A stretch of DNA of 64,000 bases. It comes from Myxococcales bacterium (lineage in GTDB: Bacteria; Myxococcota; Myxococcia; Myxococcales; Myxococcaceae). The position numbers and the translations under genes were made by a program. Within the stretch, counting starts at the first letter, position 1; the number at the start of each line of letters is the position of its first letter. Positions 1 through 64,000 of this stretch are shown here, one piece after another. The stretch spans positions 1 through 64,000 of the forward strand of contig JACPVI010000025.1 in NCBI GenBank assembly GCA_016191815.1. The letters run 5' to 3'. The notes beneath the pieces were generated by a model. The model had not been told where the DNA came from. It ran no database searches and saw only the letters and a list, made by a program, of their open reading frames with translations.

Positions 1-253
1 CTCTCGGCCATGCGCATCAGCTGCCCGGCGCCGAGCTGAGGCAGCTCGACGTGGAGCCGCACCACCTTCTCCTCGAGGTGGCTCGGCGTCCGGTTCCACG
101 CCCGGCAGCCACGCGGGAAGGGCGCGGGGCGGACAATCTCCCAAGAAACTCGGCGGGCACCGGATTCCAGGGGCTTGGCGCCTCGGCTCGTCGCTCTCCG
201 CCGAGAACAGCGGTAGCGTCCCGGCCCCGTCTCCTCTTTGCAGGGGAGAGGGC
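1..253 (-). other. left-edge stretch with a possible partial minus-strand ORF
   Basis: Read on the minus strand, a frame stays open from about position 251 to the window edge. It has a Shine-Dalgarno-like GAGGAG at 74-69 just before two GTG codons (65-63 and 62-60), so a gene that starts here and continues off the window is possible. Only about 20 residues would be inside, beginning V-R-L-H-V-E-L-P-Q-L. I do not recognise them. A short hairpin, TCTCC (230-234) with GGAGA (245-249), lies at the end of the next gene. Nothing else is evident. Confidence 0.25.
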
Positions 254-2488
254 CTACCAATCCCAGGCCTCGGGTCCCCAGATCGCCACCACCGCTCCGT
301 CGAGGTCGCGCGCGAAGCGCGCCATCCTCCGGGCGACGGGAAGGGGCACCACGTCGGCGCGCTCGAGGTCCTCGCGGTTCTCCTCCGGGAGGAGAATGCC
401 TTCGAGCCCCGCGTGGTAGGCGCCCTTGAGCTTGTGCGCGGCGTCGCCGATGCGGCGGAGCTGCACCTGCCGCTGGGAGTCGCATGCCAAGGCGCCGCTG
501 AACGCGATCCTCGCGCCGACCTCCCGGCCGGTGAGGAGCGAGAGGAAGGCGACCGCGATCGGCAGGCCGGCCGACGCTCCCGAGGAAGGCTCGTCGTCTT
601 TGGCGATCTTGAGGGAATAGACGTACCCGTCGGCGCCAGCGGCCAGGTGCGGCCAGCGAGCCCGCGCGAAGTCGATCGCCGTCGCCAGCACCACCCTGGC
701 GATCTCGTGTAGCTCGGCGGTGGCGCTGCCCAGAATGCCGCCCTCCTGGGCCAGGTGCCCGCCGGCCCCAGGCGCCACCTTGCGGCGAAGGGCCAGCATC
801 TCGTGCACCAGCCCCTTGGGCTTCCCCGCGAGCGAAACCACCGCCGCCACCCGCACCCGTCCAAGGTCTTGGCCCGAGGCGGCGCGTTCCAGCTCCGCCG
901 CGCGCTGCTCGTGGGCCCGCGCGCGGTCGGGCCATCGCGCCGCGCGCTCCATCGAGGCCAGCTCTCGCCAGGCCGCGGGCTTTTGGCTCCGCCGCGCTCT
1001 CTCGGTCAACTCCCGGTGGGCAAGCTGGGCCGCGGTTTGATCTTGAAGGAGCCGGCCCGCCGCGCCGCAGGCCACCCCGCCTTGCAGCACGCGGAGCAGG
1101 CTCCTCCACACCAGCGCGTCCGCGGCACCGGAGCGCCGGAGCGACTCGGCGTAGGCCGCCGCCGACTCCTCGGGGCGGCCCGAGGCGGCCAGGGCGTCTC
1201 CCAGGTAGGCGAAGTCCAGTGGCCCCGGGCTGCGGCCCCTGACGAGGCGCTGGAGAAGCCTGCGGCACCGGTCGGTGTCTCCCGACAAGTAGCAAAGGAG
1301 CGCCCTCAGCCTGCGGCGCTCCAGGAAGGAGGGCTCGAGGTGGAGATTTCGCATCGCCCGAGGAGCGAGCTGGCCGAGCCGGTGGCGCACCTCGCCGAGC
1401 GGCAGGTAGCGAAGAGAGAGCGCGCGGAGGAGATCGTTCTCGGTGGGCTCGTGCATCCGGCGGGAGAACCGCCGATCGAATTCCTGCAGGTAGCTCTCGG
1501 CTTGGGCGTGCGCGCCGGTCGCCTCGGAGAGCGCGGCCAGGCGCGGCAGGGCGGACAGCTTGCCGTGGTGCAAGTGGAGGTGCTCGTAGATGTGGAGCGC
1601 TTGCTCCAGGGTCTCCGGAGTCGCTGCCCGCTCGCACAGGCGAGCCAAAAATCCGAGCCGGTCGACGTCGGTCTCGAAGCCCCGCTGCCGGCCGAGCTGC
1701 ACCAGCGTCGCCCGAGCGCCCTGGAGGTCGTCCATCCTCTCCTGGAAGTAGGCCTTCTGGAGGACGGCGAGCTTGAACAATTCGGGGGCGCTCCCGCGGT
1801 GCCGGTGGGCCATCGCGTCGCAGGCGGCGAGGGCGCCTTTGAAGTCGCGCTCGCCGAAGAGCGCGAACGCCGTCTCCAGCTCGACCTGCGCTGGGGACTT
1901 CCGCGCGTAGAGGTCCTGGCCCACCGGCGCCAGCGGCAGCCGGGCCAGCTCCTCGTCCTGCGCCAGCCGGTGGAGGATGCCGAGCTGGGCCAGCACTCCC
2001 TCCCTCGAGGGCGCGAGCAGGCTTATCTGCTGCCACAGGCCGATGGTCTCGGTGAGGCGGCCCTGGGAGTGGCAGATGCGGGCGAGCAAGCTCAGCGCGG
2101 AGAGGCTCCTCGGCTCGCGCGCGAGCGCCTTCCGCACGTGCCGCTCGGCCTCCTCCGGCTCTCCCAGGCAGAGGAGGACCCGCGCCAGCGACAGCTCGTC
2201 TTCCACCGAGCCGGCCTGGCGGAGCGGCGGAGGGGAGCCGGCGATGCGGGCCAGGGCGCGGCCGGCGCCTTCGAGGTCTCCATTTCGCTCGTAGAGCCGG
2301 GCGAGGAGCCTCAGGGCGTGCGGATCGTCGGGCGAGCGGTGCAGCTCCTCCAGCACCAGCTCCAGCGCCCCCTCGAGGTGGGCGTGGGGGCTCTGCTCGA
2401 GGCAGCGATCGAGCTCCTCGAGGAGGCAGTGCCTCGAGAGCCTTCCCGCCGCCACTTCCGCCCGCAGTCGAACCAAGCTTGGACGCAT
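254..2488 (-). CDS. TPR-repeat protein with C-terminal Lon-type (S16) protease domain
   Basis: A 744-residue protein without an obvious signal peptide. Residues ~10-560 are Ala/Leu/Arg-rich helical repeats of TPR type. The last ~150 residues resemble the Lon proteolytic domain: a GASAG serine motif (Ser ~639) followed ~47 residues later by IGDAAHKLKGAYHAG, which lines up with the Lon lysine segment (Lys ~686), then LLPEEN as in Lon. No AAA+ ATPase domain is present, so ATP-driven unfolding as in Lon is not expected. By inference the TPRs recruit a partner or substrate. The ATG at 2488 gives the full TPR start. The gene stands alone and is divergent from the next gene. A lone S16 domain may be a regulated processing protease or a scaffold. 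Confidence 0.75.
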   Translation of the reverse strand: MRPSLVRLRAEVAAGRLSRHCLLEELDRCLEQSPHAHLEGALELVLEELHRSPDDPHALRLLARLYERNGDLEGAGRALARIAGSPPPLRQAGSVEDELSLARVLLCLGEPEEAERHVRKALAREPRSLSALSLLARICHSQGRLTETIGLWQQISLLAPSREGVLAQLGILHRLAQDEELARLPLAPVGQDLYARKSPAQVELETAFALFGERDFKGALAACDAMAHRHRGSAPELFKLAVLQKAYFQERMDDLQGARATLVQLGRQRGFETDVDRLGFLARLCERAATPETLEQALHIYEHLHLHHGKLSALPRLAALSEATGAHAQAESYLQEFDRRFSRRMHEPTENDLLRALSLRYLPLGEVRHRLGQLAPRAMRNLHLEPSFLERRRLRALLCYLSGDTDRCRRLLQRLVRGRSPGPLDFAYLGDALAASGRPEESAAAYAESLRRSGAADALVWRSLLRVLQGGVACGAAGRLLQDQTAAQLAHRELTERARRSQKPAAWRELASMERAARWPDRARAHEQRAAELERAASGQDLGRVRVAAVVSLAGKPKGLVHEMLALRRKVAPGAGGHLAQEGGILGSATAELHEIARVVLATAIDFARARWPHLAAGADGYVYSLKIAKDDEPSSGASAGLPIAVAFLSLLTGREVGARIAFSGALACDSQRQVQLRRIGDAAHKLKGAYHAGLEGILLPEENREDLERADVVPLPVARRMARFARDLDGAVVAIWGPEAWDW

Positions 2489-2628
2489 GAAGCGGGCGCA
2501 AGGTTATCGAGCGGCGCCGATGTCGGTCAAACGACACTCTGACGCCGACGAGGCCGGGGGGTTCGAGCACCGTGGGGGCCGTCGAAAAGAGTTGGGCTTT
2601 GCCCGGACGTTCGGTAAGTCGGCCGGCC

Positions 2629-4467
2629 ATGCGCCACTCGCACCTTCTTCCAGTTGCCCTCGTCGTCCTCTCGCCCTTCGCCCCCGCCCTCGGCCAGGTC
2701 CGGCCGGGCCCCGCCGACGCGAAGGCCTTCGCCGAGAAGGTCAACGTCGACCTCAAGAAGCTGTGGGTGAAGCAGCAGACGGCGGAGTGGATCAAGAACA
2801 CCTACATCACCGACGACACCGAGCGGAACGCCGCCTGGGCGAACGAGGACGTGATGGCCTACCTCTCCTCGGCGATCAAGGAGTCGGTGAAGTTCAAGGG
2901 CCTCCAGCTCGACGCCGACACCGCCCGGATGCTCTACCTCTTGCGCGTGGCCTCCGCGCTCCCCGCCCCCAGCGACGAGAAGAAGCGCGCCGAGCTGGCC
3001 GGCATCGCCGCCAAGCTCGAGGGAATGTACGGCAAGGGCAAGTGGTGCGGGGGGGACTACACCCCGGGGAAAGATCCCGAGCAGGACAAGAAGCGGTGCA
3101 AGGACCTGCTCCAGCTCTCCGAGATCCTCTCCAAGAGCACCAAGTACGAGGAGCTGCTCGACGCCTGGGCGGGGTGGCACACCATCTCCCGCGAGATGCG
3201 GCCGCTCTACCAGCGGCTGGTGGATCTCACCAACGAGGGCGCCCGCGAGATCGCCTTCGCCCACACCGGCGAGCTGTGGCGCTCCGGCTACGACATGTCG
3301 CCCGCCGACTTCGAGAAGGAGACCGACCGGCTCTGGGCCCAGGTGAAGCCGCTCTACGACGAGCTGCACTGCTACGTCCGGGCCCAGCTCTCGAAGAAGT
3401 ACGGGGCCGACAAGGTGCCCCCCGAGGGGCCGATCCCCGCGCACCTGCTCGGGAACATGTGGGCCCAGGAGTGGAGCTTCACCTACCCGATGATGGAGCC
3501 GCACAAGGGCCAGGCCAGCCTCGACGTCACCGCGGCGCTCAAGAGGAAACGCTACGACTCCAAGAAGCTGGTGCGGCTGGGCGAGTCGTTCTTCACCTCG
3601 CTGGGGCTCGATCCGCTGCCCCAGAGCTTCTGGGAGCGCTCGATGTTCACCAAGCCCCAGGACCGGGAGGTGGTCTGCCACGCCAGCGCCTGGGACGTGC
3701 AGTTCAACGACGACCTCCGGATCAAGATGTGCATCAAGATCGACGAGGAGGACTTGACCACCGTCCACCACGAGCTGGGGCACGACTACTACTTCCACTA
3801 CTACTTCAAGCTCCCCGTCCTCTATCAGCAGGGCGCCAACGACGGCTTCCACGAGGCGATCGGCGACGCGCTCACCCTCTCCATCACCCCCGAGTACCTG
3901 GCCAAGGTCGGCCTGTTCGAGAAAGCCCCCGCGCCCAACGAGAAGCTCCTCATCAACCAGCAGATGAAGGACGCCCTGGACAAGATCGCCTTCCTGCCCT
4001 TCGGCCGCCTCATCGACCAGTGGCGGTGGGACGTCTTCTCCGGCAAGGCCGGCCCCGACCGCTACAACGCCCACTGGTGGGAGCTGCGCACCAAGTACCA
4101 GGGGATCGCCTCGCCGATCGGCCGCACCGAGCAGGACTTCGACCCCGGCGCCAAGTACCACATCCCGGCCAACGTCCCCTACATGCGCTACTTCCTCGCC
4201 CGCATCCTCCAGTTCCAGATGCACCGTGCCTTGTGCAAGGCCGCCGGGCACAGCGGCCCCTTGCACGCCTGCTCGATCTACGGGAACAAGGAGGCCGGCG
4301 CGAAGCTCCGGGCGATGCTCGAGCTGGGCGCGAGCAAGCCATGGCCTTTGGCGCTCGAGGCCTTGACCGGACAGCGGGAGATGGACGCCACCGCGCTCAC
4401 CGAGTACTTCGAGCCGTTGCAGAAGTGGCTCAAGGAACAGAACAAGGGCCGCAAGTGCGGCTGGTGA
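2629..4467 (+). CDS. secreted peptidyl-dipeptidase, peptidase family M2 (ACE-like)
   Basis: A 612-residue protein with an N-terminal signal peptide ([20 protein letters not shown], then LGQ). The zinc site is HELGH (381-385) preceded by another His, and the third ligand is Glu409 in GFHEAIGD. These are the hallmark motifs of family M2 (angiotensin-converting-enzyme type), which removes C-terminal dipeptides from oligopeptides. Length fits a single-domain bacterial M2 enzyme. An in-frame upstream ATG at 2572 exists, but the ATG at 2629 starts the signal peptide and is preferred. Likely periplasmic or extracellular peptide digestion, which suits a predatory or scavenging lifestyle (inference). 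Confidence 0.9.
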
Positions 4468-4603
4468 GGGCGCACCCGCTCGCTTCGCCGTGGACACGCC
4501 GTGACCGCGTGCCTACATTTCGCCACGTCCGCGGGCGCCTTCGCGCTCCGCTGACCTGGTCCGGCTGTTCGGGCCTGAGCTGCGAAGGGAAGACAAGAAG
4601 CAA

Positions 4604-4810
4604 ATGCCAACCGGTACCGTGAAGTGGTTCAACGACGCAAAGGGTTTTGGCTTCATCACGCAGGATGGCGGCGGAGAGGACGTGTTCTGCCACCACTCCG
4701 CCATCACCATGGAAGGCTTCCGCACCCTCACCGAAGGACAGAAGGTCGAGTTCGATGTGACCAAGGGCCCCAAGGGCCTGCAGGCCGCGAACGTACGCCC
4801 GGTCAGCTGA
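4604..4810 (+). CDS. cold-shock-domain protein (CspA family)
   Basis: A 68-residue single cold-shock domain. It begins with the usual GTVKWFN and has RNP1 as KGFGFI. RNP2 reads DVFCHHS rather than the usual VFVHxS, so it carries a Cys and an extra His. The family binds single-stranded DNA and RNA and melts RNA structure in the cytoplasm. It is a stand-alone gene followed by a hairpin terminator. The ~135 bases upstream hold its untranslated leader; no clear -35/-10 was identified. Confidence 0.95.
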
Positions 4811-4835
4811 CCGGCTTTCCAAAGCAACCCCGCGC

Positions 4836-4872
4836 AAGGTCCGGCCTACCAGGGTCGGACCTTTCGCTTTTC
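4836..4872 (+). terminator. Rho-independent terminator after the cold-shock gene
   Basis: An 8-bp perfect stem, AAGGTCCG (4836-4843) with CGGACCTT (4856-4863), is followed by a T-rich tail. A separate 16-base perfect palindrome (4799-4814) overlaps the cold-shock stop codon and may form a second hairpin. Confidence 0.7.
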
Positions 4873-4883
4873 TGGAGGTCGCG

Positions 4884-6935
4884 ATGCGCAGGACGCTCGT
4901 TTTCGCCGGGCTGGCCCTTCCGGCCCTCGCGATGGCAGGAGCCAAGCCGATGAAGACCGCCGAGCTGAAGGCCGCGCTGCAAAAGAAGCTCGGCGAGCCC
5001 CACAAGGAGCGCATCGAGCGCGGGGTGGACCAGCTGGCCTCATACTGGAGGAAGGAGGACGGCGATCTGGCCGCGTTCGCCCAGGAGCACTTCATCGCCG
5101 ATCCGAAGCTGCTCGACGACACCTTCGCCCGCTTCGAGGCGAATCTGGAAGCGGTGGACGGGCACTTCCTGGAGGTCGCTCGCGAGCTGCGCGAGGCCTC
5201 CGATCTCGAGGTGGGGCCGCTCTTGCCGGTCGACGCGCTCTTCGCCGCGTACGACCCGGCCGCGCACCTCACCGAGGACTTCTTCCGGAGCAAGCTCGCC
5301 TTCGTGGCCCTGCTCAACTTCCCGCAGGCCTCGCTCGAGGAGAAGCTCCGCGACGGGAAGTCCTACTCGCGGAGGAAGTGGGCGGAGGTTCGCTTGACTG
5401 GCCGTTACTCGCGGAGAGTCCCCGCCGAAGTGCAGCAGCAGGTGGCCGAGGCCTCGGCGGCGGCCGAGCTGTACATCTCCCAGTACAACCTCTGGATGCA
5501 CCACCTGCTCGACGAGAAGGGCGAGCGGCTCTTCCCCAAGGGCAAGCGGCTGATCACCCACTGGAACCTCCGAGACGAGCTGAAGGCCAACTACGCCGAT
5601 CCGAAGGGGCTCGCGAAGCAACAGGCGATCGTGAAGGTGATGGAGCGGATCGTCTCCCAGTCCATCCCCGCCGCCGCGATCGACAACCCCCGGCTGGACT
5701 GGAACCCGTTCAAAAACGAGGTGCGTCCTTCGCCCCCCGAGGAGGTCGAGGAGAACGCTCCCGCCAAGGAGGCCAGGCCGGACCGCAAGCCCGAGCCGGA
5801 CACCCGCTACGAGCGCATCCTCGCCAACTACCGCGCCGCCAAGAGGGCCGACCCGTACTCGCCCATCGCCCCCACCGCCATCCGGCGCGCCTTCGATCTC
5901 GGCGCCGAGATGTCCGAGGAGCGGGTGAAGCGGGTGCTCACCGAGGTTTTGGAATCGCCGCTGGTGCCGAAGGTCGCCAAAGAGATCGAGCGGCGCCTGG
6001 GTCGCAAGCTGGAGCCGCAGGACCTCTGGTACGACGGCTTCGTCCCGCGCTCGAAGATCCCCGAGGAGCAGCTCGACAAGGCCTGCCGGGAGCGGTACCC
6101 GACCGCCGAAGCGTTCGCCAAGGACATCCCGCGGATCCTCCGCGACCTCGGCTTCCCCGAGGAGCGCGCCCGGTTCATCGCCGAGCGGATCGTGGTGGAC
6201 GCCTCGCGGGGCGCCGGCCACGCGATGGAGTCCCGCCGCCGCGGCGACTTCCCGCACCTGCGCACCCGGGTGGAGCGCGAAGGGATGAACTACAAGGGCT
6301 ACAACATCGCGGTCCACGAGCTGGGCCACAACGTCGAGCAGGTGCTCTCGCTCTACGAGGTGGACCACACCCTGCTCGCCGGGGTGCCCAACACCGCCTT
6401 CACCGAGGCTTTGGCGTTCGTCTTCCAGGCGCGCGACCTCGAGCTGCTCGGGCTGTCCAAGCCGGACCCGGAGAACGAGCGGCTGCGCGTGCTCAACGAC
6501 TTCTGGATGACCTGGGAGATCGCCGGCGTGGCGCTGGTGGACATCGCGGTGTGGCACTGGATGTACGACCACCCCAATGCCTCTCCCAAGGAACTGCGCG
6601 AGGCCACCGTCCGCATCTCCCGCGAGGAGTGGAACAAGCACTACGCCCCGGTCCTGGGAGGAGCGGACTCGGTGCTGCTCGGCATCTACTCGCACATGGT
6701 GAGCTACCCGCTCTACCTCTTCAACTACCCGCTCGGGCACCTGATCGCCTTCCAGATCGAGGAGCAGGTGAAGAAGGCCGGCAAGCTCGGCCCCGAGTTC
6801 GAGCGGATGGCAAGGTACGGCGCGGTGGTGCCCGACTTGTGGATGGAGCACGCCACCCGGGCGCCGGTGGGCGCCGAGCCGCTGCTTCGGGCCACCGCCG
6901 CATCGCTCGAGGAGAAGGCCTCCGCCGGAAAGTGA
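4884..6935 (+). CDS. secreted gluzincin-like zinc metallopeptidase, family not identified
   Basis: A 683-residue protein with a signal peptide (MRRTLVFAGLALPALAMAG). The zinc motif is HELGH at 478-482. Thirty residues after the first His comes TEALAF, whose Glu508 is a good third ligand, giving a gluzincin-type HEXXH...E site. The rest is mostly helical, with a charged Lys/Glu/Pro stretch near 280-305. It is not an M2 enzyme despite lying near one, and I cannot place it securely in M3 or another family. A good ribosome site (TGGAGG) precedes the ATG at 4884. It converges with the FKBP gene, with only 3 bases between the stops. Confidence 0.75.
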   Translation: MRRTLVFAGLALPALAMAGAKPMKTAELKAALQKKLGEPHKERIERGVDQLASYWRKEDGDLAAFAQEHFIADPKLLDDTFARFEANLEAVDGHFLEVARELREASDLEVGPLLPVDALFAAYDPAAHLTEDFFRSKLAFVALLNFPQASLEEKLRDGKSYSRRKWAEVRLTGRYSRRVPAEVQQQVAEASAAAELYISQYNLWMHHLLDEKGERLFPKGKRLITHWNLRDELKANYADPKGLAKQQAIVKVMERIVSQSIPAAAIDNPRLDWNPFKNEVRPSPPEEVEENAPAKEARPDRKPEPDTRYERILANYRAAKRADPYSPIAPTAIRRAFDLGAEMSEERVKRVLTEVLESPLVPKVAKEIERRLGRKLEPQDLWYDGFVPRSKIPEEQLDKACRERYPTAEAFAKDIPRILRDLGFPEERARFIAERIVVDASRGAGHAMESRRRGDFPHLRTRVEREGMNYKGYNIAVHELGHNVEQVLSLYEVDHTLLAGVPNTAFTEALAFVFQARDLELLGLSKPDPENERLRVLNDFWMTWEIAGVALVDIAVWHWMYDHPNASPKELREATVRISREEWNKHYAPVLGGADSVLLGIYSHMVSYPLYLFNYPLGHLIAFQIEEQVKKAGKLGPEFERMARYGAVVPDLWMEHATRAPVGAEPLLRATAASLEEKASAGK

Positions 6936-6938
6936 GCG

Positions 6939-7604
6939 CTACTTTCCCTGGAACGGGTTCGGCGGCGCGGAGGCCCTCACTTCCAACAGCTCGATCTCGA
7001 AGACCAAGGTCGAGTTGGGAGGAATCTTCGGCGGCCGTCCCTGCTCTCCGTAGGCCAGCTTCGAGGGGCAGGTGAGCTTGGCCTTGCCTCCGGTCTTCAT
7101 CTGCTGCACCCCGTCGGTCCAGCATCGGATCACCTGGTTCAGCGGGAACTCCATCGGCTGCCCGCGTCCGTAGGAGCTGTCGAACTCGGTCCCGTCGGTG
7201 AGGGTGCCGCGGTAGTGGACCTTCACGGTGTCGGAGGCGGCGGGCTTTTGCCCGGAGCCCGCCGCGAGCTCCTGGTAGACGATTCCCGACGGCAGAGCCT
7301 GGGCGCCCTTCTGCTTGGCGGCCTTCTCGAGGACGGCCTTCTCCGCCGCCTCGGCCCGCGTGGTGGCGAAGGCCTGGAGCTTGGGCCGGTACTGCTCCAC
7401 GTCCAAGAGCGGCTTGGCGCCGGTCACCGCGTCGCTGATCCCCTTCTTCAACAGCCCCAGCTCGCTAATGCTCAGCCCGAGCTGCGCCATCCCCTTTCCG
7501 ATCACCAAGCCCAGGGCGTAGATGGTCTTCTCGTCCTCCGACTTTGGCGTCTGGGCGGCCGCGCTCGACGCGAGCAGGGCCAACACCACTGCTACGGTTC
7601 TCAT
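6939..7604 (-). CDS. periplasmic FKBP-type peptidyl-prolyl cis-trans isomerase
   Basis: A 221-residue protein with a signal peptide (MRTVAVVLALLASSAAA). Residues ~22-95 match the helical FKBP N-terminal dimerisation domain (YALGLVIGKGMAQ). Residues ~110-212 are the FKBP catalytic domain, with VHYRGTLTDGTEFDSS, the Trp-containing pocket segment and a PPNSTLVFEIELLEV end. The architecture is that of FkpA/MIP proteins, which act as periplasmic foldases and chaperones. Divergent from the following lipoprotein gene across 66 bases, which probably hold both promoters. Confidence 0.92.
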   Translation of the reverse strand: MRTVAVVLALLASSAAAQTPKSEDEKTIYALGLVIGKGMAQLGLSISELGLLKKGISDAVTGAKPLLDVEQYRPKLQAFATTRAEAAEKAVLEKAAKQKGAQALPSGIVYQELAAGSGQKPAASDTVKVHYRGTLTDGTEFDSSYGRGQPMEFPLNQVIRCWTDGVQQMKTGGKAKLTCPSKLAYGEQGRPPKIPPNSTLVFEIELLEVRASAPPNPFQGK

Positions 7605-7670
7605 GTCGTTGCCTTTCGGGTTGCCGATCGCGCTCGCGGCCGGCGCGGATTGGCCTTATAGAGCGGCCCG

Positions 7671-10130
7671 ATGGTTCGTCGCGCGGCTATTTCGCTGGCG
7701 CTCCTGAGCCTGTCGGCCTGTGGGCGAAAAGAGCCCTCCTACGACGGCCCGTGCACGCTGGAGCTGGCCGACCGAGGCGAGGTCCGGGTCTTCGTGGTGG
7801 GGCATCGGCTCTCCTTGGCCGACGCCGAGAGCTACGAGGCGTTCGAGGCATCATTCCGCCGGCACCTTTCGGTCATCAAGCCGTGCCTGTCGCGCTCGAG
7901 GCCGAACTTGCTCCTGTTCCCGGAGGACTCGGGGCTCGTGGCGTGGTTCCTCGGACAGCGGGCGCTGCTCGCCCGAGGCGCCTCGGACAGCGAATCGGCT
8001 TTCAATGGCCTCTACGCCCAGAATTTCCGCGCGGCGGATGCCTACCGGCTGCGGTTCCCGGGCATCTCCGCCGCGCGGTCGCTCACCCTCGCCGGGGGAG
8101 ACGTGGCCTGGCGCGCCATGGAAAGGACTTTCGGGCGCATCGCCCGCGAGCTGGACGCCCACGTCATCACCTCGGCGAACCTGCCCTACGCCGAGCGGAC
8201 GGCCGATCCGGCGCTGGCGGCGGTTTTCCGAGATCCGGACGCCGAAGGAGACACCTACGTGGCCACCAGCCCCGAGGTGCGGAACGCCGCGCTGCTCTAC
8301 GGGCCCGACGGGCGGCTTCAAGGTCGCATCGACAAGGTCTACCTCACCGACCCGGAGGAGCAGCTCCTCGACATGAACAACAACCCGCTCGAGGAGTTGG
8401 GGGCGTTCGAGCTGCCCTACGGCAAGGTGGGCGCGGCGATCTCCCGCGACGCGTTCTACCCGCCGTTCCTCCAGCGGATGGAGGATCTCGGCGTCGAGCT
8501 GGTGGTGCAGCCGGAGGCCTGGAGCGGATGGACCATCGAGCAGCTCCCCGGCGACTGGCTGCCGGACGTCATCTTGAGCTCGGGGTGGGTGCACACCCAG
8601 AAGTACCGCGGCTTCCGGTACAGCGCTGCGCCGATGCTCACCGGGAACCTGCTCGACTTCATGTTCGACGGCCAGACCTGGATCTCCCACAAGCTCGAGC
8701 CGGGGCAACCCGCGCGCGGTTTCGTGGGCAGCCTCCCCCTCGCGGGCTGGCTCAAGATGGGGCCGTGGGCCTTCGAGGATCCGGCCGTCGCGGATCCCTC
8801 CCTGTCGCTCGGAGATCGGCGGGCGCGGCTGCGCCAGCTCGGCAAGCGGATGCGCGCGGGCTCGGGCGCGCCCGAGGAGGGCCGGTACGCTGACACGGTG
8901 ATCGCTGCGGATCTGGAGTTGTACGGAGACAGTCGCCAGCCGCCCCTCAAGCCGGTCTCCGGGGCCGCGGGGGCGGGCTCGGTCGAGGTCGCCCCGTCCG
9001 CGCGAGGGAACCAGACGGGCCCGGACGCCGCGTACGATGCGGCAGGGACGCTCTACGCGGTCTGGAGCGATTCGCGGAGCGGCCTTCCGCGCGTCTTTTC
9101 TGCGACCTCCGCCGACGACGGAGCCACCTGGACCTCGGCGAGAGAGGTGGAGGCCGGCCGGCCGGGCCCGCAGCTGCGGCCTTCGGTGGCAGCGGGGAGA
9201 ACGGGCGAGGTGCTGGTCGCTTGGCAACAGCGCCTCGGAGAGCGCGAGCGCATCGTGGTCGCGGTGTCTACCGACGGGGCGGCGAGCTTCCGCGCGGCGC
9301 CGCTGGAGGAGGGCGGCGTCACCGCCTGGCCTCCCAGCGGCGCCGGCACTTCTCAGTGGGAGCCTGACGCGGCGATGGCGCCGGGCGGCGCGGCGGCGAT
9401 CGCATTCACCGACTTCCGCAGTGGGCTCGCGCCGAGGGTTCGGCTCGCGTGCGCCGGTTCGCTCTCGGCAGGTCTCGGCGCCTCTGGGCCCGTCGACGAG
9501 AGCACTGCCGGGCTGCCCAGGGTGCAGCCCTCGCAGGTCCAGCCCACTGTCACATTCACCGCGGGAGGGCTCGCGGTTGCGTGGATCGACTACCGTGAGC
9601 GCGACTGGCAGGTCTACGCCTCGGTGGGCAACGGCTGCGGCCAGCTCGGTCCGGCAGAGCGAGTGACCGAGGACAGCGACTTCGAGGTGTTGGCCGCCGA
9701 TCCGCAGCTCGCGGCGGGAGCTTCGGGCGAGCTGCTGCTTGCCTGGGACGAGATCCGCAACCGCCGAGGGCATACGGACGTCCGGCTGGCGATCCGCGGA
9801 ACCAACTGGCAGACGGGGCCGCGCTTGCAGTCCGGCGCGGACGAAGGCGCGTTCTCGAGTCGCTTCCGGCCGTCGGCAGCGAGCGTCTCGGGCCGCTACC
9901 GGTTGGTCTTCCAGGACACCGCCTACTCGAAGAACGGCCTCGGAGCCGCGGTGATCAAGCCCACGGTGGTAAGCCTCGAGGAGCAGGGCCGCTTCGACGA
10001 CACCGGCTCCTCGCCCAACCAACTCACCCGTCCGCGGATCGCCGCGAGGCAGGATCACTCGCGCGCAGTGGTGCTGTTCGAAGACGACCGGGCTGGCTGG
10101 AGCCGCGTGCGCGCGTCGACCATCCCGTGA
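7671..10130 (+). CDS. lipoprotein: nitrilase-like domain (Cys to Ser) fused to an Asp-box beta-propeller
   Basis: An 819-residue protein with a lipobox ending in Cys17 (LLSLSAC). Residues ~35-400 follow the carbon-nitrogen hydrolase (nitrilase) fold: Glu85 in LLLFPED and Lys222 in GRIDKVYL match two catalytic positions. The expected nucleophile segment reads GAAISRDAFYP, so Ser258 stands where the catalytic Cys normally lies. Residues ~440-819 look like a sialidase-type propeller with Asp-boxes such as SADDGATW and STDGAASF. The predicted product is a membrane-anchored, probably outer-surface, protein in which the nitrilase part may bind rather than hydrolyse. Stand-alone gene; function unknown. 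Confidence 0.7.
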   Translation: MVRRAAISLALLSLSACGRKEPSYDGPCTLELADRGEVRVFVVGHRLSLADAESYEAFEASFRRHLSVIKPCLSRSRPNLLLFPEDSGLVAWFLGQRALLARGASDSESAFNGLYAQNFRAADAYRLRFPGISAARSLTLAGGDVAWRAMERTFGRIARELDAHVITSANLPYAERTADPALAAVFRDPDAEGDTYVATSPEVRNAALLYGPDGRLQGRIDKVYLTDPEEQLLDMNNNPLEELGAFELPYGKVGAAISRDAFYPPFLQRMEDLGVELVVQPEAWSGWTIEQLPGDWLPDVILSSGWVHTQKYRGFRYSAAPMLTGNLLDFMFDGQTWISHKLEPGQPARGFVGSLPLAGWLKMGPWAFEDPAVADPSLSLGDRRARLRQLGKRMRAGSGAPEEGRYADTVIAADLELYGDSRQPPLKPVSGAAGAGSVEVAPSARGNQTGPDAAYDAAGTLYAVWSDSRSGLPRVFSATSADDGATWTSAREVEAGRPGPQLRPSVAAGRTGEVLVAWQQRLGERERIVVAVSTDGAASFRAAPLEEGGVTAWPPSGAGTSQWEPDAAMAPGGAAAIAFTDFRSGLAPRVRLACAGSLSAGLGASGPVDESTAGLPRVQPSQVQPTVTFTAGGLAVAWIDYRERDWQVYASVGNGCGQLGPAERVTEDSDFEVLAADPQLAAGASGELLLAWDEIRNRRGHTDVRLAIRGTNWQTGPRLQSGADEGAFSSRFRPSAASVSGRYRLVFQDTAYSKNGLGAAVIKPTVVSLEEQGRFDDTGSSPNQLTRPRIAARQDHSRAVVLFEDDRAGWSRVRASTIP

Positions 10131-10279
10131 GGCCGCTCATTCCCCCGGGACAGTCGGGCACCACCGGGTCCGATCCTGGGCCGGGTGCCGCGCCGCGGCG
10201 ATTCTGGGCGTACTTTGCCTCGGAATACGAGGCGAACTACGCCCAGAACGTTAGCGAGCTGGGCGATGACGCAGTGGCG

Positions 10280-10912
10280 CTAGGGCGAGGGGAATCGGTA
10301 CCTCGCGCCCACGGCGAATCCCACGGCTCCGCGCTTGAAAGGGCTGAGCCAGGGGGCAGAGGCGCCGCGCGTGTCGTAGAACGGGTCGTGCCAGCGCGCC
10401 TCGAGTTGCAGCCCGAGGCGGCCGAATTGCACCTCTTCGCCCAGGGCGGGGGCCAGCACCACCCGCTTCTCCCAGAGGCTCCACTGCGCGGTGAGATCCA
10501 CGTAACTCAGAAACCGCTCGCGCAAGAGCCAGCTCGCGGTGGCGCTCGCGTCCGCGTAGAGCAGGGCGCCATCCGAAAAATGGGTGAAGGCGTAGCCTCG
10601 AGCTCCGAGGCTCACGGCGGGCGCGCCTCCCCGCTGCTCCATCGCGAGGAAGCTTCCTCCTAGGTCGAAGCCGGCCAAGCGGTAGGTGGCAAGGGTGGTG
10701 AGGTGGGTGTGCGCGGAGAGGTCGGCCTTCTCCGCGATGCCATAGCTCGCGCCGGCGGTGGCCAAGGGCAGCGGGATGGGCGCCCCCATCACGACTGCGG
10801 GCCCGGCGAGCGCCGCCTCGACCGCGAGCACGCCTCTGGGCGTCGGCCTCGCGCGCGTGATGAGGCCGCAACCGCTCGTCAGCATCAGGGCAGTGGCCAG
10901 CAGCGCGCGCAT
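10280..10912 (-). CDS. hypothetical lipoprotein, beta-rich
   Basis: A 210-residue protein starting MRALLATALMLTSGC, a clear lipobox ending in Cys15. The rest is rich in alternating hydrophobic and Gly/aromatic residues and ends with an aromatic-containing strand (ARYRFPSP), which suggests a small outer-membrane or barrel-like protein. Longer upstream frames exist, but the ATG at 10912 places the lipobox at the N-terminus. Convergent with the nitrilase-propeller gene and divergent from the M16 pair. No family recognised. Confidence 0.6.
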   Translation of the reverse strand: MRALLATALMLTSGCGLITRARPTPRGVLAVEAALAGPAVVMGAPIPLPLATAGASYGIAEKADLSAHTHLTTLATYRLAGFDLGGSFLAMEQRGGAPAVSLGARGYAFTHFSDGALLYADASATASWLLRERFLSYVDLTAQWSLWEKRVVLAPALGEEVQFGRLGLQLEARWHDPFYDTRGASAPWLSPFKRGAVGFAVGARYRFPSP

Positions 10913-11144
10913 CGGCCGCGCGACCTTACCCGACTCGTACCCGGCAGTCCCGAATCGGCGGCCGCGCCGCCAGGGCAATCGAGCTCTCGCAACAGCAACC
11001 GGGTTCGGGGAGAAGCCGACCGTCCTGACCGCGCCGCCTAGGGGAGGCAGGGAGGCGCCAGTCGCTCTCGGATCGACCACCGCCGGACGGTGGCGATCGA
11101 TTTCTCTCGCCCGCGCGGCGCCGAACGGCTCTCATCCGCTCCGA

Positions 11145-12680
11145 ATGAGATCGCACCTCGCCGCGGCGCTGCTCGTCCTGATGCCGCCCTCGCCTGCCCC
11201 TGCGGAGGTGAGTCTCTCCTCGCTCGTCCACGAGCACACGCTCGAGAACGGCATGAAGTGGCTCATCGTCGAACGGCACCAGGCGCCGGTCTTCACCGGC
11301 TTCGTGCGGGTGCGCGCCGGAGGGGCCGACGAGGAGCCCGGCTACACCGGGCTTGCGCACCTGTTCGAGCACATGGCCTTCAAGGGCACGCCGGTGCTCG
11401 GCACCAGTGACTTCGAGGCGGAGAAGGTGCTCCTTCGTCGGATCGCCGAGGTGGGCGACCGGCTGGCCGCGCTGGAGCGGGCGGGCAAGGGCGAAGGAGA
11501 GGGGGCGAAGGCGGCCCGGGCGCGCCTCCAGGAGCTGTCGGCGGAGCACTCTCGCCTGATCGACGAGAACGCGCTGGCGACCCTATACCAGCTCAACGGC
11601 GCGGCCGGCCTCAACGCCACCACCGACAAGGACCTCACCAGCTACTTCGTCAGCCTTCCGAAGAATCGGCTGGAGCTTTGGGCCACCGTCGAGGCCCAGA
11701 GGCTGGCCTCCCCGGTCCTGCGCGACTTCTACACCGAGCGCGACGTGGTGATGGAGGAGCGACGGACCAGCATCGACTCCAGCCCGCTCGGCGCCCTCTA
11801 CGAGGAGCTGCTTCAGATCTCCTTCACCTCCAGCCCCTACCGCTGGCCGACCGTCGGGTACCAGGACGATCTCGCGGCGATGACGCTCTCGCGGGCGCAC
11901 GAGTTCCACGAGCGCTATTACGTGCCTTCGAACGCGGTGGGCTGCATCGCCGGAGACGTCCGGGTCGCGGAGTTGGTCCCGTTGCTCGAGCGGACCTTCG
12001 GCGCCATCCCCGCAGGCCCGGCGGTACCCGGGCCGCTGTTCGCCGAGCCGCCCCAGCGCGCCGCACGGAGATCGAAGGTCACCTTCGACGCCAGCCCGCG
12101 CCTCGCGCTCGCCTTCCGGAAGCCGCCCCCGCCTGAGCGGGACGACTACGTCTTCGACGTGCTGCAGGTGCTCCTGGGTGAGGGGCGCACCGGCAGGCTC
12201 CACCGGCGCCTGGTGATCAAGGACCGTCTCGCCCAGGGAGTCGGCGTGTTCGGCGGGCCGGGGGCACGGCTGCCCAACCTGTTCATCGTGCTCGTGACGC
12301 CGCTCGGAGATGCTCGGATCGACGAGATCGAGCGCGCGGTGTGGGAGGAGCTGGAGCGCTTGAAGAGCGAGCCGGTCGCCTCGCGGGAGCTCGAGAAGGT
12401 CAGGAATCGCGTCAGCGCCGACCACGCCCGATCGCTCGAGACGAACGCCGGGCTGGCGAGCGTCCTCTCCTACTCGCAGGCGGTGGTCGGCGATTGGCGT
12501 TACGCGGTGGAGCACCCCAAGGTGATCGAGTCGATCACCGCCGAGGACGTCCAGCGGGTCGCCCGGCAGTACTTCACCGCCCAGAACGGCGCTGTGGCCG
12601 AGATCGGCCGGCCACGGCCCACCGCACCCAAGCCCAAGCCGCCGCCGCGCGCTGCGGCGCAGACCGGGGGCGCGCCATGA
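11145..12680 (+). CDS. secreted M16-family zinc peptidase, catalytic subunit
   Basis: A 511-residue protein with a signal peptide starting MRSHLAAALLVLMPPS. It has the inverted zinc motif HLFEH (72-76) of family M16 (insulinase/pitrilysin/processing peptidase). The third ligand is probably Glu183 in TVEAQRL. The gap between them is ~30 residues longer than usual because of a charged helical insert (residues ~95-140). The start at 11145 was chosen because it begins the signal peptide; upstream in-frame codons give no sensible sequence. Its stop overlaps the start of the next gene (ATGA), so the two are made together, as expected for a two-subunit M16B peptidase acting in the periplasm. Confidence 0.9.
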   Translation: MRSHLAAALLVLMPPSPAPAEVSLSSLVHEHTLENGMKWLIVERHQAPVFTGFVRVRAGGADEEPGYTGLAHLFEHMAFKGTPVLGTSDFEAEKVLLRRIAEVGDRLAALERAGKGEGEGAKAARARLQELSAEHSRLIDENALATLYQLNGAAGLNATTDKDLTSYFVSLPKNRLELWATVEAQRLASPVLRDFYTERDVVMEERRTSIDSSPLGALYEELLQISFTSSPYRWPTVGYQDDLAAMTLSRAHEFHERYYVPSNAVGCIAGDVRVAELVPLLERTFGAIPAGPAVPGPLFAEPPQRAARRSKVTFDASPRLALAFRKPPPPERDDYVFDVLQVLLGEGRTGRLHRRLVIKDRLAQGVGVFGGPGARLPNLFIVLVTPLGDARIDEIERAVWEELERLKSEPVASRELEKVRNRVSADHARSLETNAGLASVLSYSQAVVGDWRYAVEHPKVIESITAEDVQRVARQYFTAQNGAVAEIGRPRPTAPKPKPPPRAAAQTGGAP

Positions 12681-14311
12681 ACACGGTGTCATGTCCTCGG
12701 CTGGGCGCGGTGCGCTTCGCCGAAGAGCGCCTGCGCCGGAGCCGACCGCATTGCTACTCGCGGCAAGCACCCAGGCGTGCGCGGCGGTCCTTTTGGGGGT
12801 GGTGGCTGGCGGCGGCGCTGCTCGCGGCCGGCTGCGCGGCGGTATCGGAGGAACAGCGGCCTGCCAAGGAGGTCGCGACCAAGCGCCACCCGCCGCTCGA
12901 GGGTGAACCTCAGAAGCCGCCCCCTGAGCGTGCGGTGGGCTACTTCCCGCTGCCCGCGCCCCTGGCGATCGATCCCCGAAACATCGCCATCCCCGGACTC
13001 GACTTCGGCGTGATCAAGCCCGAGCCGGTTCGGCTCGACAACGGGCTTGTGGTGTACCTTTCGGAAGATCACGCAGCGCCACTGATTACCCTCCGCGCGC
13101 TGGTGTGGGCAGGCTCGGTGGACGAGCCCGCGGAGAAGCTAGGGGTTGCAGATCTCACCTTCGATCTTCTCGCCACAGGAGGGGCGGGCGGGATCGCCGC
13201 CGACGCCCTCGACGAGCTGCTCGAGTACTACGCCGCTGACGCCGCCGGCGGAGCCTCGGACGAGTACTCCACCTTCAGCCTGAACCTCCGCAGCGCCGAT
13301 CTCGGGCGGCTGTTCCCGGTGTTCGCCGACATGCTCCTGCGGCCAAGGTTCCAGCGGGACAGGTTCGAGATCGCGCTGGGACGCTTCGTGGAGGGCGTCC
13401 GCCGGCGGCCGGACAGCCCGGAGGGCCTCGCCTACCGTGCGCTGGAGAAGGCCGTGTTCGGCCCCGACGCGCCATTCGGCCGGGAACACACCGAGAAGAC
13501 GCTGCGCGCCATCTCACTCGAGGAGGTGCGCGCCTTCCACCGGCGCGCCGTGGTGCCCAAGGCCGTCCTGCTCTTGGCGAGCGGCGATTTCGATCGGAGC
13601 GAGCTGATCGATCTCGTCCGCCGGCACTTCGGCGAGTGGAAGGGCGGAGAGCGGCACGCCCGGGACCTCGGCGGCCCCTCGAAACTCGGCCGCAGGGTGC
13701 TCTTCGTCCCCAAGGACACCGCGCAGGCGCGGATCCGCATCGGCGGCCACGGCTTCCAGCGGCTCTCCCCGCGCGAGTATTCCATCCGAGTCGCCAACAC
13801 CGCGATCGGCAGCGCCTTCGTCGGCCGCCTCTACCGCGAGGTGAGGGACGCAAAGGGGCTCGCCTATTCGGCCTACTCCGCCGTCCACCCCGGCCCGACC
13901 GGTGGAATGTTCTTCGCGGGAGCGGACACGAGGCCGGGGGCGGCCGCGCAAGCGATCGAGGCCATCCTGCAGGTCCTCGCGGGCGCCGCGGGATCGAATC
14001 CCATCAGCAAGGCCGAGGTCTCCAGCGGGGCGGACATGTTCCTCAACTCCTTCGCCTTCCGGTTCGACTCGGCCGAGAAGATCGTCCGCGAGAAGGCGGT
14101 GTTCGATCTGTTCGGATACCCGCAGGACTACCTCGACACCTTCCGCGATCGGATCGCCGAGGTCGACGAGAGGGCTGCGCTCGAGGCGATCCGCTCGCTG
14201 GTGAGGGAAGAGGAGCTGCAGATCGTCGTGGTCGGGCCCGGCGATCGGATCGGGGACCTGTCGCGCTTCGGGCCGGTCACCACCATCGCCGACGTCGAAG
14301 CCTTCCGCTGA
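12677..14311 (+). CDS. M16-family lipoprotein without zinc motif, partner subunit
   Basis: A 544-residue protein. A membrane segment rich in Trp/Ala/Leu ends in the lipobox LLAAGC (Cys53). At the place of the HXXEH motif it reads GVADLTFDLL, so zinc cannot bind there and this is the non-catalytic member of the pair. The C-terminal half keeps the usual M16 substrate-chamber segments (RLYREVRDAKGLAYS). The ATG at 12677 overlaps the upstream stop. The ~45 residues before the membrane segment are unusual for a lipoprotein signal, so translation might start later. Likely anchors the catalytic subunit at the membrane (inference). Confidence 0.87.
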   Translation: MNTVSCPRLGAVRFAEERLRRSRPHCYSRQAPRRARRSFWGWWLAAALLAAGCAAVSEEQRPAKEVATKRHPPLEGEPQKPPPERAVGYFPLPAPLAIDPRNIAIPGLDFGVIKPEPVRLDNGLVVYLSEDHAAPLITLRALVWAGSVDEPAEKLGVADLTFDLLATGGAGGIAADALDELLEYYAADAAGGASDEYSTFSLNLRSADLGRLFPVFADMLLRPRFQRDRFEIALGRFVEGVRRRPDSPEGLAYRALEKAVFGPDAPFGREHTEKTLRAISLEEVRAFHRRAVVPKAVLLLASGDFDRSELIDLVRRHFGEWKGGERHARDLGGPSKLGRRVLFVPKDTAQARIRIGGHGFQRLSPREYSIRVANTAIGSAFVGRLYREVRDAKGLAYSAYSAVHPGPTGGMFFAGADTRPGAAAQAIEAILQVLAGAAGSNPISKAEVSSGADMFLNSFAFRFDSAEKIVREKAVFDLFGYPQDYLDTFRDRIAEVDERAALEAIRSLVREEELQIVVVGPGDRIGDLSRFGPVTTIADVEAFR

Positions 14312-14400
14312 CGTTTTCTTGACCGATCGATCAGCGCCTCTACCATCTCTACATCGAGCTTCATCGATGCAGCGGGCTGTGGCACGCCGCGGAGGACTGG

Positions 14401-14727
14401 ATGAGCGAGAAGCGCAAGTCGGGTCGGGTCGCCTTGGACATCTACCTCAACAAGTACGTCGCCGGAGTGCCGTACATGGCGCGCACCTCCGACATCAGCC
14501 CCGAGGGGCTGAACCTCGCGCACCTGATCGAGCCGCAGGTGCCTGGCAAGAGGGTCGGGCTCCAGTTCCAGCTCCCTGGCTCGGAGGAGATCATCTACGC
14601 CGAAGGCGAAATAGTTCGCGAGTGGATCGGCGGCGGCGCCGAGGGCTCGGGGATTCGTTTTACCTTGCTCACCGAGCGGCACCGCCGGCTCATCGACCAG
14701 TACATCACCGGGCACGACGCGGACTGA
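14401..14727 (+). CDS. PilZ-domain protein (c-di-GMP receptor candidate)
   Basis: A 108-residue single PilZ domain. It has both ligand motifs: RKSGR (RxxxR) near the N-terminus and DISPEG (DxSxxG). The strands that follow (VGLQFQLPG, GIRFTLL) are typical. Such proteins bind cyclic di-GMP and control motility or secretion through a partner. No partner is adjacent. A diguanylate cyclase and a second PilZ protein lie further along the window. Confidence 0.88.
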   Translation: MSEKRKSGRVALDIYLNKYVAGVPYMARTSDISPEGLNLAHLIEPQVPGKRVGLQFQLPGSEEIIYAEGEIVREWIGGGAEGSGIRFTLLTERHRRLIDQYITGHDAD

Positions 14728-14851
14728 TGAAGCGGAGGAAACGCCGGAGCGGCAAGGCAGTCAGGTCCGCGGCCGCCTTGACCGCCACCTCCTCCGCCGG
14801 TTGAATGTCGGAGTTCGAAGCGCCGTCCGCCGGCGCTCGGGAGGCCGCGCG

Positions 14852-15637
14852 ATGCGCTCACTCCGACTGCTTCTGGTGCTCCTGCCGTGGTCTGCCCTCG
14901 GCCAAGAGGGCAAGGCCCCGAAAAAAGCAGAGAAACCGACCCCGGGCGTCAGCTGGCAGGGCCAGGTGGTCATGGCCACCGGTTCCGGCGCGCCGGACAT
15001 GAAGGCCGCCAACCCCGCCCAGGCGAGGCTGGGCGCCGAGCGGGCGGCGCAGTTGGACGCGTTCCGAAACCTGCTCGAGCAGGTCAAGGGCGTCCACGTC
15101 AGCGCCGGCAAGACCGTGGGCGAGGCGATGGCCAAGGACGAGGTCCGCGGCAAGGTGGAAGGGGTGATCCGCGGCTTCAAGGTGACCGGGAAGCGGTACT
15201 TCACGGACAGCGGAGTGGAGCTCGACGTCGAGGTGCCGCTCGCGGCGATCGCCGAGGCGATCGTCCAGCCCGCGCCAGCCGCGGAGGCGATCGGCCTCAA
15301 GACCGACGGCGAGCGGAAGAACACCGGCCTGGTGGTCGATGCCCGCGGGCTCAAGGTGGTGCCCGCGCTCGGCCCCAGGCTGATCGACGAGTCCGGCAAG
15401 CAGCTCTACGGCCCGGAGACGGTGGCGCCCGACGCGCGCAAGCAGAGCGGAGTGGCGGTGTACGCCTCGAGCCTCGACGAGGCGAAGCGGAGCACCCGCG
15501 CCGGCGAGAAGCCGCTGGTGATCAAGGCGGCCAAGGCGGAGGGCAGCGACCTCATCGTCCCCGCCGGCGAGGTGAAACGGGTGCTCGAGGCGAACAGCAG
15601 CTACCTGGCCGAGGGCCGGGTGGTGATCGTGATGTGA
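14852..15637 (+). CDS. secreted LPP20-like protein
   Basis: A 261-residue protein with a signal peptide (MRSLRLLLVLLPWSALGQ). Residues ~45-150 match the LPP20/FlgT-N type fold: an Ala-rich helix with repeated ArgAla (RLGAERAAQLDAFRNLLEQ), then a VKGVHVSAGKTV segment and a strand pair. The C-terminal ~110 residues end in strands (LAEGRVVIVM). The ATG at 14852 is chosen because it begins the signal peptide. It is first in a same-strand set with the FlgT-N-like, PEGA and FecR genes, so a role in an envelope assembly is likely. Exact function unknown. Confidence 0.65.
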   Translation: MRSLRLLLVLLPWSALGQEGKAPKKAEKPTPGVSWQGQVVMATGSGAPDMKAANPAQARLGAERAAQLDAFRNLLEQVKGVHVSAGKTVGEAMAKDEVRGKVEGVIRGFKVTGKRYFTDSGVELDVEVPLAAIAEAIVQPAPAAEAIGLKTDGERKNTGLVVDARGLKVVPALGPRLIDESGKQLYGPETVAPDARKQSGVAVYASSLDEAKRSTRAGEKPLVIKAAKAEGSDLIVPAGEVKRVLEANSSYLAEGRVVIVM

Positions 15638-15660
15638 CGGCCGGACCTGCGAGGCGAACC

Positions 15661-16845
15661 ATGAAGGCACTCCCGCGCGTGCTCCCGATGCTGGTCCTGG
15701 CCACAGGCGCCTTCGCCGCGGCTCCCCATGAGTTGGTGACCAAGGAGGCCACCGGCGAGGCGGCGATCGTCGACGGGAACGAGGCCCGCGCCGAGCGAGA
15801 GGCCACCGACCGAGCGCTCCGAAACGCCGTGGAGCAGGTGGCCGGCGTCTTGGTCTCGGCGGACACGCTCACCCGCAACAGCCAGCTCATCAGCGACCGG
15901 ATCTTCGCCAAGTCCGCCGGCTACGTCCGGAAGTACGCCGTGCTCTCCAAGCGGAAGGAGGGCGGGGTGATGCTGGTGACGGTCAAGGCGGACGTCGGGG
16001 CGGCCGAGCTGGATCAGGACCTGGCCGCGGTCCAGCGGCTGGTGGACGCGCTGGGCCGGAGGCGCCTGGTGATCGTCACCCACGAGAACGCCATCGACGA
16101 GAAGGGCATCGCCACCAAGAGCGAGGTGATGGCCACCGTGCTCACCGAAGCCTTCCGCAAGGACGGCTGGACGATCCGCGACGAGAAGTTCGGGGAGAAG
16201 CTCCAGCTCGCCGCGGGCGTGGCCCTGGGCGCGCCCCAGGCCAAGGAGATCGGCAAGCAGTCGCAGGCCGACTACATCCTCTACGGCACGGTCAACTTCC
16301 GCTACCAGCCGCCCGATCCCAAGTGGGGCCAGGTCGACCCGCAGGGGAGGACGCTCGTCTTCCACGTCACCGGTGAGTACGACCTCGCCTTCTTCGCCAC
16401 CGACAGCGGCGTGCAGATCGCCAAGGTGGTCGGCAAGTTCAACACCGGAGACATGGGGAAGAAGGGCTCGGCGATCATCTCCTACGAGCGGACCGCTCAC
16501 GACATCGCGCTCTCGCACGGGGAAAAGGTGATCGCCCAGGTGCGCGGCGCCGTGGTGGAGCACCTGAGGGACGCCGAGGTCAGCGGCACCAAGGTGGTGG
16601 TGAGCGTGGTCGGCCTGCCCGACTACGCCGCGGTCCAGGACTTCAAGAAGTCGGTCGCCAAGCTCACCAACGTGAAGGGCGTCACTCCCGGCACCTTCCG
16701 CGAGGGGAAGGCCGAGTTCGATCTCACCTACCTCGGCACCACCAGCGACCTCGCCGACGTGCTGGGAACGGCGAAGTTCAAGAAGCAGAAGATCTCGGTC
16801 GTCGGCGTCACCACCAACACCGTGCAGGTCGCGGTGGGCAAGTGA
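15661..16845 (+). CDS. secreted FlgT-N/LPP20-like envelope protein
   Basis: A 394-residue protein with a signal peptide (MKALPRVLPMLVLATGAFA). Residues ~28-120 look like the FlgT N-terminal/LPP20 domain: EATDRALRNAVEQVAGVLVS, then SDRIFAKSAGYV and a VTVKADV strand. A middle part (~130-290) contains ADYILYGTVNF, as in lipoprotein-type assembly factors. The last ~90 residues form a small alpha/beta domain. It lies 23 bases after the LPP20-like gene, and its stop overlaps the GTG start of the PEGA gene. No flagellar genes are nearby, so FlgT function itself is not claimed. Confidence 0.68.
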   Translation: MKALPRVLPMLVLATGAFAAAPHELVTKEATGEAAIVDGNEARAEREATDRALRNAVEQVAGVLVSADTLTRNSQLISDRIFAKSAGYVRKYAVLSKRKEGGVMLVTVKADVGAAELDQDLAAVQRLVDALGRRRLVIVTHENAIDEKGIATKSEVMATVLTEAFRKDGWTIRDEKFGEKLQLAAGVALGAPQAKEIGKQSQADYILYGTVNFRYQPPDPKWGQVDPQGRTLVFHVTGEYDLAFFATDSGVQIAKVVGKFNTGDMGKKGSAIISYERTAHDIALSHGEKVIAQVRGAVVEHLRDAEVSGTKVVVSVVGLPDYAAVQDFKKSVAKLTNVKGVTPGTFREGKAEFDLTYLGTTSDLADVLGTAKFKKQKISVVGVTTNTVQVAVGK

Positions 16846-17234
16846 GGGCGTTGGTGTCCGCGATCGCGGTGGGACTCATCGCGTGCGCGGCGAAGTCTCC
16901 GGTGGTCGAGCGGGCGCGGGAAGCGTTGGAAGACGCCTCGGCGGCGCCCGGAGAGCTGAAGCTCTCGTGCTGGCCCTCCGACGCCATGGTCCTGGTAGAC
17001 GGACTCCCCCGAGGCCACTGCCGCGACTTTGCCGCGCCGGAGCGGCGGCTCTACGTGGGAGGCGGGGAGCACCTCCTCGAGGTGAAGAAGCCGATGTTTC
17101 ACCCCTACCGGGGCACCTACGACCCCGGCGGGGCCAAGGCGGCGCTCACGGTCCAGCTGCAGCCCCACGGCGGCGAATTCGGCACGGGCCTCGGGAGGGT
17201 GGGGGAGACCGTCACACCCCCGCGAATGCGATGA
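16842..17234 (+). CDS. small PEGA-like lipoprotein
   Basis: A 130-residue protein starting at a GTG that overlaps the previous stop (GTGA). It has a short signal with a lipobox-like GLIAC. Residues ~38-105 fit the PEGA domain: LSCWPSDAMVLVDGLPRG, then a GGGEHLLEVKK strand. PEGA domains are small surface folds often linked to sugar- or peptide-binding envelope proteins. Its stop overlaps the ATG of the FecR gene (ATGA), so the genes are translationally coupled. Confidence 0.6.
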   Translation: MRALVSAIAVGLIACAAKSPVVERAREALEDASAAPGELKLSCWPSDAMVLVDGLPRGHCRDFAAPERRLYVGGGEHLLEVKKPMFHPYRGTYDPGGAKAALTVQLQPHGGEFGTGLGRVGETVTPPRMR

Positions 17235-17977
17235 AGACGAGCAGCCTCGCCGGCCCCTGCGCCATCGCCGCCCTCTCGCTGCTCGCCGTCCCCGCGCAGA
17301 GCTGGGCCGCCGTGGGGAAGGTGGCGGTGCTCGACGGCTCGGCCAACAGGACCGCGGGCGGCGGCAAGAGCGAGCCGTTGTCCGTGGGAACTGCGATCGA
17401 GCTTCGGGACACCATCGAGGTGAAGCAAGGCACCCTCAAGCTCGAGCTGTCCGACGGCAGCGCCATCGTCCTCTCCGAAGGGAGCGCGCTCCGGATCGAC
17501 GAGGCCGAGTTCGCCGGCCAGGAGCGCAAGGGCTTCTCCGCTCTCCTCAGCGCGGCCAAACAGGGCCTGGCGAAGCTATGGGCGAAGGTGGCGCAGGCCG
17601 GGAGCGGCGCCAAGTTCGAGGTGCGCACCGAGCGCGCGGTGGCGGGGGTGCGCGGCACCGTCTTCCGGGTGGACGCCGACAAGGAGGTGAGGACCTCGCG
17701 AGGCTCGCAGTGGGCCACGGTGGTGCGCGTGGCCGAGGGAAAGGTCGGGGTCCGCCCCTCCAAGCAGCTCGCCCAGGCGCCAAAGCCCAAGGGTGGCAAG
17801 AAGGACCGGGTGCAGGTGCCGGGGCCCCGCGAGGTGTCGGCGCAGAAGTGGGAGGAGCTGTTCGCCGAGCTGCAGAAGAACCAGCAGATCGCGGTCGGGA
17901 TCGACCTGTGGGAGCTGACCCAGGTCGATCCGGGCGAGCGCGACGATTTCGATCGCTGGGTCGACCAGCATCCCTGA
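17231..17977 (+). CDS. secreted FecR-domain protein
   Basis: A 248-residue protein with a signal peptide (MKTSSLAGPCAIAALSLLAV). Residues ~27-180 match the FecR beta-rich domain: SVGTAIELRDTIEVKQGTLK, LELSDGSAIVLSEGSALRI and the marker segment RTERAVAGVRGTVFRV. The C-terminal ~70 residues are charged and helical. There is no neighbouring ECF sigma factor or TonB receptor, so it is probably a structural or sensory envelope FecR protein rather than a classical iron-citrate signal transducer. Last of the coupled envelope set. Confidence 0.82.
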   Translation: MKTSSLAGPCAIAALSLLAVPAQSWAAVGKVAVLDGSANRTAGGGKSEPLSVGTAIELRDTIEVKQGTLKLELSDGSAIVLSEGSALRIDEAEFAGQERKGFSALLSAAKQGLAKLWAKVAQAGSGAKFEVRTERAVAGVRGTVFRVDADKEVRTSRGSQWATVVRVAEGKVGVRPSKQLAQAPKPKGGKKDRVQVPGPREVSAQKWEELFAELQKNQQIAVGIDLWELTQVDPGERDDFDRWVDQHP

Positions 17978-18009
17978 GCGCCTCCCGCTTCGGCTAAGGT
18001 CGCCCGGCC

Positions 18010-18606
18010 GTGGCGGCCGAGTGGCGAACCATCCCCAACCTCATCACGCTCGGCCGGCTGGCGCTGGTGCCAGTCTTCCTCGCTCTGCAGCTCACCGGGC
18101 GCCCGCGCTGGGCGCTCGTCTGCTTCGCCGTGGCAATGGCGTCGGATTTCATCGATGGCCTTTTGGCCAGGGTGCTCCACCAGAGGAGCAGGATCGGCGG
18201 GATCCTCGACCCTGCGGCGGACAAGCTGCTCTTGCTCGCGGGCCTGGTCACCCTGATGGCCGAGGGCCGGGTGCCGCTGTGGCTGGTCGCCCTGGTGGCG
18301 TTCCGGGACGCGACGATGACGCTGGGAGCGATCGTGGTGCAAAGGAAGAACCTCGAAGTCCCCATCGCGCCCACCCGCATCGGCAAGTACGCCACCTTTG
18401 CCCTCAGCTGCCTGATCGTCCTAGCGTTGGTCGGCCTGACCGCGGAGTCGCCGCTGCTCGTGGCGTACACCGCGGTGGTGGGGTTCATCGCCGGTCTGTG
18501 CGTGGCGATCAGCACCGTCCAGTATTCGGCGCGATTCGGCTATCTCTTCTTCGCGCCTCCCAGGAGCTCGCCATCGGTCGACGACGAAAAGCCAAGGCCG
18601 CGGTAG
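18010..18606 (+). CDS. pgsA: CDP-alcohol phosphatidyltransferase, probably PgsA
   Basis: A 198-residue integral membrane enzyme. It carries the diagnostic DGxxARx8GxxxDxxxD motif (DGLLARVLHQRSRIGGILDPAAD), preceded by NLITLGRLAL as in PgsA. Expected reaction: CDP-diacylglycerol plus glycerol-3-phosphate gives phosphatidylglycerol phosphate and CMP. It has a GTG start at 18010. Related enzymes use other alcohols (serine, inositol phosphate), and the motif alone cannot exclude these. Confidence 0.8.
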   Translation: MAAEWRTIPNLITLGRLALVPVFLALQLTGRPRWALVCFAVAMASDFIDGLLARVLHQRSRIGGILDPAADKLLLLAGLVTLMAEGRVPLWLVALVAFRDATMTLGAIVVQRKNLEVPIAPTRIGKYATFALSCLIVLALVGLTAESPLLVAYTAVVGFIAGLCVAISTVQYSARFGYLFFAPPRSSPSVDDEKPRPR

Positions 18607-18650
18607 CCCAGGTCGCTCCGCCTGCGCCACAGACGCCCCCGCCCCTCGCG

Positions 18651-19772
18651 GTGGCCCCGGAGCCGCCCGCCCCGGAGCTCCCGCTGGTCGAATCGGAGGC
18701 CCGCCGAATCGACCTCTACTGGGCGGGAGGGATGGCCGGCGCGGTCGCCGCCCTGTTCCTCGTGCTCTCCCTCTTCAAGGGCGTGGCGGTCCCGGTGCTC
18801 TTGGCGCTCGCGCTGGCCTATTCGCTCAACCCGGTGGTGAGCTGGCTCGGCGCGCGAGGCCTTGGGCGCGGCCTCGGCACCGCGGCGGTCTTCGCCGCCA
18901 TGGCACTGTGCCTGGTGGGGTTTGTGCTGTACCTGATCCCGGTCTTCCGCGCCGAGGCTCAGAAGCTGCCCGAGTTTTTCCGCCGGGCCAGCTCGCAGCT
19001 CAACCCCTGGGTGGAGGCACGCTTTGGCGTTCCCCTGCCCGAGCTGTTGCGCGACCGCGCCACGGAGCTGGGCGAGGACGCCGCGGGGCTGCTCGAGAGC
19101 GCCGGCCCCAGCCTTGCCAAGGTGCTGGGCGCGTTCGCGGGGAACACCGCCCGCTTCATCGCCACGGTGGTGGGGCTTTTGGTGGTGCCAGTGCTGGGCT
19201 TCTTCTTCCTCAAGGACTATCCGCGGCTCGTGGAGCTGGGCAAGGGCCTCGTGCCCAGGCGGGCGGTGGCGTTGGTCGGCAGGCGCTTCTCCGAGGTGGA
19301 CCTGGTGCTCTCCGCCTTCCTCCGAGGCCAGCTCACCGTGGGGGCGATCCTCTCGGCGATGTACGCGATCGGCCTCTCCATCGCCCGGGTCGACATGGCG
19401 ATCGTCATCGGCCTGATCGCCGGCTTCGGGAACATGGTGCCGTATCTCGGGACTGCCATCGGGCTCGCCCTGGCGCTCCTCGGGCTGGTGCTCTCCTGGC
19501 AAGGGCCCTGGCAGCTCGCGGTGGTCGCGGCGACCTTCGTCATCGCCCAGCTCGCGGAGGGGACCGTGATCACTCCGCGGGTGGTCGGCGAGCGGGTTGG
19601 CCTGCCGCCGGTCGCGGTGATCGTCGCGGTGCTCGCGTTCGGAGAGCTGTTCGGGCTCGTGGGCGTGCTCTTGGCCGTTCCGGCAAGCGCCGTGCTCAAG
19701 GTGGTGCTCAAGGTGGTGATCGAGCGCTACCGGAAGAGCGCCGTGTATACCGGAGAGGCCGCGCTCAAGTGA
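18651..19772 (+). CDS. AI-2E family (PerM/TqsA-like) membrane protein
   Basis: About 373 residues with seven or so membrane segments in the usual AI-2E layout. There is an N-terminal pair of helices (VPVLLALALAYSLNPVVSWL), a soluble helical middle, FFFLKDYPRL, then the conserved LRGQLTVGAILSAMYAIGL, GNMVPYLGTAIG and TPRVVGERVGLPPVAVI. The family includes transporters and exporters of uncertain substrate. The start is unclear: a GTG at 18651 gives normal length after a Pro-rich lead, an ATG at 18732 would cut into the first helix, and a GTG at 18498 would overlap pgsA. Its stop overlaps the next start. Confidence 0.85.
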   Translation: MAPEPPAPELPLVESEARRIDLYWAGGMAGAVAALFLVLSLFKGVAVPVLLALALAYSLNPVVSWLGARGLGRGLGTAAVFAAMALCLVGFVLYLIPVFRAEAQKLPEFFRRASSQLNPWVEARFGVPLPELLRDRATELGEDAAGLLESAGPSLAKVLGAFAGNTARFIATVVGLLVVPVLGFFFLKDYPRLVELGKGLVPRRAVALVGRRFSEVDLVLSAFLRGQLTVGAILSAMYAIGLSIARVDMAIVIGLIAGFGNMVPYLGTAIGLALALLGLVLSWQGPWQLAVVAATFVIAQLAEGTVITPRVVGERVGLPPVAVIVAVLAFGELFGLVGVLLAVPASAVLKVVLKVVIERYRKSAVYTGEAALK

Positions 19773-20623
19773 GCCTGTCGGGCCTGCTCGCGATCTCGAC
19801 GCTGTTGGCCCAGGCCTCGGTCGACGGCGGCGCCGCGCGCAAGCCGACCGGCTCCTCGAGGCCGACCGCTCTGGCGCTGCCCGGTTTCCGCCTCCATGTG
19901 CTCGCCTCGGAGGACCTCCCCGCGGACCGCCTGAGGGAGCTAGCGCACGAGAGCGCGGTGCTCTGGCTCTCCACGCGATCGAATGCGCTCCGCGACTCGA
20001 CCTTGGAGGCACTGGCGAGGTTCAAGGAGTCCTACGTGCGGCTGAGGGCGCCCATGCTCGAGGCGCATGCCCTCCAGCTCTCCCGGGCGCCCTTGGCAGG
20101 CGCCTGGCTCGAGGTGGGTGATCTCGGCGGCGCCGGCCTCCACCGGCTGGGGCACCGGCGGGTGGCGATCGAGCTGCGAGCCGCGCTCTCGGAGGAGACC
20201 GCCGAGCGGGTGGCTCGGTGGCGGCCGACCCACGTCATCTGGGAGGCCGGCGCCGAGGCGAACCTCTCGCAGTGGGCGGTCTTCCGCCAGCTCCCGGGCA
20301 AGAAGCTCGCGCGCCTGTCCGGAGCGCAGGCGGCCCTGACGGAAGCGCCGTCTTCCTGCGCCGTCTCCGACGCAGCGCCTGCCCTATGGCTGGACGCGCG
20401 CGCGACCTTCGTGGGGCTCTGGCCTTTGCCCTGTGGGCGGGGTGGGAGGGCCCGCATCGCCCACGACGTCGCAGACGACGTGCTCAGGTGGCTCTACAAG
20501 CACGATCCGGCCATCGAGCTGGAGGTCGAGGTCAATGACGACGAGCGGGCCTCCAGGGGGGCGAGGTCGCTCATCGACCGGCTGGCGGAGGCGGCTCCAG
20601 GCGCACGCTCTCCGAGGCGGTGA
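19769..20623 (+). CDS. hypothetical secreted protein
   Basis: A 284-residue protein with a GTG start that overlaps the previous stop (GTGA), followed by a short hydrophobic signal-like stretch (SLSGLLAISTLLAQA). The remainder is Ala/Arg/Leu-rich and mixed alpha/beta. I find no family motif, cofactor site or catalytic signature. The sequence includes WRPTHVIWEAGAEANLSQW and two Cys-containing stretches. Translational coupling to the AI-2E protein suggests joint function. Confidence 0.5.
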   Translation: MSLSGLLAISTLLAQASVDGGAARKPTGSSRPTALALPGFRLHVLASEDLPADRLRELAHESAVLWLSTRSNALRDSTLEALARFKESYVRLRAPMLEAHALQLSRAPLAGAWLEVGDLGGAGLHRLGHRRVAIELRAALSEETAERVARWRPTHVIWEAGAEANLSQWAVFRQLPGKKLARLSGAQAALTEAPSSCAVSDAAPALWLDARATFVGLWPLPCGRGGRARIAHDVADDVLRWLYKHDPAIELEVEVNDDERASRGARSLIDRLAEAAPGARSPRR

Positions 20624-20670
20624 GCGGGGAATCCCGCTCCCGGCGGCGGTTGGCGAAGCGCCTTGCCGCC

Positions 20671-20699
20671 TTGACACCCCGGATCTCGCGCTGTTATCT
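20671..20699 (+). promoter_or_regulatory. candidate promoter for tRNA-Val
   Basis: A perfect -35 TTGACA (20671-20676) is followed after 17 bases by a weak -10, TTATCT (20694-20699), 16 bases before the mature tRNA. Inference from sequence only. Confidence 0.55.
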
Positions 20700-20715
20700 C
20701 GCCCGCGTTCCCGTA

Positions 20716-20787
<72 letters not shown>

Positions 20788-20850
20788 TCAGCTTTCAGTG
20801 GCGGGCGGCACGTGCTTCAACCTGCCGCCCGTTGCCTTTCGAGGAGGCCG

Positions 20851-22779
20851 ATGTCCGAGCAGGTGACGGTGACGCTGCCCGACGGCAGCCAGAAGCAGGC
20901 GCGCAAGGGGATGCGAGTGGGGGAGTTCGTCCGCGAATTCATCGGCCAGGGGCTGGCCAAGGCCGCCATCCACGCGCGGCTGGACGACCAGGACGTCGAC
21001 CTCTCCCGCCCAATCGAGAGGGACAGCCGCCTCAAGGTCTACACCACCAAGTCGGCCGAGGCGCTGGAGGTCGCCAACCACGACGCGGCCCACATCGTGG
21101 CCGACGCGGTGCAGCGGCTGTTCCCCGGCACCCAGGTCACCATCGGTCCCACCGTGGAGGAAGGCTTCTACTACGACTTCTTCCGCGAGACGCCCTTTAC
21201 CCCCGAAGATCTCGAGAAGATCGAGGCGCTGGCCAACGAGATCGTCGCCAAGGATCTGCCCTTCGAGCGCCGGGAAGTCTCCGCCGAGGAGGCGACCCGC
21301 CTCTTCGAGTCCAAGGGGGAGAAGTTCAAGGTCGAGATCATCCGCGACGTCGTCTCCAAGGGAGCGAAGACGCTCACTCTCTACAAGCACGGGGACTGGA
21401 CCGACTTCTGCCTCGGCCCGCACGGCCCCTCCACCGGGAAGGTGGGAGTGATCAAGCTGCTCTCCTCGAGCGGCGCCTACTGGCGGGGCGATCACCGGAA
21501 CCCGATGCTCCAGCGCATCTACGGCATCTCCTTCTTCGACAAGAAGGCGCTCGCCGAGTGGTTGCACCGGCAGGAGGAGGCCAAGAAGCGGGACCACCGC
21601 AAGCTCGGCCGGGAGCTGGACCTGTTCCAGTTCCACCCCTGGGCGCCGGGCGCCGCCTTCTGGAGTGCCAAGGGGACCTCGCTCTACCAGACGCTGTCCG
21701 CGTACATGCGTCAGCTGTGTCTGGGCAACGGCTACGTGGAGGTGAAGACCCCGCTGCTGTTCAACAAGGGGCTGTGGGAGAAGAGCGGGCACTGGGGAAA
21801 GTACAAGGAGAACATGTTCCTCGTGCTGGACAGCGAGACCGGCGAGCACGACTTTTCGCTCAAGCCGATGAATTGCCCGTCTCACCACGTGCTCTACGGC
21901 TTCAAGAAACACAGCTATCGGGACCTGCCGGTGCGCTACCAAACCCAGGACGTGCTTCACCGCAACGAGGCCTCCGGGACCTTGGGCGGGCTGACCAGGG
22001 TGCGCCAGTTCGCCCAGGACGACGCTCACATCTATTGCACCGAGGCCCAAATACCCGAGGAGGTGCGCCGCTTCGTGCACCTGCTCGACCGGGTCTACAA
22101 GGCGGTGGGCCTCCAGTACACTTCCAAGTTCTCCACCCGGCCCGCCAACCGGCTGGGCGACGACGAGCTGTGGGACCGGGCCGAGGCCTCGCTCAAGGCC
22201 GCGCTCGACTCCTCGGGGCTGGCCTACGAGACCAAGCCCGGAGAGGGCGCCTTCTACGGGCCGAAGATCGACTTCGATGTCTCCGACAGCATCGGCAGGA
22301 AGTGGCAGCTCGGCACCATCCAGCTCGATCATGTGGCCCCGGAGCGGTTCGACCTCTCCTACGTGGGCGAGGACAACGCCGAGCACCGGCCCGTGGTGCT
22401 CCATCGGGCAATCTACGGCTCGTTCGAGCGCTTCATCGCCATCCTGATCGAGCACTTCGCCGGCGCCTTCCCCGCCTGGCTTGCCCCGGTCCAAGCGGTG
22501 GTGGTGACGGTGGCGGACCGACATCTGGAGTACGGCGCCCGCGTCCGCGAAGAGCTGCGCGCGCGCGGCTTCCGCGCCGAGCTGGACGAGCGCGGGATGA
22601 CCTTGAACGCGAAGATTCGCGAGGCCCAAGTCCAGAAGCTGCCCTTCACCCTGGTGGTGGGGGACAAGGAGGCGGAGTCAGGCTCGGTGGCTCCCCGGCG
22701 CTACGGAGGAGAAGATCTCAAGTCGATGAAGCTGGAGGCCTTCATCGAGCTGTTGTCGAAAGAGGCCGCTTGGCCATGA
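20851..22779 (+). CDS. thrS: threonyl-tRNA synthetase
   Basis: A 642-residue class II synthetase that charges tRNA-Thr in the cytoplasm. Order: TGS domain (1-65), editing domain with [16 protein letters not shown], a catalytic core with MNCPSHH (the zinc-binding Cys) and FAQDDAHI, motif 3 region [18 protein letters not shown], and the C-terminal anticodon-binding domain. Length is normal. A strong GAGGAGG precedes the ATG at 20851. It heads the classic thrS-infC-rpmI-rplT-pheST-ihf arrangement. Confidence 0.98.
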
Positions 22780-22874
22780 CCGCCGCTTGACTCGGCCCCG
22801 GGGCCAGCTATTTTCGCCGTTCTTTTTCGAGGGGTGAATCAAGCCGCACGCAGCTTTTCCAGGAGGAACGACAC

Positions 22875-23570
<696 letters not shown>

Positions 23571-23573
23571 GGG

Positions 23574-23602
23574 TTGACAGGGACCGCGCCGGCGGGTTAG
23601 GT
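23574..23602 (+). promoter_or_regulatory. candidate internal promoter before rpmI
   Basis: TTGACA (23574-23579), a 17-base spacer and TTAGGT (23597-23602) lie just after the infC stop. This would allow the ribosomal protein pair to be made independently of thrS-infC. Inference only. Confidence 0.45.
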
Positions 23603-23634
23603 GCCCGGCCCCTCGCCGGGAAGGAAGAAGAGCG

Positions 23635-23844
23635 ATGCCCAAGTTGAAGACGAAGAGCGGCGCCAAGAAGCGCCTGGTGGTCCGCAAGTCCGGGAAGGTG
23701 AAGCACGCCCGCGCCTTCGGCAAGCACATGTTCACCTTCGCCAAGGACCCGTCGCGGAAGCGGCGCAACCGGGGGATGGATCACCTCAAGGGACCGGATG
23801 CCAAGAAAGTCACCCTCGAGCTGTTGCCCTACGGGACGAGGTAG
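23635..23844 (+). CDS. rpmI: 50S ribosomal protein L35
   Basis: A 69-residue basic protein with the full L35 pattern: [13 protein letters not shown] at the start, a [15 protein letters not shown] middle and a [11 protein letters not shown] end. It is part of the large ribosomal subunit. The ATG at 23635 follows GGAAGAAGAGCG. Followed 29 bases later by rplT, the conserved pairing. Confidence 0.97.
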
Positions 23845-23873
23845 CGGCGGGAGTTTCGGAGCAGGAGCGAGCA

Positions 23874-24221
23874 ATGCGCGTCAAGAAGGGTTTCAAGGCG
23901 AGGCGCCGGCGCAACCGGATACTCAAGTTGGCCAAGGGATTCCGCGGCCGGCGGAAGAACTGCTACAGGCGGGCCAATCAGGCGGTCGAGCGGGCGCTCG
24001 ATTTCGCGACCCGCGACCGCGCCCGGAAGAAGCGGGAGTTCCGGGCTCTGTGGATCACCCGCATCAACGCCGCCGCGCGCGCGGTGGGGCTGTCCTACTC
24101 ACGGCTCGTGGCCGGCCTGGCCAAGGCGCGGATCTCGCTCGACCGGAAGATCCTGGCCGAGCTGGCCGTGTCCGATCCGCAGGGCTTTGCCGCGGTCGCC
24201 AACATCGTGAAGGCGGCCTAG
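23874..24221 (+). CDS. rplT: 50S ribosomal protein L20
   Basis: A 115-residue protein with the L20 signature: [36 protein letters not shown] and [18 protein letters not shown]. It binds 23S rRNA early in 50S assembly. In other bacteria L20 also represses its own operon, but no such site was looked for here. Normal length. Confidence 0.98.
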
Positions 24222-24244
24222 CCAGACTCCAAAGCTTCTGAAGC

Positions 24245-24277
24245 CGGGGCTGCCTCACGGTGGGGCGGCCCCGTTTT
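24245..24277 (+). terminator. hairpin terminator or attenuator between rplT and pheS
   Basis: A 10-bp stem, CGGGGCTGCC (24245-24254) with GGCGGCCCCG (24264-24273) containing one G-T pair and a 9-base loop, is followed by TTTT. It sits 20 bases before pheS, so it either ends the ribosomal-protein transcript or works as a pheST attenuator. No Phe-rich leader peptide was found. Confidence 0.75.
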
Positions 24278-24297
24278 CGTTTGCGGAATTGCAACCG

Positions 24298-25341
24298 ATG
24301 AAAGATCGACTCGAGGCTCTCGCGAAGCACGCCCGTGAGGAGATAACCGCCGCCCAAGATGCAGAGCGGGTGGAGGCTCTCCGGGTGAAGTACCTGGGGA
24401 GGAAGGGGGAGCTGTCGGCGGCGCTCGGGGGCATGGGGAAGCTTTCCCCCGACGAGCGGCGCGCCCTGGGGGAGGTGGCCAACCGGGTCAAGGCGGAGGT
24501 CGAGCAGTTGCTCGCCGCCGCGGTGGCGCGGGTGGAGGACACCCGGCTGGAGGCGGAGCTCCGCGGGCCTAAGGTGGACGTGACCTTGCCAGGGAGGGCC
24601 CAGGTGCTCGGCAAGCGGCACCCGGTGTCCCGGACGCTGGAGGACATCGTCCGGGTGTTCTCGCGGATGGGGTTCGACGTCGCCTCGGGCCCGGAGCTGG
24701 AGCTGGACTACTTCAACTTCGAGGCCCTGAACATCCCGAAGGACCATCCGGCGCGCGACATGCAGGACACCTTCTACGTCGACGCCTCTTGGCTGGCCGC
24801 GCCTCCGCCGAGTCCGGTGCTCTTGCGCACCCATACCTCGCCGGTGCAGATCCGCACCATGTTGGGGCGACGGCCGCCGGTGCGGATCGTTGCCCCGGGG
24901 CGGGTGTACCGCCGCGACTCGGACCTCACCCACACGCCGATGTTCCACCAGGTGGAGGGATTGTGGGTGGACAAGGGCGTCACCTTCGCCGAGCTGAAGG
25001 GCACGCTGGACGCCTTCGTGCGGGCCTTCTTCGGCGAGCAGACCCGAACCCGTTTCAGGCCCTCGTTCTTCCCCTTCACCGAGCCGTCCGCCGAGGTGGA
25101 CATCAGCTGCGTCATCTGCAGGGGCAAGGGTTGCCGGGTGTGCAAGGGGGGAGGGTGGCTCGAGGTTTTGGGCGCCGGCATGGTGCACCCGAACGTCTTC
25201 ACCGCGGTCGGCTACGACCCGGCCGAAGTCACCGGCTACGCGTTCGGCCTCGGCGTGGAGCGGATCGCCATGCTCCGGTTCCGGATCGACGATCTGAGGC
25301 TGATGTTCGAAAACGACGTGAGGATGATCGAACAACTATGA
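24298..25341 (+). CDS. pheS: phenylalanyl-tRNA synthetase alpha subunit
   Basis: A 347-residue catalytic subunit of the alpha2-beta2 enzyme that charges tRNA-Phe. It has the N-terminal coiled-coil, the LGRKGELS segment, class II motif 2 around RVYRRDSDLTHTPMFHQ, the FFPFTEPSAEVD segment and motif 3 (GLGVERIAML). A cluster of Cys residues near SCVICRGKGC is common in this subunit. ATG at 24298 is preferred over an in-frame TTG at 24289. The stop overlaps the pheT start (ATGA). Confidence 0.97.
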   Translation: MKDRLEALAKHAREEITAAQDAERVEALRVKYLGRKGELSAALGGMGKLSPDERRALGEVANRVKAEVEQLLAAAVARVEDTRLEAELRGPKVDVTLPGRAQVLGKRHPVSRTLEDIVRVFSRMGFDVASGPELELDYFNFEALNIPKDHPARDMQDTFYVDASWLAAPPPSPVLLRTHTSPVQIRTMLGRRPPVRIVAPGRVYRRDSDLTHTPMFHQVEGLWVDKGVTFAELKGTLDAFVRAFFGEQTRTRFRPSFFPFTEPSAEVDISCVICRGKGCRVCKGGGWLEVLGAGMVHPNVFTAVGYDPAEVTGYAFGLGVERIAMLRFRIDDLRLMFENDVRMIEQL

Positions 25342-27749
25342 GGGTTTCACTGAGTTGGCTGGCCGAGTACGCGTCGCTCCCGGGATCACCCGAGGCGCTG
25401 GCCCACAAGCTCACCATGGCCGGCCTGGAGGTCGAAGGCATCGAGCGCCTGGGAGAGGAGCTCGCCGGCGTCGTCGTCGCGGAGGTCAAGGAGTCGGCCC
25501 GGCACCCCAACGCCGACCGGCTCACCGTCAACCGCGTGGACGCCGGCGCGGGGCCCGTGCAGATCGTCTGCGGCGCCTCCAATTTCAAGGTCGGTGACAA
25601 GGTCTCCCTCGCCAACCCGGGGACAAAGCTGCCGTCCGGAGCGGAGATCAAGGTCGCCAGCGTCCGGGGCGTCGAGAGCTTCGGCATGCTCTGCTCGGCG
25701 AAGGAGCTGGGGTTGTCCGACGACGCCTCGGGGCTGCTCATCCTCGACGCGGCCGCGAAACCCGGCACGCCCTTGGCCCGCGCCCTCGGCCTCGATGACG
25801 TCATCCTGGAAATCAACGTCACTCCCAATCGTCCCGACGCCCTCTGCCACCTCGGCATCGCGCGGGAGGTCGCCGTCCTCACCGGCCAGGCTCTCCGGCC
25901 CCCGGCGATTCGCCCCGCGGAGGGAGGCGGCCGCGCGGCCGACCGGGTCAGGATCCGGATCGACGACGCGGCAAGGTGCCCCCGCTACGTTGGACGGGTG
26001 ATCGAAGGGGTCTCGGTGAAGCCGGGTCCCGCATGGATGGCCGCCAGGCTCCAAGCCTGCGGAGTGCGGTCGATCAACAACGTCGTCGACGTCACCAACT
26101 ACGTGTTGCTCGAGTACGGGCAGCCGCTCCATGCGTTCGACCTCGACCGGGTCGCCGGCGCGGAGATCGTCGTCCGCACCGCGCGGCCCGGAGAGCGGCT
26201 CACCACCCTCGATGGCAAGGAACGCGCGCTCGATGCGGATGACCTCCTCGTCTGCGACCGCGACCACGGCCAAGTCCTCGCCGGGGTGATGGGCGGCGCC
26301 GACTCGGAGGTGAGCAGCTCCACCCGGCGGATACTCCTCGAGTGCGCTCACTTCCTTCCCGCCACCGTCCGGAGATCTTCCAAGCGGCACGGACTGCACA
26401 CCGAGTCCTCCCACCGGTTCGAGCGCGGTACGGACGTGAACGCGATCCCCGAGGTGATTGACCGGGCTGCCGCCCTGATCGCCGAGACAGGCAAGGGCAC
26501 CGTCCTGGAGGGGCGTGTCGACGCCTATCCAACACCCGTCGCCTCGCGGAGGGTGAGCCTGCGCCACGGGCGAGCGGGAGCCGTGCTGGGCGCGCCGGTT
26601 CCTGCAGAGGAGAGCAGGCGCATCCTGATCGCCCTCGGGTTCACCCCCGAGCTGGAGTCCCCCGACGCCACGAGCTGGGCAGTCCCGACCCGGCGGGTGG
26701 ACGTGGAGCGCGAGGAGGACCTGATCGAGGAGATCGCCCGGATCCGGGGCTACGACGCGATTCCCTCTTCCATGCCCAGCGGCGCCGCCGATCTCAAAGC
26801 CGAGCCCGTCGAACGGGAGTGCGAACGAAGGATTCGCGCCGCGCTCGCCGGATCCGGTTTCGATGAGGTGGTGAACTATTCGTTCGTCGCCCCCGCGGAG
26901 CTCGCCGCGTTCGCCGAGCGCCCCGAGGCGATCGCCCTGCAAAACCCGCTGTCGGTCGAGCAGTCGGTGATGCGCACCACCCTGTACGCCGGGCTGCTCA
27001 GAAACGTCTCGCGGAACCTGAGGCATCAGTCCGAGCTCTTGAGGCTGTACGAGATCGGGCGCGTGTACCTCCGGGATCCCGAGGGAGGCGCCGGCTTGCG
27101 CCCGGTCGCCATGGAGGTGCTGGAAGTCGCCGGAGCCTTGTACGGCCGGCGGGCCCGCCGGAGTTGGACCGCCAAGGACGAAGCGGCGGACTTCTTTGAC
27201 GCCAAGGGCGCAGTGGAGGCCGTCCTCTCCGCGCTGAATGTGCGCGCCACCTTCGCCGTGGCGGACTCGCCCGCGTATCACCCCCGCGCCGCCGCGGAGG
27301 TGAGATGCGAGTCGGGCGGGCGGCTCGGCTCGCTCGGAGAGCTACACCCCAGAGTCGCCAAGCGGCTCGACGTGCCGGCGGGGATCTACCTCTTCCAGCT
27401 CGAGGTCGAAGCGCTCGTCCGAGCGGCGGAGCCGGTGCCCGCCTATCGCCCGATCGGGCGTTTCCCGGCGGTGCTCAGAGACATCGCGGTGGTGGTCCCG
27501 CTCGAGCTTCGGAACGAGGAGGTGAAGAGCGTCATCCTCGAGGTGGGCGCGCCGCTGGTCGAGGACGCGGTTGTGTTTGACGTCTACAGCGGAAAGCCGC
27601 TGCCCGAGGGCAGGAAGAATCTCGCCTACGCCTTGCGCTACCGGGCGGCCGACCGGACGCTTACTGACTCGGAAGTGAGTGACGCTCACCAAAGGATCAT
27701 CCAGGAGGTCAATCGGCGGCTCGGAGCTCATCTGCGCGGCGCCGGATGA
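25338..27749 (+). CDS. pheT: phenylalanyl-tRNA synthetase beta subunit
   Basis: An 803-residue subunit. Order: N-terminal tRNA-binding OB-fold (VVVAEVKESARHPNADRL), B3/B4 editing domain (VDVTNYVLLEYGQPLHAFD), B5 domain, catalytic-like core (LRHQSELLRLYEIGRVY) and the C-terminal ferredoxin-fold anticodon domain (FPAVLRDIAVVV). It recognises tRNA-Phe and edits mischarged Tyr. The ATG overlaps the pheS stop, which keeps subunits equal. Confidence 0.98.
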   Translation: MRVSLSWLAEYASLPGSPEALAHKLTMAGLEVEGIERLGEELAGVVVAEVKESARHPNADRLTVNRVDAGAGPVQIVCGASNFKVGDKVSLANPGTKLPSGAEIKVASVRGVESFGMLCSAKELGLSDDASGLLILDAAAKPGTPLARALGLDDVILEINVTPNRPDALCHLGIAREVAVLTGQALRPPAIRPAEGGGRAADRVRIRIDDAARCPRYVGRVIEGVSVKPGPAWMAARLQACGVRSINNVVDVTNYVLLEYGQPLHAFDLDRVAGAEIVVRTARPGERLTTLDGKERALDADDLLVCDRDHGQVLAGVMGGADSEVSSSTRRILLECAHFLPATVRRSSKRHGLHTESSHRFERGTDVNAIPEVIDRAAALIAETGKGTVLEGRVDAYPTPVASRRVSLRHGRAGAVLGAPVPAEESRRILIALGFTPELESPDATSWAVPTRRVDVEREEDLIEEIARIRGYDAIPSSMPSGAADLKAEPVERECERRIRAALAGSGFDEVVNYSFVAPAELAAFAERPEAIALQNPLSVEQSVMRTTLYAGLLRNVSRNLRHQSELLRLYEIGRVYLRDPEGGAGLRPVAMEVLEVAGALYGRRARRSWTAKDEAADFFDAKGAVEAVLSALNVRATFAVADSPAYHPRAAAEVRCESGGRLGSLGELHPRVAKRLDVPAGIYLFQLEVEALVRAAEPVPAYRPIGRFPAVLRDIAVVVPLELRNEEVKSVILEVGAPLVEDAVVFDVYSGKPLPEGRKNLAYALRYRAADRTLTDSEVSDAHQRIIQEVNRRLGAHLRGAG

Positions 27750-27846
27750 GTGGCGAGAGACGCTGCAATTCCTTAATGAAGTCGGCATGTTGACAGGTCA
27801 AGGTGGGCCTGCAATGGTGGCCTCGTTTCGCGGGGGCAATCTGGCC

Positions 27847-28203
27847 ATGACGAAGGCAGACATCATCGAGGGCGTCTACGAGAAGGTCGGCTTCTCCAAG
27901 AAGGAATCGGCGGAGATCGTGGAGTTGGTCTTCGACACCTTGAAGGAGACGCTGGAGCGCGGGGACAGGATCAAGATCTCCGGGTTCGGCAACTTCCAGG
28001 TCCGGAACAAGAAGGCCCGGGTGGGGAGGAATCCGCAGACGGGGAAGGAGATCGAGATCTCGGCGCGGCGGGTGCTGACGTTCAGGCCCAGCCAGGTGTT
28101 GAAGGCGGCGCTGAACAACGGATTGGTGGACGGGCCGGACGAAGACGCGGAGGAAGTGGAGGGAGGCGGATCGCCGGCCGGAGGGCAGACCGGCAATCCG
28201 TAG
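27847..28203 (+). CDS. ihfA: integration host factor alpha subunit (HU/IHF family)
   Basis: A 118-residue DNA-bending protein. It has the full family pattern: MTKADIIEGVYEKVGFSKKE, then FGNFQVRNKKAR, the DNA-arm segment GRNPQTGKEIEI and FRPSQVLKAALN. An acidic/Gly tail of ~20 residues follows the usual end. It follows pheT as in many proteobacteria. A TTGACA at 27790-27795 in the ~100-base gap could be part of its own promoter, although no good -10 was seen. Confidence 0.93.
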   Translation: MTKADIIEGVYEKVGFSKKESAEIVELVFDTLKETLERGDRIKISGFGNFQVRNKKARVGRNPQTGKEIEISARRVLTFRPSQVLKAALNNGLVDGPDEDAEEVEGGGSPAGGQTGNP

Positions 28204-28222
28204 CAGGGAGCGGCGGGTCAGC

Positions 28223-28251
28223 TTGACGCTGTCCGCGCGCGCGGGCATAAG
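28223..28251 (+). promoter_or_regulatory. candidate promoter for tRNA-Pro
   Basis: TTGACG (28223-28228), a 17-base spacer and CATAAG (28246-28251, 4 of 6 matches to TATAAT) lie 15 bases before the tRNA. Inference only. Confidence 0.5.
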
Positions 28252-28266
28252 TGGAGAGGCTTTTTC

Positions 28267-28343
<77 letters not shown>

Positions 28344-28347
28344 TTGG

Positions 28348-28398
28348 AAGCCCGCGGTTTCGGTGGAGAATGCACCGGGGCCGCGGGCTTTCGCTTTT
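28348..28398 (+). terminator. Rho-independent terminator after tRNA-Pro
   Basis: A 10-bp perfect stem, AAGCCCGCGG (28348-28357) with CCGCGGGCTT (28381-28390), has an inner CGGTG/CACCG stem in its loop and a T-rich tail. Confidence 0.85.
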
Positions 28399-28409
28399 GG
28401 GGGCGGCGC

Positions 28410-29024
28410 TCAAAAGTGCAGGTTGGCCGTCAGCTCCCCGGTGACCGCGAAGCTGCTCACTCCGGACGAGCCCGCCGAGAGGTTGACGTAGCGCAGGCCA
28501 GCGGCGCCTCCGAGGCCGAAATTGGAGGTGAAGAGGTGCTCCGCGCCTCCCTTCCCCACCAGCCCGAAAACCGCCGGCATCGACGAGGAGCTCTGCCCCA
28601 CCGAGTAGAGCATGTAGGCCACCTCTCCCTGGACGAAGGGAGCCAGCCCACCCGCGCGCAAGGGCGCCAGGTACCGGCGATACTTGGGCGCCACCGTGAT
28701 CAGCAGCAGGCTCTGGCTCGCGCTCCCCGAGCTCGTGCCGAACTGGAACCCCGAGAGCCCAAGGCTCAGCAGATTCCTCCCAAACCGGAACCCGATGCTC
28801 AAGGGCGTGGCCAGAGTGAGATTGAACGCGCTGTTCGCCGACGACTGGGAAAACATCACCGGCGCCAGAGGCGCGTCCAGCGGAACGCCGAAGCCGAGGT
28901 AGAGACCGTCGCTGGCCAACGCCGGCGCCGGAAGCGCCGCAGCACCTTCGGGCACCTCCTCTGCTCGAGCAGCCGTTGCCCCCGCGCACACCACCGCGAT
29001 CGCCGCCGCAAACCGAATTCTCAA
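28410..29024 (-). CDS. outer-membrane beta-barrel protein, TTG start
   Basis: A 204-residue protein with a signal peptide (LRIRFAAAIAVVCAGATAARA). The mature part has repeated amphipathic strands (TPLSIGFRFGRNLLSLGLSG, VAPKYRRYLA) and ends in the aromatic-terminated strand TGELTANLHF, the usual barrel insertion signal. The TTG at 29024 is chosen because AGGAGG lies 7 bases before it and the signal peptide begins there. An ATG 45 bases upstream has no such site. Function unknown, perhaps a small porin or surface barrel. Confidence 0.7.
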   Translation of the reverse strand: MRIRFAAAIAVVCAGATAARAEEVPEGAAALPAPALASDGLYLGFGVPLDAPLAPVMFSQSSANSAFNLTLATPLSIGFRFGRNLLSLGLSGFQFGTSSGSASQSLLLITVAPKYRRYLAPLRAGGLAPFVQGEVAYMLYSVGQSSSSMPAVFGLVGKGGAEHLFTSNFGLGGAAGLRYVNLSAGSSGVSSFAVTGELTANLHF

Positions 29025-29127
29025 GTCTTTCCCTCCTGCGCGGGCTCCGCTTGGCTCGCGACGGAGCAATGGCGCGGATGCTACGCCACTTGCCGCTCAG
29101 GAGGCTCGAAAGGCGCAGCGCGCCCCG

Positions 29128-30795
29128 TCAGTTCATGATCGATGTGCACTGCCCCTGCACGCAGGTGAGCGAGAGGCACTGCGCGTTCGTCGAGCAGGGC
29201 GATCCGTCAGGGTAGCCGCCCTCGTTGATGCAGAACCCGCCGGAGCAGGTCAAGGACAGGCAGTCTGCGTTGGCGCTGCAAGCGGCCCCGCCGGGCAGCC
29301 CCGCGCCACCGCCGCCGGCGCCTTCGTTCATGCAGGTGCCTCCCACGCAGGTGAGCGAGAGGCACTGCGCGTTGGTGCTGCACGCAGAGCCACCCGGCAG
29401 CGCGGACCCGCCTCCGCCCCCCTCGGAGAGGCAGGTGCCCCCCACGCAGGTGAGCGAGAGGCACTGCGCATTGGTGGTGCACGCCGACCCGCCCGGGAGC
29501 CGAGTGCCTCCCGACCCGCCCTCGTTCAGGCAGGTGCCGCCCACGCAGCTCAGGGAGGCGCATTGCGAGTTCAAGCTGCAGGCCGAGCCCCCCGGCAGCC
29601 GCGTCCCCGAGTCGTTCGTGCACGCCCCGTTCACGCAAGTGAGCGAGAGGCATTGCGCGTTGGTGCTGCAGCCTGCCCCGCCCGGCAACGCCGCGCCGCC
29701 CCCGCCGCTTTCGTTCAGACACGTCCCGTTGACGCAGGTAAGCGAGAGGCAGTGAGAGTTGAGGCTGCACTTCGAGCCTCCCGGAAGTCGGGTTCCGCCG
29801 CTGCCGCCCTCCTCGAGGCACTTGCCCGCCACGCACGAGACCGAGGCGCACTCCGCGTTGGTGGTGCACGCCGAACCTCCCGGGAGGCGAAGGCCGCCGC
29901 CCCCGCCCGCTTCGTTCATGCACGTCCCGGCCACGCAGGTGAGCGAGCCGCACTGCAGATTCGAAGTGCACGCCGAGCCGCCCGGGAGCCGCCCACCAGG
30001 CGCCTTCCACTCCGGCGGGCACGGCCCCGGCTTCACGTAGATGGTGTCGGTCGTCTTCGACGGAGAGGCGTGGATGTGATCGATGAACGCCCGGCCCGAG
30101 CCGGAAGGCTCGAAGAGCCCCGAGCGGATCCACGCCTCGTAGACCACCCGGAAGTCCCAGTTGGGGGCATCGGGGGTGGGGGTGTAGCGCGCGTCCGTCG
30201 GCGGCGAGTCCACCACGTACTTCGAGTACCCGCGCTCGTTCAGGTTCCGGTCCATCGAGGTGCTGGTGGCGATCACGTCGGAAGCGCTGCCCGAGACCAT
30301 CGCCCCGTCCCCGCCGCTGATGCCCAGTGACCGGAAACCGCCACCGCTCGCGCTGATGTAGTCGATCTTGATGTCCAACTTCGGCTGCGTCGGGCTTTTG
30401 GCATCGGCGAAGAAGACCTGCGCGTGATCGCTCCGCTCCAGCATCTCGAAGGTGTGCCCTCGCTTCGACGGCCAGCCGATCGCGTTCGCCCCGTAGGTGT
30501 TGTCCACGAAGCCTGGGTTGAGCGAGAGCCGCGTCCTCAGCGCCTGCTGATCCTTGAACAGCTCGAGCACGTACTCCACCGCCGCAGCGGGCGTGCTCCC
30601 GCTGTTCGGCCCGTAGAAACACTCCAGCGTCCCGCCTTTGAAGGGCTTGGTGTCGCCGGCCCCCGGAAAGCCCGGGAAAGGCGACTCGGAACCGCTGCCG
30701 GGCCCGCCTCCACCGAGGCCGTCGATCTGACCGATGCAGCCGGCCGAAACCACCCCAGCGAGAACTGCCACACGGATGCCACCGATCGTCCGCAC
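29128..30795 (-). CDS. lipoprotein with nine tandem four-Cys repeats
   Basis: A 555-residue protein. Its lipobox VVSAGC (Cys20) is followed by a Gly/Ser-rich stretch. Residues ~50-255 form one globular domain with no recognised family. Residues 269-555 are nine repeats of ~30 residues, each of the form LPGGxxC-x5-C-x4-C-x4-C followed by an acidic/Gly linker. The spacing is identical in all nine, so each repeat probably forms a small disulfide-bonded module. Cys-rich repeats on lipoproteins are common in myxobacteria and usually surface-exposed. Divergent from another Cys-rich lipoprotein. Role unknown; adhesion or binding is a guess. Confidence 0.8.
   Translation of the reverse strand: MRTIGGIRVAVLAGVVSAGCIGQIDGLGGGGPGSGSESPFPGFPGAGDTKPFKGGTLECFYGPNSGSTPAAAVEYVLELFKDQQALRTRLSLNPGFVDNTYGANAIGWPSKRGHTFEMLERSDHAQVFFADAKSPTQPKLDIKIDYISASGGGFRSLGISGGDGAMVSGSASDVIATSTSMDRNLNERGYSKYVVDSPPTDARYTPTPDAPNWDFRVVYEAWIRSGLFEPSGSGRAFIDHIHASPSKTTDTIYVKPGPCPPEWKAPGGRLPGGSACTSNLQCGSLTCVAGTCMNEAGGGGGLRLPGGSACTTNAECASVSCVAGKCLEEGGSGGTRLPGGSKCSLNSHCLSLTCVNGTCLNESGGGGAALPGGAGCSTNAQCLSLTCVNGACTNDSGTRLPGGSACSLNSQCASLSCVGGTCLNEGGSGGTRLPGGSACTTNAQCLSLTCVGGTCLSEGGGGGSALPGGSACSTNAQCLSLTCVGGTCMNEGAGGGGAGLPGGAACSANADCLSLTCSGGFCINEGGYPDGSPCSTNAQCLSLTCVQGQCTSIMN
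29131..29991 (-). repeat. tandem coding repeat, nine units of ~90-100 bases
   Basis: The DNA that encodes the four-Cys modules shows near-identical ~95-base units, with the block GTGAGCGAGAGGCA recurring on the plus strand. Conservation at the DNA level suggests recent duplication or recombination, so copy number may vary between strains. Confidence 0.75.
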
Positions 30796-31076
30796 GTGTC
30801 ACCTCGGGCGTTGGGACGTTGCACGATTCCCCTGGTGCCCGCGCGACATGCATCAGCGATGCCCGATTGGCGCTGTGGGCGGAACGGCCGGAGCTACGCG
30901 GAGTTGGAGGCCCATCGCCAGCCCTCGTCCAAGTGCCGCGGTGCGCCTGCTCATCCCACTTGTCGGCGATTCGGACACTCCCGCGTGGCGCAGTGGCCCA
31001 AGATTCGGCAACTTCGAACGCGAGGATGGGGTATCTCGCTTGCAAAGTTCGGCGTGTTTGCCTCGAAAGGTGGCCC

Positions 31077-31886
31077 ATGGCGACGGAGACTTCGTTCCAC
31101 CGCGCGGCGGCGATCGGGCTGATCACCGTGATGATCGGTCTGAGTCTGTCCCTCTCGTGCAGGCCGCCGAATCCCGGGGAGGAAACCGACGGAGGGGTGG
31201 ACTCCGGGGTGGACGGCGGAGAGGCGGACGCCGGGGCCGGCGGCGGAGGGGGCGGCGGCGGGGCCGGCGGGGGAGGCGGAGTGGATGCCGGCGCCGCATG
31301 CAACGCGACCAACCAGACCGGCTGTTCCGGCGCCACTTCCAAGTGCGGGCTGGTGGGGAACAACTTCGGGTGCCAGGCACCCGGGACGGCCGCGGAGGGA
31401 GCCGCGTGCACCGCCGACGCCTCCGGCGACTCCTGTCAGGCCGGGCTCTTCTGCATGAACGCAAAGTGCCACCGCTTCTGCGATCCCTCCAAGGGGACCG
31501 CGGCATGTCCGTCGGGGAGCGCATGCTCCCTGCAGATCACCTGGAACGGCGGACCTCCCGCGGGAGAGATCTTCAACGCCTGTGTTCTGGTTGGGAACGA
31601 GTGCGATCCGCTCCGGCAGGACTGCGCCAACGCGTCCATGGGGTGCTTCGTCACGAACAGCGGGAACAAGTGCCTCACGCCCGGCAATGTCGCCGACGGA
31701 GCGGCCTGCAGTGCGGCCAACGACTGCAAGAAGGGCAGCACCTGCTTCGATGTCGGGACCGGCTTCAAGTGCTACCAGATGTGCACTCCCAACGTGGACG
31801 GCGGCACTGGGGACGCCGGTCCGACGGTGAGCTGCGCCGCCGGCAGCTGCGCCGCGGTGCAGGGTGGCTTCGGCGTCTGTCGATGA
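31077..31886 (+). CDS. Cys-rich lipoprotein
   Basis: A 269-residue protein with a signal peptide and lipobox SLSLSC (Cys28). A long Gly/Asp/Ala-rich linker (residues ~35-72) follows, then ~195 residues with some 20 cysteines. The Cys pattern is irregular, with pairs such as CxxG..CQAPG and AACxxANDCKKGSTCF, and is not the even four-Cys repeat of its divergent neighbour. Likely a surface-exposed disulfide-rich protein. The 281 bases between the two genes should hold both promoters; no clear boxes were found. Confidence 0.72.
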   Translation: MATETSFHRAAAIGLITVMIGLSLSLSCRPPNPGEETDGGVDSGVDGGEADAGAGGGGGGGGAGGGGGVDAGAACNATNQTGCSGATSKCGLVGNNFGCQAPGTAAEGAACTADASGDSCQAGLFCMNAKCHRFCDPSKGTAACPSGSACSLQITWNGGPPAGEIFNACVLVGNECDPLRQDCANASMGCFVTNSGNKCLTPGNVADGAACSAANDCKKGSTCFDVGTGFKCYQMCTPNVDGGTGDAGPTVSCAAGSCAAVQGGFGVCR

Positions 31887-32042
31887 AGCTCGTGCACCCC
31901 GGGGTGCGGGCGGCTTCGGAGCGTGCTCGATGTGGACACCGGCGAGAAACTTGGAGCGATCGAGCTGCCGCTGCCCCAGTGAGCGGTGGCAGCTCGACGC
32001 ACGCCACACTGACCCTGTTCCGCAGTGCGGGAGAGAGGCGCC

Positions 32043-32963
32043 TCAGCTCTTGTAGACGCCCATCACGTCGCGGAGGAGCTTCAGCGCCTCGTCCTTCGGC
32101 CGCTGGAAGGCGTTTCGGCCCATGATCGAGCCGAAGCCGCCGCCGTCGCGGATGCCCTTGATCTCCTCCATGAGCGAGGAGCTCTCCTTCGCCTCGCCTC
32201 CGGAGAAGATCACGATGCGCTTGCCGTTGAAGGCGCTCTGCACCACGTGGCGCACCCGGTCGGTCAGGGTCTTGATCGGGATGTTGTACTTCTCGAAGAC
32301 CTTCTTCGCCTCGGCCTGCTCGACGAATTCCTTCGGCGGCTTCACCTTCACCACCTGCGCACCGAGCTGGCAGGCGATCTGCGCGCCGTAGGCGATCACG
32401 TCGATGGCGGTCTCACCCTCCTTGGAGATGCCGGCGCCCCGCGGGTACGCCCACACCACGGTGGGCAACCCGTACGAGCGGGCCTCGAGGATCAGCTCGC
32501 GCAGCGACTCGTACATGGTATTCCGCGCACCCGAGGCCGGGTAGATGGTGTACCCGATGGCGGTGCAGCCCAGCCGCGCGGCGTCCTGCACCGACGCGGT
32601 GACGGCGGAGCAGGGGTCCGCCATCTTGGATAGCGAGTCCGAGCTGTTAAGCTTGAGGATCAGCGGCACCTGGCCGGCGAATTTCGCCGCGCCGGCCTCG
32701 AGGAAGCCCAGCGGCGCCGCGTAGGCGTTGCACCCGGCGTCGATGGCGAGCTGGAAGTGGTAGTCGGGATCGTACCCGGGAGGGTTGGGCGCGAAGGACC
32801 GCGCCGGGCCGTGCTCGAAGCCCTGGTCGACCGGCAGGATCACCATCTTTCCAGTGCCGGCGAGGGTGCCGTGGTTCAGCATCCGCGCCAGGTTGGTGAG
32901 GACGCCGGGGTTCTCGGACACGTACCAAGAGAGGATCTGCGTGACTCGTTCGGAATAGGCCAT
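32043..32963 (-). CDS. fbaB: class I fructose-bisphosphate aldolase (FbaB/DhnA type)
   Basis: A 306-residue cytoplasmic enzyme of the bacterial/archaeal class I type, splitting fructose-1,6-bisphosphate into dihydroxyacetone phosphate and glyceraldehyde-3-phosphate. Marker segments are MVILPVDQGFEHGP, GCTAIGYTIYPAS, the Schiff-base region QVVKVKPP (catalytic Lys within) and the phosphate-binding FSGGEAKE and GRNAFQR. Length fits. It lies downstream of the ceramide-like genes on the same strand but 110 bases from its nearest neighbour, so membership of that operon is uncertain. Confidence 0.93.
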   Translation of the reverse strand: MAYSERVTQILSWYVSENPGVLTNLARMLNHGTLAGTGKMVILPVDQGFEHGPARSFAPNPPGYDPDYHFQLAIDAGCNAYAAPLGFLEAGAAKFAGQVPLILKLNSSDSLSKMADPCSAVTASVQDAARLGCTAIGYTIYPASGARNTMYESLRELILEARSYGLPTVVWAYPRGAGISKEGETAIDVIAYGAQIACQLGAQVVKVKPPKEFVEQAEAKKVFEKYNIPIKTLTDRVRHVVQSAFNGKRIVIFSGGEAKESSSLMEEIKGIRDGGGFGSIMGRNAFQRPKDEALKLLRDVMGVYKS

Positions 32964-33072
32964 GGTCGCCTCGGTGGATTGGAGAGCGGGCGCGGGTATA
33001 CCCGCTCGGCGGCCCTCCGGGCAAAGACGTTTCTCAGGGCGATGTTCGGGCGGCTACTTCTTCGGGAGAGCC

Positions 33073-33660
33073 CTACTTCTTGCCTTCCACCACCTTGAGC
33101 GGCCAGGTGCCCATCACCTGTCCGCCGATTCGGACGAGCACCTGGAAGTCGCCGCCGGAGCGCATGGGGGTGGGATCCCACTCGACGGTGTAGTCGACCT
33201 CGTCCTGCTTGGTGCCGCGGAAGTTCACTTCGCCGGTGGCGGTCATGGCGGTGTCGCCGCGCGGGTCGAGCACCGCCAGCTCGATCGAGCTGTTCAGGCG
33301 CTGGGGGCACTTGACGCGCACCACGGTGGTGAAGCGCTCGGAGGTGGGCGGGTTTCCGGTGAGGGCGATCGACTCCAGCGCCCCGCCCATCGGGGTGGCC
33401 CCGGAGGCGGAGCGCATGAAGGACCGTCCGTGCTGGAGGCGGACCACCTCGTACTTGGCGTCGATGCTGGTGGTGGTCGGGGTCGGGAGATCTTTCTCCG
33501 CCTTGGGCTTCTGCAACCCCTCGCCGGTGGGCAGCGCACCGAAGGTGGGAAGGTTGAGGTCCATGTTCAGCTTCCCCTTGCCCTTGGACTTCTGGGCGAG
33601 GGCGGGGCCGGCGAGCGCGAGCGCGAGCGTCGAGGCCGCGAGGAGCGCGCCGATCTTCAT
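33073..33660 (-). CDS. hypothetical secreted protein
   Basis: A 195-residue protein with a clear signal peptide (MKIGALLAASTLALALAGPALA). The mature part begins Lys/Gly-rich, then has a beta-rich region (VVRVKCPQRLNSSIELAVLD, VDYTVEWDPTPMRSGGDFQV) that looks like an immunoglobulin-like sandwich. No family identified. It lies between the second acyltransferase gene and fbaB. The gap upstream holds a perfect TTCCCGC-ACGA-GCGGGAA hairpin (33680-33697), which may be an operator or processing site. Confidence 0.55.
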   Translation of the reverse strand: MKIGALLAASTLALALAGPALAQKSKGKGKLNMDLNLPTFGALPTGEGLQKPKAEKDLPTPTTTSIDAKYEVVRLQHGRSFMRSASGATPMGGALESIALTGNPPTSERFTTVVRVKCPQRLNSSIELAVLDPRGDTAMTATGEVNFRGTKQDEVDYTVEWDPTPMRSGGDFQVLVRIGGQVMGTWPLKVVEGKK

Positions 33661-33749
33661 GGGGGCGATGATATGCCGGTTCCCGCACGAGCGGGAAACG
33701 CCGGGCCGGGCCGAAGAACGAGTGCCGCTGCAGGCCGCGAGCGGCCGGC

Positions 33750-34931
33750 TCAACCCAGCTGCTTCTCGTAGATCCGGTACGTCTTGTACCGCCGCGCGCC
33801 CATCGACTCGACCGCGCGGTTGATGAGGTCGTTGTCCTCGGCGGTCCAGCCCAGCTCCCCGCCGGTGAAGCCGAGCTTCCGCGCCGCGTGCATGGTGTCC
33901 AGGTACAACAGCGCGTCCAGGCCGCGGCGGCGGAAGCCGGGCTTGATCCCCAACAGCAGCACCCGCACCCGGTCGATCCCCCGCGCCGCCCAGAGGAGCC
34001 TCAAAAGCCCCACTGGCAGCCCGAAGGTAGTGAGCCGGCCGTTCGCCGCGCGGATGGCGACGTTCGAGTCGGGAAGAGTGAGAGAGAACGCCGCCGGCTC
34101 TCCCAAAACCTCTGCGATCAGGCACAGCTCGGGGCGGATCTGCACCAGAGGCCTCAGCCGCACCGCGAAGGCGTCGAACTCCTCGTCGCTCAGCGGAACG
34201 AAGCCCCAGCTCCGCTCCAGCATCGCGTTGTAGATGCTCTTGATCCGCCGGATCTCCTGCGGGAGCGCTCGCATGTCGATCGGCCGGACGCGCACGCCCT
34301 CTTGCTCGCGCACCTTCTCGGCCACGCGCACCACCTTGTCCGGCGGCGCCACCGAGGTGGAAAGCTCCCAGGCCCACAGGTCCTTGCACTTCTCCAGGCC
34401 CGCGCCCTTGAGCAGCGCATCGAAGGTGGGCGGGTTGTACGGCATCATCATCGCCGGCGGGTGCTCGAAGCCTTCGACCAGCACGCCGCAGTCGTGGTTG
34501 AACGACAGGTTGACCGGGCCGATGAGCTGCTTCATCCCGCCCCGGCGCACCCACTCCGCGGCTGCGTCCACCAGCGCGCAGGCCACCGCCGGGTCGTCCT
34601 CCGACTCGAACATGCCGAAGAAGCCGCACTCGGTGTTGTGGAACTGGTTGTAGTGCGAGTCGTTGATGGCGGCGATTCGCCCGGCGACGCGCCCGCCCCG
34701 CCGCGCCAGGAACAGCGCCAGCTCCGCGTGCCCGAGGAAGGGATTCTTCGCAGGATCGAGGAAGTCCCTCCGCTCGGCGAGGATCGGCGGGACGAAGTTC
34801 GGATCGCCCCGGTACAGCCTTAGCTGCAGCTTTAGGAACTCGTCCCGATCCTTCGGGGTACGGACCGGCTCCACGGAAACCTCGAGCGGCGGCCGGGCGG
34901 CCGGAGCCCCGGGATGCGTGGAGACCTGCAT
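33750..34931 (-). CDS. GNAT-like acyltransferase, bacterial ceramide synthase (bCerS) candidate, copy 2
   Basis: A 393-residue protein without signal peptide. It shows the conserved pattern of the long GNAT-type family found in sphingolipid loci: PNFVPPILAERRDFLDPAKNP near residue 45, the FFGMFESEDD segment, a RGGMKQLIGPVNLSFNHD segment and a C-terminal acetyl-CoA-like fold (IKPGFRRRGLDALLYLDTM). It is clearly a paralogue of the product of 35969-37147, with the same motif order and length. Expected role: N-acylation of 3-ketosphinganine to 3-oxoceramide. Its start overlaps the stop of the epimerase gene by one base (TGATG). Confidence 0.7.
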   Translation of the reverse strand: MQVSTHPGAPAARPPLEVSVEPVRTPKDRDEFLKLQLRLYRGDPNFVPPILAERRDFLDPAKNPFLGHAELALFLARRGGRVAGRIAAINDSHYNQFHNTECGFFGMFESEDDPAVACALVDAAAEWVRRGGMKQLIGPVNLSFNHDCGVLVEGFEHPPAMMMPYNPPTFDALLKGAGLEKCKDLWAWELSTSVAPPDKVVRVAEKVREQEGVRVRPIDMRALPQEIRRIKSIYNAMLERSWGFVPLSDEEFDAFAVRLRPLVQIRPELCLIAEVLGEPAAFSLTLPDSNVAIRAANGRLTTFGLPVGLLRLLWAARGIDRVRVLLLGIKPGFRRRGLDALLYLDTMHAARKLGFTGGELGWTAEDNDLINRAVESMGARRYKTYRIYEKQLG

Positions 34932-35935
34932 CAGAGCAGGCCCTCCTGGCGGTACCACTCCAGGGTGTGCCGGAGCCCTTCCCTGAGGTCCCGGGCAGCG
35001 GAGAAGTCGATCTCCTCTTTCGCGCGCGCGGGCGAGCAGGTCCACGCCGGCTGCCGCATCTCGCGGGCCTTGTCCCGGCTGAGGAGCGGCACCTGCTTGG
35101 TGAAGCGGCCGGCCAGCTCGCTGCCGAGGCCGACCGCGTAGCCCACCGCCTCCGGGAGCGGGAACACCCGCGCCCTCCTCCCGTTCAGCGCGTGGGAGAG
35201 CGCGTCGCAGAACTCCTCCCAGCTATAGGCGTGAGGGTCCGCCACGAAGTAGATGCCCTGGGTCGGATCGTCCTGGGAGATGGTCTTCCCGCGGGTCGAG
35301 GCGGCCACCAGCGCCTCGCAGAGATCGTCGACATGGATGAACGAGTACTGCTTGGGACCGAGCCCCGCCTTGAGGAAGACGCCGAGCCTCCCCATGGCGA
35401 GGAGCGGCGGCAGGTTGATGCTGTCCCCCGGCCCGTAGACGATCGGCGGCCGGACGATGACCGACGGCACCCGGTCGGCGTACTGGCGGACTGCGATCTC
35501 ACCGCCGAGCTTGCTCTTGCCGTAGGTGGAGATCGGCGCGGGCGGCTCCTCCTCGCGCCTGGGCCGATCGATGGCTGCGGGGCCGGCGGCGGAGAGGGAC
35601 GAGCAGTAGACCAGCCTGGGCGGCCGCTCGAGCCGCGCCAGCGCGTGGCAGAGCAGGCGGGTGCCTTCGGCATTCGCCCGGTAGTAGTCCTCGGCGGCGC
35701 GTGCCTTCACCACGCCGGCCAAGTGCTGCACGCATTCGACGCCCTTCACCGCCTCGTCGAGGCCGTCGCCGGTGACGAGATCGCCCACCGCGAAGCGCAG
35801 GCCGGGGATCTTGTCCAGCTCGGCGCGGTTGGAGCTTCGGCGGACCAGCGCGGTGACGGTGTGCCCTCGCGCCGCGAGCGTCCGGGCCAGGTTCCCGCCC
35901 ACGAAGCCGGAGGCGCCGGTGATGAGGTAGTGCAT
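34931..35935 (-). CDS. NAD-dependent epimerase/dehydratase, ceramide reductase (CerR) candidate
   Basis: A 334-residue extended short-chain dehydrogenase. The nucleotide site is GASGFVG (7-13), and the catalytic YGKSK (YxxxK) follows a Ser ~25 residues earlier (YCSSLSAAG). The pattern RPPIVYGPGD is typical of the extended family. Alone it could act on nucleotide sugars or steroids. Placed between two ceramide-synthase-like genes and behind serine palmitoyltransferase, it best fits CerR, which reduces the 3-keto group of the ceramide precursor in Caulobacter. Confidence 0.82.
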   Translation of the reverse strand: MHYLITGASGFVGGNLARTLAARGHTVTALVRRSSNRAELDKIPGLRFAVGDLVTGDGLDEAVKGVECVQHLAGVVKARAAEDYYRANAEGTRLLCHALARLERPPRLVYCSSLSAAGPAAIDRPRREEEPPAPISTYGKSKLGGEIAVRQYADRVPSVIVRPPIVYGPGDSINLPPLLAMGRLGVFLKAGLGPKQYSFIHVDDLCEALVAASTRGKTISQDDPTQGIYFVADPHAYSWEEFCDALSHALNGRRARVFPLPEAVGYAVGLGSELAGRFTKQVPLLSRDKAREMRQPAWTCSPARAKEEIDFSAARDLREGLRHTLEWYRQEGLL

Positions 35936-35968
35936 GTCCTTCTCCTCCGGCAGCGCGGCCGGCTCGGG

Positions 35969-37147
35969 TCAAATCGCCCGCTCGTAGATCCGGTATGTCT
36001 TGTACTTCCTGCCGCCCATCGACTCGATGGCGCGGTTGACCAGGTGGTTGTCCTCGAGCGTCCAGGAAATCTCCCCGCCGGTGTACCCGAGCTCCCGGGC
36101 CGCCTTGAGCGTGTCGAGGTAGAGGATGGCGTCCAGCCCCCGGCGCCGGTAGCCCTCCTTGATGCCCAGGGTGATGAGCCGGAGCCGCTTGATCCGCCGC
36201 GCCGCCAACAAAAGCTTCACCAGCCCGATCGGCAGCCCGAAGCGGGTGAGCCTTCCGCCGGCAGCCTTGAGCGCCGGGTTGGCGTCGGGCAGCGTCATCG
36301 AGAACGCCACCGGCTCGCCCTTCACCTCGGCCAGGAGCAACAGCTTGGGGACCACGAGCTGCTTGAGCTCGCGCGCCATGTGATCGAACTCGGCGTCGGT
36401 CATGGGCACGAAGCCCCAGTTCTTCTCCCAGGCGGAGTTGTAGATCTCCTTCACCCGCCGGACCTCGGACTCGAAGTCCTTCATGTTGACCGCGCGGACC
36501 ACCACGCCCTCGCGCTGGCGGACCTTCTCCGCGATGCGCGCCACCTTCTCCGGCGGCGCCACCGAGGAGGACAGCTCCCACGCCCAGAGGTCCTTGGCCT
36601 TCTTGAAGCCGCAGGCCTCGTAGAGCGCCGGGTAGTAGCGAGGGTTGTAGGCCATCATCACCACCGGCGGAGCGTCGAAGCCCTCGACCAAGACCGAGCA
36701 CTCGTAGTTGGTGGAGAAGTTCATCGGACCGATCATCCGCCCGAAGCCCTGGGCCCCGCACCAGGTGGCCGCCGCCTCGAACAGGGCCCGCGCCACCCGC
36801 ACGTCGTCGGCACACTCGAACATCCCGAACGCCCCGAGTCGAGTGCCGTGGAACTCGTTGTAGCGGGGGTCGTTCACCCCGGCGATCCGGCCCACCACCT
36901 GGCCGCCCCTGCGCGCGAGGAACAGCGCGGCCTTGCCGAACTGGAACCAGGGGTTCTTCCGCGGATCGAGGAAGTCCTTCCTCTCCATCAAGAGCGGCGG
37001 GACGAAGTTGGGGTCGTCGCGGTACAGCTCGTAAGGGAAGAGCACAAAGGCGTCCCGGTCCCGGGGGGACTGCACCGGGGTGACGGTGACGTCGCTCGGT
37101 GCGGGCGCCGGCTCGCGCTGGCTCATCTTCGCCGCGGGGACCGCCAT
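35969..37147 (-). CDS. GNAT-like acyltransferase, bacterial ceramide synthase (bCerS) candidate, copy 1
   Basis: A 392-residue protein, paralogous to the product of 33750-34931 throughout. Shared blocks include PNFVPPLLMERKDFLDPRKNP, GAFGMFECADD, IGPMNFSTNYE and the C-terminal IKEGYRRRGLDAILYLDTL plus YKTYRIYE. It follows serine palmitoyltransferase after only 4 bases, so the two are almost certainly co-translated. This makes it the more likely main acyltransferase of the pair. The ATG at 37147 gives the family N-terminus; a longer upstream frame reads into the neighbouring gene. Confidence 0.72.
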   Translation of the reverse strand: MAVPAAKMSQREPAPAPSDVTVTPVQSPRDRDAFVLFPYELYRDDPNFVPPLLMERKDFLDPRKNPWFQFGKAALFLARRGGQVVGRIAGVNDPRYNEFHGTRLGAFGMFECADDVRVARALFEAAATWCGAQGFGRMIGPMNFSTNYECSVLVEGFDAPPVVMMAYNPRYYPALYEACGFKKAKDLWAWELSSSVAPPEKVARIAEKVRQREGVVVRAVNMKDFESEVRRVKEIYNSAWEKNWGFVPMTDAEFDHMARELKQLVVPKLLLLAEVKGEPVAFSMTLPDANPALKAAGGRLTRFGLPIGLVKLLLAARRIKRLRLITLGIKEGYRRRGLDAILYLDTLKAARELGYTGGEISWTLEDNHLVNRAIESMGGRKYKTYRIYERAI

Positions 37148-37151
37148 GGGC

Positions 37152-38687
37152 TCAGGCCTCCGGCTGCTTGCCGTTCTTGATAAACAGGTTGGCGCCCTTC
37201 TCGAGGAGAAGGCCGGGGATCTCCCCACGCCGCTCCCAGAGTCGGAGCGGGGTCTTGGAGAGCCGCTTCAAGTCCTCGGGCTGGAGATTCGCGGCGCGCC
37301 AGGTGAGCGTCTCCACCGCGTCGAAGAGCTTATTGGCCATCTCGCGGGAGGACAGCTTCGTTAGCTGCCCGAGCGAGAAGCCCTGCTCGGCGGCGAGCCC
37401 CGCCGAAGTCTTGGCCCACCGCTGGGAGGCCTGGTTGGCGCGCACGAAGGAGCCGGGCCGGGCCACCTTCACCGGCACGTAGGTCGATGGCCGGGCGTGG
37501 GGGATGATGCCCATCTTCCGGCCGACCCGCTCGAACGCGTCGAGGACTCGGTCGAGCTGCTCGTCGGTGTGGGTGGCCATGTAGCTGGTGCGGATGAGCG
37601 CGTGGCCGGGCTCCACCGCGGGCGGGATGACGGGGTTGGCGAAGACTCCGGTCTCGAAGAGCGCCTTCCAGAACCGGAAGCACTTCACCTGGTCGCCGAT
37701 CAGCACCGGCACCACCGGGGTGACGCTCACTCCGGTGTCGAAGCCCATCGCCCGAAAGCCGTTGTGCATCTTCTCGGCGATGTCGAGCAGCCGCGAGCGG
37801 CGCTGTGGCTCCGACTCGACGATCTCCAGCGCCTCGAGGGCGGAAGCCACCGAGGCGGGGGTGATCGACGCGGAGAAGATGATCGGCCGCGCCTTGTGCT
37901 TGATGTAGTTGATGACCTCGAACGGGCCGGCGAGGACGCCTCCCAGCGAGGCGAAGCTCTTCGAGAAGGTGCCCATCACCACGTCGGTCTGGGCCTCGAG
38001 CCCGAAGTACTCCGAGGTCCCCCGCCCGTGTGCGCCGAGCACGCCCAGCCCGTGCGCGTCGTCGACCAGCACCCGCGCGCCGTACTTCTGGGCCAGCTCG
38101 ACGATCTTGGGCAGGTTGCAGAGATCTCCCTCCATCGAGAAGACGCCATCGGAGGCGATCAGCTTGCCCGCGTTCGGCTTGGCCGCGGCGAGCAACGACT
38201 CCAGATTCTCCATGTCGTTGTGGCGGTACTTCCGCTCCTCTCCGAACGAGAGCCGGATCCCATCCACCAGCGAGGCGTGGTTGGCCCGGTCGGAGAAGAC
38301 CACGTCGTGCCGCCCCAGCAGGGCGCTCATCGCGGCCAGGTTCGTCTGGAAGCCGGTGGACACCACCACCGCCGCCTCGCGGTTGAGGAAGCGCGCCAGG
38401 CGGGCCTCCAGCTCCTCGTGCAGCTCCAGCGTGCCGTTGAGCAGCCGCGAGCCGGAGCAGGTGGTGCCGAATCTCTTCAGGGCCGAGAGCGCCGCCTCCT
38501 TCACCCGGGGATCGCTGGCGAGCCCGAGATAGTTGTTGGAGCCGGCCATCACCACCCTTCGGCCTTCGATCTCCACCTCGGTCGAGCCGTGGATGGCCTG
38601 GATGGCCCGGAAGTAAGGGTACAGGCCGGTGGCCTTGGCGATCTTGTAGTCCTTCCACGAGGCGCATTTGTCGAAGATGTCTGCCAT
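37152..38687 (-). CDS. spt: serine palmitoyltransferase-like alpha-oxoamine synthase
   Basis: A 511-residue PLP enzyme of fold type I. The PLP lysine is Lys243 in GTFSKSFASLGG, the serine-palmitoyltransferase-type version of this motif, unlike the TLGKA of AONS/KBL enzymes. Other sites are NYLGLA (52-57), His137 in NHASLVDG and VDDAHGLGV (208-216). The expected reaction is L-serine plus a palmitoyl thioester to 3-ketosphinganine, CO2 and CoA or ACP. It is ~100 residues longer than usual, with a charged C-terminal extension (from ~410). First gene of the minus-strand ceramide-like block. Confidence 0.85.
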   Translation of the reverse strand: MADIFDKCASWKDYKIAKATGLYPYFRAIQAIHGSTEVEIEGRRVVMAGSNNYLGLASDPRVKEAALSALKRFGTTCSGSRLLNGTLELHEELEARLARFLNREAAVVVSTGFQTNLAAMSALLGRHDVVFSDRANHASLVDGIRLSFGEERKYRHNDMENLESLLAAAKPNAGKLIASDGVFSMEGDLCNLPKIVELAQKYGARVLVDDAHGLGVLGAHGRGTSEYFGLEAQTDVVMGTFSKSFASLGGVLAGPFEVINYIKHKARPIIFSASITPASVASALEALEIVESEPQRRSRLLDIAEKMHNGFRAMGFDTGVSVTPVVPVLIGDQVKCFRFWKALFETGVFANPVIPPAVEPGHALIRTSYMATHTDEQLDRVLDAFERVGRKMGIIPHARPSTYVPVKVARPGSFVRANQASQRWAKTSAGLAAEQGFSLGQLTKLSSREMANKLFDAVETLTWRAANLQPEDLKRLSKTPLRLWERRGEIPGLLLEKGANLFIKNGKQPEA

Positions 38688-38773
38688 ACGAAGACCGCTC
38701 CGTGGGCCGGGGCTTTCGGGCGTACTGCCGGTAGGTCGGGCGCCTTGTACGGAGGGGGCTGAGCGGGTGTCAA

Positions 38774-40048
38774 GTGGGCCTGTGGGCGACCGTCCGGCAA
38801 ATCTTGTGGAAATTCCGGTCGATGCCCGCGCCCGAGCGCTCGATCGAAGACCTGGTCGAAGCGGCCTTGCCCTCGCTGGTGCTCTTGCTCAACACCCGGC
38901 CCGACGGCAAGCGCAGCTACGGCTCGGGGCTGCTGCTCGATGACCAGGGCACGGTCCTCACCAACTTGCACGTGGTGGCCAACGCCGAGTCGCTGTCGGC
39001 GATGCTCTACCGGGCTGACCGAGTCAGCTACACCCCTGCGGATGGAGGCCTGTGGCGCTTCCTCTTCGAGAACTCGCACGAGATCAAAGGCGCCTTCTTG
39101 GTCCGCGCCGATCCGACGCTCGATCTGGCGGTGGTCCGCGTTGACGCCGACACCTCGGCCTTGCCTGCGCGTCGAATCAGTGAAGGGGGCCGGCGAAGGC
39201 CAGTCGTGGGTGTGGATCTCGGGCCGCAACCTCGACGGCAGCGTGTACCAGCACTCGGAGCTTTGGGTGAGGGACGGAGCCGCCTGGCGCGCGCATCTCG
39301 CCCCCTCGCCGCCCGAGGCTCCGAGGCGAGGCAGGGTGGTGCGACCGAGCCCGGTGCGGCCGGCAGGCGGGAGCGACGTGCGGATCGAATGGAAGAAGAC
39401 GTCCTGGAAGTATCCGGGAGCGGCCACCTTCCTCGACGAGGCGCGGCGGCTGGTCGCCAGCGTGGAAGACGACGTGACTGGAGCCAGCCAACTGGTTGCG
39501 ATCGACGTCGACTCTCCGGAACGCACGATCACGCTGGCCACCTTCGACTCTCCGGTCGAGTCAGTGGCCTGCGCCGACGGCCTCCCCGAGAGGTGCGCGG
39601 CGATCGTGCCCCTCGAGGCTGGCGGTAACGAGTTGCTGTGGGTGGAAGGGGCGACCCGGCTTCCGGGGCCTTGGAATGGAATAGCCCGGCTATTCCCGAG
39701 CTCGGTGTCGCCCGACGGACGCTGGATCGCGGTGCAGGCGGATCAAAGCGGCCGGGACGCCGATCACCTGATGGCGCTCGACCGGCCGAGCGGGCAGATC
39801 GTCGCCGTGCATCGGCGCAGCTCAGATCTCGAACCGAGCGGGTGGCGGCTCGGGCGGGACCCTCGGCTGGTGGTGCGCATCGCCGGCGGCCTTGCGGCGC
39901 CTCTGTTCAGCTTGGATCCGCGAAGCGGAGTGTCCCAGGCACCACCGGGCCCAGCGTGGAAGAGCTGAGCCCCGGGGGACACTGGGCGTTGGGAATGGAT
40001 GACTCCAGCGAGCAGCTCTACATCGGCCGAATCGTCCTTCCCGAGTAG
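38774..40048 (+). pseudogene. frameshifted trypsin-like protease / beta-propeller gene
   Basis: Three frames are needed. The first (GTG 38774 or ATG 38822 to ~39180) encodes the start of an HtrA-like serine protease: YGSGLLLDDQGTVLTNLHVVA with the catalytic His, and DPTLDLAVVRVD with the Asp. No GNSGG serine motif follows. From ~39180 to ~39960 another frame encodes WD40-like propeller blades (SVSPDGRWIAVQAD). The last blade (SPGGHWALGMDD) and the stop at 40048 lie in the first frame again. One extra and one missing base would explain this. Either a decaying gene or assembly errors. A GTG at 39180 could start a separate propeller gene. Confidence 0.65.
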
Positions 40049-40225
40049 CCAAACAGGTTCCACCGCTTCGACGGACCTGCAGGGGGAGGTAGCTGTTGCG
40101 CCCGGCGAAGCCGGCGAGATAGCGTCCGCGCCCTCGTCCACCGAATCAAGAGGTTTCGCCTCCAGGGGCGAAGGGTGCGGGGGTCGGCCGTTCGGTGGCC
40201 GGGAAGACCCGCCGCGGAGGAGAAG

Positions 40226-41419
40226 ATGAACAGCCAGGAGCTGACCAGCAGGTTCGCCCTAACCCACGACCCCGAGAGCAGCCGCCGGACCATCTGTGGG
40301 ACGGACGTGATCATCCACTGTCACCATTACAACTCGCGCATCCAGCGGACAATCGAGGGAGCCGCGGGGATCGACGGGAAGAAGATCTTCGTCCGGGCTG
40401 CGGAGTCCGTGTTCTCCGGGATGATCCGTCAGGCGATCCGGCCAGGAGACTCCACCGCGGAGAAGTGGGAGATCGCCGCGGCGCTCTACTCCCACCTCGG
40501 GTATGGCAAGCTCGACCTCTCCTCGCTCTCCACGGGGCTCGCGCTGGGCACTCAGTCCCACTTCGTGGAGGGATGGAACGCCGGCTTCCCCGAGCGCAAG
40601 ACGCCGGTGTGCTCGCTGACCTCCGGCTACTTGCAAGCCGCTCACTTGGTGGTGACCGGCGATCCGGTCAGTGTCCGGGAGGAGGAATGCATGGTGGGCG
40701 GGGCAAAGGTGTGCCGCTTCGCAGTGAACCGCAGCCGCACCGAGCCTGCCGCCACCTATCAGAGGCGGCCCGTCCCCGGCCCGACCGGGAAGCCGAGCAC
40801 CCCGGCCCCGTCGAACATCGACCAGAAGAAGATCACCGAGGCCCTGGTCGCGATGCCGATTCACGGGAACAACGACGGGCTCCTCCCGGCCTTCAACGTC
40901 TACCTCGCCAATACCCCGATCGACTTCTACAACCTGGCTTGCTTCTCCTTCATCGAGGAGATGGACCGCTTGAAGATTGGCGCGGCGGCCAAGAGCCAGC
41001 TGATGGCCGACTCCGAGTACTGCGGCATCAACACCTTCCAGGGGATCATCTCCTCGCCGGAGTGGGCCGGGTTGGTCGGGCCGATGATCAAGGACCAGCA
41101 GCGAGACACCATGCACGGCATCGTGGCGGTGAGCAACGCGCTGGGCTGGGGAAACTGGCAGATCGTCGAGCACACTCCTGCCCAGAGCCTGCGGCTGGAG
41201 TCTCGAAACGGCTACGAGGCCACCGGCTTCCTCGAGCTCCGCGGGAAGTCCCAGGTGCCGAGCTGCCTGATGCTCACCGGCGCCGCCGCCGGGATCATGG
41301 AGTTGGTCTACGGCGAGGGCTCGGAGCGCGAGCGGTTCGGCCAGTTCGCTTCCCGGGAGACCACTTGCCGCTCCTGCGGAGGTGAGGCCTGCGGCTTCGA
41401 GGTGACGGAGGCGTCGTGA
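40226..41419 (+). CDS. tandem V4R-domain protein
   Basis: A 397-residue protein. It has two copies of the V4R (4-vinyl reductase) domain, each ending in the family Cys signature: EEECMVGGAKVCRFAV near residue 155 and ETTCRSCGGEACGFEV at the C-terminus. V4R domains bind small molecules such as tetrapyrroles or hydrocarbons and are common sensors in two-component systems. It sits immediately upstream of a histidine kinase with a 19-base gap, so it is a likely sensor partner. GGAGGAG precedes the ATG. Confidence 0.82.
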   Translation: MNSQELTSRFALTHDPESSRRTICGTDVIIHCHHYNSRIQRTIEGAAGIDGKKIFVRAAESVFSGMIRQAIRPGDSTAEKWEIAAALYSHLGYGKLDLSSLSTGLALGTQSHFVEGWNAGFPERKTPVCSLTSGYLQAAHLVVTGDPVSVREEECMVGGAKVCRFAVNRSRTEPAATYQRRPVPGPTGKPSTPAPSNIDQKKITEALVAMPIHGNNDGLLPAFNVYLANTPIDFYNLACFSFIEEMDRLKIGAAAKSQLMADSEYCGINTFQGIISSPEWAGLVGPMIKDQQRDTMHGIVAVSNALGWGNWQIVEHTPAQSLRLESRNGYEATGFLELRGKSQVPSCLMLTGAAAGIMELVYGEGSERERFGQFASRETTCRSCGGEACGFEVTEAS

Positions 41420-41438
41420 CGCCCTGCCGCCGGCTCAC

Positions 41439-43049
41439 ATGACCGCCCAGAGCAGCCCATCGGCGCGGGCGGAGGCATTCGCCGAGCAGGGCTCTCCGCT
41501 CTACCTGCTGGGGCTCGACCAGAGCCTGCAGATCCTGTCTGCGGACCGGCGCTTTGCGCAGGCCTTCTCCTTCGATGGGGAGTTGGTCGGCCGCCGGCTA
41601 GACGAGCTGTTCAGCCCCTCCGACCGGCTGGGAGTGGCCGATTTCTACGGAGGGCTGACCCGGTACCAATCCGGCTTCCTCGACGTGCTGGTCAGCCTCC
41701 GGCTCGGCAGCGCAGACCATCACACCCGCCTCCGCATGCGCTTGGAGGGGCAAAGCTGGTTGGCCTTCATCGAGCCGGTGGGCGGCCCGGGCTGTGCGGT
41801 GCACAATCTGCTCCTCAGCCGCGAATGGTGGCGAACGGTGGTGCGGGACGCCACCGACGGGATCGCCGTGGTGGCCCCGGACACACGCATCGTCGAGCAC
41901 AATCCCCGCTTCCTGGAGCTCTTGCGGCCTCGCTCGACCCATGGCGTCGCCCTGAGCGAGGAGTCCATCGCCGGTAAGCCGCTGTTCGAGCGAGTCGCCG
42001 GTTCCTCCTTCGCGCCGGTCGAGGAAGCGATGCGCGCCGCCAAGCCCAGGAGCCGGCGCTTCTCGGGGAGGATCGTCCATGGCAACCTCCACCTTCAAGT
42101 CTCGCTGACCCCGATCCTCGTCCCGGCGAGGGGTTTCACCGGCTGCTCTCTGGTGCTGCGCGATCTCACCGCCGAGGAAGAGGTGGCTCAGCTCAGGGCG
42201 CGCATCGCCCGCGAGGCGGGAATGTCAGAGGTGGCGACCGGGGTGCTCCACAACGTGGGAAATGCGCTGAACAGCGTGAACGTGTCCTCCCAGGTGCTGG
42301 CGGAGATGGCCCGCGCCTCCAAAGCCCAGAGCCTCGGGAAAGCGGCGGCGATGTTCGAGGAGCACCAGGGCGATCTCGGCGCCTTCCTGACCGGAGACCC
42401 CAAAGGCCAGCGCCTCCCCGGCTTTCTCAAGAGCCTGGCCGCCCACCTCCAGGGCGAGCGCGAGGCGCTCTTGCAGGAGGTCTCCAAGCTTCAACAGAAC
42501 GTCGAGCACATCAAGAGCATCATCGCCGCGCAGCAGACCTATTCCCGAAGCTCGCTCTACCTCGAGACGCTGTCGCTGCGGTCGGTGGTCGACACCGCGC
42601 TGGCGGTGAACGTGCTCAAGGCGACCCGAAGCGATATCCGGGTGGTGGTGGAATGCGGCGACTTCCCCCAGGTGGAGCTGGATCGCCACCGGGTGCTGCA
42701 GATCCTGGTCAACCTCTTGAGCAACGCCCGCCACGCGGTCCAGAGCGCCGAGAAGCCAGTCAAGGAGATCCGGGTCAAGGCGGAGCTGAGCGGCAACCTG
42801 GTGCGCGTCTCGGTGGCGGACAACGGGGCGGGCGTGCCTGACGAGGCTCGGCCGCGGATCTTCGAGCATGGCTTCACCACCAAGAAGAGCGGCCACGGCT
42901 TCGGGCTCCACTCGAGCGCCATCGCGGCCAGGGAGATGGGCGGGAGCCTCACCTTCCACAGCGACGGCCCCGGGCAGGGCGCCACCTTCATCCTCGAGGT
43001 CCCGGTGAGGTGCGGGGCGCGGGCGGCAGAGGAGGGCGGGCCGCGATGA
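41439..43049 (+). CDS. PAS-containing sensor histidine kinase
   Basis: A 536-residue soluble kinase with no membrane segments. Residues ~15-115 and ~130-240 look like PAS domains. The phospho-acceptor is probably His271 in GVLHNVGNALNS, an unusual H-box. Next comes a coiled-coil (KLQQNVEHIKSIIAAQQ), then the ATPase domain with N-box NLLSNARHAV, DNGAGV and GHGFGLHSSAIAAREMGG. Its stop overlaps the start of the GGDEF regulator (ATGA), which strongly suggests that pair as partners. Input probably comes from the V4R protein upstream. Confidence 0.9.
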   Translation: MTAQSSPSARAEAFAEQGSPLYLLGLDQSLQILSADRRFAQAFSFDGELVGRRLDELFSPSDRLGVADFYGGLTRYQSGFLDVLVSLRLGSADHHTRLRMRLEGQSWLAFIEPVGGPGCAVHNLLLSREWWRTVVRDATDGIAVVAPDTRIVEHNPRFLELLRPRSTHGVALSEESIAGKPLFERVAGSSFAPVEEAMRAAKPRSRRFSGRIVHGNLHLQVSLTPILVPARGFTGCSLVLRDLTAEEEVAQLRARIAREAGMSEVATGVLHNVGNALNSVNVSSQVLAEMARASKAQSLGKAAAMFEEHQGDLGAFLTGDPKGQRLPGFLKSLAAHLQGEREALLQEVSKLQQNVEHIKSIIAAQQTYSRSSLYLETLSLRSVVDTALAVNVLKATRSDIRVVVECGDFPQVELDRHRVLQILVNLLSNARHAVQSAEKPVKEIRVKAELSGNLVRVSVADNGAGVPDEARPRIFEHGFTTKKSGHGFGLHSSAIAAREMGGSLTFHSDGPGQGATFILEVPVRCGARAAEEGGPR

Positions 43050-44236
43050 ACCACGGCACCGTGCGGCGCATCCTGGTGGTGGACGACAACCACGCCATCC
43101 ATGACGATTTCCGCAAGATCCTCACCCTCGGCTTCAAGGGAGAGCCATCGCTGGAGGACGCGGAGCGAGAGCTGTTCTCCGACGGCGAGCGGGGCCACGA
43201 GCCTCGCGTCACCTTCCAGATCGACTCCGCCTACCAGGGGAAGGACGCGGTGGAGCTGGTGCTCAAGGCCGCGGAAGCCAGCGAGCCGTACGAGATGGCC
43301 TTCGTGGACATCCGGATGCCTCCGGGGTGGGACGGGGTGGAGACGGTGGCCCGCATCTGGGAGCGCTACCCGGATCTGGAGGTCGTCGTCTGCACCGCGC
43401 TCTCGGACTACTCCTGGGAGCAAATGGTCGGGGTGCTGGGGCACAGCGACCGGCTGCTGATCCTGAAAAAGCCCTTCGACAACATCGAGGTGCGCCAGCT
43501 CGCCTACGCCCTCACCGAGAAGTGGCGCCTGCGCACCGATGCGCTCAGGACGGTCGGCGAGCTGCAGGCGATGCTGGGCGAAATCGTCTCCACCCTGCCC
43601 AACCGCTCGGAGTTCGAGTCGGCCGGGCCCAGGGTCGGCAACGGGGTGCTGGAGCGGATGCGCTCCGCGCTCCACGCCCTCAACACCCAGCTCGTGCAGC
43701 GCGCCCAGGAGAGTGAGCAGCGGGCCCAGCGCGACGGCCTCACCGCGCTGTACAACCGGGCCTACCTGGACCTGCAGCTCACCGTGGAATTCGAACGGGC
43801 GCGCAGGACAGGCCAGCCGCTGAGCTTGCTCTTCTGCGACCTGGACCACTTCAAGGAAGTGAACGACACCTTCGGCCACCGGGCTGGGGACGAGGTGCTG
43901 GTCGCGGTGGCGAACGTGCTCCGCTCCTCAGTCCGGGAGCCGGACTTGGTGGCCCGCTACGGCGGAGAGGAATTCGTGTGCCTCTTGCCTGGAACTGGCG
44001 CGGCGCAGGCCGAGAAGGTGGGCCAGCGCCTGCGGGAGTCGGTCGGCTCTCAGGTCGTCGCAGGGGGCAAGGAGAGAGTGACCGTCTCGCTCGGCTGCGC
44101 GACCCTGGAGCCCGGCCGGACGTTCGCGTCGCCGAGGGAGATGCTCGAGGCGGCTGACCGATGCCTCTATGCCGCCAAGCGCGGAGGCCGAAACCGGGTG
44201 GTCACTCTCGGTGCGCCATCGCAACAGGAGGGGTGA
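43046..44236 (+). CDS. response regulator with diguanylate cyclase (GGDEF) output
   Basis: A 396-residue protein. The receiver domain (1-~160) has the phospho-acceptor Asp88 in FVDIRMPPGWDG and a ~20-residue insert after its first helix. A linker with a coiled-coil follows. The GGDEF domain has the active motif GGEEF (306-310) and an RxxD inhibitory site (297-300) exactly five residues before it. Prediction: phosphorylation by the coupled kinase raises c-di-GMP, with product inhibition. Two PilZ proteins in the window could read the signal (inference). Confidence 0.93.
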   Translation: MNHGTVRRILVVDDNHAIHDDFRKILTLGFKGEPSLEDAERELFSDGERGHEPRVTFQIDSAYQGKDAVELVLKAAEASEPYEMAFVDIRMPPGWDGVETVARIWERYPDLEVVVCTALSDYSWEQMVGVLGHSDRLLILKKPFDNIEVRQLAYALTEKWRLRTDALRTVGELQAMLGEIVSTLPNRSEFESAGPRVGNGVLERMRSALHALNTQLVQRAQESEQRAQRDGLTALYNRAYLDLQLTVEFERARRTGQPLSLLFCDLDHFKEVNDTFGHRAGDEVLVAVANVLRSSVREPDLVARYGGEEFVCLLPGTGAAQAEKVGQRLRESVGSQVVAGGKERVTVSLGCATLEPGRTFASPREMLEAADRCLYAAKRGGRNRVVTLGAPSQQEG

Positions 44237-44412
44237 CGGCACGCCCAGCGGTCGCCCGGCTGCCCGGGGAGCGTCCGGGCGAGAGGAACCCGCTCCTGTC
44301 GGGGCCAGGGGCCTTCGCGCCCGTCCCGAGCCACGGCCAGGGCCCATGTTGACGGGAGGGCGCCCGGCGCCAACTTGCGGTCGCTCGCTCAATCACCAAC
44401 TTGAGCGTCGCC

Positions 44413-45354
44413 ATGGCGGGCGCGACCTCAGTGCGAGCCCGGCTGCGGGGTGCAGACGAGGGACTGCCCCTACGTCCGGCCGACGTGGTGATCGTCAGCT
44501 TGTGTGCTTTCGCGGTGGCCTTCCTCCTCGCCGCGGGGAGGTGGACCGATGGCTTCGCGAAGTCGGCACTCTGTTTCGGCCTGCTCGGAGTGGGGCCGGT
44601 GGTCTTCCGCGCGCTCTCGCGCAGGTTTCCGCGCAACCCGGCCTGGGACTTCGCGGCGACCTTCTGGCTCTTGCCGGTCACCATCCTCGGGCATTCCCAC
44701 CTGGGGCCGATCGTCGACGCGACGCAGCCGGAGCTGATGGACCGCTACCTCGCCCAGGCGGACCTGCACCTCTTCGGGCTCCATCCCTCCGTGGCGGCAG
44801 AGGCCATAGCGCCTGCCTGGCTCGTCGAGGCCCTGATGGCCAGCTACTACACCTACTTCCTCCTGCCGGTGTTGCTCGGGGTTTCGCTGTACGCACGGGG
44901 CGATCGCCGCGTGCTCGACGAATACGTGCTGGCGCTCTCTCTCCTCTACGGGGCGAACTTCCTGCTCTACGCGCTGGTGCCGGCGGTCGGGCCGAGGTTC
45001 TTCCTGGCGGGCGAGTTCGCCGGCCCGCTCCAGGGTGTGTACCTCACCCCCTGGCTGGACTCGCTGATGCGCCAGCCGCTCTTCATGCGGGACTGCTTTC
45101 CGTCTGGGCACACGGCGGTGGCGCTCCTGGTGCTCACCTACGCGTTCCGCCACGCGCGGAGGCTGTTCGTCCTGCTGCTTCCCCTTGGCACCGGCTTGGT
45201 GCTGGCGACGGTGGTGTGCCGGTTCCACTACGCGGTGGACCTGCTGGCGGCGATCCCTCTGGTAGCCGCCTGCCTGAGCGTGGCGGCCATGATGCGGCCC
45301 CGGCTCGAGCAGGCACGACTGGCCCGCACCCGGCCGGAGCCAACCCGCGCCTAA
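44413..45354 (+). CDS. PAP2-superfamily membrane phosphatase/transferase (AUR1-like)
   Basis: About 313 residues with six membrane segments. It has the PAP2 motifs RDCFPSGHTAVAL and CRFHYAVDLLA, with the catalytic His pair and Asp. The presence of VPAVGPRFF before the PSGH motif is typical of the PAP2_3 (AUR1/Ipt1-type) subfamily, whose members transfer head groups to lipids such as ceramide in fungi. Simple lipid phosphatases share these motifs. The ceramide-like block lies 6 kb away. Start: ATG 44413, or an in-frame TTG at 44401; neither has a strong ribosome site. Confidence 0.78.
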   Translation: MAGATSVRARLRGADEGLPLRPADVVIVSLCAFAVAFLLAAGRWTDGFAKSALCFGLLGVGPVVFRALSRRFPRNPAWDFAATFWLLPVTILGHSHLGPIVDATQPELMDRYLAQADLHLFGLHPSVAAEAIAPAWLVEALMASYYTYFLLPVLLGVSLYARGDRRVLDEYVLALSLLYGANFLLYALVPAVGPRFFLAGEFAGPLQGVYLTPWLDSLMRQPLFMRDCFPSGHTAVALLVLTYAFRHARRLFVLLLPLGTGLVLATVVCRFHYAVDLLAAIPLVAACLSVAAMMRPRLEQARLARTRPEPTRA

Positions 45355-45666
45355 CCTTCTGCAATGGGCGAGCTCGTCACGCCCGAGTACAGCCCGCCCG
45401 CCCGCGGTGGCACCAGGCAGCTTGGCAGAGGTTGCGGCTCGTTCGCCGGGCCTGCATCAATCCCCGCACCCTTCCCCGGGGCAGGCCGCCGGAAAGTCCT
45501 CGCCCGCGAGCGAGCCGACTTGACGCCGCGCAGGCCTGGTGCGTAGGGTGCGCGCCTCCCGTCGATCCATGGTGGACCGGCGAGCGGGCGTCCGCAGGTC
45601 CCCGCGCGGGCGCACTGCCATTCTCAAACCGGGGCAGCAACGGGCAGTAGAGGAAGAACCACTGAC
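45355..45666. promoter_or_regulatory. rpsA upstream region with promoter
   Basis: This ~310-base gap holds no gene I can support. A plausible promoter is TTGACG (45520-45525), an 18-base spacer and TAGGGT (45544-45549), followed by a ~110-base leader before rpsA. The rest is GC-rich with no evident structure. Confidence 0.5.
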
Positions 45667-47379
<1,713 letters not shown>

Positions 47380-47501
47380 CTTCCGCGCGGAGTGACATCA
47401 GTCGGAATTCCAACGCAGCCGGTCAGCACTTCAAGTAAAGTGCGGACCTGCTACGGCCCGCACCGCCAGTCAGCGGGGGCCTGGGCGCAGGTGTTCGACC
47501 G

Positions 47502-48329
47502 ATGGAACCGAACTGGCAAGCGATCGCCGAGCAAGAGCTTCGGAGGCTAGGCAGGCTCATGTCGGAGGCAGGGGCCTCGCTCGCCCGACTGGCGGAGGTG
47601 GTGGGGTTGCTCGATGGCGGCCTGCCGTCCCAGAGGGGCTCGGAGCAGGATCTCGAGACGCTTTCGCAAGCGGCCCTCCGGCTGCTGCTGGCTGAGCCCG
47701 ACCGCGATTGGCGGCCGGTAGAGCTGTGCCGCGCGCTCGAGGCGGCGGGGATGCAAGACGCCGCTCGTCCGGGGGTGCATGCGCGCCTGCTCGCCCGGCT
47801 GAGGGCCAAGAATGCCGTGGTCTACGGCATTCACGGGCGGTTCCGCGCGCGCCCAGGGCTCGCCGGAAGCGACCTCTCCGCCGGCGCGCCCCTGCTTTTG
47901 GAGCGGCCGCCGGACCGCGACTGGGACGCGATCACCGAGGCGGCCGTCCGGCTGCTCCGCGCCGAGCCGGGGCGGGTCTGGAGACCGGCGGAGCTTTCCC
48001 GGGCGGTGGCCGAGACCGGGGTCGAGGTGATCCAACTCCGTGGGCTGCACTTTGGCCTGTTGCCGCGGCTCCGGGCGCTGGGGGTGATCCAGGATGCGGC
48101 TGGTGGGTTCCAGCTCTCCACCCAAGGAAGCCCTCAGAGCTCGCCGGTGGCCGCACGGCCGCCCATCATCCGCCGCCGCGGCGAGACCGAGGCCGGCCCG
48201 GGTGAAGAGGTGGGAAAGACGGCGGCTCCCGAAGCTCTGCCGGAATCCTCGGTCGCCGCACCCGAGGCGCCGGCGCCGTCCTTCGCCGCAGACGGGCCGG
48301 GCCCCGACCGCGAAGAGGGAAGCGCCTGA
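47502..48329 (+). CDS. hypothetical protein with two winged-helix-like repeats
   Basis: A 275-residue protein. After a short coiled-coil (residues 5-35), two ~70-residue repeats follow. Each has the pattern ALRLLLAEPDRDWRPVELCR / AVRLLRAEPGRVWRPAELSR, then a LLARLRAK / LLPRLRAL helix and a basic wing-like turn. This resembles a tandem winged helix-turn-helix, so DNA or RNA binding is likely. The C-terminal ~80 residues are Pro/Ala/Glu-rich and probably disordered. Family not identified. Confidence 0.6.
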   Translation: MEPNWQAIAEQELRRLGRLMSEAGASLARLAEVVGLLDGGLPSQRGSEQDLETLSQAALRLLLAEPDRDWRPVELCRALEAAGMQDAARPGVHARLLARLRAKNAVVYGIHGRFRARPGLAGSDLSAGAPLLLERPPDRDWDAITEAAVRLLRAEPGRVWRPAELSRAVAETGVEVIQLRGLHFGLLPRLRALGVIQDAAGGFQLSTQGSPQSSPVAARPPIIRRRGETEAGPGEEVGKTAAPEALPESSVAAPEAPAPSFAADGPGPDREEGSA

Positions 48330-48336
48330 AGGTTTA

Positions 48337-48396
48337 CTCTCCCGAGCCGCGGGAGAGGGCCAGGGTGAGGGCGAACCCCTCTGTAGCGCAGGGGTG
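48337..48396. repeat. REP-like double hairpin
   Basis: CTCTCCCG (48337-48344) pairs with CGGGAGAG (48350-48357). It is followed by AGGGCCAGGGTGAGGG and a second small stem, ACCCCT with AGGGGT. A related element with the same AGGGTGAG core lies at 54294-54334. These look like copies of a short interspersed palindromic repeat. Confidence 0.5.
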
Positions 48397-48491
48397 AGCA
48401 CTGACTCGTCCCGGGGACACAGTGCGCTTGACCCTTTGGGGGTTTGCCGGGATAAGGCGAGGTCGTTATTCGCCCCTCGAGGAGGATCTCC

Positions 48492-49670
48492 ATGGCTCGC
48501 GAAGTCGTGATCGTTGGAGCGGCCCGCACGCCGGTGGGCTCGTTTTTGGGCGCCCTCTCCTCGCTCACCGCTCCCCAGCTCGGAGCCGTCGCGATCAAGG
48601 CGGCGCTGGAGCGGTCGGGCGTCTCGCCCGAGAAGGTCGACGAGGTGGTGATGGGGTGCGTGCTCCAGGGGGGGGTCGGTCAGGCACCGGCCCGGCAAGC
48701 GGCGGTCTACGCCGGCGTCCCGCACTCGGTCCCGGCGGTCACCTTGAACAAGGTGTGCGGCTCGGGCCTCAAGGCGGTGATCGCCGGCGCGCAGGCGATC
48801 GCCCTGGGCGACGCGGAGGTGGTGGTGGCGGGCGGGATGGAGTCGATGAGCAACGCCCCCTACCTCAGCCACTCCCTGCGCGGCGGCGCCCGCATGGGTC
48901 ACGTCGAGCTCAAGGACGCGATGATCCTCGACGGGCTGTGGGACGTGTACGACCAGATCCACATGGGCAGTTGCGCCGAGGCGTGCGCGACCCAGTTCGG
49001 CATCAGCCGCGCCTCGCAGGACGAATACGCGGTGGAGTCCACCCGCCGCGCCATCCGCGCCCAGCAGGAGGGGGCCTTCGCCGCGGAGATCGTCCCGGTG
49101 AGCGTGCCGCAGAAGAAGGGCGAGCCTTTGGCGGTGAGCGAGGACGAAGGCCCCAAGCTCGCGAAGCCGGAGAAGATTCCCTCGCTCAAGCCGGCCTTCA
49201 AGAAGGACGGGACGGTGACTGCCGGCAACGCCTCGTCGATCAACGACGGCGCGGCAGCGGTGGTGCTGATGAGCGCGGAGCGGGCCAAGGCGGAGGGCCG
49301 GACGGTGCTCGGGCGGATCGCCGGCCACGCCGGGACGGCCAGAAAGCCGGTGGAGTTCACCATCGCGCCCGCCGACGCGATCAACCGGCTGATGCAAAGG
49401 GTGAAGCTCAGCTCTGCCGAGGTGGACCTCTGGGAGATCAACGAGGCCTTTGCGGTGGTGTCGCTCGCCAACAACCAGCTCCTCAAGCTGGACCGGTCGA
49501 AGGTGAACGTCCGCGGCGGGGCGGTGGTGCTCGGCCACCCGATCGGCGCTTCGGGGGCGCGGATCCTGGTGACGCTCCTCTACGCGATGAAGGACCTCGG
49601 CAAGCGGCGCGGGGTGGCGTCCTTGTGCATCGGCGGCGGCGAGGGCATCGCGCTGATGGTCGAACGCTGA
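48492..49670 (+). CDS. acetyl-CoA acetyltransferase (thiolase)
   Basis: A 392-residue thiolase of the biosynthetic/degradative acetoacetyl-CoA type. It has the acyl-binding Cys in NKVCGSGLKAV (~90), the INEAFAVVSL His/Asn region and the second active-site motif near the C-terminus with GHPIGASGARI, ending in CIGGGEGIALMVER. The reaction interconverts two acetyl-CoA and acetoacetyl-CoA. It is followed by both CoA-transferase subunits, so the trio handles acetoacetate/ketone-body use. GAGGAGGATCTCC precedes the ATG. Confidence 0.94.
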   Translation: MAREVVIVGAARTPVGSFLGALSSLTAPQLGAVAIKAALERSGVSPEKVDEVVMGCVLQGGVGQAPARQAAVYAGVPHSVPAVTLNKVCGSGLKAVIAGAQAIALGDAEVVVAGGMESMSNAPYLSHSLRGGARMGHVELKDAMILDGLWDVYDQIHMGSCAEACATQFGISRASQDEYAVESTRRAIRAQQEGAFAAEIVPVSVPQKKGEPLAVSEDEGPKLAKPEKIPSLKPAFKKDGTVTAGNASSINDGAAAVVLMSAERAKAEGRTVLGRIAGHAGTARKPVEFTIAPADAINRLMQRVKLSSAEVDLWEINEAFAVVSLANNQLLKLDRSKVNVRGGAVVLGHPIGASGARILVTLLYAMKDLGKRRGVASLCIGGGEGIALMVER

Positions 49671-49706
49671 GGGCGGCGCGGGCCTGTCAGCCTTCCCGGA
49701 GGATCC

Positions 49707-50405
49707 ATGAACAAGGTGGTCGCCAGCGCGGACGAGGCGGTCAAGGACATCCAGGACGGAGCGGTGATCATGTCCGGGGGCTTCGGCCTCTGCGGCAACC
49801 CGGAGAACCTGATCGCCGCCCTTCATCGAAAGAAGGTGAAGGACCTCACCATCATCTCCAACAACTGCGGCACCACCGAGCTGGGGCTGGGGGTGCTCCT
49901 CAAGGCGCTGCAGGTCAAGAAGATGGTGGCCAGCTACGTGGGAGAGAACAAGGAGTTCGAGCGGCAGTTCCTCTCCGGCGAGCTGGAGGTGGAGCTGAAC
50001 CCCCAGGGCACCCTCGCCGAGCGGATCCGCGCCGGGGGCTGCGGAATCGGAGGCTTCTTCACTCCCACCGGGGTGGGGACGCAGATCGCCCAGGGCAAGG
50101 AGGTGCGCCGAATCGGCGGCCGCGAGTACGTGCTCGAGCTGCCGCTCAAGGCCGACTTCGCCCTGGTCCGCGCCCACAAGGGCGATCGCTGGGGAAACCT
50201 CGTGTTCCGCAAGGCGGCGCGGAACTTCTCCCCGCTGATGTGCATGGCGGCCGAGGTGACCATCGCCGAGGTGGAGAACCTGGTCGAGGTCGGCCAGCTC
50301 GACCCCGACGAGATCCACGTGCCGTCGATCTTCGTAAAGCGAGTGGTCCAGGGACGCGAGTACCAGAGGTGGATCGAAAAGCGCACCGTCCGCAAGCGGG
50401 GCTAG
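49707..50405 (+). CDS. scoA: 3-oxoacid CoA-transferase subunit A
   Basis: A 232-residue subunit with the family motifs MSGGFGLCGNPENLI near the N-terminus and GGCGIGGFFTPTGVGT near 110-125. With subunit B it moves CoA between succinyl-CoA or acetyl-CoA and acetoacetate. The gene ends 9 bases before subunit B. The succinyl type (SCOT) fits the sequence best, but the acetyl-CoA type (AtoD) cannot be excluded. Confidence 0.93.
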   Translation: MNKVVASADEAVKDIQDGAVIMSGGFGLCGNPENLIAALHRKKVKDLTIISNNCGTTELGLGVLLKALQVKKMVASYVGENKEFERQFLSGELEVELNPQGTLAERIRAGGCGIGGFFTPTGVGTQIAQGKEVRRIGGREYVLELPLKADFALVRAHKGDRWGNLVFRKAARNFSPLMCMAAEVTIAEVENLVEVGQLDPDEIHVPSIFVKRVVQGREYQRWIEKRTVRKRG

Positions 50406-50414
50406 GGAGGACCA

Positions 50415-51071
50415 ATGCCACTGACCCGAGAGCAGATCGCCCAGCGGGTGGCCCAGGAGCTGCGCGACGGCTACTACGTCAACCTGGGCATCGGGATGCC
50501 CACCCTGGTGGCGAACTACATCCCCGAAAGGATGGACATCTTGCTCCACTCGGAGAACGGCCTGCTCGGGATCGGTCCCTGGCCCTACGAGGGCGAGGAG
50601 GATCCCGATCTGATCAACGCCGGCAAGGAGACGGTCACCGAGGCCAAGGGCGCCAGCTACTTCGACTCGGCGCTCTCCTTCGGGATGATCCGCGGCGGCC
50701 ACGTGGACATGGCGGTGCTGGGCGCGATGGAGGTGAGCGCCCAGGGAGATCTCGCCAACTGGATGATCCCCGGCAAGATGGTGAAGGGGATGGGCGGGGC
50801 GATGGACCTCGCCATCGGCGCCAAGCGCGTCTACGCGATGATGGAGCACGCCACCAAGGAGCGGAAGCCGAAGATCCTCAATTCCTGCACGCTGCCCCTC
50901 ACCGGCAAGAGTTGTGTCCACTTCATCGTCACCGACTACGCCCTCCTCGAGGTGGCGCCTTCCGGCTTGGTGCTCCGCGAGGTTGCACCCGGAGTGACCG
51001 CGGAGGAGGTCCAGAGGCTCACCGAGCCGCGCCTCGCGGTGTCGAAAGAGCTGCGGGAGATGAGGTTTTGA
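50415..51071 (+). CDS. scoB: 3-oxoacid CoA-transferase subunit B
   Basis: A 218-residue subunit with the catalytic Glu in [11 protein letters not shown], the [16 protein letters not shown]-terminal segment and a [19 protein letters not shown] loop. It forms the CoA-glutamyl intermediate and works with subunit A. GGGAGG lies 6 bases before the ATG. Last gene of the thiolase/CoA-transferase trio. Confidence 0.94.
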
Positions 51072-51136
51072 AGAAGTTGCTATAGTCCGTCCGCTCAACT
51101 GGCGGCCGGGTGAAGGCCGGCCTCGTGGAGGAGCTC

Positions 51137-51523
51137 ATGGGCGAGAGGGTGGACAACTCGAAGCGCCCCCGGCGAGCCGACAGGCTGCAGCACGAGCTGC
51201 TCGTCGCCTACCGGACCGTCGACGGGTTCATCACCGACTGGGCGGTGAACATCTCCCGGGGCGGGATCTTCATCAACACGCGGAACCCGCTCTCGGTGGG
51301 GACCACGGTGAGGCTGATCATCTCCCTGCCGGACACCGCCTTCCCCTTCGACCTGTGCGGCCGCGTTACGCGGGTCAACGAGGTGGACAACCCGAGCAAC
51401 CAGGTGCCGGGGATGGGTATCGAGTTCATCGACGTGGACGAGGAGAAGCGCGCCCGCATCGAGCGCTTCGTCGAGCGGCTGCGCAAGGAGCTCCCGGACC
51501 ACATGGCGCCGGTGAAGAAGTAG
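51137..51523 (+). CDS. PilZ-domain protein, Myxococcus TIGR02266-like
   Basis: A 128-residue single PilZ domain of the type expanded in myxobacteria. It has RRADR (RxxxR) near the N-terminus, the second motif NISRGG ([DN]xSxxG), a GTTVRLIISLP strand and a GMGIEFIDVDEEKRARIE end. Probably binds c-di-GMP. The ATG at 51137 is preceded by GGAGG; a GTG at 51110 would add nine residues. Confidence 0.88.
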   Translation: MGERVDNSKRPRRADRLQHELLVAYRTVDGFITDWAVNISRGGIFINTRNPLSVGTTVRLIISLPDTAFPFDLCGRVTRVNEVDNPSNQVPGMGIEFIDVDEEKRARIERFVERLRKELPDHMAPVKK

Positions 51524-51550
51524 CCGCGTCCGCTGCCGCGTTGGGTTGGC

Positions 51551-52840
51551 ATGGCGGAGCCTCTGACCGAGCTTTCCATCGAGCGCCTCTCCCAGCTCGG
51601 CGACGGCGTGGCCCACCACGAGGGCCGCACCGTCTTCGTCGAAGGGGCCCTGCCGGGCGAGCGGGTCAGGGCCGAGGTGATTGCGTCGGGGAAGGTGCTC
51701 CGCGCCGAGATCCGCGAGCTGCTCGAGCGAAGTCCGCACCGGCGGGAGCCGGCCTGCGCGCACGCTGGGCGCTGCGGGGGCTGTGACTGGCTCCACGCCA
51801 GCGAGCACCTGCAGCGGGAGGCGAAGCGCGAGATTGCCGTCTCGGCCCTGGAGCACCTGGGCGGGATCCCTCGAACCGAGCTGGAGGTGGAGGAGCCCGC
51901 GGTGTCGAAGCGGCCTTTGGGCTATCGGCGGAGGGCGGTGCTCCACTTCGAGGGGCGGGCGCTCGGGCTCTTCGGCCGCCGCTCGCACGAGCTGGTCCCG
52001 TTCGAGAGCTGCCCGGCGCTGGTCAAGAGCCTGGAGCTCTTGCCTGGCCCGCTGGGGGAAAAGCTCCAGGGCGTGGCGAAGGATGCCGAGTCGCTGACGG
52101 TGCTGGCGGAGGGATCGCAGGTGGCCTTCTCGCTGGCCCTCAAGGTCGAGGCGCAAATGCGGCACCTGCAAGCGTGCGAGCGGGCGGTGGAAGCGCTCCG
52201 GCTCCGAGGGGCGGTGGTAGTGCCACACGACGGGCAGGCGAGGCTCCTGGGAGATCCGGTGCTCAAGGCGGAGAACCCGCTGCGGCCGGAGGTGCCGCTC
52301 TACCTCCGGCCCGACCTGTTCGCCCAGGCGAACGCGGAGGCCAACCTCGCCCTCACGACTGCCGCGGCCACCCTGGTTGAGGCGCGGGAGGGGGAGAGAA
52401 TCCTCGAGCTGTACTCGGGGAACGGGAACCTGACCTTCGCGGTCGCGGGGACTGCAGGCTCGGTCTTGGCGGTGGAATCGTCGGGGCCGGCGGTGTCGTT
52501 GGCCCAGCGGAGCGCGCGAGAGGGCGGGGTGGGAAACGTGCGATTCGTGCAGGGGGACGCGGCCCAGGTCTGCCGCGGGCTGGCCGCCGAGGGACAGACG
52601 TTCGATGCCCTGCTGCTCGATCCGCCGAGGGTGGGCGCCGCGGGGGTGCAGGAGTGGGCGGCGCGGCTCGGCGTCCGCCGGGTGGTGTACGTGGCGTGCG
52701 ATCCCGCCTCGCTGGCGCGGGACGCCGCCGAGCTGGTTTCCGCCGGATTCAGGCCGCGGAAGCTTCAGCTCGTCGATCTCTTCCCCCAGACAAGGCACGT
52801 GGAGGCGGTGATGTCGCTCGAGCGGGCGGCCGAGCCTTGA
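51551..52840 (+). CDS. TrmA/RumA-family RNA uracil-5-methyltransferase
   Basis: A 429-residue enzyme. Order: TRAM domain (1-65), a 4Fe-4S-type Cys cluster (CAHAGRCGGCDW near 75-86 and a later ESCPAL), SAM-binding domain with ELYSGNGNLTF, the substrate-binding LLLDPPRVG and the nucleophile segment YVACDPASLARD. It methylates uracil C5 in rRNA or tRNA; the Fe-S cluster favours the RlmD (23S rRNA) type. Shorter than usual members by ~20 residues. The specific target cannot be told from sequence. Confidence 0.88.
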   Translation: MAEPLTELSIERLSQLGDGVAHHEGRTVFVEGALPGERVRAEVIASGKVLRAEIRELLERSPHRREPACAHAGRCGGCDWLHASEHLQREAKREIAVSALEHLGGIPRTELEVEEPAVSKRPLGYRRRAVLHFEGRALGLFGRRSHELVPFESCPALVKSLELLPGPLGEKLQGVAKDAESLTVLAEGSQVAFSLALKVEAQMRHLQACERAVEALRLRGAVVVPHDGQARLLGDPVLKAENPLRPEVPLYLRPDLFAQANAEANLALTTAAATLVEAREGERILELYSGNGNLTFAVAGTAGSVLAVESSGPAVSLAQRSAREGGVGNVRFVQGDAAQVCRGLAAEGQTFDALLLDPPRVGAAGVQEWAARLGVRRVVYVACDPASLARDAAELVSAGFRPRKLQLVDLFPQTRHVEAVMSLERAAEP

Positions 52841-52886
52841 CCTTCGAAGCCGGCCTGCTCGCCCCGTTTTTTGTAGCATCGAGGCC

Positions 52887-54287
52887 GTGATGCAGGCGCG
52901 GATCGTCGAGTTCGCCGAGGTGCTGAGGCAGAACGGGGTGAGGCTCGGGACCTCCGAGGTGGACGACGCGGTGCGGGCGGCCTGTGAGGTGGGGCTCGCC
53001 GAGCGCGCTCGCTTCGCCGCCGCCCTCCGGGCGACGATGTGCAAGCGCGAGGCAGACCTGGAGTCCTTCGATCGAGCCTTCGAGCTCTTCTTCTCCGGCG
53101 CTGCGCGGACCTTCGAGGCGCTCGACGAGTCGCTGCTGAAGAGACTCGAGGAGGAGGGCCTGCTCGAGGGCGACGAGCTGGCGATGGTGGTGGCCACGGT
53201 CAACCGGCTCTTCAACCAGATGTCCCCGCTTGCCCAAGCGGCGCTCAGAGGCGACCGCGGGCGGCTGGCGAGCCTCTTCCGGGCCGCCACGTTGCAGCTG
53301 GACCTCGCGCGCGTGGAGACGCCGCTACAGTCGGGCTTCTTCTCGCGGAGGCTCTTGGGCGCCGCGGGCGGGGAGAGTCTGCGAAGCGACCTTCGCTCGC
53401 TCGAAGAGGAGCTGCGCGCGCGCGGGCTTTCGCCGGCCGGATTGGAGATCGTCTCGAAGAGGCTGTCCGAGGCGCTGCGCCGCGTGGAAGAGGCGTCGCG
53501 GCGCGAGGTGGAGCGGCAGGTCCGGGCCCGCATCCGCAAGACGGCGGAGGGGCTGGCCGAGAGGCCCTTCCATGCGCTCTCCCGGGCGGAGCTGGAGCAG
53601 GCCCAGGCGGCGGTGCGCCGTCTCGCCGAGAAGCTGAAGACGCGGCTGGTGCGCAGGCGGCGCTCGAGGCGGAGAGGGACCCTGCACGTGCGCAGGACGC
53701 TCCGGAACAACCTTCCCTGGGGTGGGGTGCCGATGGTGCCGGCGTTTCGCGCCCGCCGCCCGGAGCGGCCGGAGGTGATGGTGCTCTGCGACGTCTCGGA
53801 TTCGGTGCGGAACGCCTCCCGCATGATGCTCCTGTTCATGCACACGTTGCAGTCGCTCTTCGCCCGGGTCCGCTCATTCGTCTTCGTCTCCGACGTGGGG
53901 GAGGTGACGGACCTGCTCAAGGAGCTGGAGGTGGAGCAGGCGATCGACGTAGCGACCACCGGGCGGGCGGTCTCGCTCTACGCGAACTCCAACTACGGGC
54001 GGGCGCTGGCGTGCTTCGCGCGCGACTTCCTGCCGTCGGTGAGCCGCCGCACCACCGTGATGGTGATCGGCGACGGGCGGAACAACTACAACGTCCCCAA
54101 CGCCTGGGTGCTCAAGGAGATCGCCCGGAAGGCGCGCCGGCTGCTGTGGATCTGTCCGGAGGAGCGGAGATCCTGGGGCTTCGGAGACAGCGAGATGCAC
54201 ACCTACGCCAGGGCGTGCCACCAGGTGGTGACGGTGCAGTCCCTGGGCGACTTGGCCCGCGCCGCCGAGCAGCTAGTGCCGGTCTAG
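52887..54287 (+). CDS. CoxE-like VWA-domain protein
   Basis: A 466-residue protein. The N-terminal ~250 residues are helical and rich in Arg/Glu. A basic segment (KTRLVRRRRSRRRGTLHVRRT) precedes a C-terminal VWA domain with the MIDAS motif DVSDSVR. This is the CoxE-type arrangement, which normally works with a MoxR-type AAA+ ATPase in metal-enzyme maturation. No MoxR gene is adjacent. A GTG at 52887 or the next codon, ATG, can start translation. Confidence 0.85.
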   Translation: MMQARIVEFAEVLRQNGVRLGTSEVDDAVRAACEVGLAERARFAAALRATMCKREADLESFDRAFELFFSGAARTFEALDESLLKRLEEEGLLEGDELAMVVATVNRLFNQMSPLAQAALRGDRGRLASLFRAATLQLDLARVETPLQSGFFSRRLLGAAGGESLRSDLRSLEEELRARGLSPAGLEIVSKRLSEALRRVEEASRREVERQVRARIRKTAEGLAERPFHALSRAELEQAQAAVRRLAEKLKTRLVRRRRSRRRGTLHVRRTLRNNLPWGGVPMVPAFRARRPERPEVMVLCDVSDSVRNASRMMLLFMHTLQSLFARVRSFVFVSDVGEVTDLLKELEVEQAIDVATTGRAVSLYANSNYGRALACFARDFLPSVSRRTTVMVIGDGRNNYNVPNAWVLKEIARKARRLLWICPEERRSWGFGDSEMHTYARACHQVVTVQSLGDLARAAEQLVPV

Positions 54288-54293
54288 GCACCA

Positions 54294-54334
54294 GGTACTC
54301 TCCCCGGGGGGAAAGGGTAGGGTGAGTGAGTACC
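54294..54334. repeat. REP-like element with inverted repeat
   Basis: GGTACTC (54294-54300) and GAGTACC (54328-54334) form a perfect 7-base inverted repeat around a CTCCCCGGGG core and AGGGTGAG. It resembles the element at 48337-48396. It lies between the VWA gene and the ArsC-like gene. Confidence 0.4.
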
Positions 54335-54357
54335 CTTCCCATGGAGCCGGCCGAACG

Positions 54358-54759
54358 ATGATCACCGTCCTCTTCGCCTGCGTGCACAACGCAGGGCGCT
54401 CGCAGATGGCCGCGGCCTTCTTCGAGCGGCTGGCGGACCCAGCGAAGGCGCGATCTCTCTCGGCCGGAACCCGGCCAGGCCAGAGAGTGCATCCGGAGGT
54501 GGTCTTGGTGATGCGCGAGGTGGGTATGGAGCTTGTCGGATTGAAGCCGCGGCCACTGACCGGGGAGCTTGCAGCCCAAGCCCAGTGGCTCATCACCATG
54601 GGCTGCGGCGAGGCCTGCCCGGTGGTGCCCGGCGCCCGCCGCGAGGACTGGGAGCTGCCCGACCCGAAGGGGCAGCCGCTCGAGCGGGTGCGCTCGATTC
54701 GCGACGAGATCCGCGCGCGAGTGGAGCGGCTGGTCAGCGCGAACGGTTGGGGCCGCTGA
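54358..54759 (+). CDS. thioredoxin-type arsenate reductase (ArsC) or related low-MW phosphatase
   Basis: A 133-residue protein of the low-molecular-weight phosphatase fold. The P-loop is CVHNAGRS (CX5R). The later redox pair lies in MGCGEACP, followed by REDWELPDPKG. These three Cys positions match the thioredoxin-linked arsenate reductases, which convert arsenate to arsenite. No arsR or arsenite pump gene is next to it. Convergent with the molybdoenzyme operon. Confidence 0.85.
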   Translation: MITVLFACVHNAGRSQMAAAFFERLADPAKARSLSAGTRPGQRVHPEVVLVMREVGMELVGLKPRPLTGELAAQAQWLITMGCGEACPVVPGARREDWELPDPKGQPLERVRSIRDEIRARVERLVSANGWGR

Positions 54760-54881
54760 CGCGCCAGACTTGGCCTAAAGAGCCACCCTGGAGCGCGTCA
54801 GAAAGGACAGCTTCGATCCGACGAGGAGCCTCACGTCCTGGAGCTCCGACCTTTCAGCCGGGCCCGCCGGTGGGAGGCGCG

Positions 54882-57347
54882 TCAGGCCTTGCTCACGCGC
54901 ACGCAGCACTCCTTGTGCAGCGCCTGGCCCCCGATCGGATCCGCCTTCGTCGGGCGCAGGGCCCCGTCGGCGGTGCCCGCCCCGCTCGCCACCTTCCCCA
55001 TGGCCCAGTGTCCAAAGCCGTGCTGCAACCCGACCACCTCGGGGTGGATCCCCTCGGTGAGCTGCGCCTTCGCCTTCACCTTGCCGTACTTCGACTCCAC
55101 CCACACCTCGTCGCCGTCCTTGATCCCGAGCTGCCCGGCGGTCTTGCGGTTGATCTGCAGCGGGTTGGCTGGCTTGAGCTCCACCAGCCAGCGGTTGTTC
55201 TGGGTGCGGGTGTGGGTGTGCGTGCTCTCCTTCCAGTTGATCAGGTAGAGTGGGTAGTCCTTGTCCGGCTGCCAGTCCCTGGGCGCGTACACCGGCAGAT
55301 CCGAGCAGGGCTTGCCGGTGGCGTCGTTCTTCCCGGCCAGCACGTTGAGCACGAACTCGACCTTCCCGGTCGGGGTCTGGAAGCCCTTCACCGGCTTGCC
55401 ATCGAGCATCGTGCCGATCCGCTTGCCGCCTTGGTCCTTGGGCTTGTCGAGGATGTGCTCGACCTCCAATTCGCCCACCTGCGTCTTGACCACCGCGGCT
55501 GTAGCCATCTTGTCGGCGGGGATCTCGCTGGCGTACTTGATGTACTTGGTCCCACCCTTGTCGACCCAGGTGGCGCCGGGGAGCTTCTTCATCTGCTCGA
55601 GGGTGAGCTTGGGAGCGCCGCTCTTCGACTCGTTCGAGAAGTACTCCTCGTACCAGGCGGTGACGCTCTCCACCCGCTGACCCGACAGAGGGCCGACCCA
55701 GAAGAAGTCCTTCCCGTCTTGGTCCTTGAGCCCGAGCCGGCGCCCCAGCTCGACGACGAACTCGTACTCGGCGGGCTGGCCAAAGAGGGGCTTCACCACC
55801 GGCTGGCGCAGCCCGAGCACCGGCCAGGTGACCCAGTGGGTGTTCCAGTCGTACCGCTCGAGGTAGGTGGTGCCGGGCACCACGATGTCGGCGAGCTGCG
55901 CCGTCTCGGAGAGGAAGATGTCGTTCACCACCAGGAACTCGAGGTTGCCGAGCGCCTTGGCCACGGTCTCCTGCCCGGGCACCGACATGATCGGGTTCTG
56001 GAAGACGATCACCGCCATCTTCGCCGGGTACTTGCCCTTGCCCTCGGCGAGCTGGCGGAAAATCTCGCAGTACACGCCCGACTTGTGGAACATCGGGTAG
56101 AGCTTGTCGTCTCCGGCGAACCGCGGTGCCTTGGGCTTCTCCACGTGCAGGTGGCCGTGCTTGTTGCCGCCCTTGTTGGGCAAGTGGAGCGTCCCTGGGC
56201 GGTCGAACCCGCCGGTGAGCCCGGCCAGGCAGGCGATGGCCGCACCGCCAGGCACCGCGTTGGAGTGCTGGCCTGGGCCAGACCAGACGTCGACCACGGC
56301 GGGCTGGGTCGTCGCGAACTCCCGGGCGATGCGCTCGATGGTGGCCGCCGGAACGGTGGTGATCTTCTCGGCCCAGTCAGGAGTCTTGTCCTTCACGAAT
56401 TCCGAGAAGCGGTCGAACCCGTAGCTCCAGCGGGCGACGAACTCCTTGTCGTACAGCTGGTCGCGGACGATCACGTGGGCCATGGCGAGGGCCATCGCCC
56501 CGTCGGTGGCGGGCCGGATCGGCACCCACTCGTCGGCCTTGCGCGCGGTGGCCGAGTTGAAGGGGTCGACCACCACCAGCTTCGCGCCGCGCTCCCGGGC
56601 GCGGGTCATGATCCTCGGCAGGTGGGACCACTTGGTCGCGCCGAGCGGGTTCCACCCGAAGAGCAGGATGTACCGGGACTGGATCGCATCCATCAGCGGC
56701 CGCTCGTCTCCCATCACCGCCTTGAACGAGGCCTTGCGAGCGGTGTCGCAGAGGTTCGAGTGGTTGGAGTAGTTGGGCGTCCCGAACAGCTCGCAGAAGT
56801 CGCCCTGGATGTGGGTGAACGAGTGGTCTTCGGAGAACCACAGCAGGGCCTCGGGCGTGCCCGCATCGCGGAGGGCCTTCATGCGCGAGGAGACTTCCTG
56901 GTAGGCCTCCTCCCAGGAGATCTCCTTCCATCCAGGATCTACTCCCAGGCCCTTCTTGGGGTTGGTGCGGCGCACCGGCTTGGCCAGCCGGTCCGGATCG
57001 TACAGCGTCATCAGCCCCGCATTCCCCTTGGGGCACAGCACCGCGCCTTCCACCGGGCAATTCTTGAAGAAGTCGTCGGAGATGTTGGAGAAGCCGTTTG
57101 GGTTGTGGGAGTTTGGCTTGATCCGCACCACCAGGCCGTCGACGACCTGGCACATGATGCCCGACTGCCCGCCGCACATGTTGCAGCAGGAGGGGATCCA
57201 CTCGCCGGCCTGGAAGTCGTAGCGCTTGTCGACCTCGGCGGCGAGCGCCTCGGCGGTGCGGGCCCCGAGCAGCCAGGAGAGACCGCCGGCAGCGGCTCCC
57301 GCGAGCGCCGATCCAGCGAGGAACTGCCTGCGATTCGTGTCGTTCAC
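54882..57347 (-). CDS. Tat-exported molybdopterin oxidoreductase, catalytic subunit
   Basis: An 821-residue DMSO-reductase-family enzyme. A Tat signal (RRQFLAGSALAGAAAGG) directs export. A 4Fe-4S site is formed by Cys55, 58, 66 and 105. The likely Mo ligand is Cys200 in NYSNHSNLCDTARK. The rest carries the usual MGD-binding segments, ending in the FxxTH-type domain. Subfamily features lie near thiosulfate/polysulfide, tetrathionate and arsenate reductases, but the substrate cannot be fixed. The GTG start overlaps the stop of the membrane-subunit gene, giving order porin-FeS-NrfD-Mo, like ttrBCA. Confidence 0.88.
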   Translation of the reverse strand: MNDTNRRQFLAGSALAGAAAGGLSWLLGARTAEALAAEVDKRYDFQAGEWIPSCCNMCGGQSGIMCQVVDGLVVRIKPNSHNPNGFSNISDDFFKNCPVEGAVLCPKGNAGLMTLYDPDRLAKPVRRTNPKKGLGVDPGWKEISWEEAYQEVSSRMKALRDAGTPEALLWFSEDHSFTHIQGDFCELFGTPNYSNHSNLCDTARKASFKAVMGDERPLMDAIQSRYILLFGWNPLGATKWSHLPRIMTRARERGAKLVVVDPFNSATARKADEWVPIRPATDGAMALAMAHVIVRDQLYDKEFVARWSYGFDRFSEFVKDKTPDWAEKITTVPAATIERIAREFATTQPAVVDVWSGPGQHSNAVPGGAAIACLAGLTGGFDRPGTLHLPNKGGNKHGHLHVEKPKAPRFAGDDKLYPMFHKSGVYCEIFRQLAEGKGKYPAKMAVIVFQNPIMSVPGQETVAKALGNLEFLVVNDIFLSETAQLADIVVPGTTYLERYDWNTHWVTWPVLGLRQPVVKPLFGQPAEYEFVVELGRRLGLKDQDGKDFFWVGPLSGQRVESVTAWYEEYFSNESKSGAPKLTLEQMKKLPGATWVDKGGTKYIKYASEIPADKMATAAVVKTQVGELEVEHILDKPKDQGGKRIGTMLDGKPVKGFQTPTGKVEFVLNVLAGKNDATGKPCSDLPVYAPRDWQPDKDYPLYLINWKESTHTHTRTQNNRWLVELKPANPLQINRKTAGQLGIKDGDEVWVESKYGKVKAKAQLTEGIHPEVVGLQHGFGHWAMGKVASGAGTADGALRPTKADPIGGQALHKECCVRVSKA

Positions 57348-58708
57348 AGGTCACCTCCGCTCGAGACGTGTCCGGCCGCGGCGGCAGGACGGCCCTCCGC
57401 CTTGGCGTGAATCGGGGGCGGCCCGGCAGCCGCCGTGGAATGGTCTCCCGCCAACTGTTCGGCCTCATCGAGCGGCAAGAGCCGTCGCGCAACGAAGAAC
57501 AGCCAGGTGCCGATGGCGACCACCCCCAGCCCCACCAGCCATTCGTTGCCGCTGGGGAAGTAGCCGCGGACAAACCGCAGGTGGTGGTAGGCATCCGGCA
57601 GGGTTGCGAACTCCGGCTCGATCTGCGCGGGGACGACGATGTTGAGCCGCACGCCGATGATTCCGAAGACCACCAGCAGCCCCGCGATCGCCAGCGGGCC
57701 GATGGCGTTGCCGGTCCGCTTCCCGAGCACGACGAGGATCGGCACCACCGCGCCCAAGCCCACCTGGACGAACCAGAAGATCCACCAGAAGGGGCCGAAC
57801 ATGATCTGGTGCCACCCGGCCACGTGGTGGGGGATGCCGCCGTAGAACACCACCAGCATCTCGGAGCCGAGCAGCAGGAGATCGAGCGCGACCACTCCCA
57901 CCGTGAGCCGGCCGAGCGAACGTACGAGGTCGAGCTTCTGCGCCTTGGGGAGTCGCGAGCTGATGGCGGTGAGGAACGTGAGCAGCGCACCGCCCGAGGC
58001 CAGCGCGGACACCAGGAAGACGATCGGGAAGAGGCCCGTGTACCAGGTGGGGCGCGACTTCACGACGGCGAAGATCGCGCCGGTGCCTCCGTGCACGCCG
58101 ATGGCGATCGGGATGCCGATGATCCCGAGGAGCAGCATCCAGCGGGCGGCCTTGCTGCGCCAGGCCTTCTCCTCCGCCTCGCCGGCGAAGGCGAGCTTCT
58201 TGGCCAGTCCCGCAAGGGGGCCGCCGCTGTGGGCGCGCCTGGCCAGCGCCGGCCGGAGCACCAGGTACAGCTCGGCGATGATCACCACCGAGTAGGCAAG
58301 GTAGAGGGCCGACTCCCACGCCAGGACCGAGCTGTAGTTCCAGTAGGCGAAGACGTTGAGGAACCGCGCCGGGTGGCCCAGGTCGATCCAGATGAGCAGC
58401 ATGCCGAGGACCAGGCACCCGAGCGCCTGGAGGAGCGCGAGCGGCCCGGCCGCCTCGAACCGCTTCATCCCGAAGACGTAGATCAGGGTCGAGAGGAGGA
58501 AGGAGCCGGCCGACAGCCCGATGAAGTAGATGTACAGCGAGATCCACAGTCCCCAGGGGACGTGCTGGGTCAAGTGGGTGACGATCAGGCCCTCGCTGAA
58601 CCGGACCGACAAGGCCCAGATCCCAACCGCGGACAGGGCCAAAAGCACCACATGGCCGAGGAGGCGTGACGACCGCCCCTCGTTCGCCGCTTGCAGGGTG
58701 TTGGTCAT
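57344..58708 (-). CDS. NrfD/PsrC-family quinone-linked membrane subunit
   Basis: A 454-residue protein with about ten membrane segments. The start has WGLWISLYIYFIGLSAGSF, typical of NrfD/PsrC proteins that exchange electrons and protons with the quinone pool. Conserved LGHPARFLNVFAYWN and GWHQIMFGPFWW segments follow. The C-terminal ~50 residues are Ala/Pro-rich and polar. AGGAG precedes the ATG at 58708. Coupled to the catalytic subunit by a 4-base overlap, and separated from the Fe-S subunit gene by 11 bases. Confidence 0.9.
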   Translation of the reverse strand: MTNTLQAANEGRSSRLLGHVVLLALSAVGIWALSVRFSEGLIVTHLTQHVPWGLWISLYIYFIGLSAGSFLLSTLIYVFGMKRFEAAGPLALLQALGCLVLGMLLIWIDLGHPARFLNVFAYWNYSSVLAWESALYLAYSVVIIAELYLVLRPALARRAHSGGPLAGLAKKLAFAGEAEEKAWRSKAARWMLLLGIIGIPIAIGVHGGTGAIFAVVKSRPTWYTGLFPIVFLVSALASGGALLTFLTAISSRLPKAQKLDLVRSLGRLTVGVVALDLLLLGSEMLVVFYGGIPHHVAGWHQIMFGPFWWIFWFVQVGLGAVVPILVVLGKRTGNAIGPLAIAGLLVVFGIIGVRLNIVVPAQIEPEFATLPDAYHHLRFVRGYFPSGNEWLVGLGVVAIGTWLFFVARRLLPLDEAEQLAGDHSTAAAGPPPIHAKAEGRPAAAAGHVSSGGDL

Positions 58709-58719
58709 CGTCGGGCTCC

Positions 58720-59559
58720 TCAAGCGGGCAGGTAGTAGACGGCGGGTTCGTTCCCCAGCTCTTCTTTGAGCCGGTAGGGGCTGCGCTTGGCGAGCAGCGC
58801 CTGCATCTTCTCGCCGTGGACGAGGCAGGTCGCCTCCGGGTTCTTCAGATCCCCGAAGTGAATCGCCTTGCCCATGCAGGTGCGCGCGCAGGCGGTGGGC
58901 TCACGGTAGTCGCCGTTCTCGTCTTGCAGGTGCAGGCAGAAAGTGCACTTGCGGACGTTGCCGGAGGGGCTCTTGCCCTTGGCCCGGGTGCCGTAGGCGG
59001 CGCCGTACTCGCTGGAGGGGATAAGGTTGTAGCCGTTCTTCGCGTCGGCGATGTAGTCGTGGCCGTAGTCGAAGGAGCGCGCGCCGTAGGGGCAGGCCGC
59101 GATGCAGTAGCGGCAGCCGATGCACCGCTTGTAGTCCACCGCCACGATGCCGTCGGCCCGGTGGTAGGTGGCGCCGGTGGGGCACACCTTCGAGCACGAG
59201 GACTTCTCGCACTGCATGCAGGGACGGAAGAAGGCGGTCCTTCGGACATGCGGGAAGGTTCCGGCCTCCTCCTCGAGGAATACTCCGTACGCCACGCCGG
59301 GTGGGGTCTTGTTCTCGTTCTTGCAGGCGATCGTGCAGGCCTTGCAAGCGATGCAGCGCTTGAGGTCGATCACCATGCCCCAGCGGCGGGTCTGGGCGCC
59401 TTCCGCCCTTGGGGAGGTGGTCTTGCAGCCCCCGAGCGATGCGACGGCCGCGAGCGCGGCGCCGCCTCCTAGGAGACCGAGCAGCTTGCGCCGATCGGGG
59501 GGGGACGACGGCTCGGCATCGGCCTGCGGGGTGGGGGTGTCGTTCTCTTCCCTGGCCAT
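58720..59559 (-). CDS. four-cluster 4Fe-4S electron-transfer subunit, Tat/lipoprotein signal
   Basis: A 279-residue protein. Four Cys groups are visible: CIACKACTIAC, CMQCEKSSCSKVC, CIGCRYCIAAC and CTFC with later Cys residues. They fit the NrfC/PhsB-type subunit that passes electrons between the Mo enzyme and the NrfD subunit. The N-terminus has DRRKLLGLLGGGAALAA followed by the lipobox SLGGC, so it looks like a Tat-exported lipoprotein. It is the second gene of the operon, ten bases after the porin. Confidence 0.9.
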   Translation of the reverse strand: MAREENDTPTPQADAEPSSPPDRRKLLGLLGGGAALAAVASLGGCKTTSPRAEGAQTRRWGMVIDLKRCIACKACTIACKNENKTPPGVAYGVFLEEEAGTFPHVRRTAFFRPCMQCEKSSCSKVCPTGATYHRADGIVAVDYKRCIGCRYCIAACPYGARSFDYGHDYIADAKNGYNLIPSSEYGAAYGTRAKGKSPSGNVRKCTFCLHLQDENGDYREPTACARTCMGKAIHFGDLKNPEATCLVHGEKMQALLAKRSPYRLKEELGNEPAVYYLPA

Positions 59560-59568
59560 GGGCTCCTC

Positions 59569-60846
59569 CTAGAACTTGACCTCGGTCTGCAGCATCACGC
59601 GCTCCTCCGAGGGCTTGCCGGCATTCGACTGGAAGCGCACCCGCTCGTAGTCGAGGATCGATTGCAAGTGCTTGTTCCAGCGGTAAGAGGCGCCGCCGAT
59701 CCAGAGGTCGACGTCGTTGTTGGCCACCGCCGAGTCCGGATCGAGGTGGTCCCACCGGGCGATCAGCTCCCACCGCGTGGGGTAGTCGCCGTCCATGAGC
59801 GCGCCCAGGTTGAGCATGCCGAACACGGAGTAGCCATTGGCGCTGGCTTCGTTCCCGGCATTCTGGGAGAGGCTGGGGTAGCGGGACTTCATCTTGTCCG
59901 CCGGATCGGTGGCCAACAGGTACTCGGCGGCGATGAGGCCCTTGCCTTCCTGCTTGTAGCCGAGTTGCACCATGTACCTACGCTTGTTGTTCATCGGGGC
60001 CGGCGCGTCGTCGTAGTAGCCGATGCTGCCGAAGCCGCTGATGAAGAGGCCGGAGAGCGACTTCATCGAGGCGAGCGGGTTCAAGGTGAGCCGGCCGTGG
60101 ATTTCCTTCCGCTTGCCGATCTCGTTCTTCTTCCAGCCCTCGCCGTTGCCGACGTTGATCTGGAAGTTTCCATAGCCCGAGGGCAGCTTGGCGCTGAACG
60201 AACCGCCCAGGTCGGTCGAGGTCATGTAGCCCGTCCGGTCCGGGAAAATCGTTCCCTGGAAGCGGTAGCCCCACACGCCTTCCTCGTACGGCACCCAGGG
60301 GAGGTTGACCTGGCCGAGCTTGAGCGAGGTCCCCTCCATCAAGAGGTTCTGGATGTCGATGTAGATGCCCTTGGTGGCGACGTCGAAGTAGTCGGTCCCG
60401 CTCTCGCGCAGATCGCCGCCCTCGAGGGTGAGCGAGAAGACGATGTCGTCCGTCAGCTTGGCGTCGGTGGTCAGGTAGATGCGGTCGACGTCGAACTCGT
60501 TGTAGTTGGCCCGGTTCGGGTCGATCTCGTACGAGTACCGGAGGTAGGCCTTCCCGGAGAACTTGATCCGGTCGGTCCACGGCGACTCCTTCTTCGGCTC
60601 TGGCTTTACCTCCGGCGGCTTCACCTCCGCGGCCTTCACCTCAGGGGCTTTCACCTCCGCGGGTTTGGCCTCTGCAGGCTTCGCCTCGGCAGCCGGAGCG
60701 GCCGGCTTTGCCTCTTCGGCGACCTTTGCGGGAGCTTCGGCGGGAGCCGCGGGCGCGGGTTCCGGGGTTCCCTGCGCCCATGCCGCCGGCACCCACAAGG
60801 CGGCTGGACCCAACAGCGCGTACGCCACCAGTCGAACCAAGCTCAC
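59569..60846 (-). CDS. outer-membrane porin (phosphate-selective-porin-like)
   Basis: A 425-residue protein with a signal peptide (VSLVRLVAYALLGPAALW). A Pro/Ala/Lys/Glu-rich linker (residues ~28-88) made of imperfect PAE-VK-PPEVK units follows. The barrel (~90-425) starts IKFSGKAYLRYSYEIDPN, has repeated strands such as LTTDAKLTDDIVFSLTL, and ends in the aromatic strand MLQTEVKF. The layout resembles Porin_O_P proteins. The GTG at 60846 is chosen because GGGAGG lies 6-8 bases before it. First gene of the molybdoenzyme operon, so it probably admits its substrate. Confidence 0.8.
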   Translation of the reverse strand: MSLVRLVAYALLGPAALWVPAAWAQGTPEPAPAAPAEAPAKVAEEAKPAAPAAEAKPAEAKPAEVKAPEVKAAEVKPPEVKPEPKKESPWTDRIKFSGKAYLRYSYEIDPNRANYNEFDVDRIYLTTDAKLTDDIVFSLTLEGGDLRESGTDYFDVATKGIYIDIQNLLMEGTSLKLGQVNLPWVPYEEGVWGYRFQGTIFPDRTGYMTSTDLGGSFSAKLPSGYGNFQINVGNGEGWKKNEIGKRKEIHGRLTLNPLASMKSLSGLFISGFGSIGYYDDAPAPMNNKRRYMVQLGYKQEGKGLIAAEYLLATDPADKMKSRYPSLSQNAGNEASANGYSVFGMLNLGALMDGDYPTRWELIARWDHLDPDSAVANNDVDLWIGGASYRWNKHLQSILDYERVRFQSNAGKPSEERVMLQTEVKF

Positions 60847-60888
60847 GTGCGTCCTCCCGGCGAGAAGAAAAGATGAACTAGAGCCATT

Positions 60889-60909
60889 CTTACGTAAGCA
60901 AACATTATG
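60889..60909 (-). promoter_or_regulatory. candidate promoter and operator of the molybdoenzyme operon
   Basis: On the minus strand CATAAT (60909-60904) is a 5-of-6 match to the -10 box. Just downstream is the perfect 10-base palindrome CTTACGTAAG (60898-60889) in a locally AT-rich patch, a good position for a repressor. No convincing -35 and no exact FNR-type site was found. Confidence 0.45.
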
Positions 60910-61033
60910 CCCGACCGCAAGCAAAAGCCTGGGCAACACGCCGACGTAGCCAAGTAGTTGCCGTGGAAACTGATCCGCCCCTCGTGGGATTGGAACGATA
61001 CCCGAGCGGCAAGCCGGCGGGACGCAAAAAACT

Positions 61034-61061
61034 GCGGGCGACCGCCACCCGCCGAAAAAAA
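61034..61061 (-). terminator. terminator after the kinase gene
   Basis: A GCGGG/CCCGC stem (61034-61038 with 61048-61052) lies between two A-tracts, 61026-61031 and 61055-61061. Read on the minus strand it ends in a T-run, so it should stop the kinase transcript. Confidence 0.55.
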
Positions 61062-61082
61062 TGCGCTTCGCCCCCCACCGGC

Positions 61083-64000
<2,918 letters not shown>

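Follow-up and report, generated by a model that had tools for sequence, protein, structure and literature searches.

A block of four minus-strand genes within positions 33750-38687 of the window, the 64,000-nucleotide stretch analysed here, very probably forms one (dihydro)ceramide operon, in which Spt, bCerS1 and CerR would constitute the core and bCerS2 would provide a second acylation (Table 1). The arrangement is ordinary for the host's order except for bCerS2, a modest novelty. This second GNAT-like protein is a paralogue that has diverged, and a redundant role as ceramide synthase should not be taken for granted. Ceramide is a lipid of membranes, familiar mainly from animals and fungi, and the core operon represents one more genus apparently equipped for its synthesis, as expected for the host's order.

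Table 1. Genes of the predicted ceramide block, with positions in the window.
Gene	Position	Strand	Product and features
spt	37152..38687	-	511 aa; serine palmitoyltransferase; PLP lysine motif GTFSKSFASLGG; ~115-aa C-terminal extension
bCerS1	35969..37147	-	392 aa; GNAT-like N-acyltransferase, predicted ceramide synthase
cerR	34931..35935	-	334 aa; NAD(P)-dependent SDR, predicted (3-oxo)ceramide reductase; GASGFVG, YGKSK
bCerS2	33750..34931	-	393 aa; diverged second bCerS paralogue; A239->M, W240->L/M, L52->I

The genes follow each other in the order spt, bCerS1, cerR, bCerS2, and the original prediction of four minus-strand genes with two short gaps and a single overlap was exact by the ORF coordinates: 4 bases separate the spt stop from the bCerS1 ATG, 33 bases lie between bCerS1 and cerR, the ATG of which is preceded by GGAGGAG, and cerR and bCerS2 overlap by 1 base (TGATG). 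The block may be read as co-transcribed. All four genes displayed a codon composition of the coding type, with GC3 of 0.89-0.94 and well above GC2. The window corresponds to contig C19 in an assembly of 89 contigs and 6.77 Mb with an estimated completeness of 98.8%. The high-GC host is probably a myxobacterium, of a family that also takes in genomes of 9-13.8 Mb.

The synthase had been predicted to be of the serine-palmitoyltransferase type, and the maximum-likelihood tree bore this out. Spt was located in one clade with the characterised SPTs 3A2B and 2X8U and those of the Caulobacter, Sphingomonas and E. coli loci (support 99/96), a placement by which an AONS/KBL identity was ruled out. Outside this clade were E. 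coli BioF and Kbl, 7POA, the host BioF (C11) and a Kbl-like enzyme of the host (C81), the latter paired with E. coli Kbl; the search of the host genome turned up no more than three alpha-oxoamine synthases. In the PDB sequence search the nearest solved relatives of Spt were the SPTs 3A2B/8GUH (405 bits, E 3e-120) and the nearest AONS/KBL enzyme matched at 313 bits. The PLP lysine motif, NHASLVDG, DDAHGLG and the C-terminal IRTSYMATHT all align with SPT 3A2B. The best NCBIfam model was NF047600 SerpalmtaseCFB at 517 bits, below the curated equivalog cut-off of 640 for this narrow model, followed by BioF (385) and Kbl (382); the Spt of the relative G022 also scored under this cut-off, with 506 bits. 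The placement in the tree agrees with the Bacteroidetes and delta-proteobacterial SPT subgroup, which takes in Myxococcus (PMC9386255). The C-terminal extension was conserved in the host's order in an extension alignment.

For the reductase, a search of the host genome with Caulobacter CerR (P0005) returned the window SDR first at 99.6 bits, with the next match at 81. In the opposite direction, the window SDR matched the CerR of the sphingolipid locus first in each of the four Caulobacter genomes (90-101 bits); no second match exceeded 40 bits in three of them, and the next match in G061 reached 57. These reciprocal best hits identify the window SDR as the probable CerR orthologue, at an identity of 32-36%, which is modest and lies within a very large superfamily. 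The extended-SDR motifs TGxxGFxG and YxxxK are present as TGASGFVG and YGKSK, and the protein begins directly with the nucleotide-binding strand (MHYLITGASGF), as does Caulobacter CerR (MSIVAVTGATGF). For Caulobacter CerR a periplasmic location has been argued (PMC11087976).

The predicted N-ACYLTRANSFERASES of the block were bCerS1 and bCerS2. Both are full-length bCerS homologues with 35-40% identity to the proteins of the Caulobacter sphingolipid loci. Of the two, bCerS1 alone cleared the Pfam GNAT cut-off (28.8 bits against 20.7), with bCerS2 at 16.2. In the four Caulobacter genomes bCerS1 had one or two matches each, with 37-41% identity over the full length (~375 residues) and E from 2e-73 to 2e-82, C. 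segnis harbouring two (E 7e-76 and 2e-73); to the bCerS of the sphingolipid loci, bCerS1 was 36-40% and bCerS2 35-38% identical over the full length. Both were 33-35% identical to YghO, a protein of E. coli BL21 published as a candidate acyl-CoA N-acyltransferase (PMC9386255), and 44-50% identical to the Streptomyces plasmid protein. In the tree bCerS1 clustered with the family's single bCerS, and the family-wide motif NxAWxxNWGF was intact. Since searches with bCerS1 of the closest C. vibrioides MAG and of Phenylobacterium aquaticum gave no bCerS match, other named Caulobacter genomes, reached by a contig scan with Caulobacter PopZ, served as proxies for CB15/NA1000, the strain in which the genes were characterised. 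The PDB sequence search yielded no relative of known structure for bCerS1, only a chance match, and no bCerS was found in viral contigs by sequence scan. An AlphaFold2 model of bCerS1, built on a two-row alignment with bCerS2, had a pLDDT of 49, too poor for placing the changed residues.

The pathway may be depicted as follows: Spt would convert L-serine and a long-chain acyl thioester into 3-oxosphinganine, bCerS1 would N-acylate this base and CerR would reduce the 3-oxo group. The likeliest substrate of bCerS2 is this same base or ceramide, to which it would attach another acyl chain or an acyl chain at another position, and it would probably represent a second acylation specificity. In the Klein laboratory's model for Caulobacter, acylation precedes reduction (PMC11087976); the step order is disputed, the reverse being argued by others (PMC11087976, PMC9386255), and the gene order of the block does not settle it. 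The acyl donor may be a CoA or an ACP thioester; no ACP or acyl-ACP synthetase was found within the four-gene block. On host contig C51 a FAAL is followed by an ACP-like frame, which recalls the AasR/AcpR pair that PMC9386255 lists for M. xanthus. At the level of sequence, the SPT tree, the bCerS homology and the CerR reciprocal best hits support the earlier proposal that the block makes ceramide or 3-oxoceramide.

The identity between bCerS2 and bCerS1 was 60-61%. Fifteen bCerS2 sequences formed one clade in the tree with a support of 100/100 and, judged by sequence, bCerS2 is the product of a duplication of bCerS1 within the host's order. A239 and W240 of the motif NxAWxxNWGF were missing in all 15, with M plus L/M/R instead, and L52 was replaced by I; each of the three residues was kept in 98% of 44 other homologues. 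The window protein carries ML where the motif has AW while most family-invariant residues are kept, and is therefore called a bCerS paralogue rather than simply a bCerS. The PKS-linked bCerS2 proteins described below had further changes at S145, N147, N243, N367 and E375, including S145A, N147H and N367D.

Among the 195 genomes of the phylum surveyed, bCerS2 was found in two gene contexts. The first, Spt-bCerS1-CerR-bCerS2, occurs in the window and in five relatives (G009, G023, G020, G011 and G006), and in a sixth relative with bCerS2 behind CerR (G026) both GNAT genes were at the same spacing as in the four-gene locus. The arrangement is not due to chance, since further genera have these genes in the same order. 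In the second context, in other genera, bCerS2 adjoins a FAAL-like protein and a PKS-AOS fusion of ~2,250-2,350 aa with KS, AT, KR, DH and AOS domains, often in tandem with bCerS1; in four draft assemblies (G012, G015, G114 and G115) bCerS2 adjoins FAAL/PKS-AOS without bCerS1. In the tree the AOS domains of the fusions fell outside the SPT clade, on a long branch. None of ten genomes with this second context yielded a Spt of the window type, the matches being the fusion (~232-253 bits) or other synthases at no more than 264 bits. Large-genome genera (e.g. g8, g11, g15, g23 and g26) displayed a single bCerS at E <= 1e-90. A literature search mostly outside subscription papers, the one defining bCerS among these, turned up neither a second bCerS paralogue nor a PKS-AOS adjoining bCerS in myxobacteria.

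Based on the contexts without bCerS1, the ten relatives without a window-type Spt and the lost A239 and W240, the most likely role of bCerS2 is that of a sphingoid-base acyltransferase whose specificity has shifted and which is able to act without bCerS1. We infer from its kept invariant and changed motif residues a retained catalysis with a changed specificity. Tentatively, and with a likelihood somewhat short of even, bCerS2 may be functionally distinct by using another acyl donor or by ceramide O-acylation, having been duplicated in the order and in several genera carried to a FAAL-loaded PKS-AOS pathway that replaces Spt. The retention in bCerS2 of GNAT-type and family-invariant residues (G86/R87, G140/P141, R323, G337, E359 and W362) would also fit a redundant ceramide synthase that performs the same reaction as bCerS1 for gene dosage, but such redundancy is rather unlikely given the uniform loss of A239 and W240, the additional changes of the PKS-linked members and the long retention of bCerS2 in two gene contexts, which argues for a distinct role. 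It is improbable that bCerS2 is a non-catalytic or obligate heteromer partner of bCerS1: the two genes of the four-gene loci share an operon, and those of the PKS loci frequently lie in tandem, yet bCerS2 occurs without bCerS1 in the four genomes named above, as far as draft assemblies allow, and its catalytic-type residues are retained. Very improbable is another alpha-oxoamine lipid as the product of the block in place of serine-derived ceramide (e.g. a sulfonolipid or, starting from alanine or glycine, a lipid resembling 1-deoxy-ceramide), for although fold and mechanism are common to alpha-oxoamine synthases and the cysteate acyltransferase 28EH matched Spt at 249 bits in the PDB sequence search, the SPT 3A2B scored far higher, Spt is located in the SPT clade, and bCerS and CerR orthologues come after it. 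The bCerS1/bCerS2 pair offers a natural comparison for the residues that set the choice of acyl chain or acceptor, and the relatives that apparently swapped Spt for a PKS-AOS and kept the bCerS paralogues suggest a route between membrane and polyketide-made sphingolipids.

The original prediction regarded the block as tighter than the partly scattered genes of Caulobacter. In the Caulobacter loci ~6 kb indeed separated bCerS from spt, and bCerS lay behind genes of the LptF/G type (L146-L148), with one Caulobacter bCerS homologue a few kb from CerR-AcpR-Spt (L146-L148, L150), but the five Caulobacter pathway genes lie within CC_1154-CC_1165 only (PMC9386255) and a compact block is ordinary. Single Spt-bCerS-CerR runs were found in G013, G022, G039, G040, G046, G048, G050, G054 and other genomes of the host's order and in G097, and Spt-GNAT-SDR runs also on plasmids of the Actinomycetota Streptomyces sp. 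NBC_01001 and Rubrobacter radiotolerans. The survey thereby ruled out the compact operon as exceptional, and compactness is not distinctive. The three genes are often clustered, and Myxococcota_A is among the likely ceramide producers (PMC11334938); together with the compact runs, this makes the core a case of a known kind, as could be expected.

Of the known systems, the Caulobacter pathway (Spt CC_1162, CerR CC_1164, bCerS CC_1154, AcpR CC_1163 and AasR CC_1165) has Spt, bCerS and CerR homologous to those of the window. Unlike the window Spt, however, that of Caulobacter falls into the other SPT subgroup and is served by an ACP and an acyl-ACP synthetase of its own, and neither bCerS2 nor the C-terminal extension of Spt, both present in the window, is found in Caulobacter. 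The operons of the same order (e.g. G022, G013, G054 and G039) share the gene order, similarly short spacing and the Spt extension with the window, and differ from it in lacking bCerS2. The plasmid operons of the two Actinomycetota, which were counted as independent of that in the window, have the three genes in the same order, and the genes overlap or lie nearly contiguous, whereas their Spt has no extension and bCerS2 is absent. Finally, the SgaAB PKS/AOS sphingolipid cluster of Pseudomonas fluorescens MYb115 (PMC12134224) is comparable to the relatives that have a PKS-AOS in place of Spt beside bCerS2. SgaA and SgaB are separate proteins, whereas these relatives carry a single KS-AT-KR-DH-AOS fusion together with a FAAL, and the window has a stand-alone Spt.

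In seven relatives from other genera of the same family (G021, G017, G015, G012, G115, G114 and G019), a fatty-acyl-AMP ligase (FAAL) and a KS-AT-KR-DH-AOS fusion protein, a polyketide synthase joined to an alpha-oxoamine synthase domain (PKS-AOS), were encoded adjacent to bCerS genes. In these relatives bCerS2 adjoined the FAAL and the PKS-AOS fusion, with or without bCerS1; in G021, bCerS1 adjoined it and bCerS2 was on a separate contig. The window-type Spt was absent from the same-family genera carrying FAAL/PKS-AOS beside bCerS, in which PKS-AOS appears to have replaced serine palmitoyltransferase.

The approximately 115 residues at the C-terminus of Spt form an extension which was conserved throughout the order (example sequence KLFDAVETLTWRAANLQP...); the homologues in Streptomyces and Rubrobacter do not have it. 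The extension, possibly a membrane or carrier contact, gave no Pfam match. Elsewhere in the host genome, an ACP-like reading frame comes after a FAAL-like gene; the two resemble the M. xanthus AasR/AcpR pair and might supply Spt with its acyl donor.

An E. coli PN43 plasmid record contained a full set of Spt, ACP, CerR-like, FAAL and YghO (bCerS) genes adjoining glc and LptF/G-type genes; the same genes have been described in E. coli strain BL21 (PMC9386255). One Caulobacter segnis genome (L149, L150) harboured two bCerS copies, just one of them within the Spt locus.

Among the other window genes, the row with the V4R-domain protein, the PAS/HATPase histidine kinase and the receiver-GGDEF protein is a probable cyclic-di-GMP signalling set adjoining the ceramide operon, and the molybdopterin oxidoreductase row encodes a membrane complex resembling polysulfide reductase.

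Locations of the features described
Feature	Location	Strand	E-value
Peptidase M2 (angiotensin-converting-enzyme family) protein, complete	window 2572-4467	+	9e-224
Spt extension, residues 396-511	window 37152-37503	-	
V4R-domain protein, PAS/HATPase histidine kinase, receiver-GGDEF protein, consecutive	window 40175-44236	+	
Molybdopterin oxidoreductase, NrfD-type membrane subunit, 4Fe-4S protein, consecutive	window 54882-59559	-	
FAAL/PKS-AOS loci, relatives G021, G017, G015, G012, G115, G114, G019	L152:8392-19880; L049:3075-14967; L158; L160; L209; L210; L154		
FAAL-like gene and ACP-like reading frame, host	G000:C51:25857-27575 (L221)		
Spt, ACP, CerR-like, FAAL and YghO (bCerS) set, E. coli PN43 plasmid record	L056:5525-11122		

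For the apparent exchange of Spt for PKS-AOS in the relatives, the system for comparison is SgaAB, the PKS/AOS sphingolipid cluster of Pseudomonas fluorescens MYb115 (PMC12134224).
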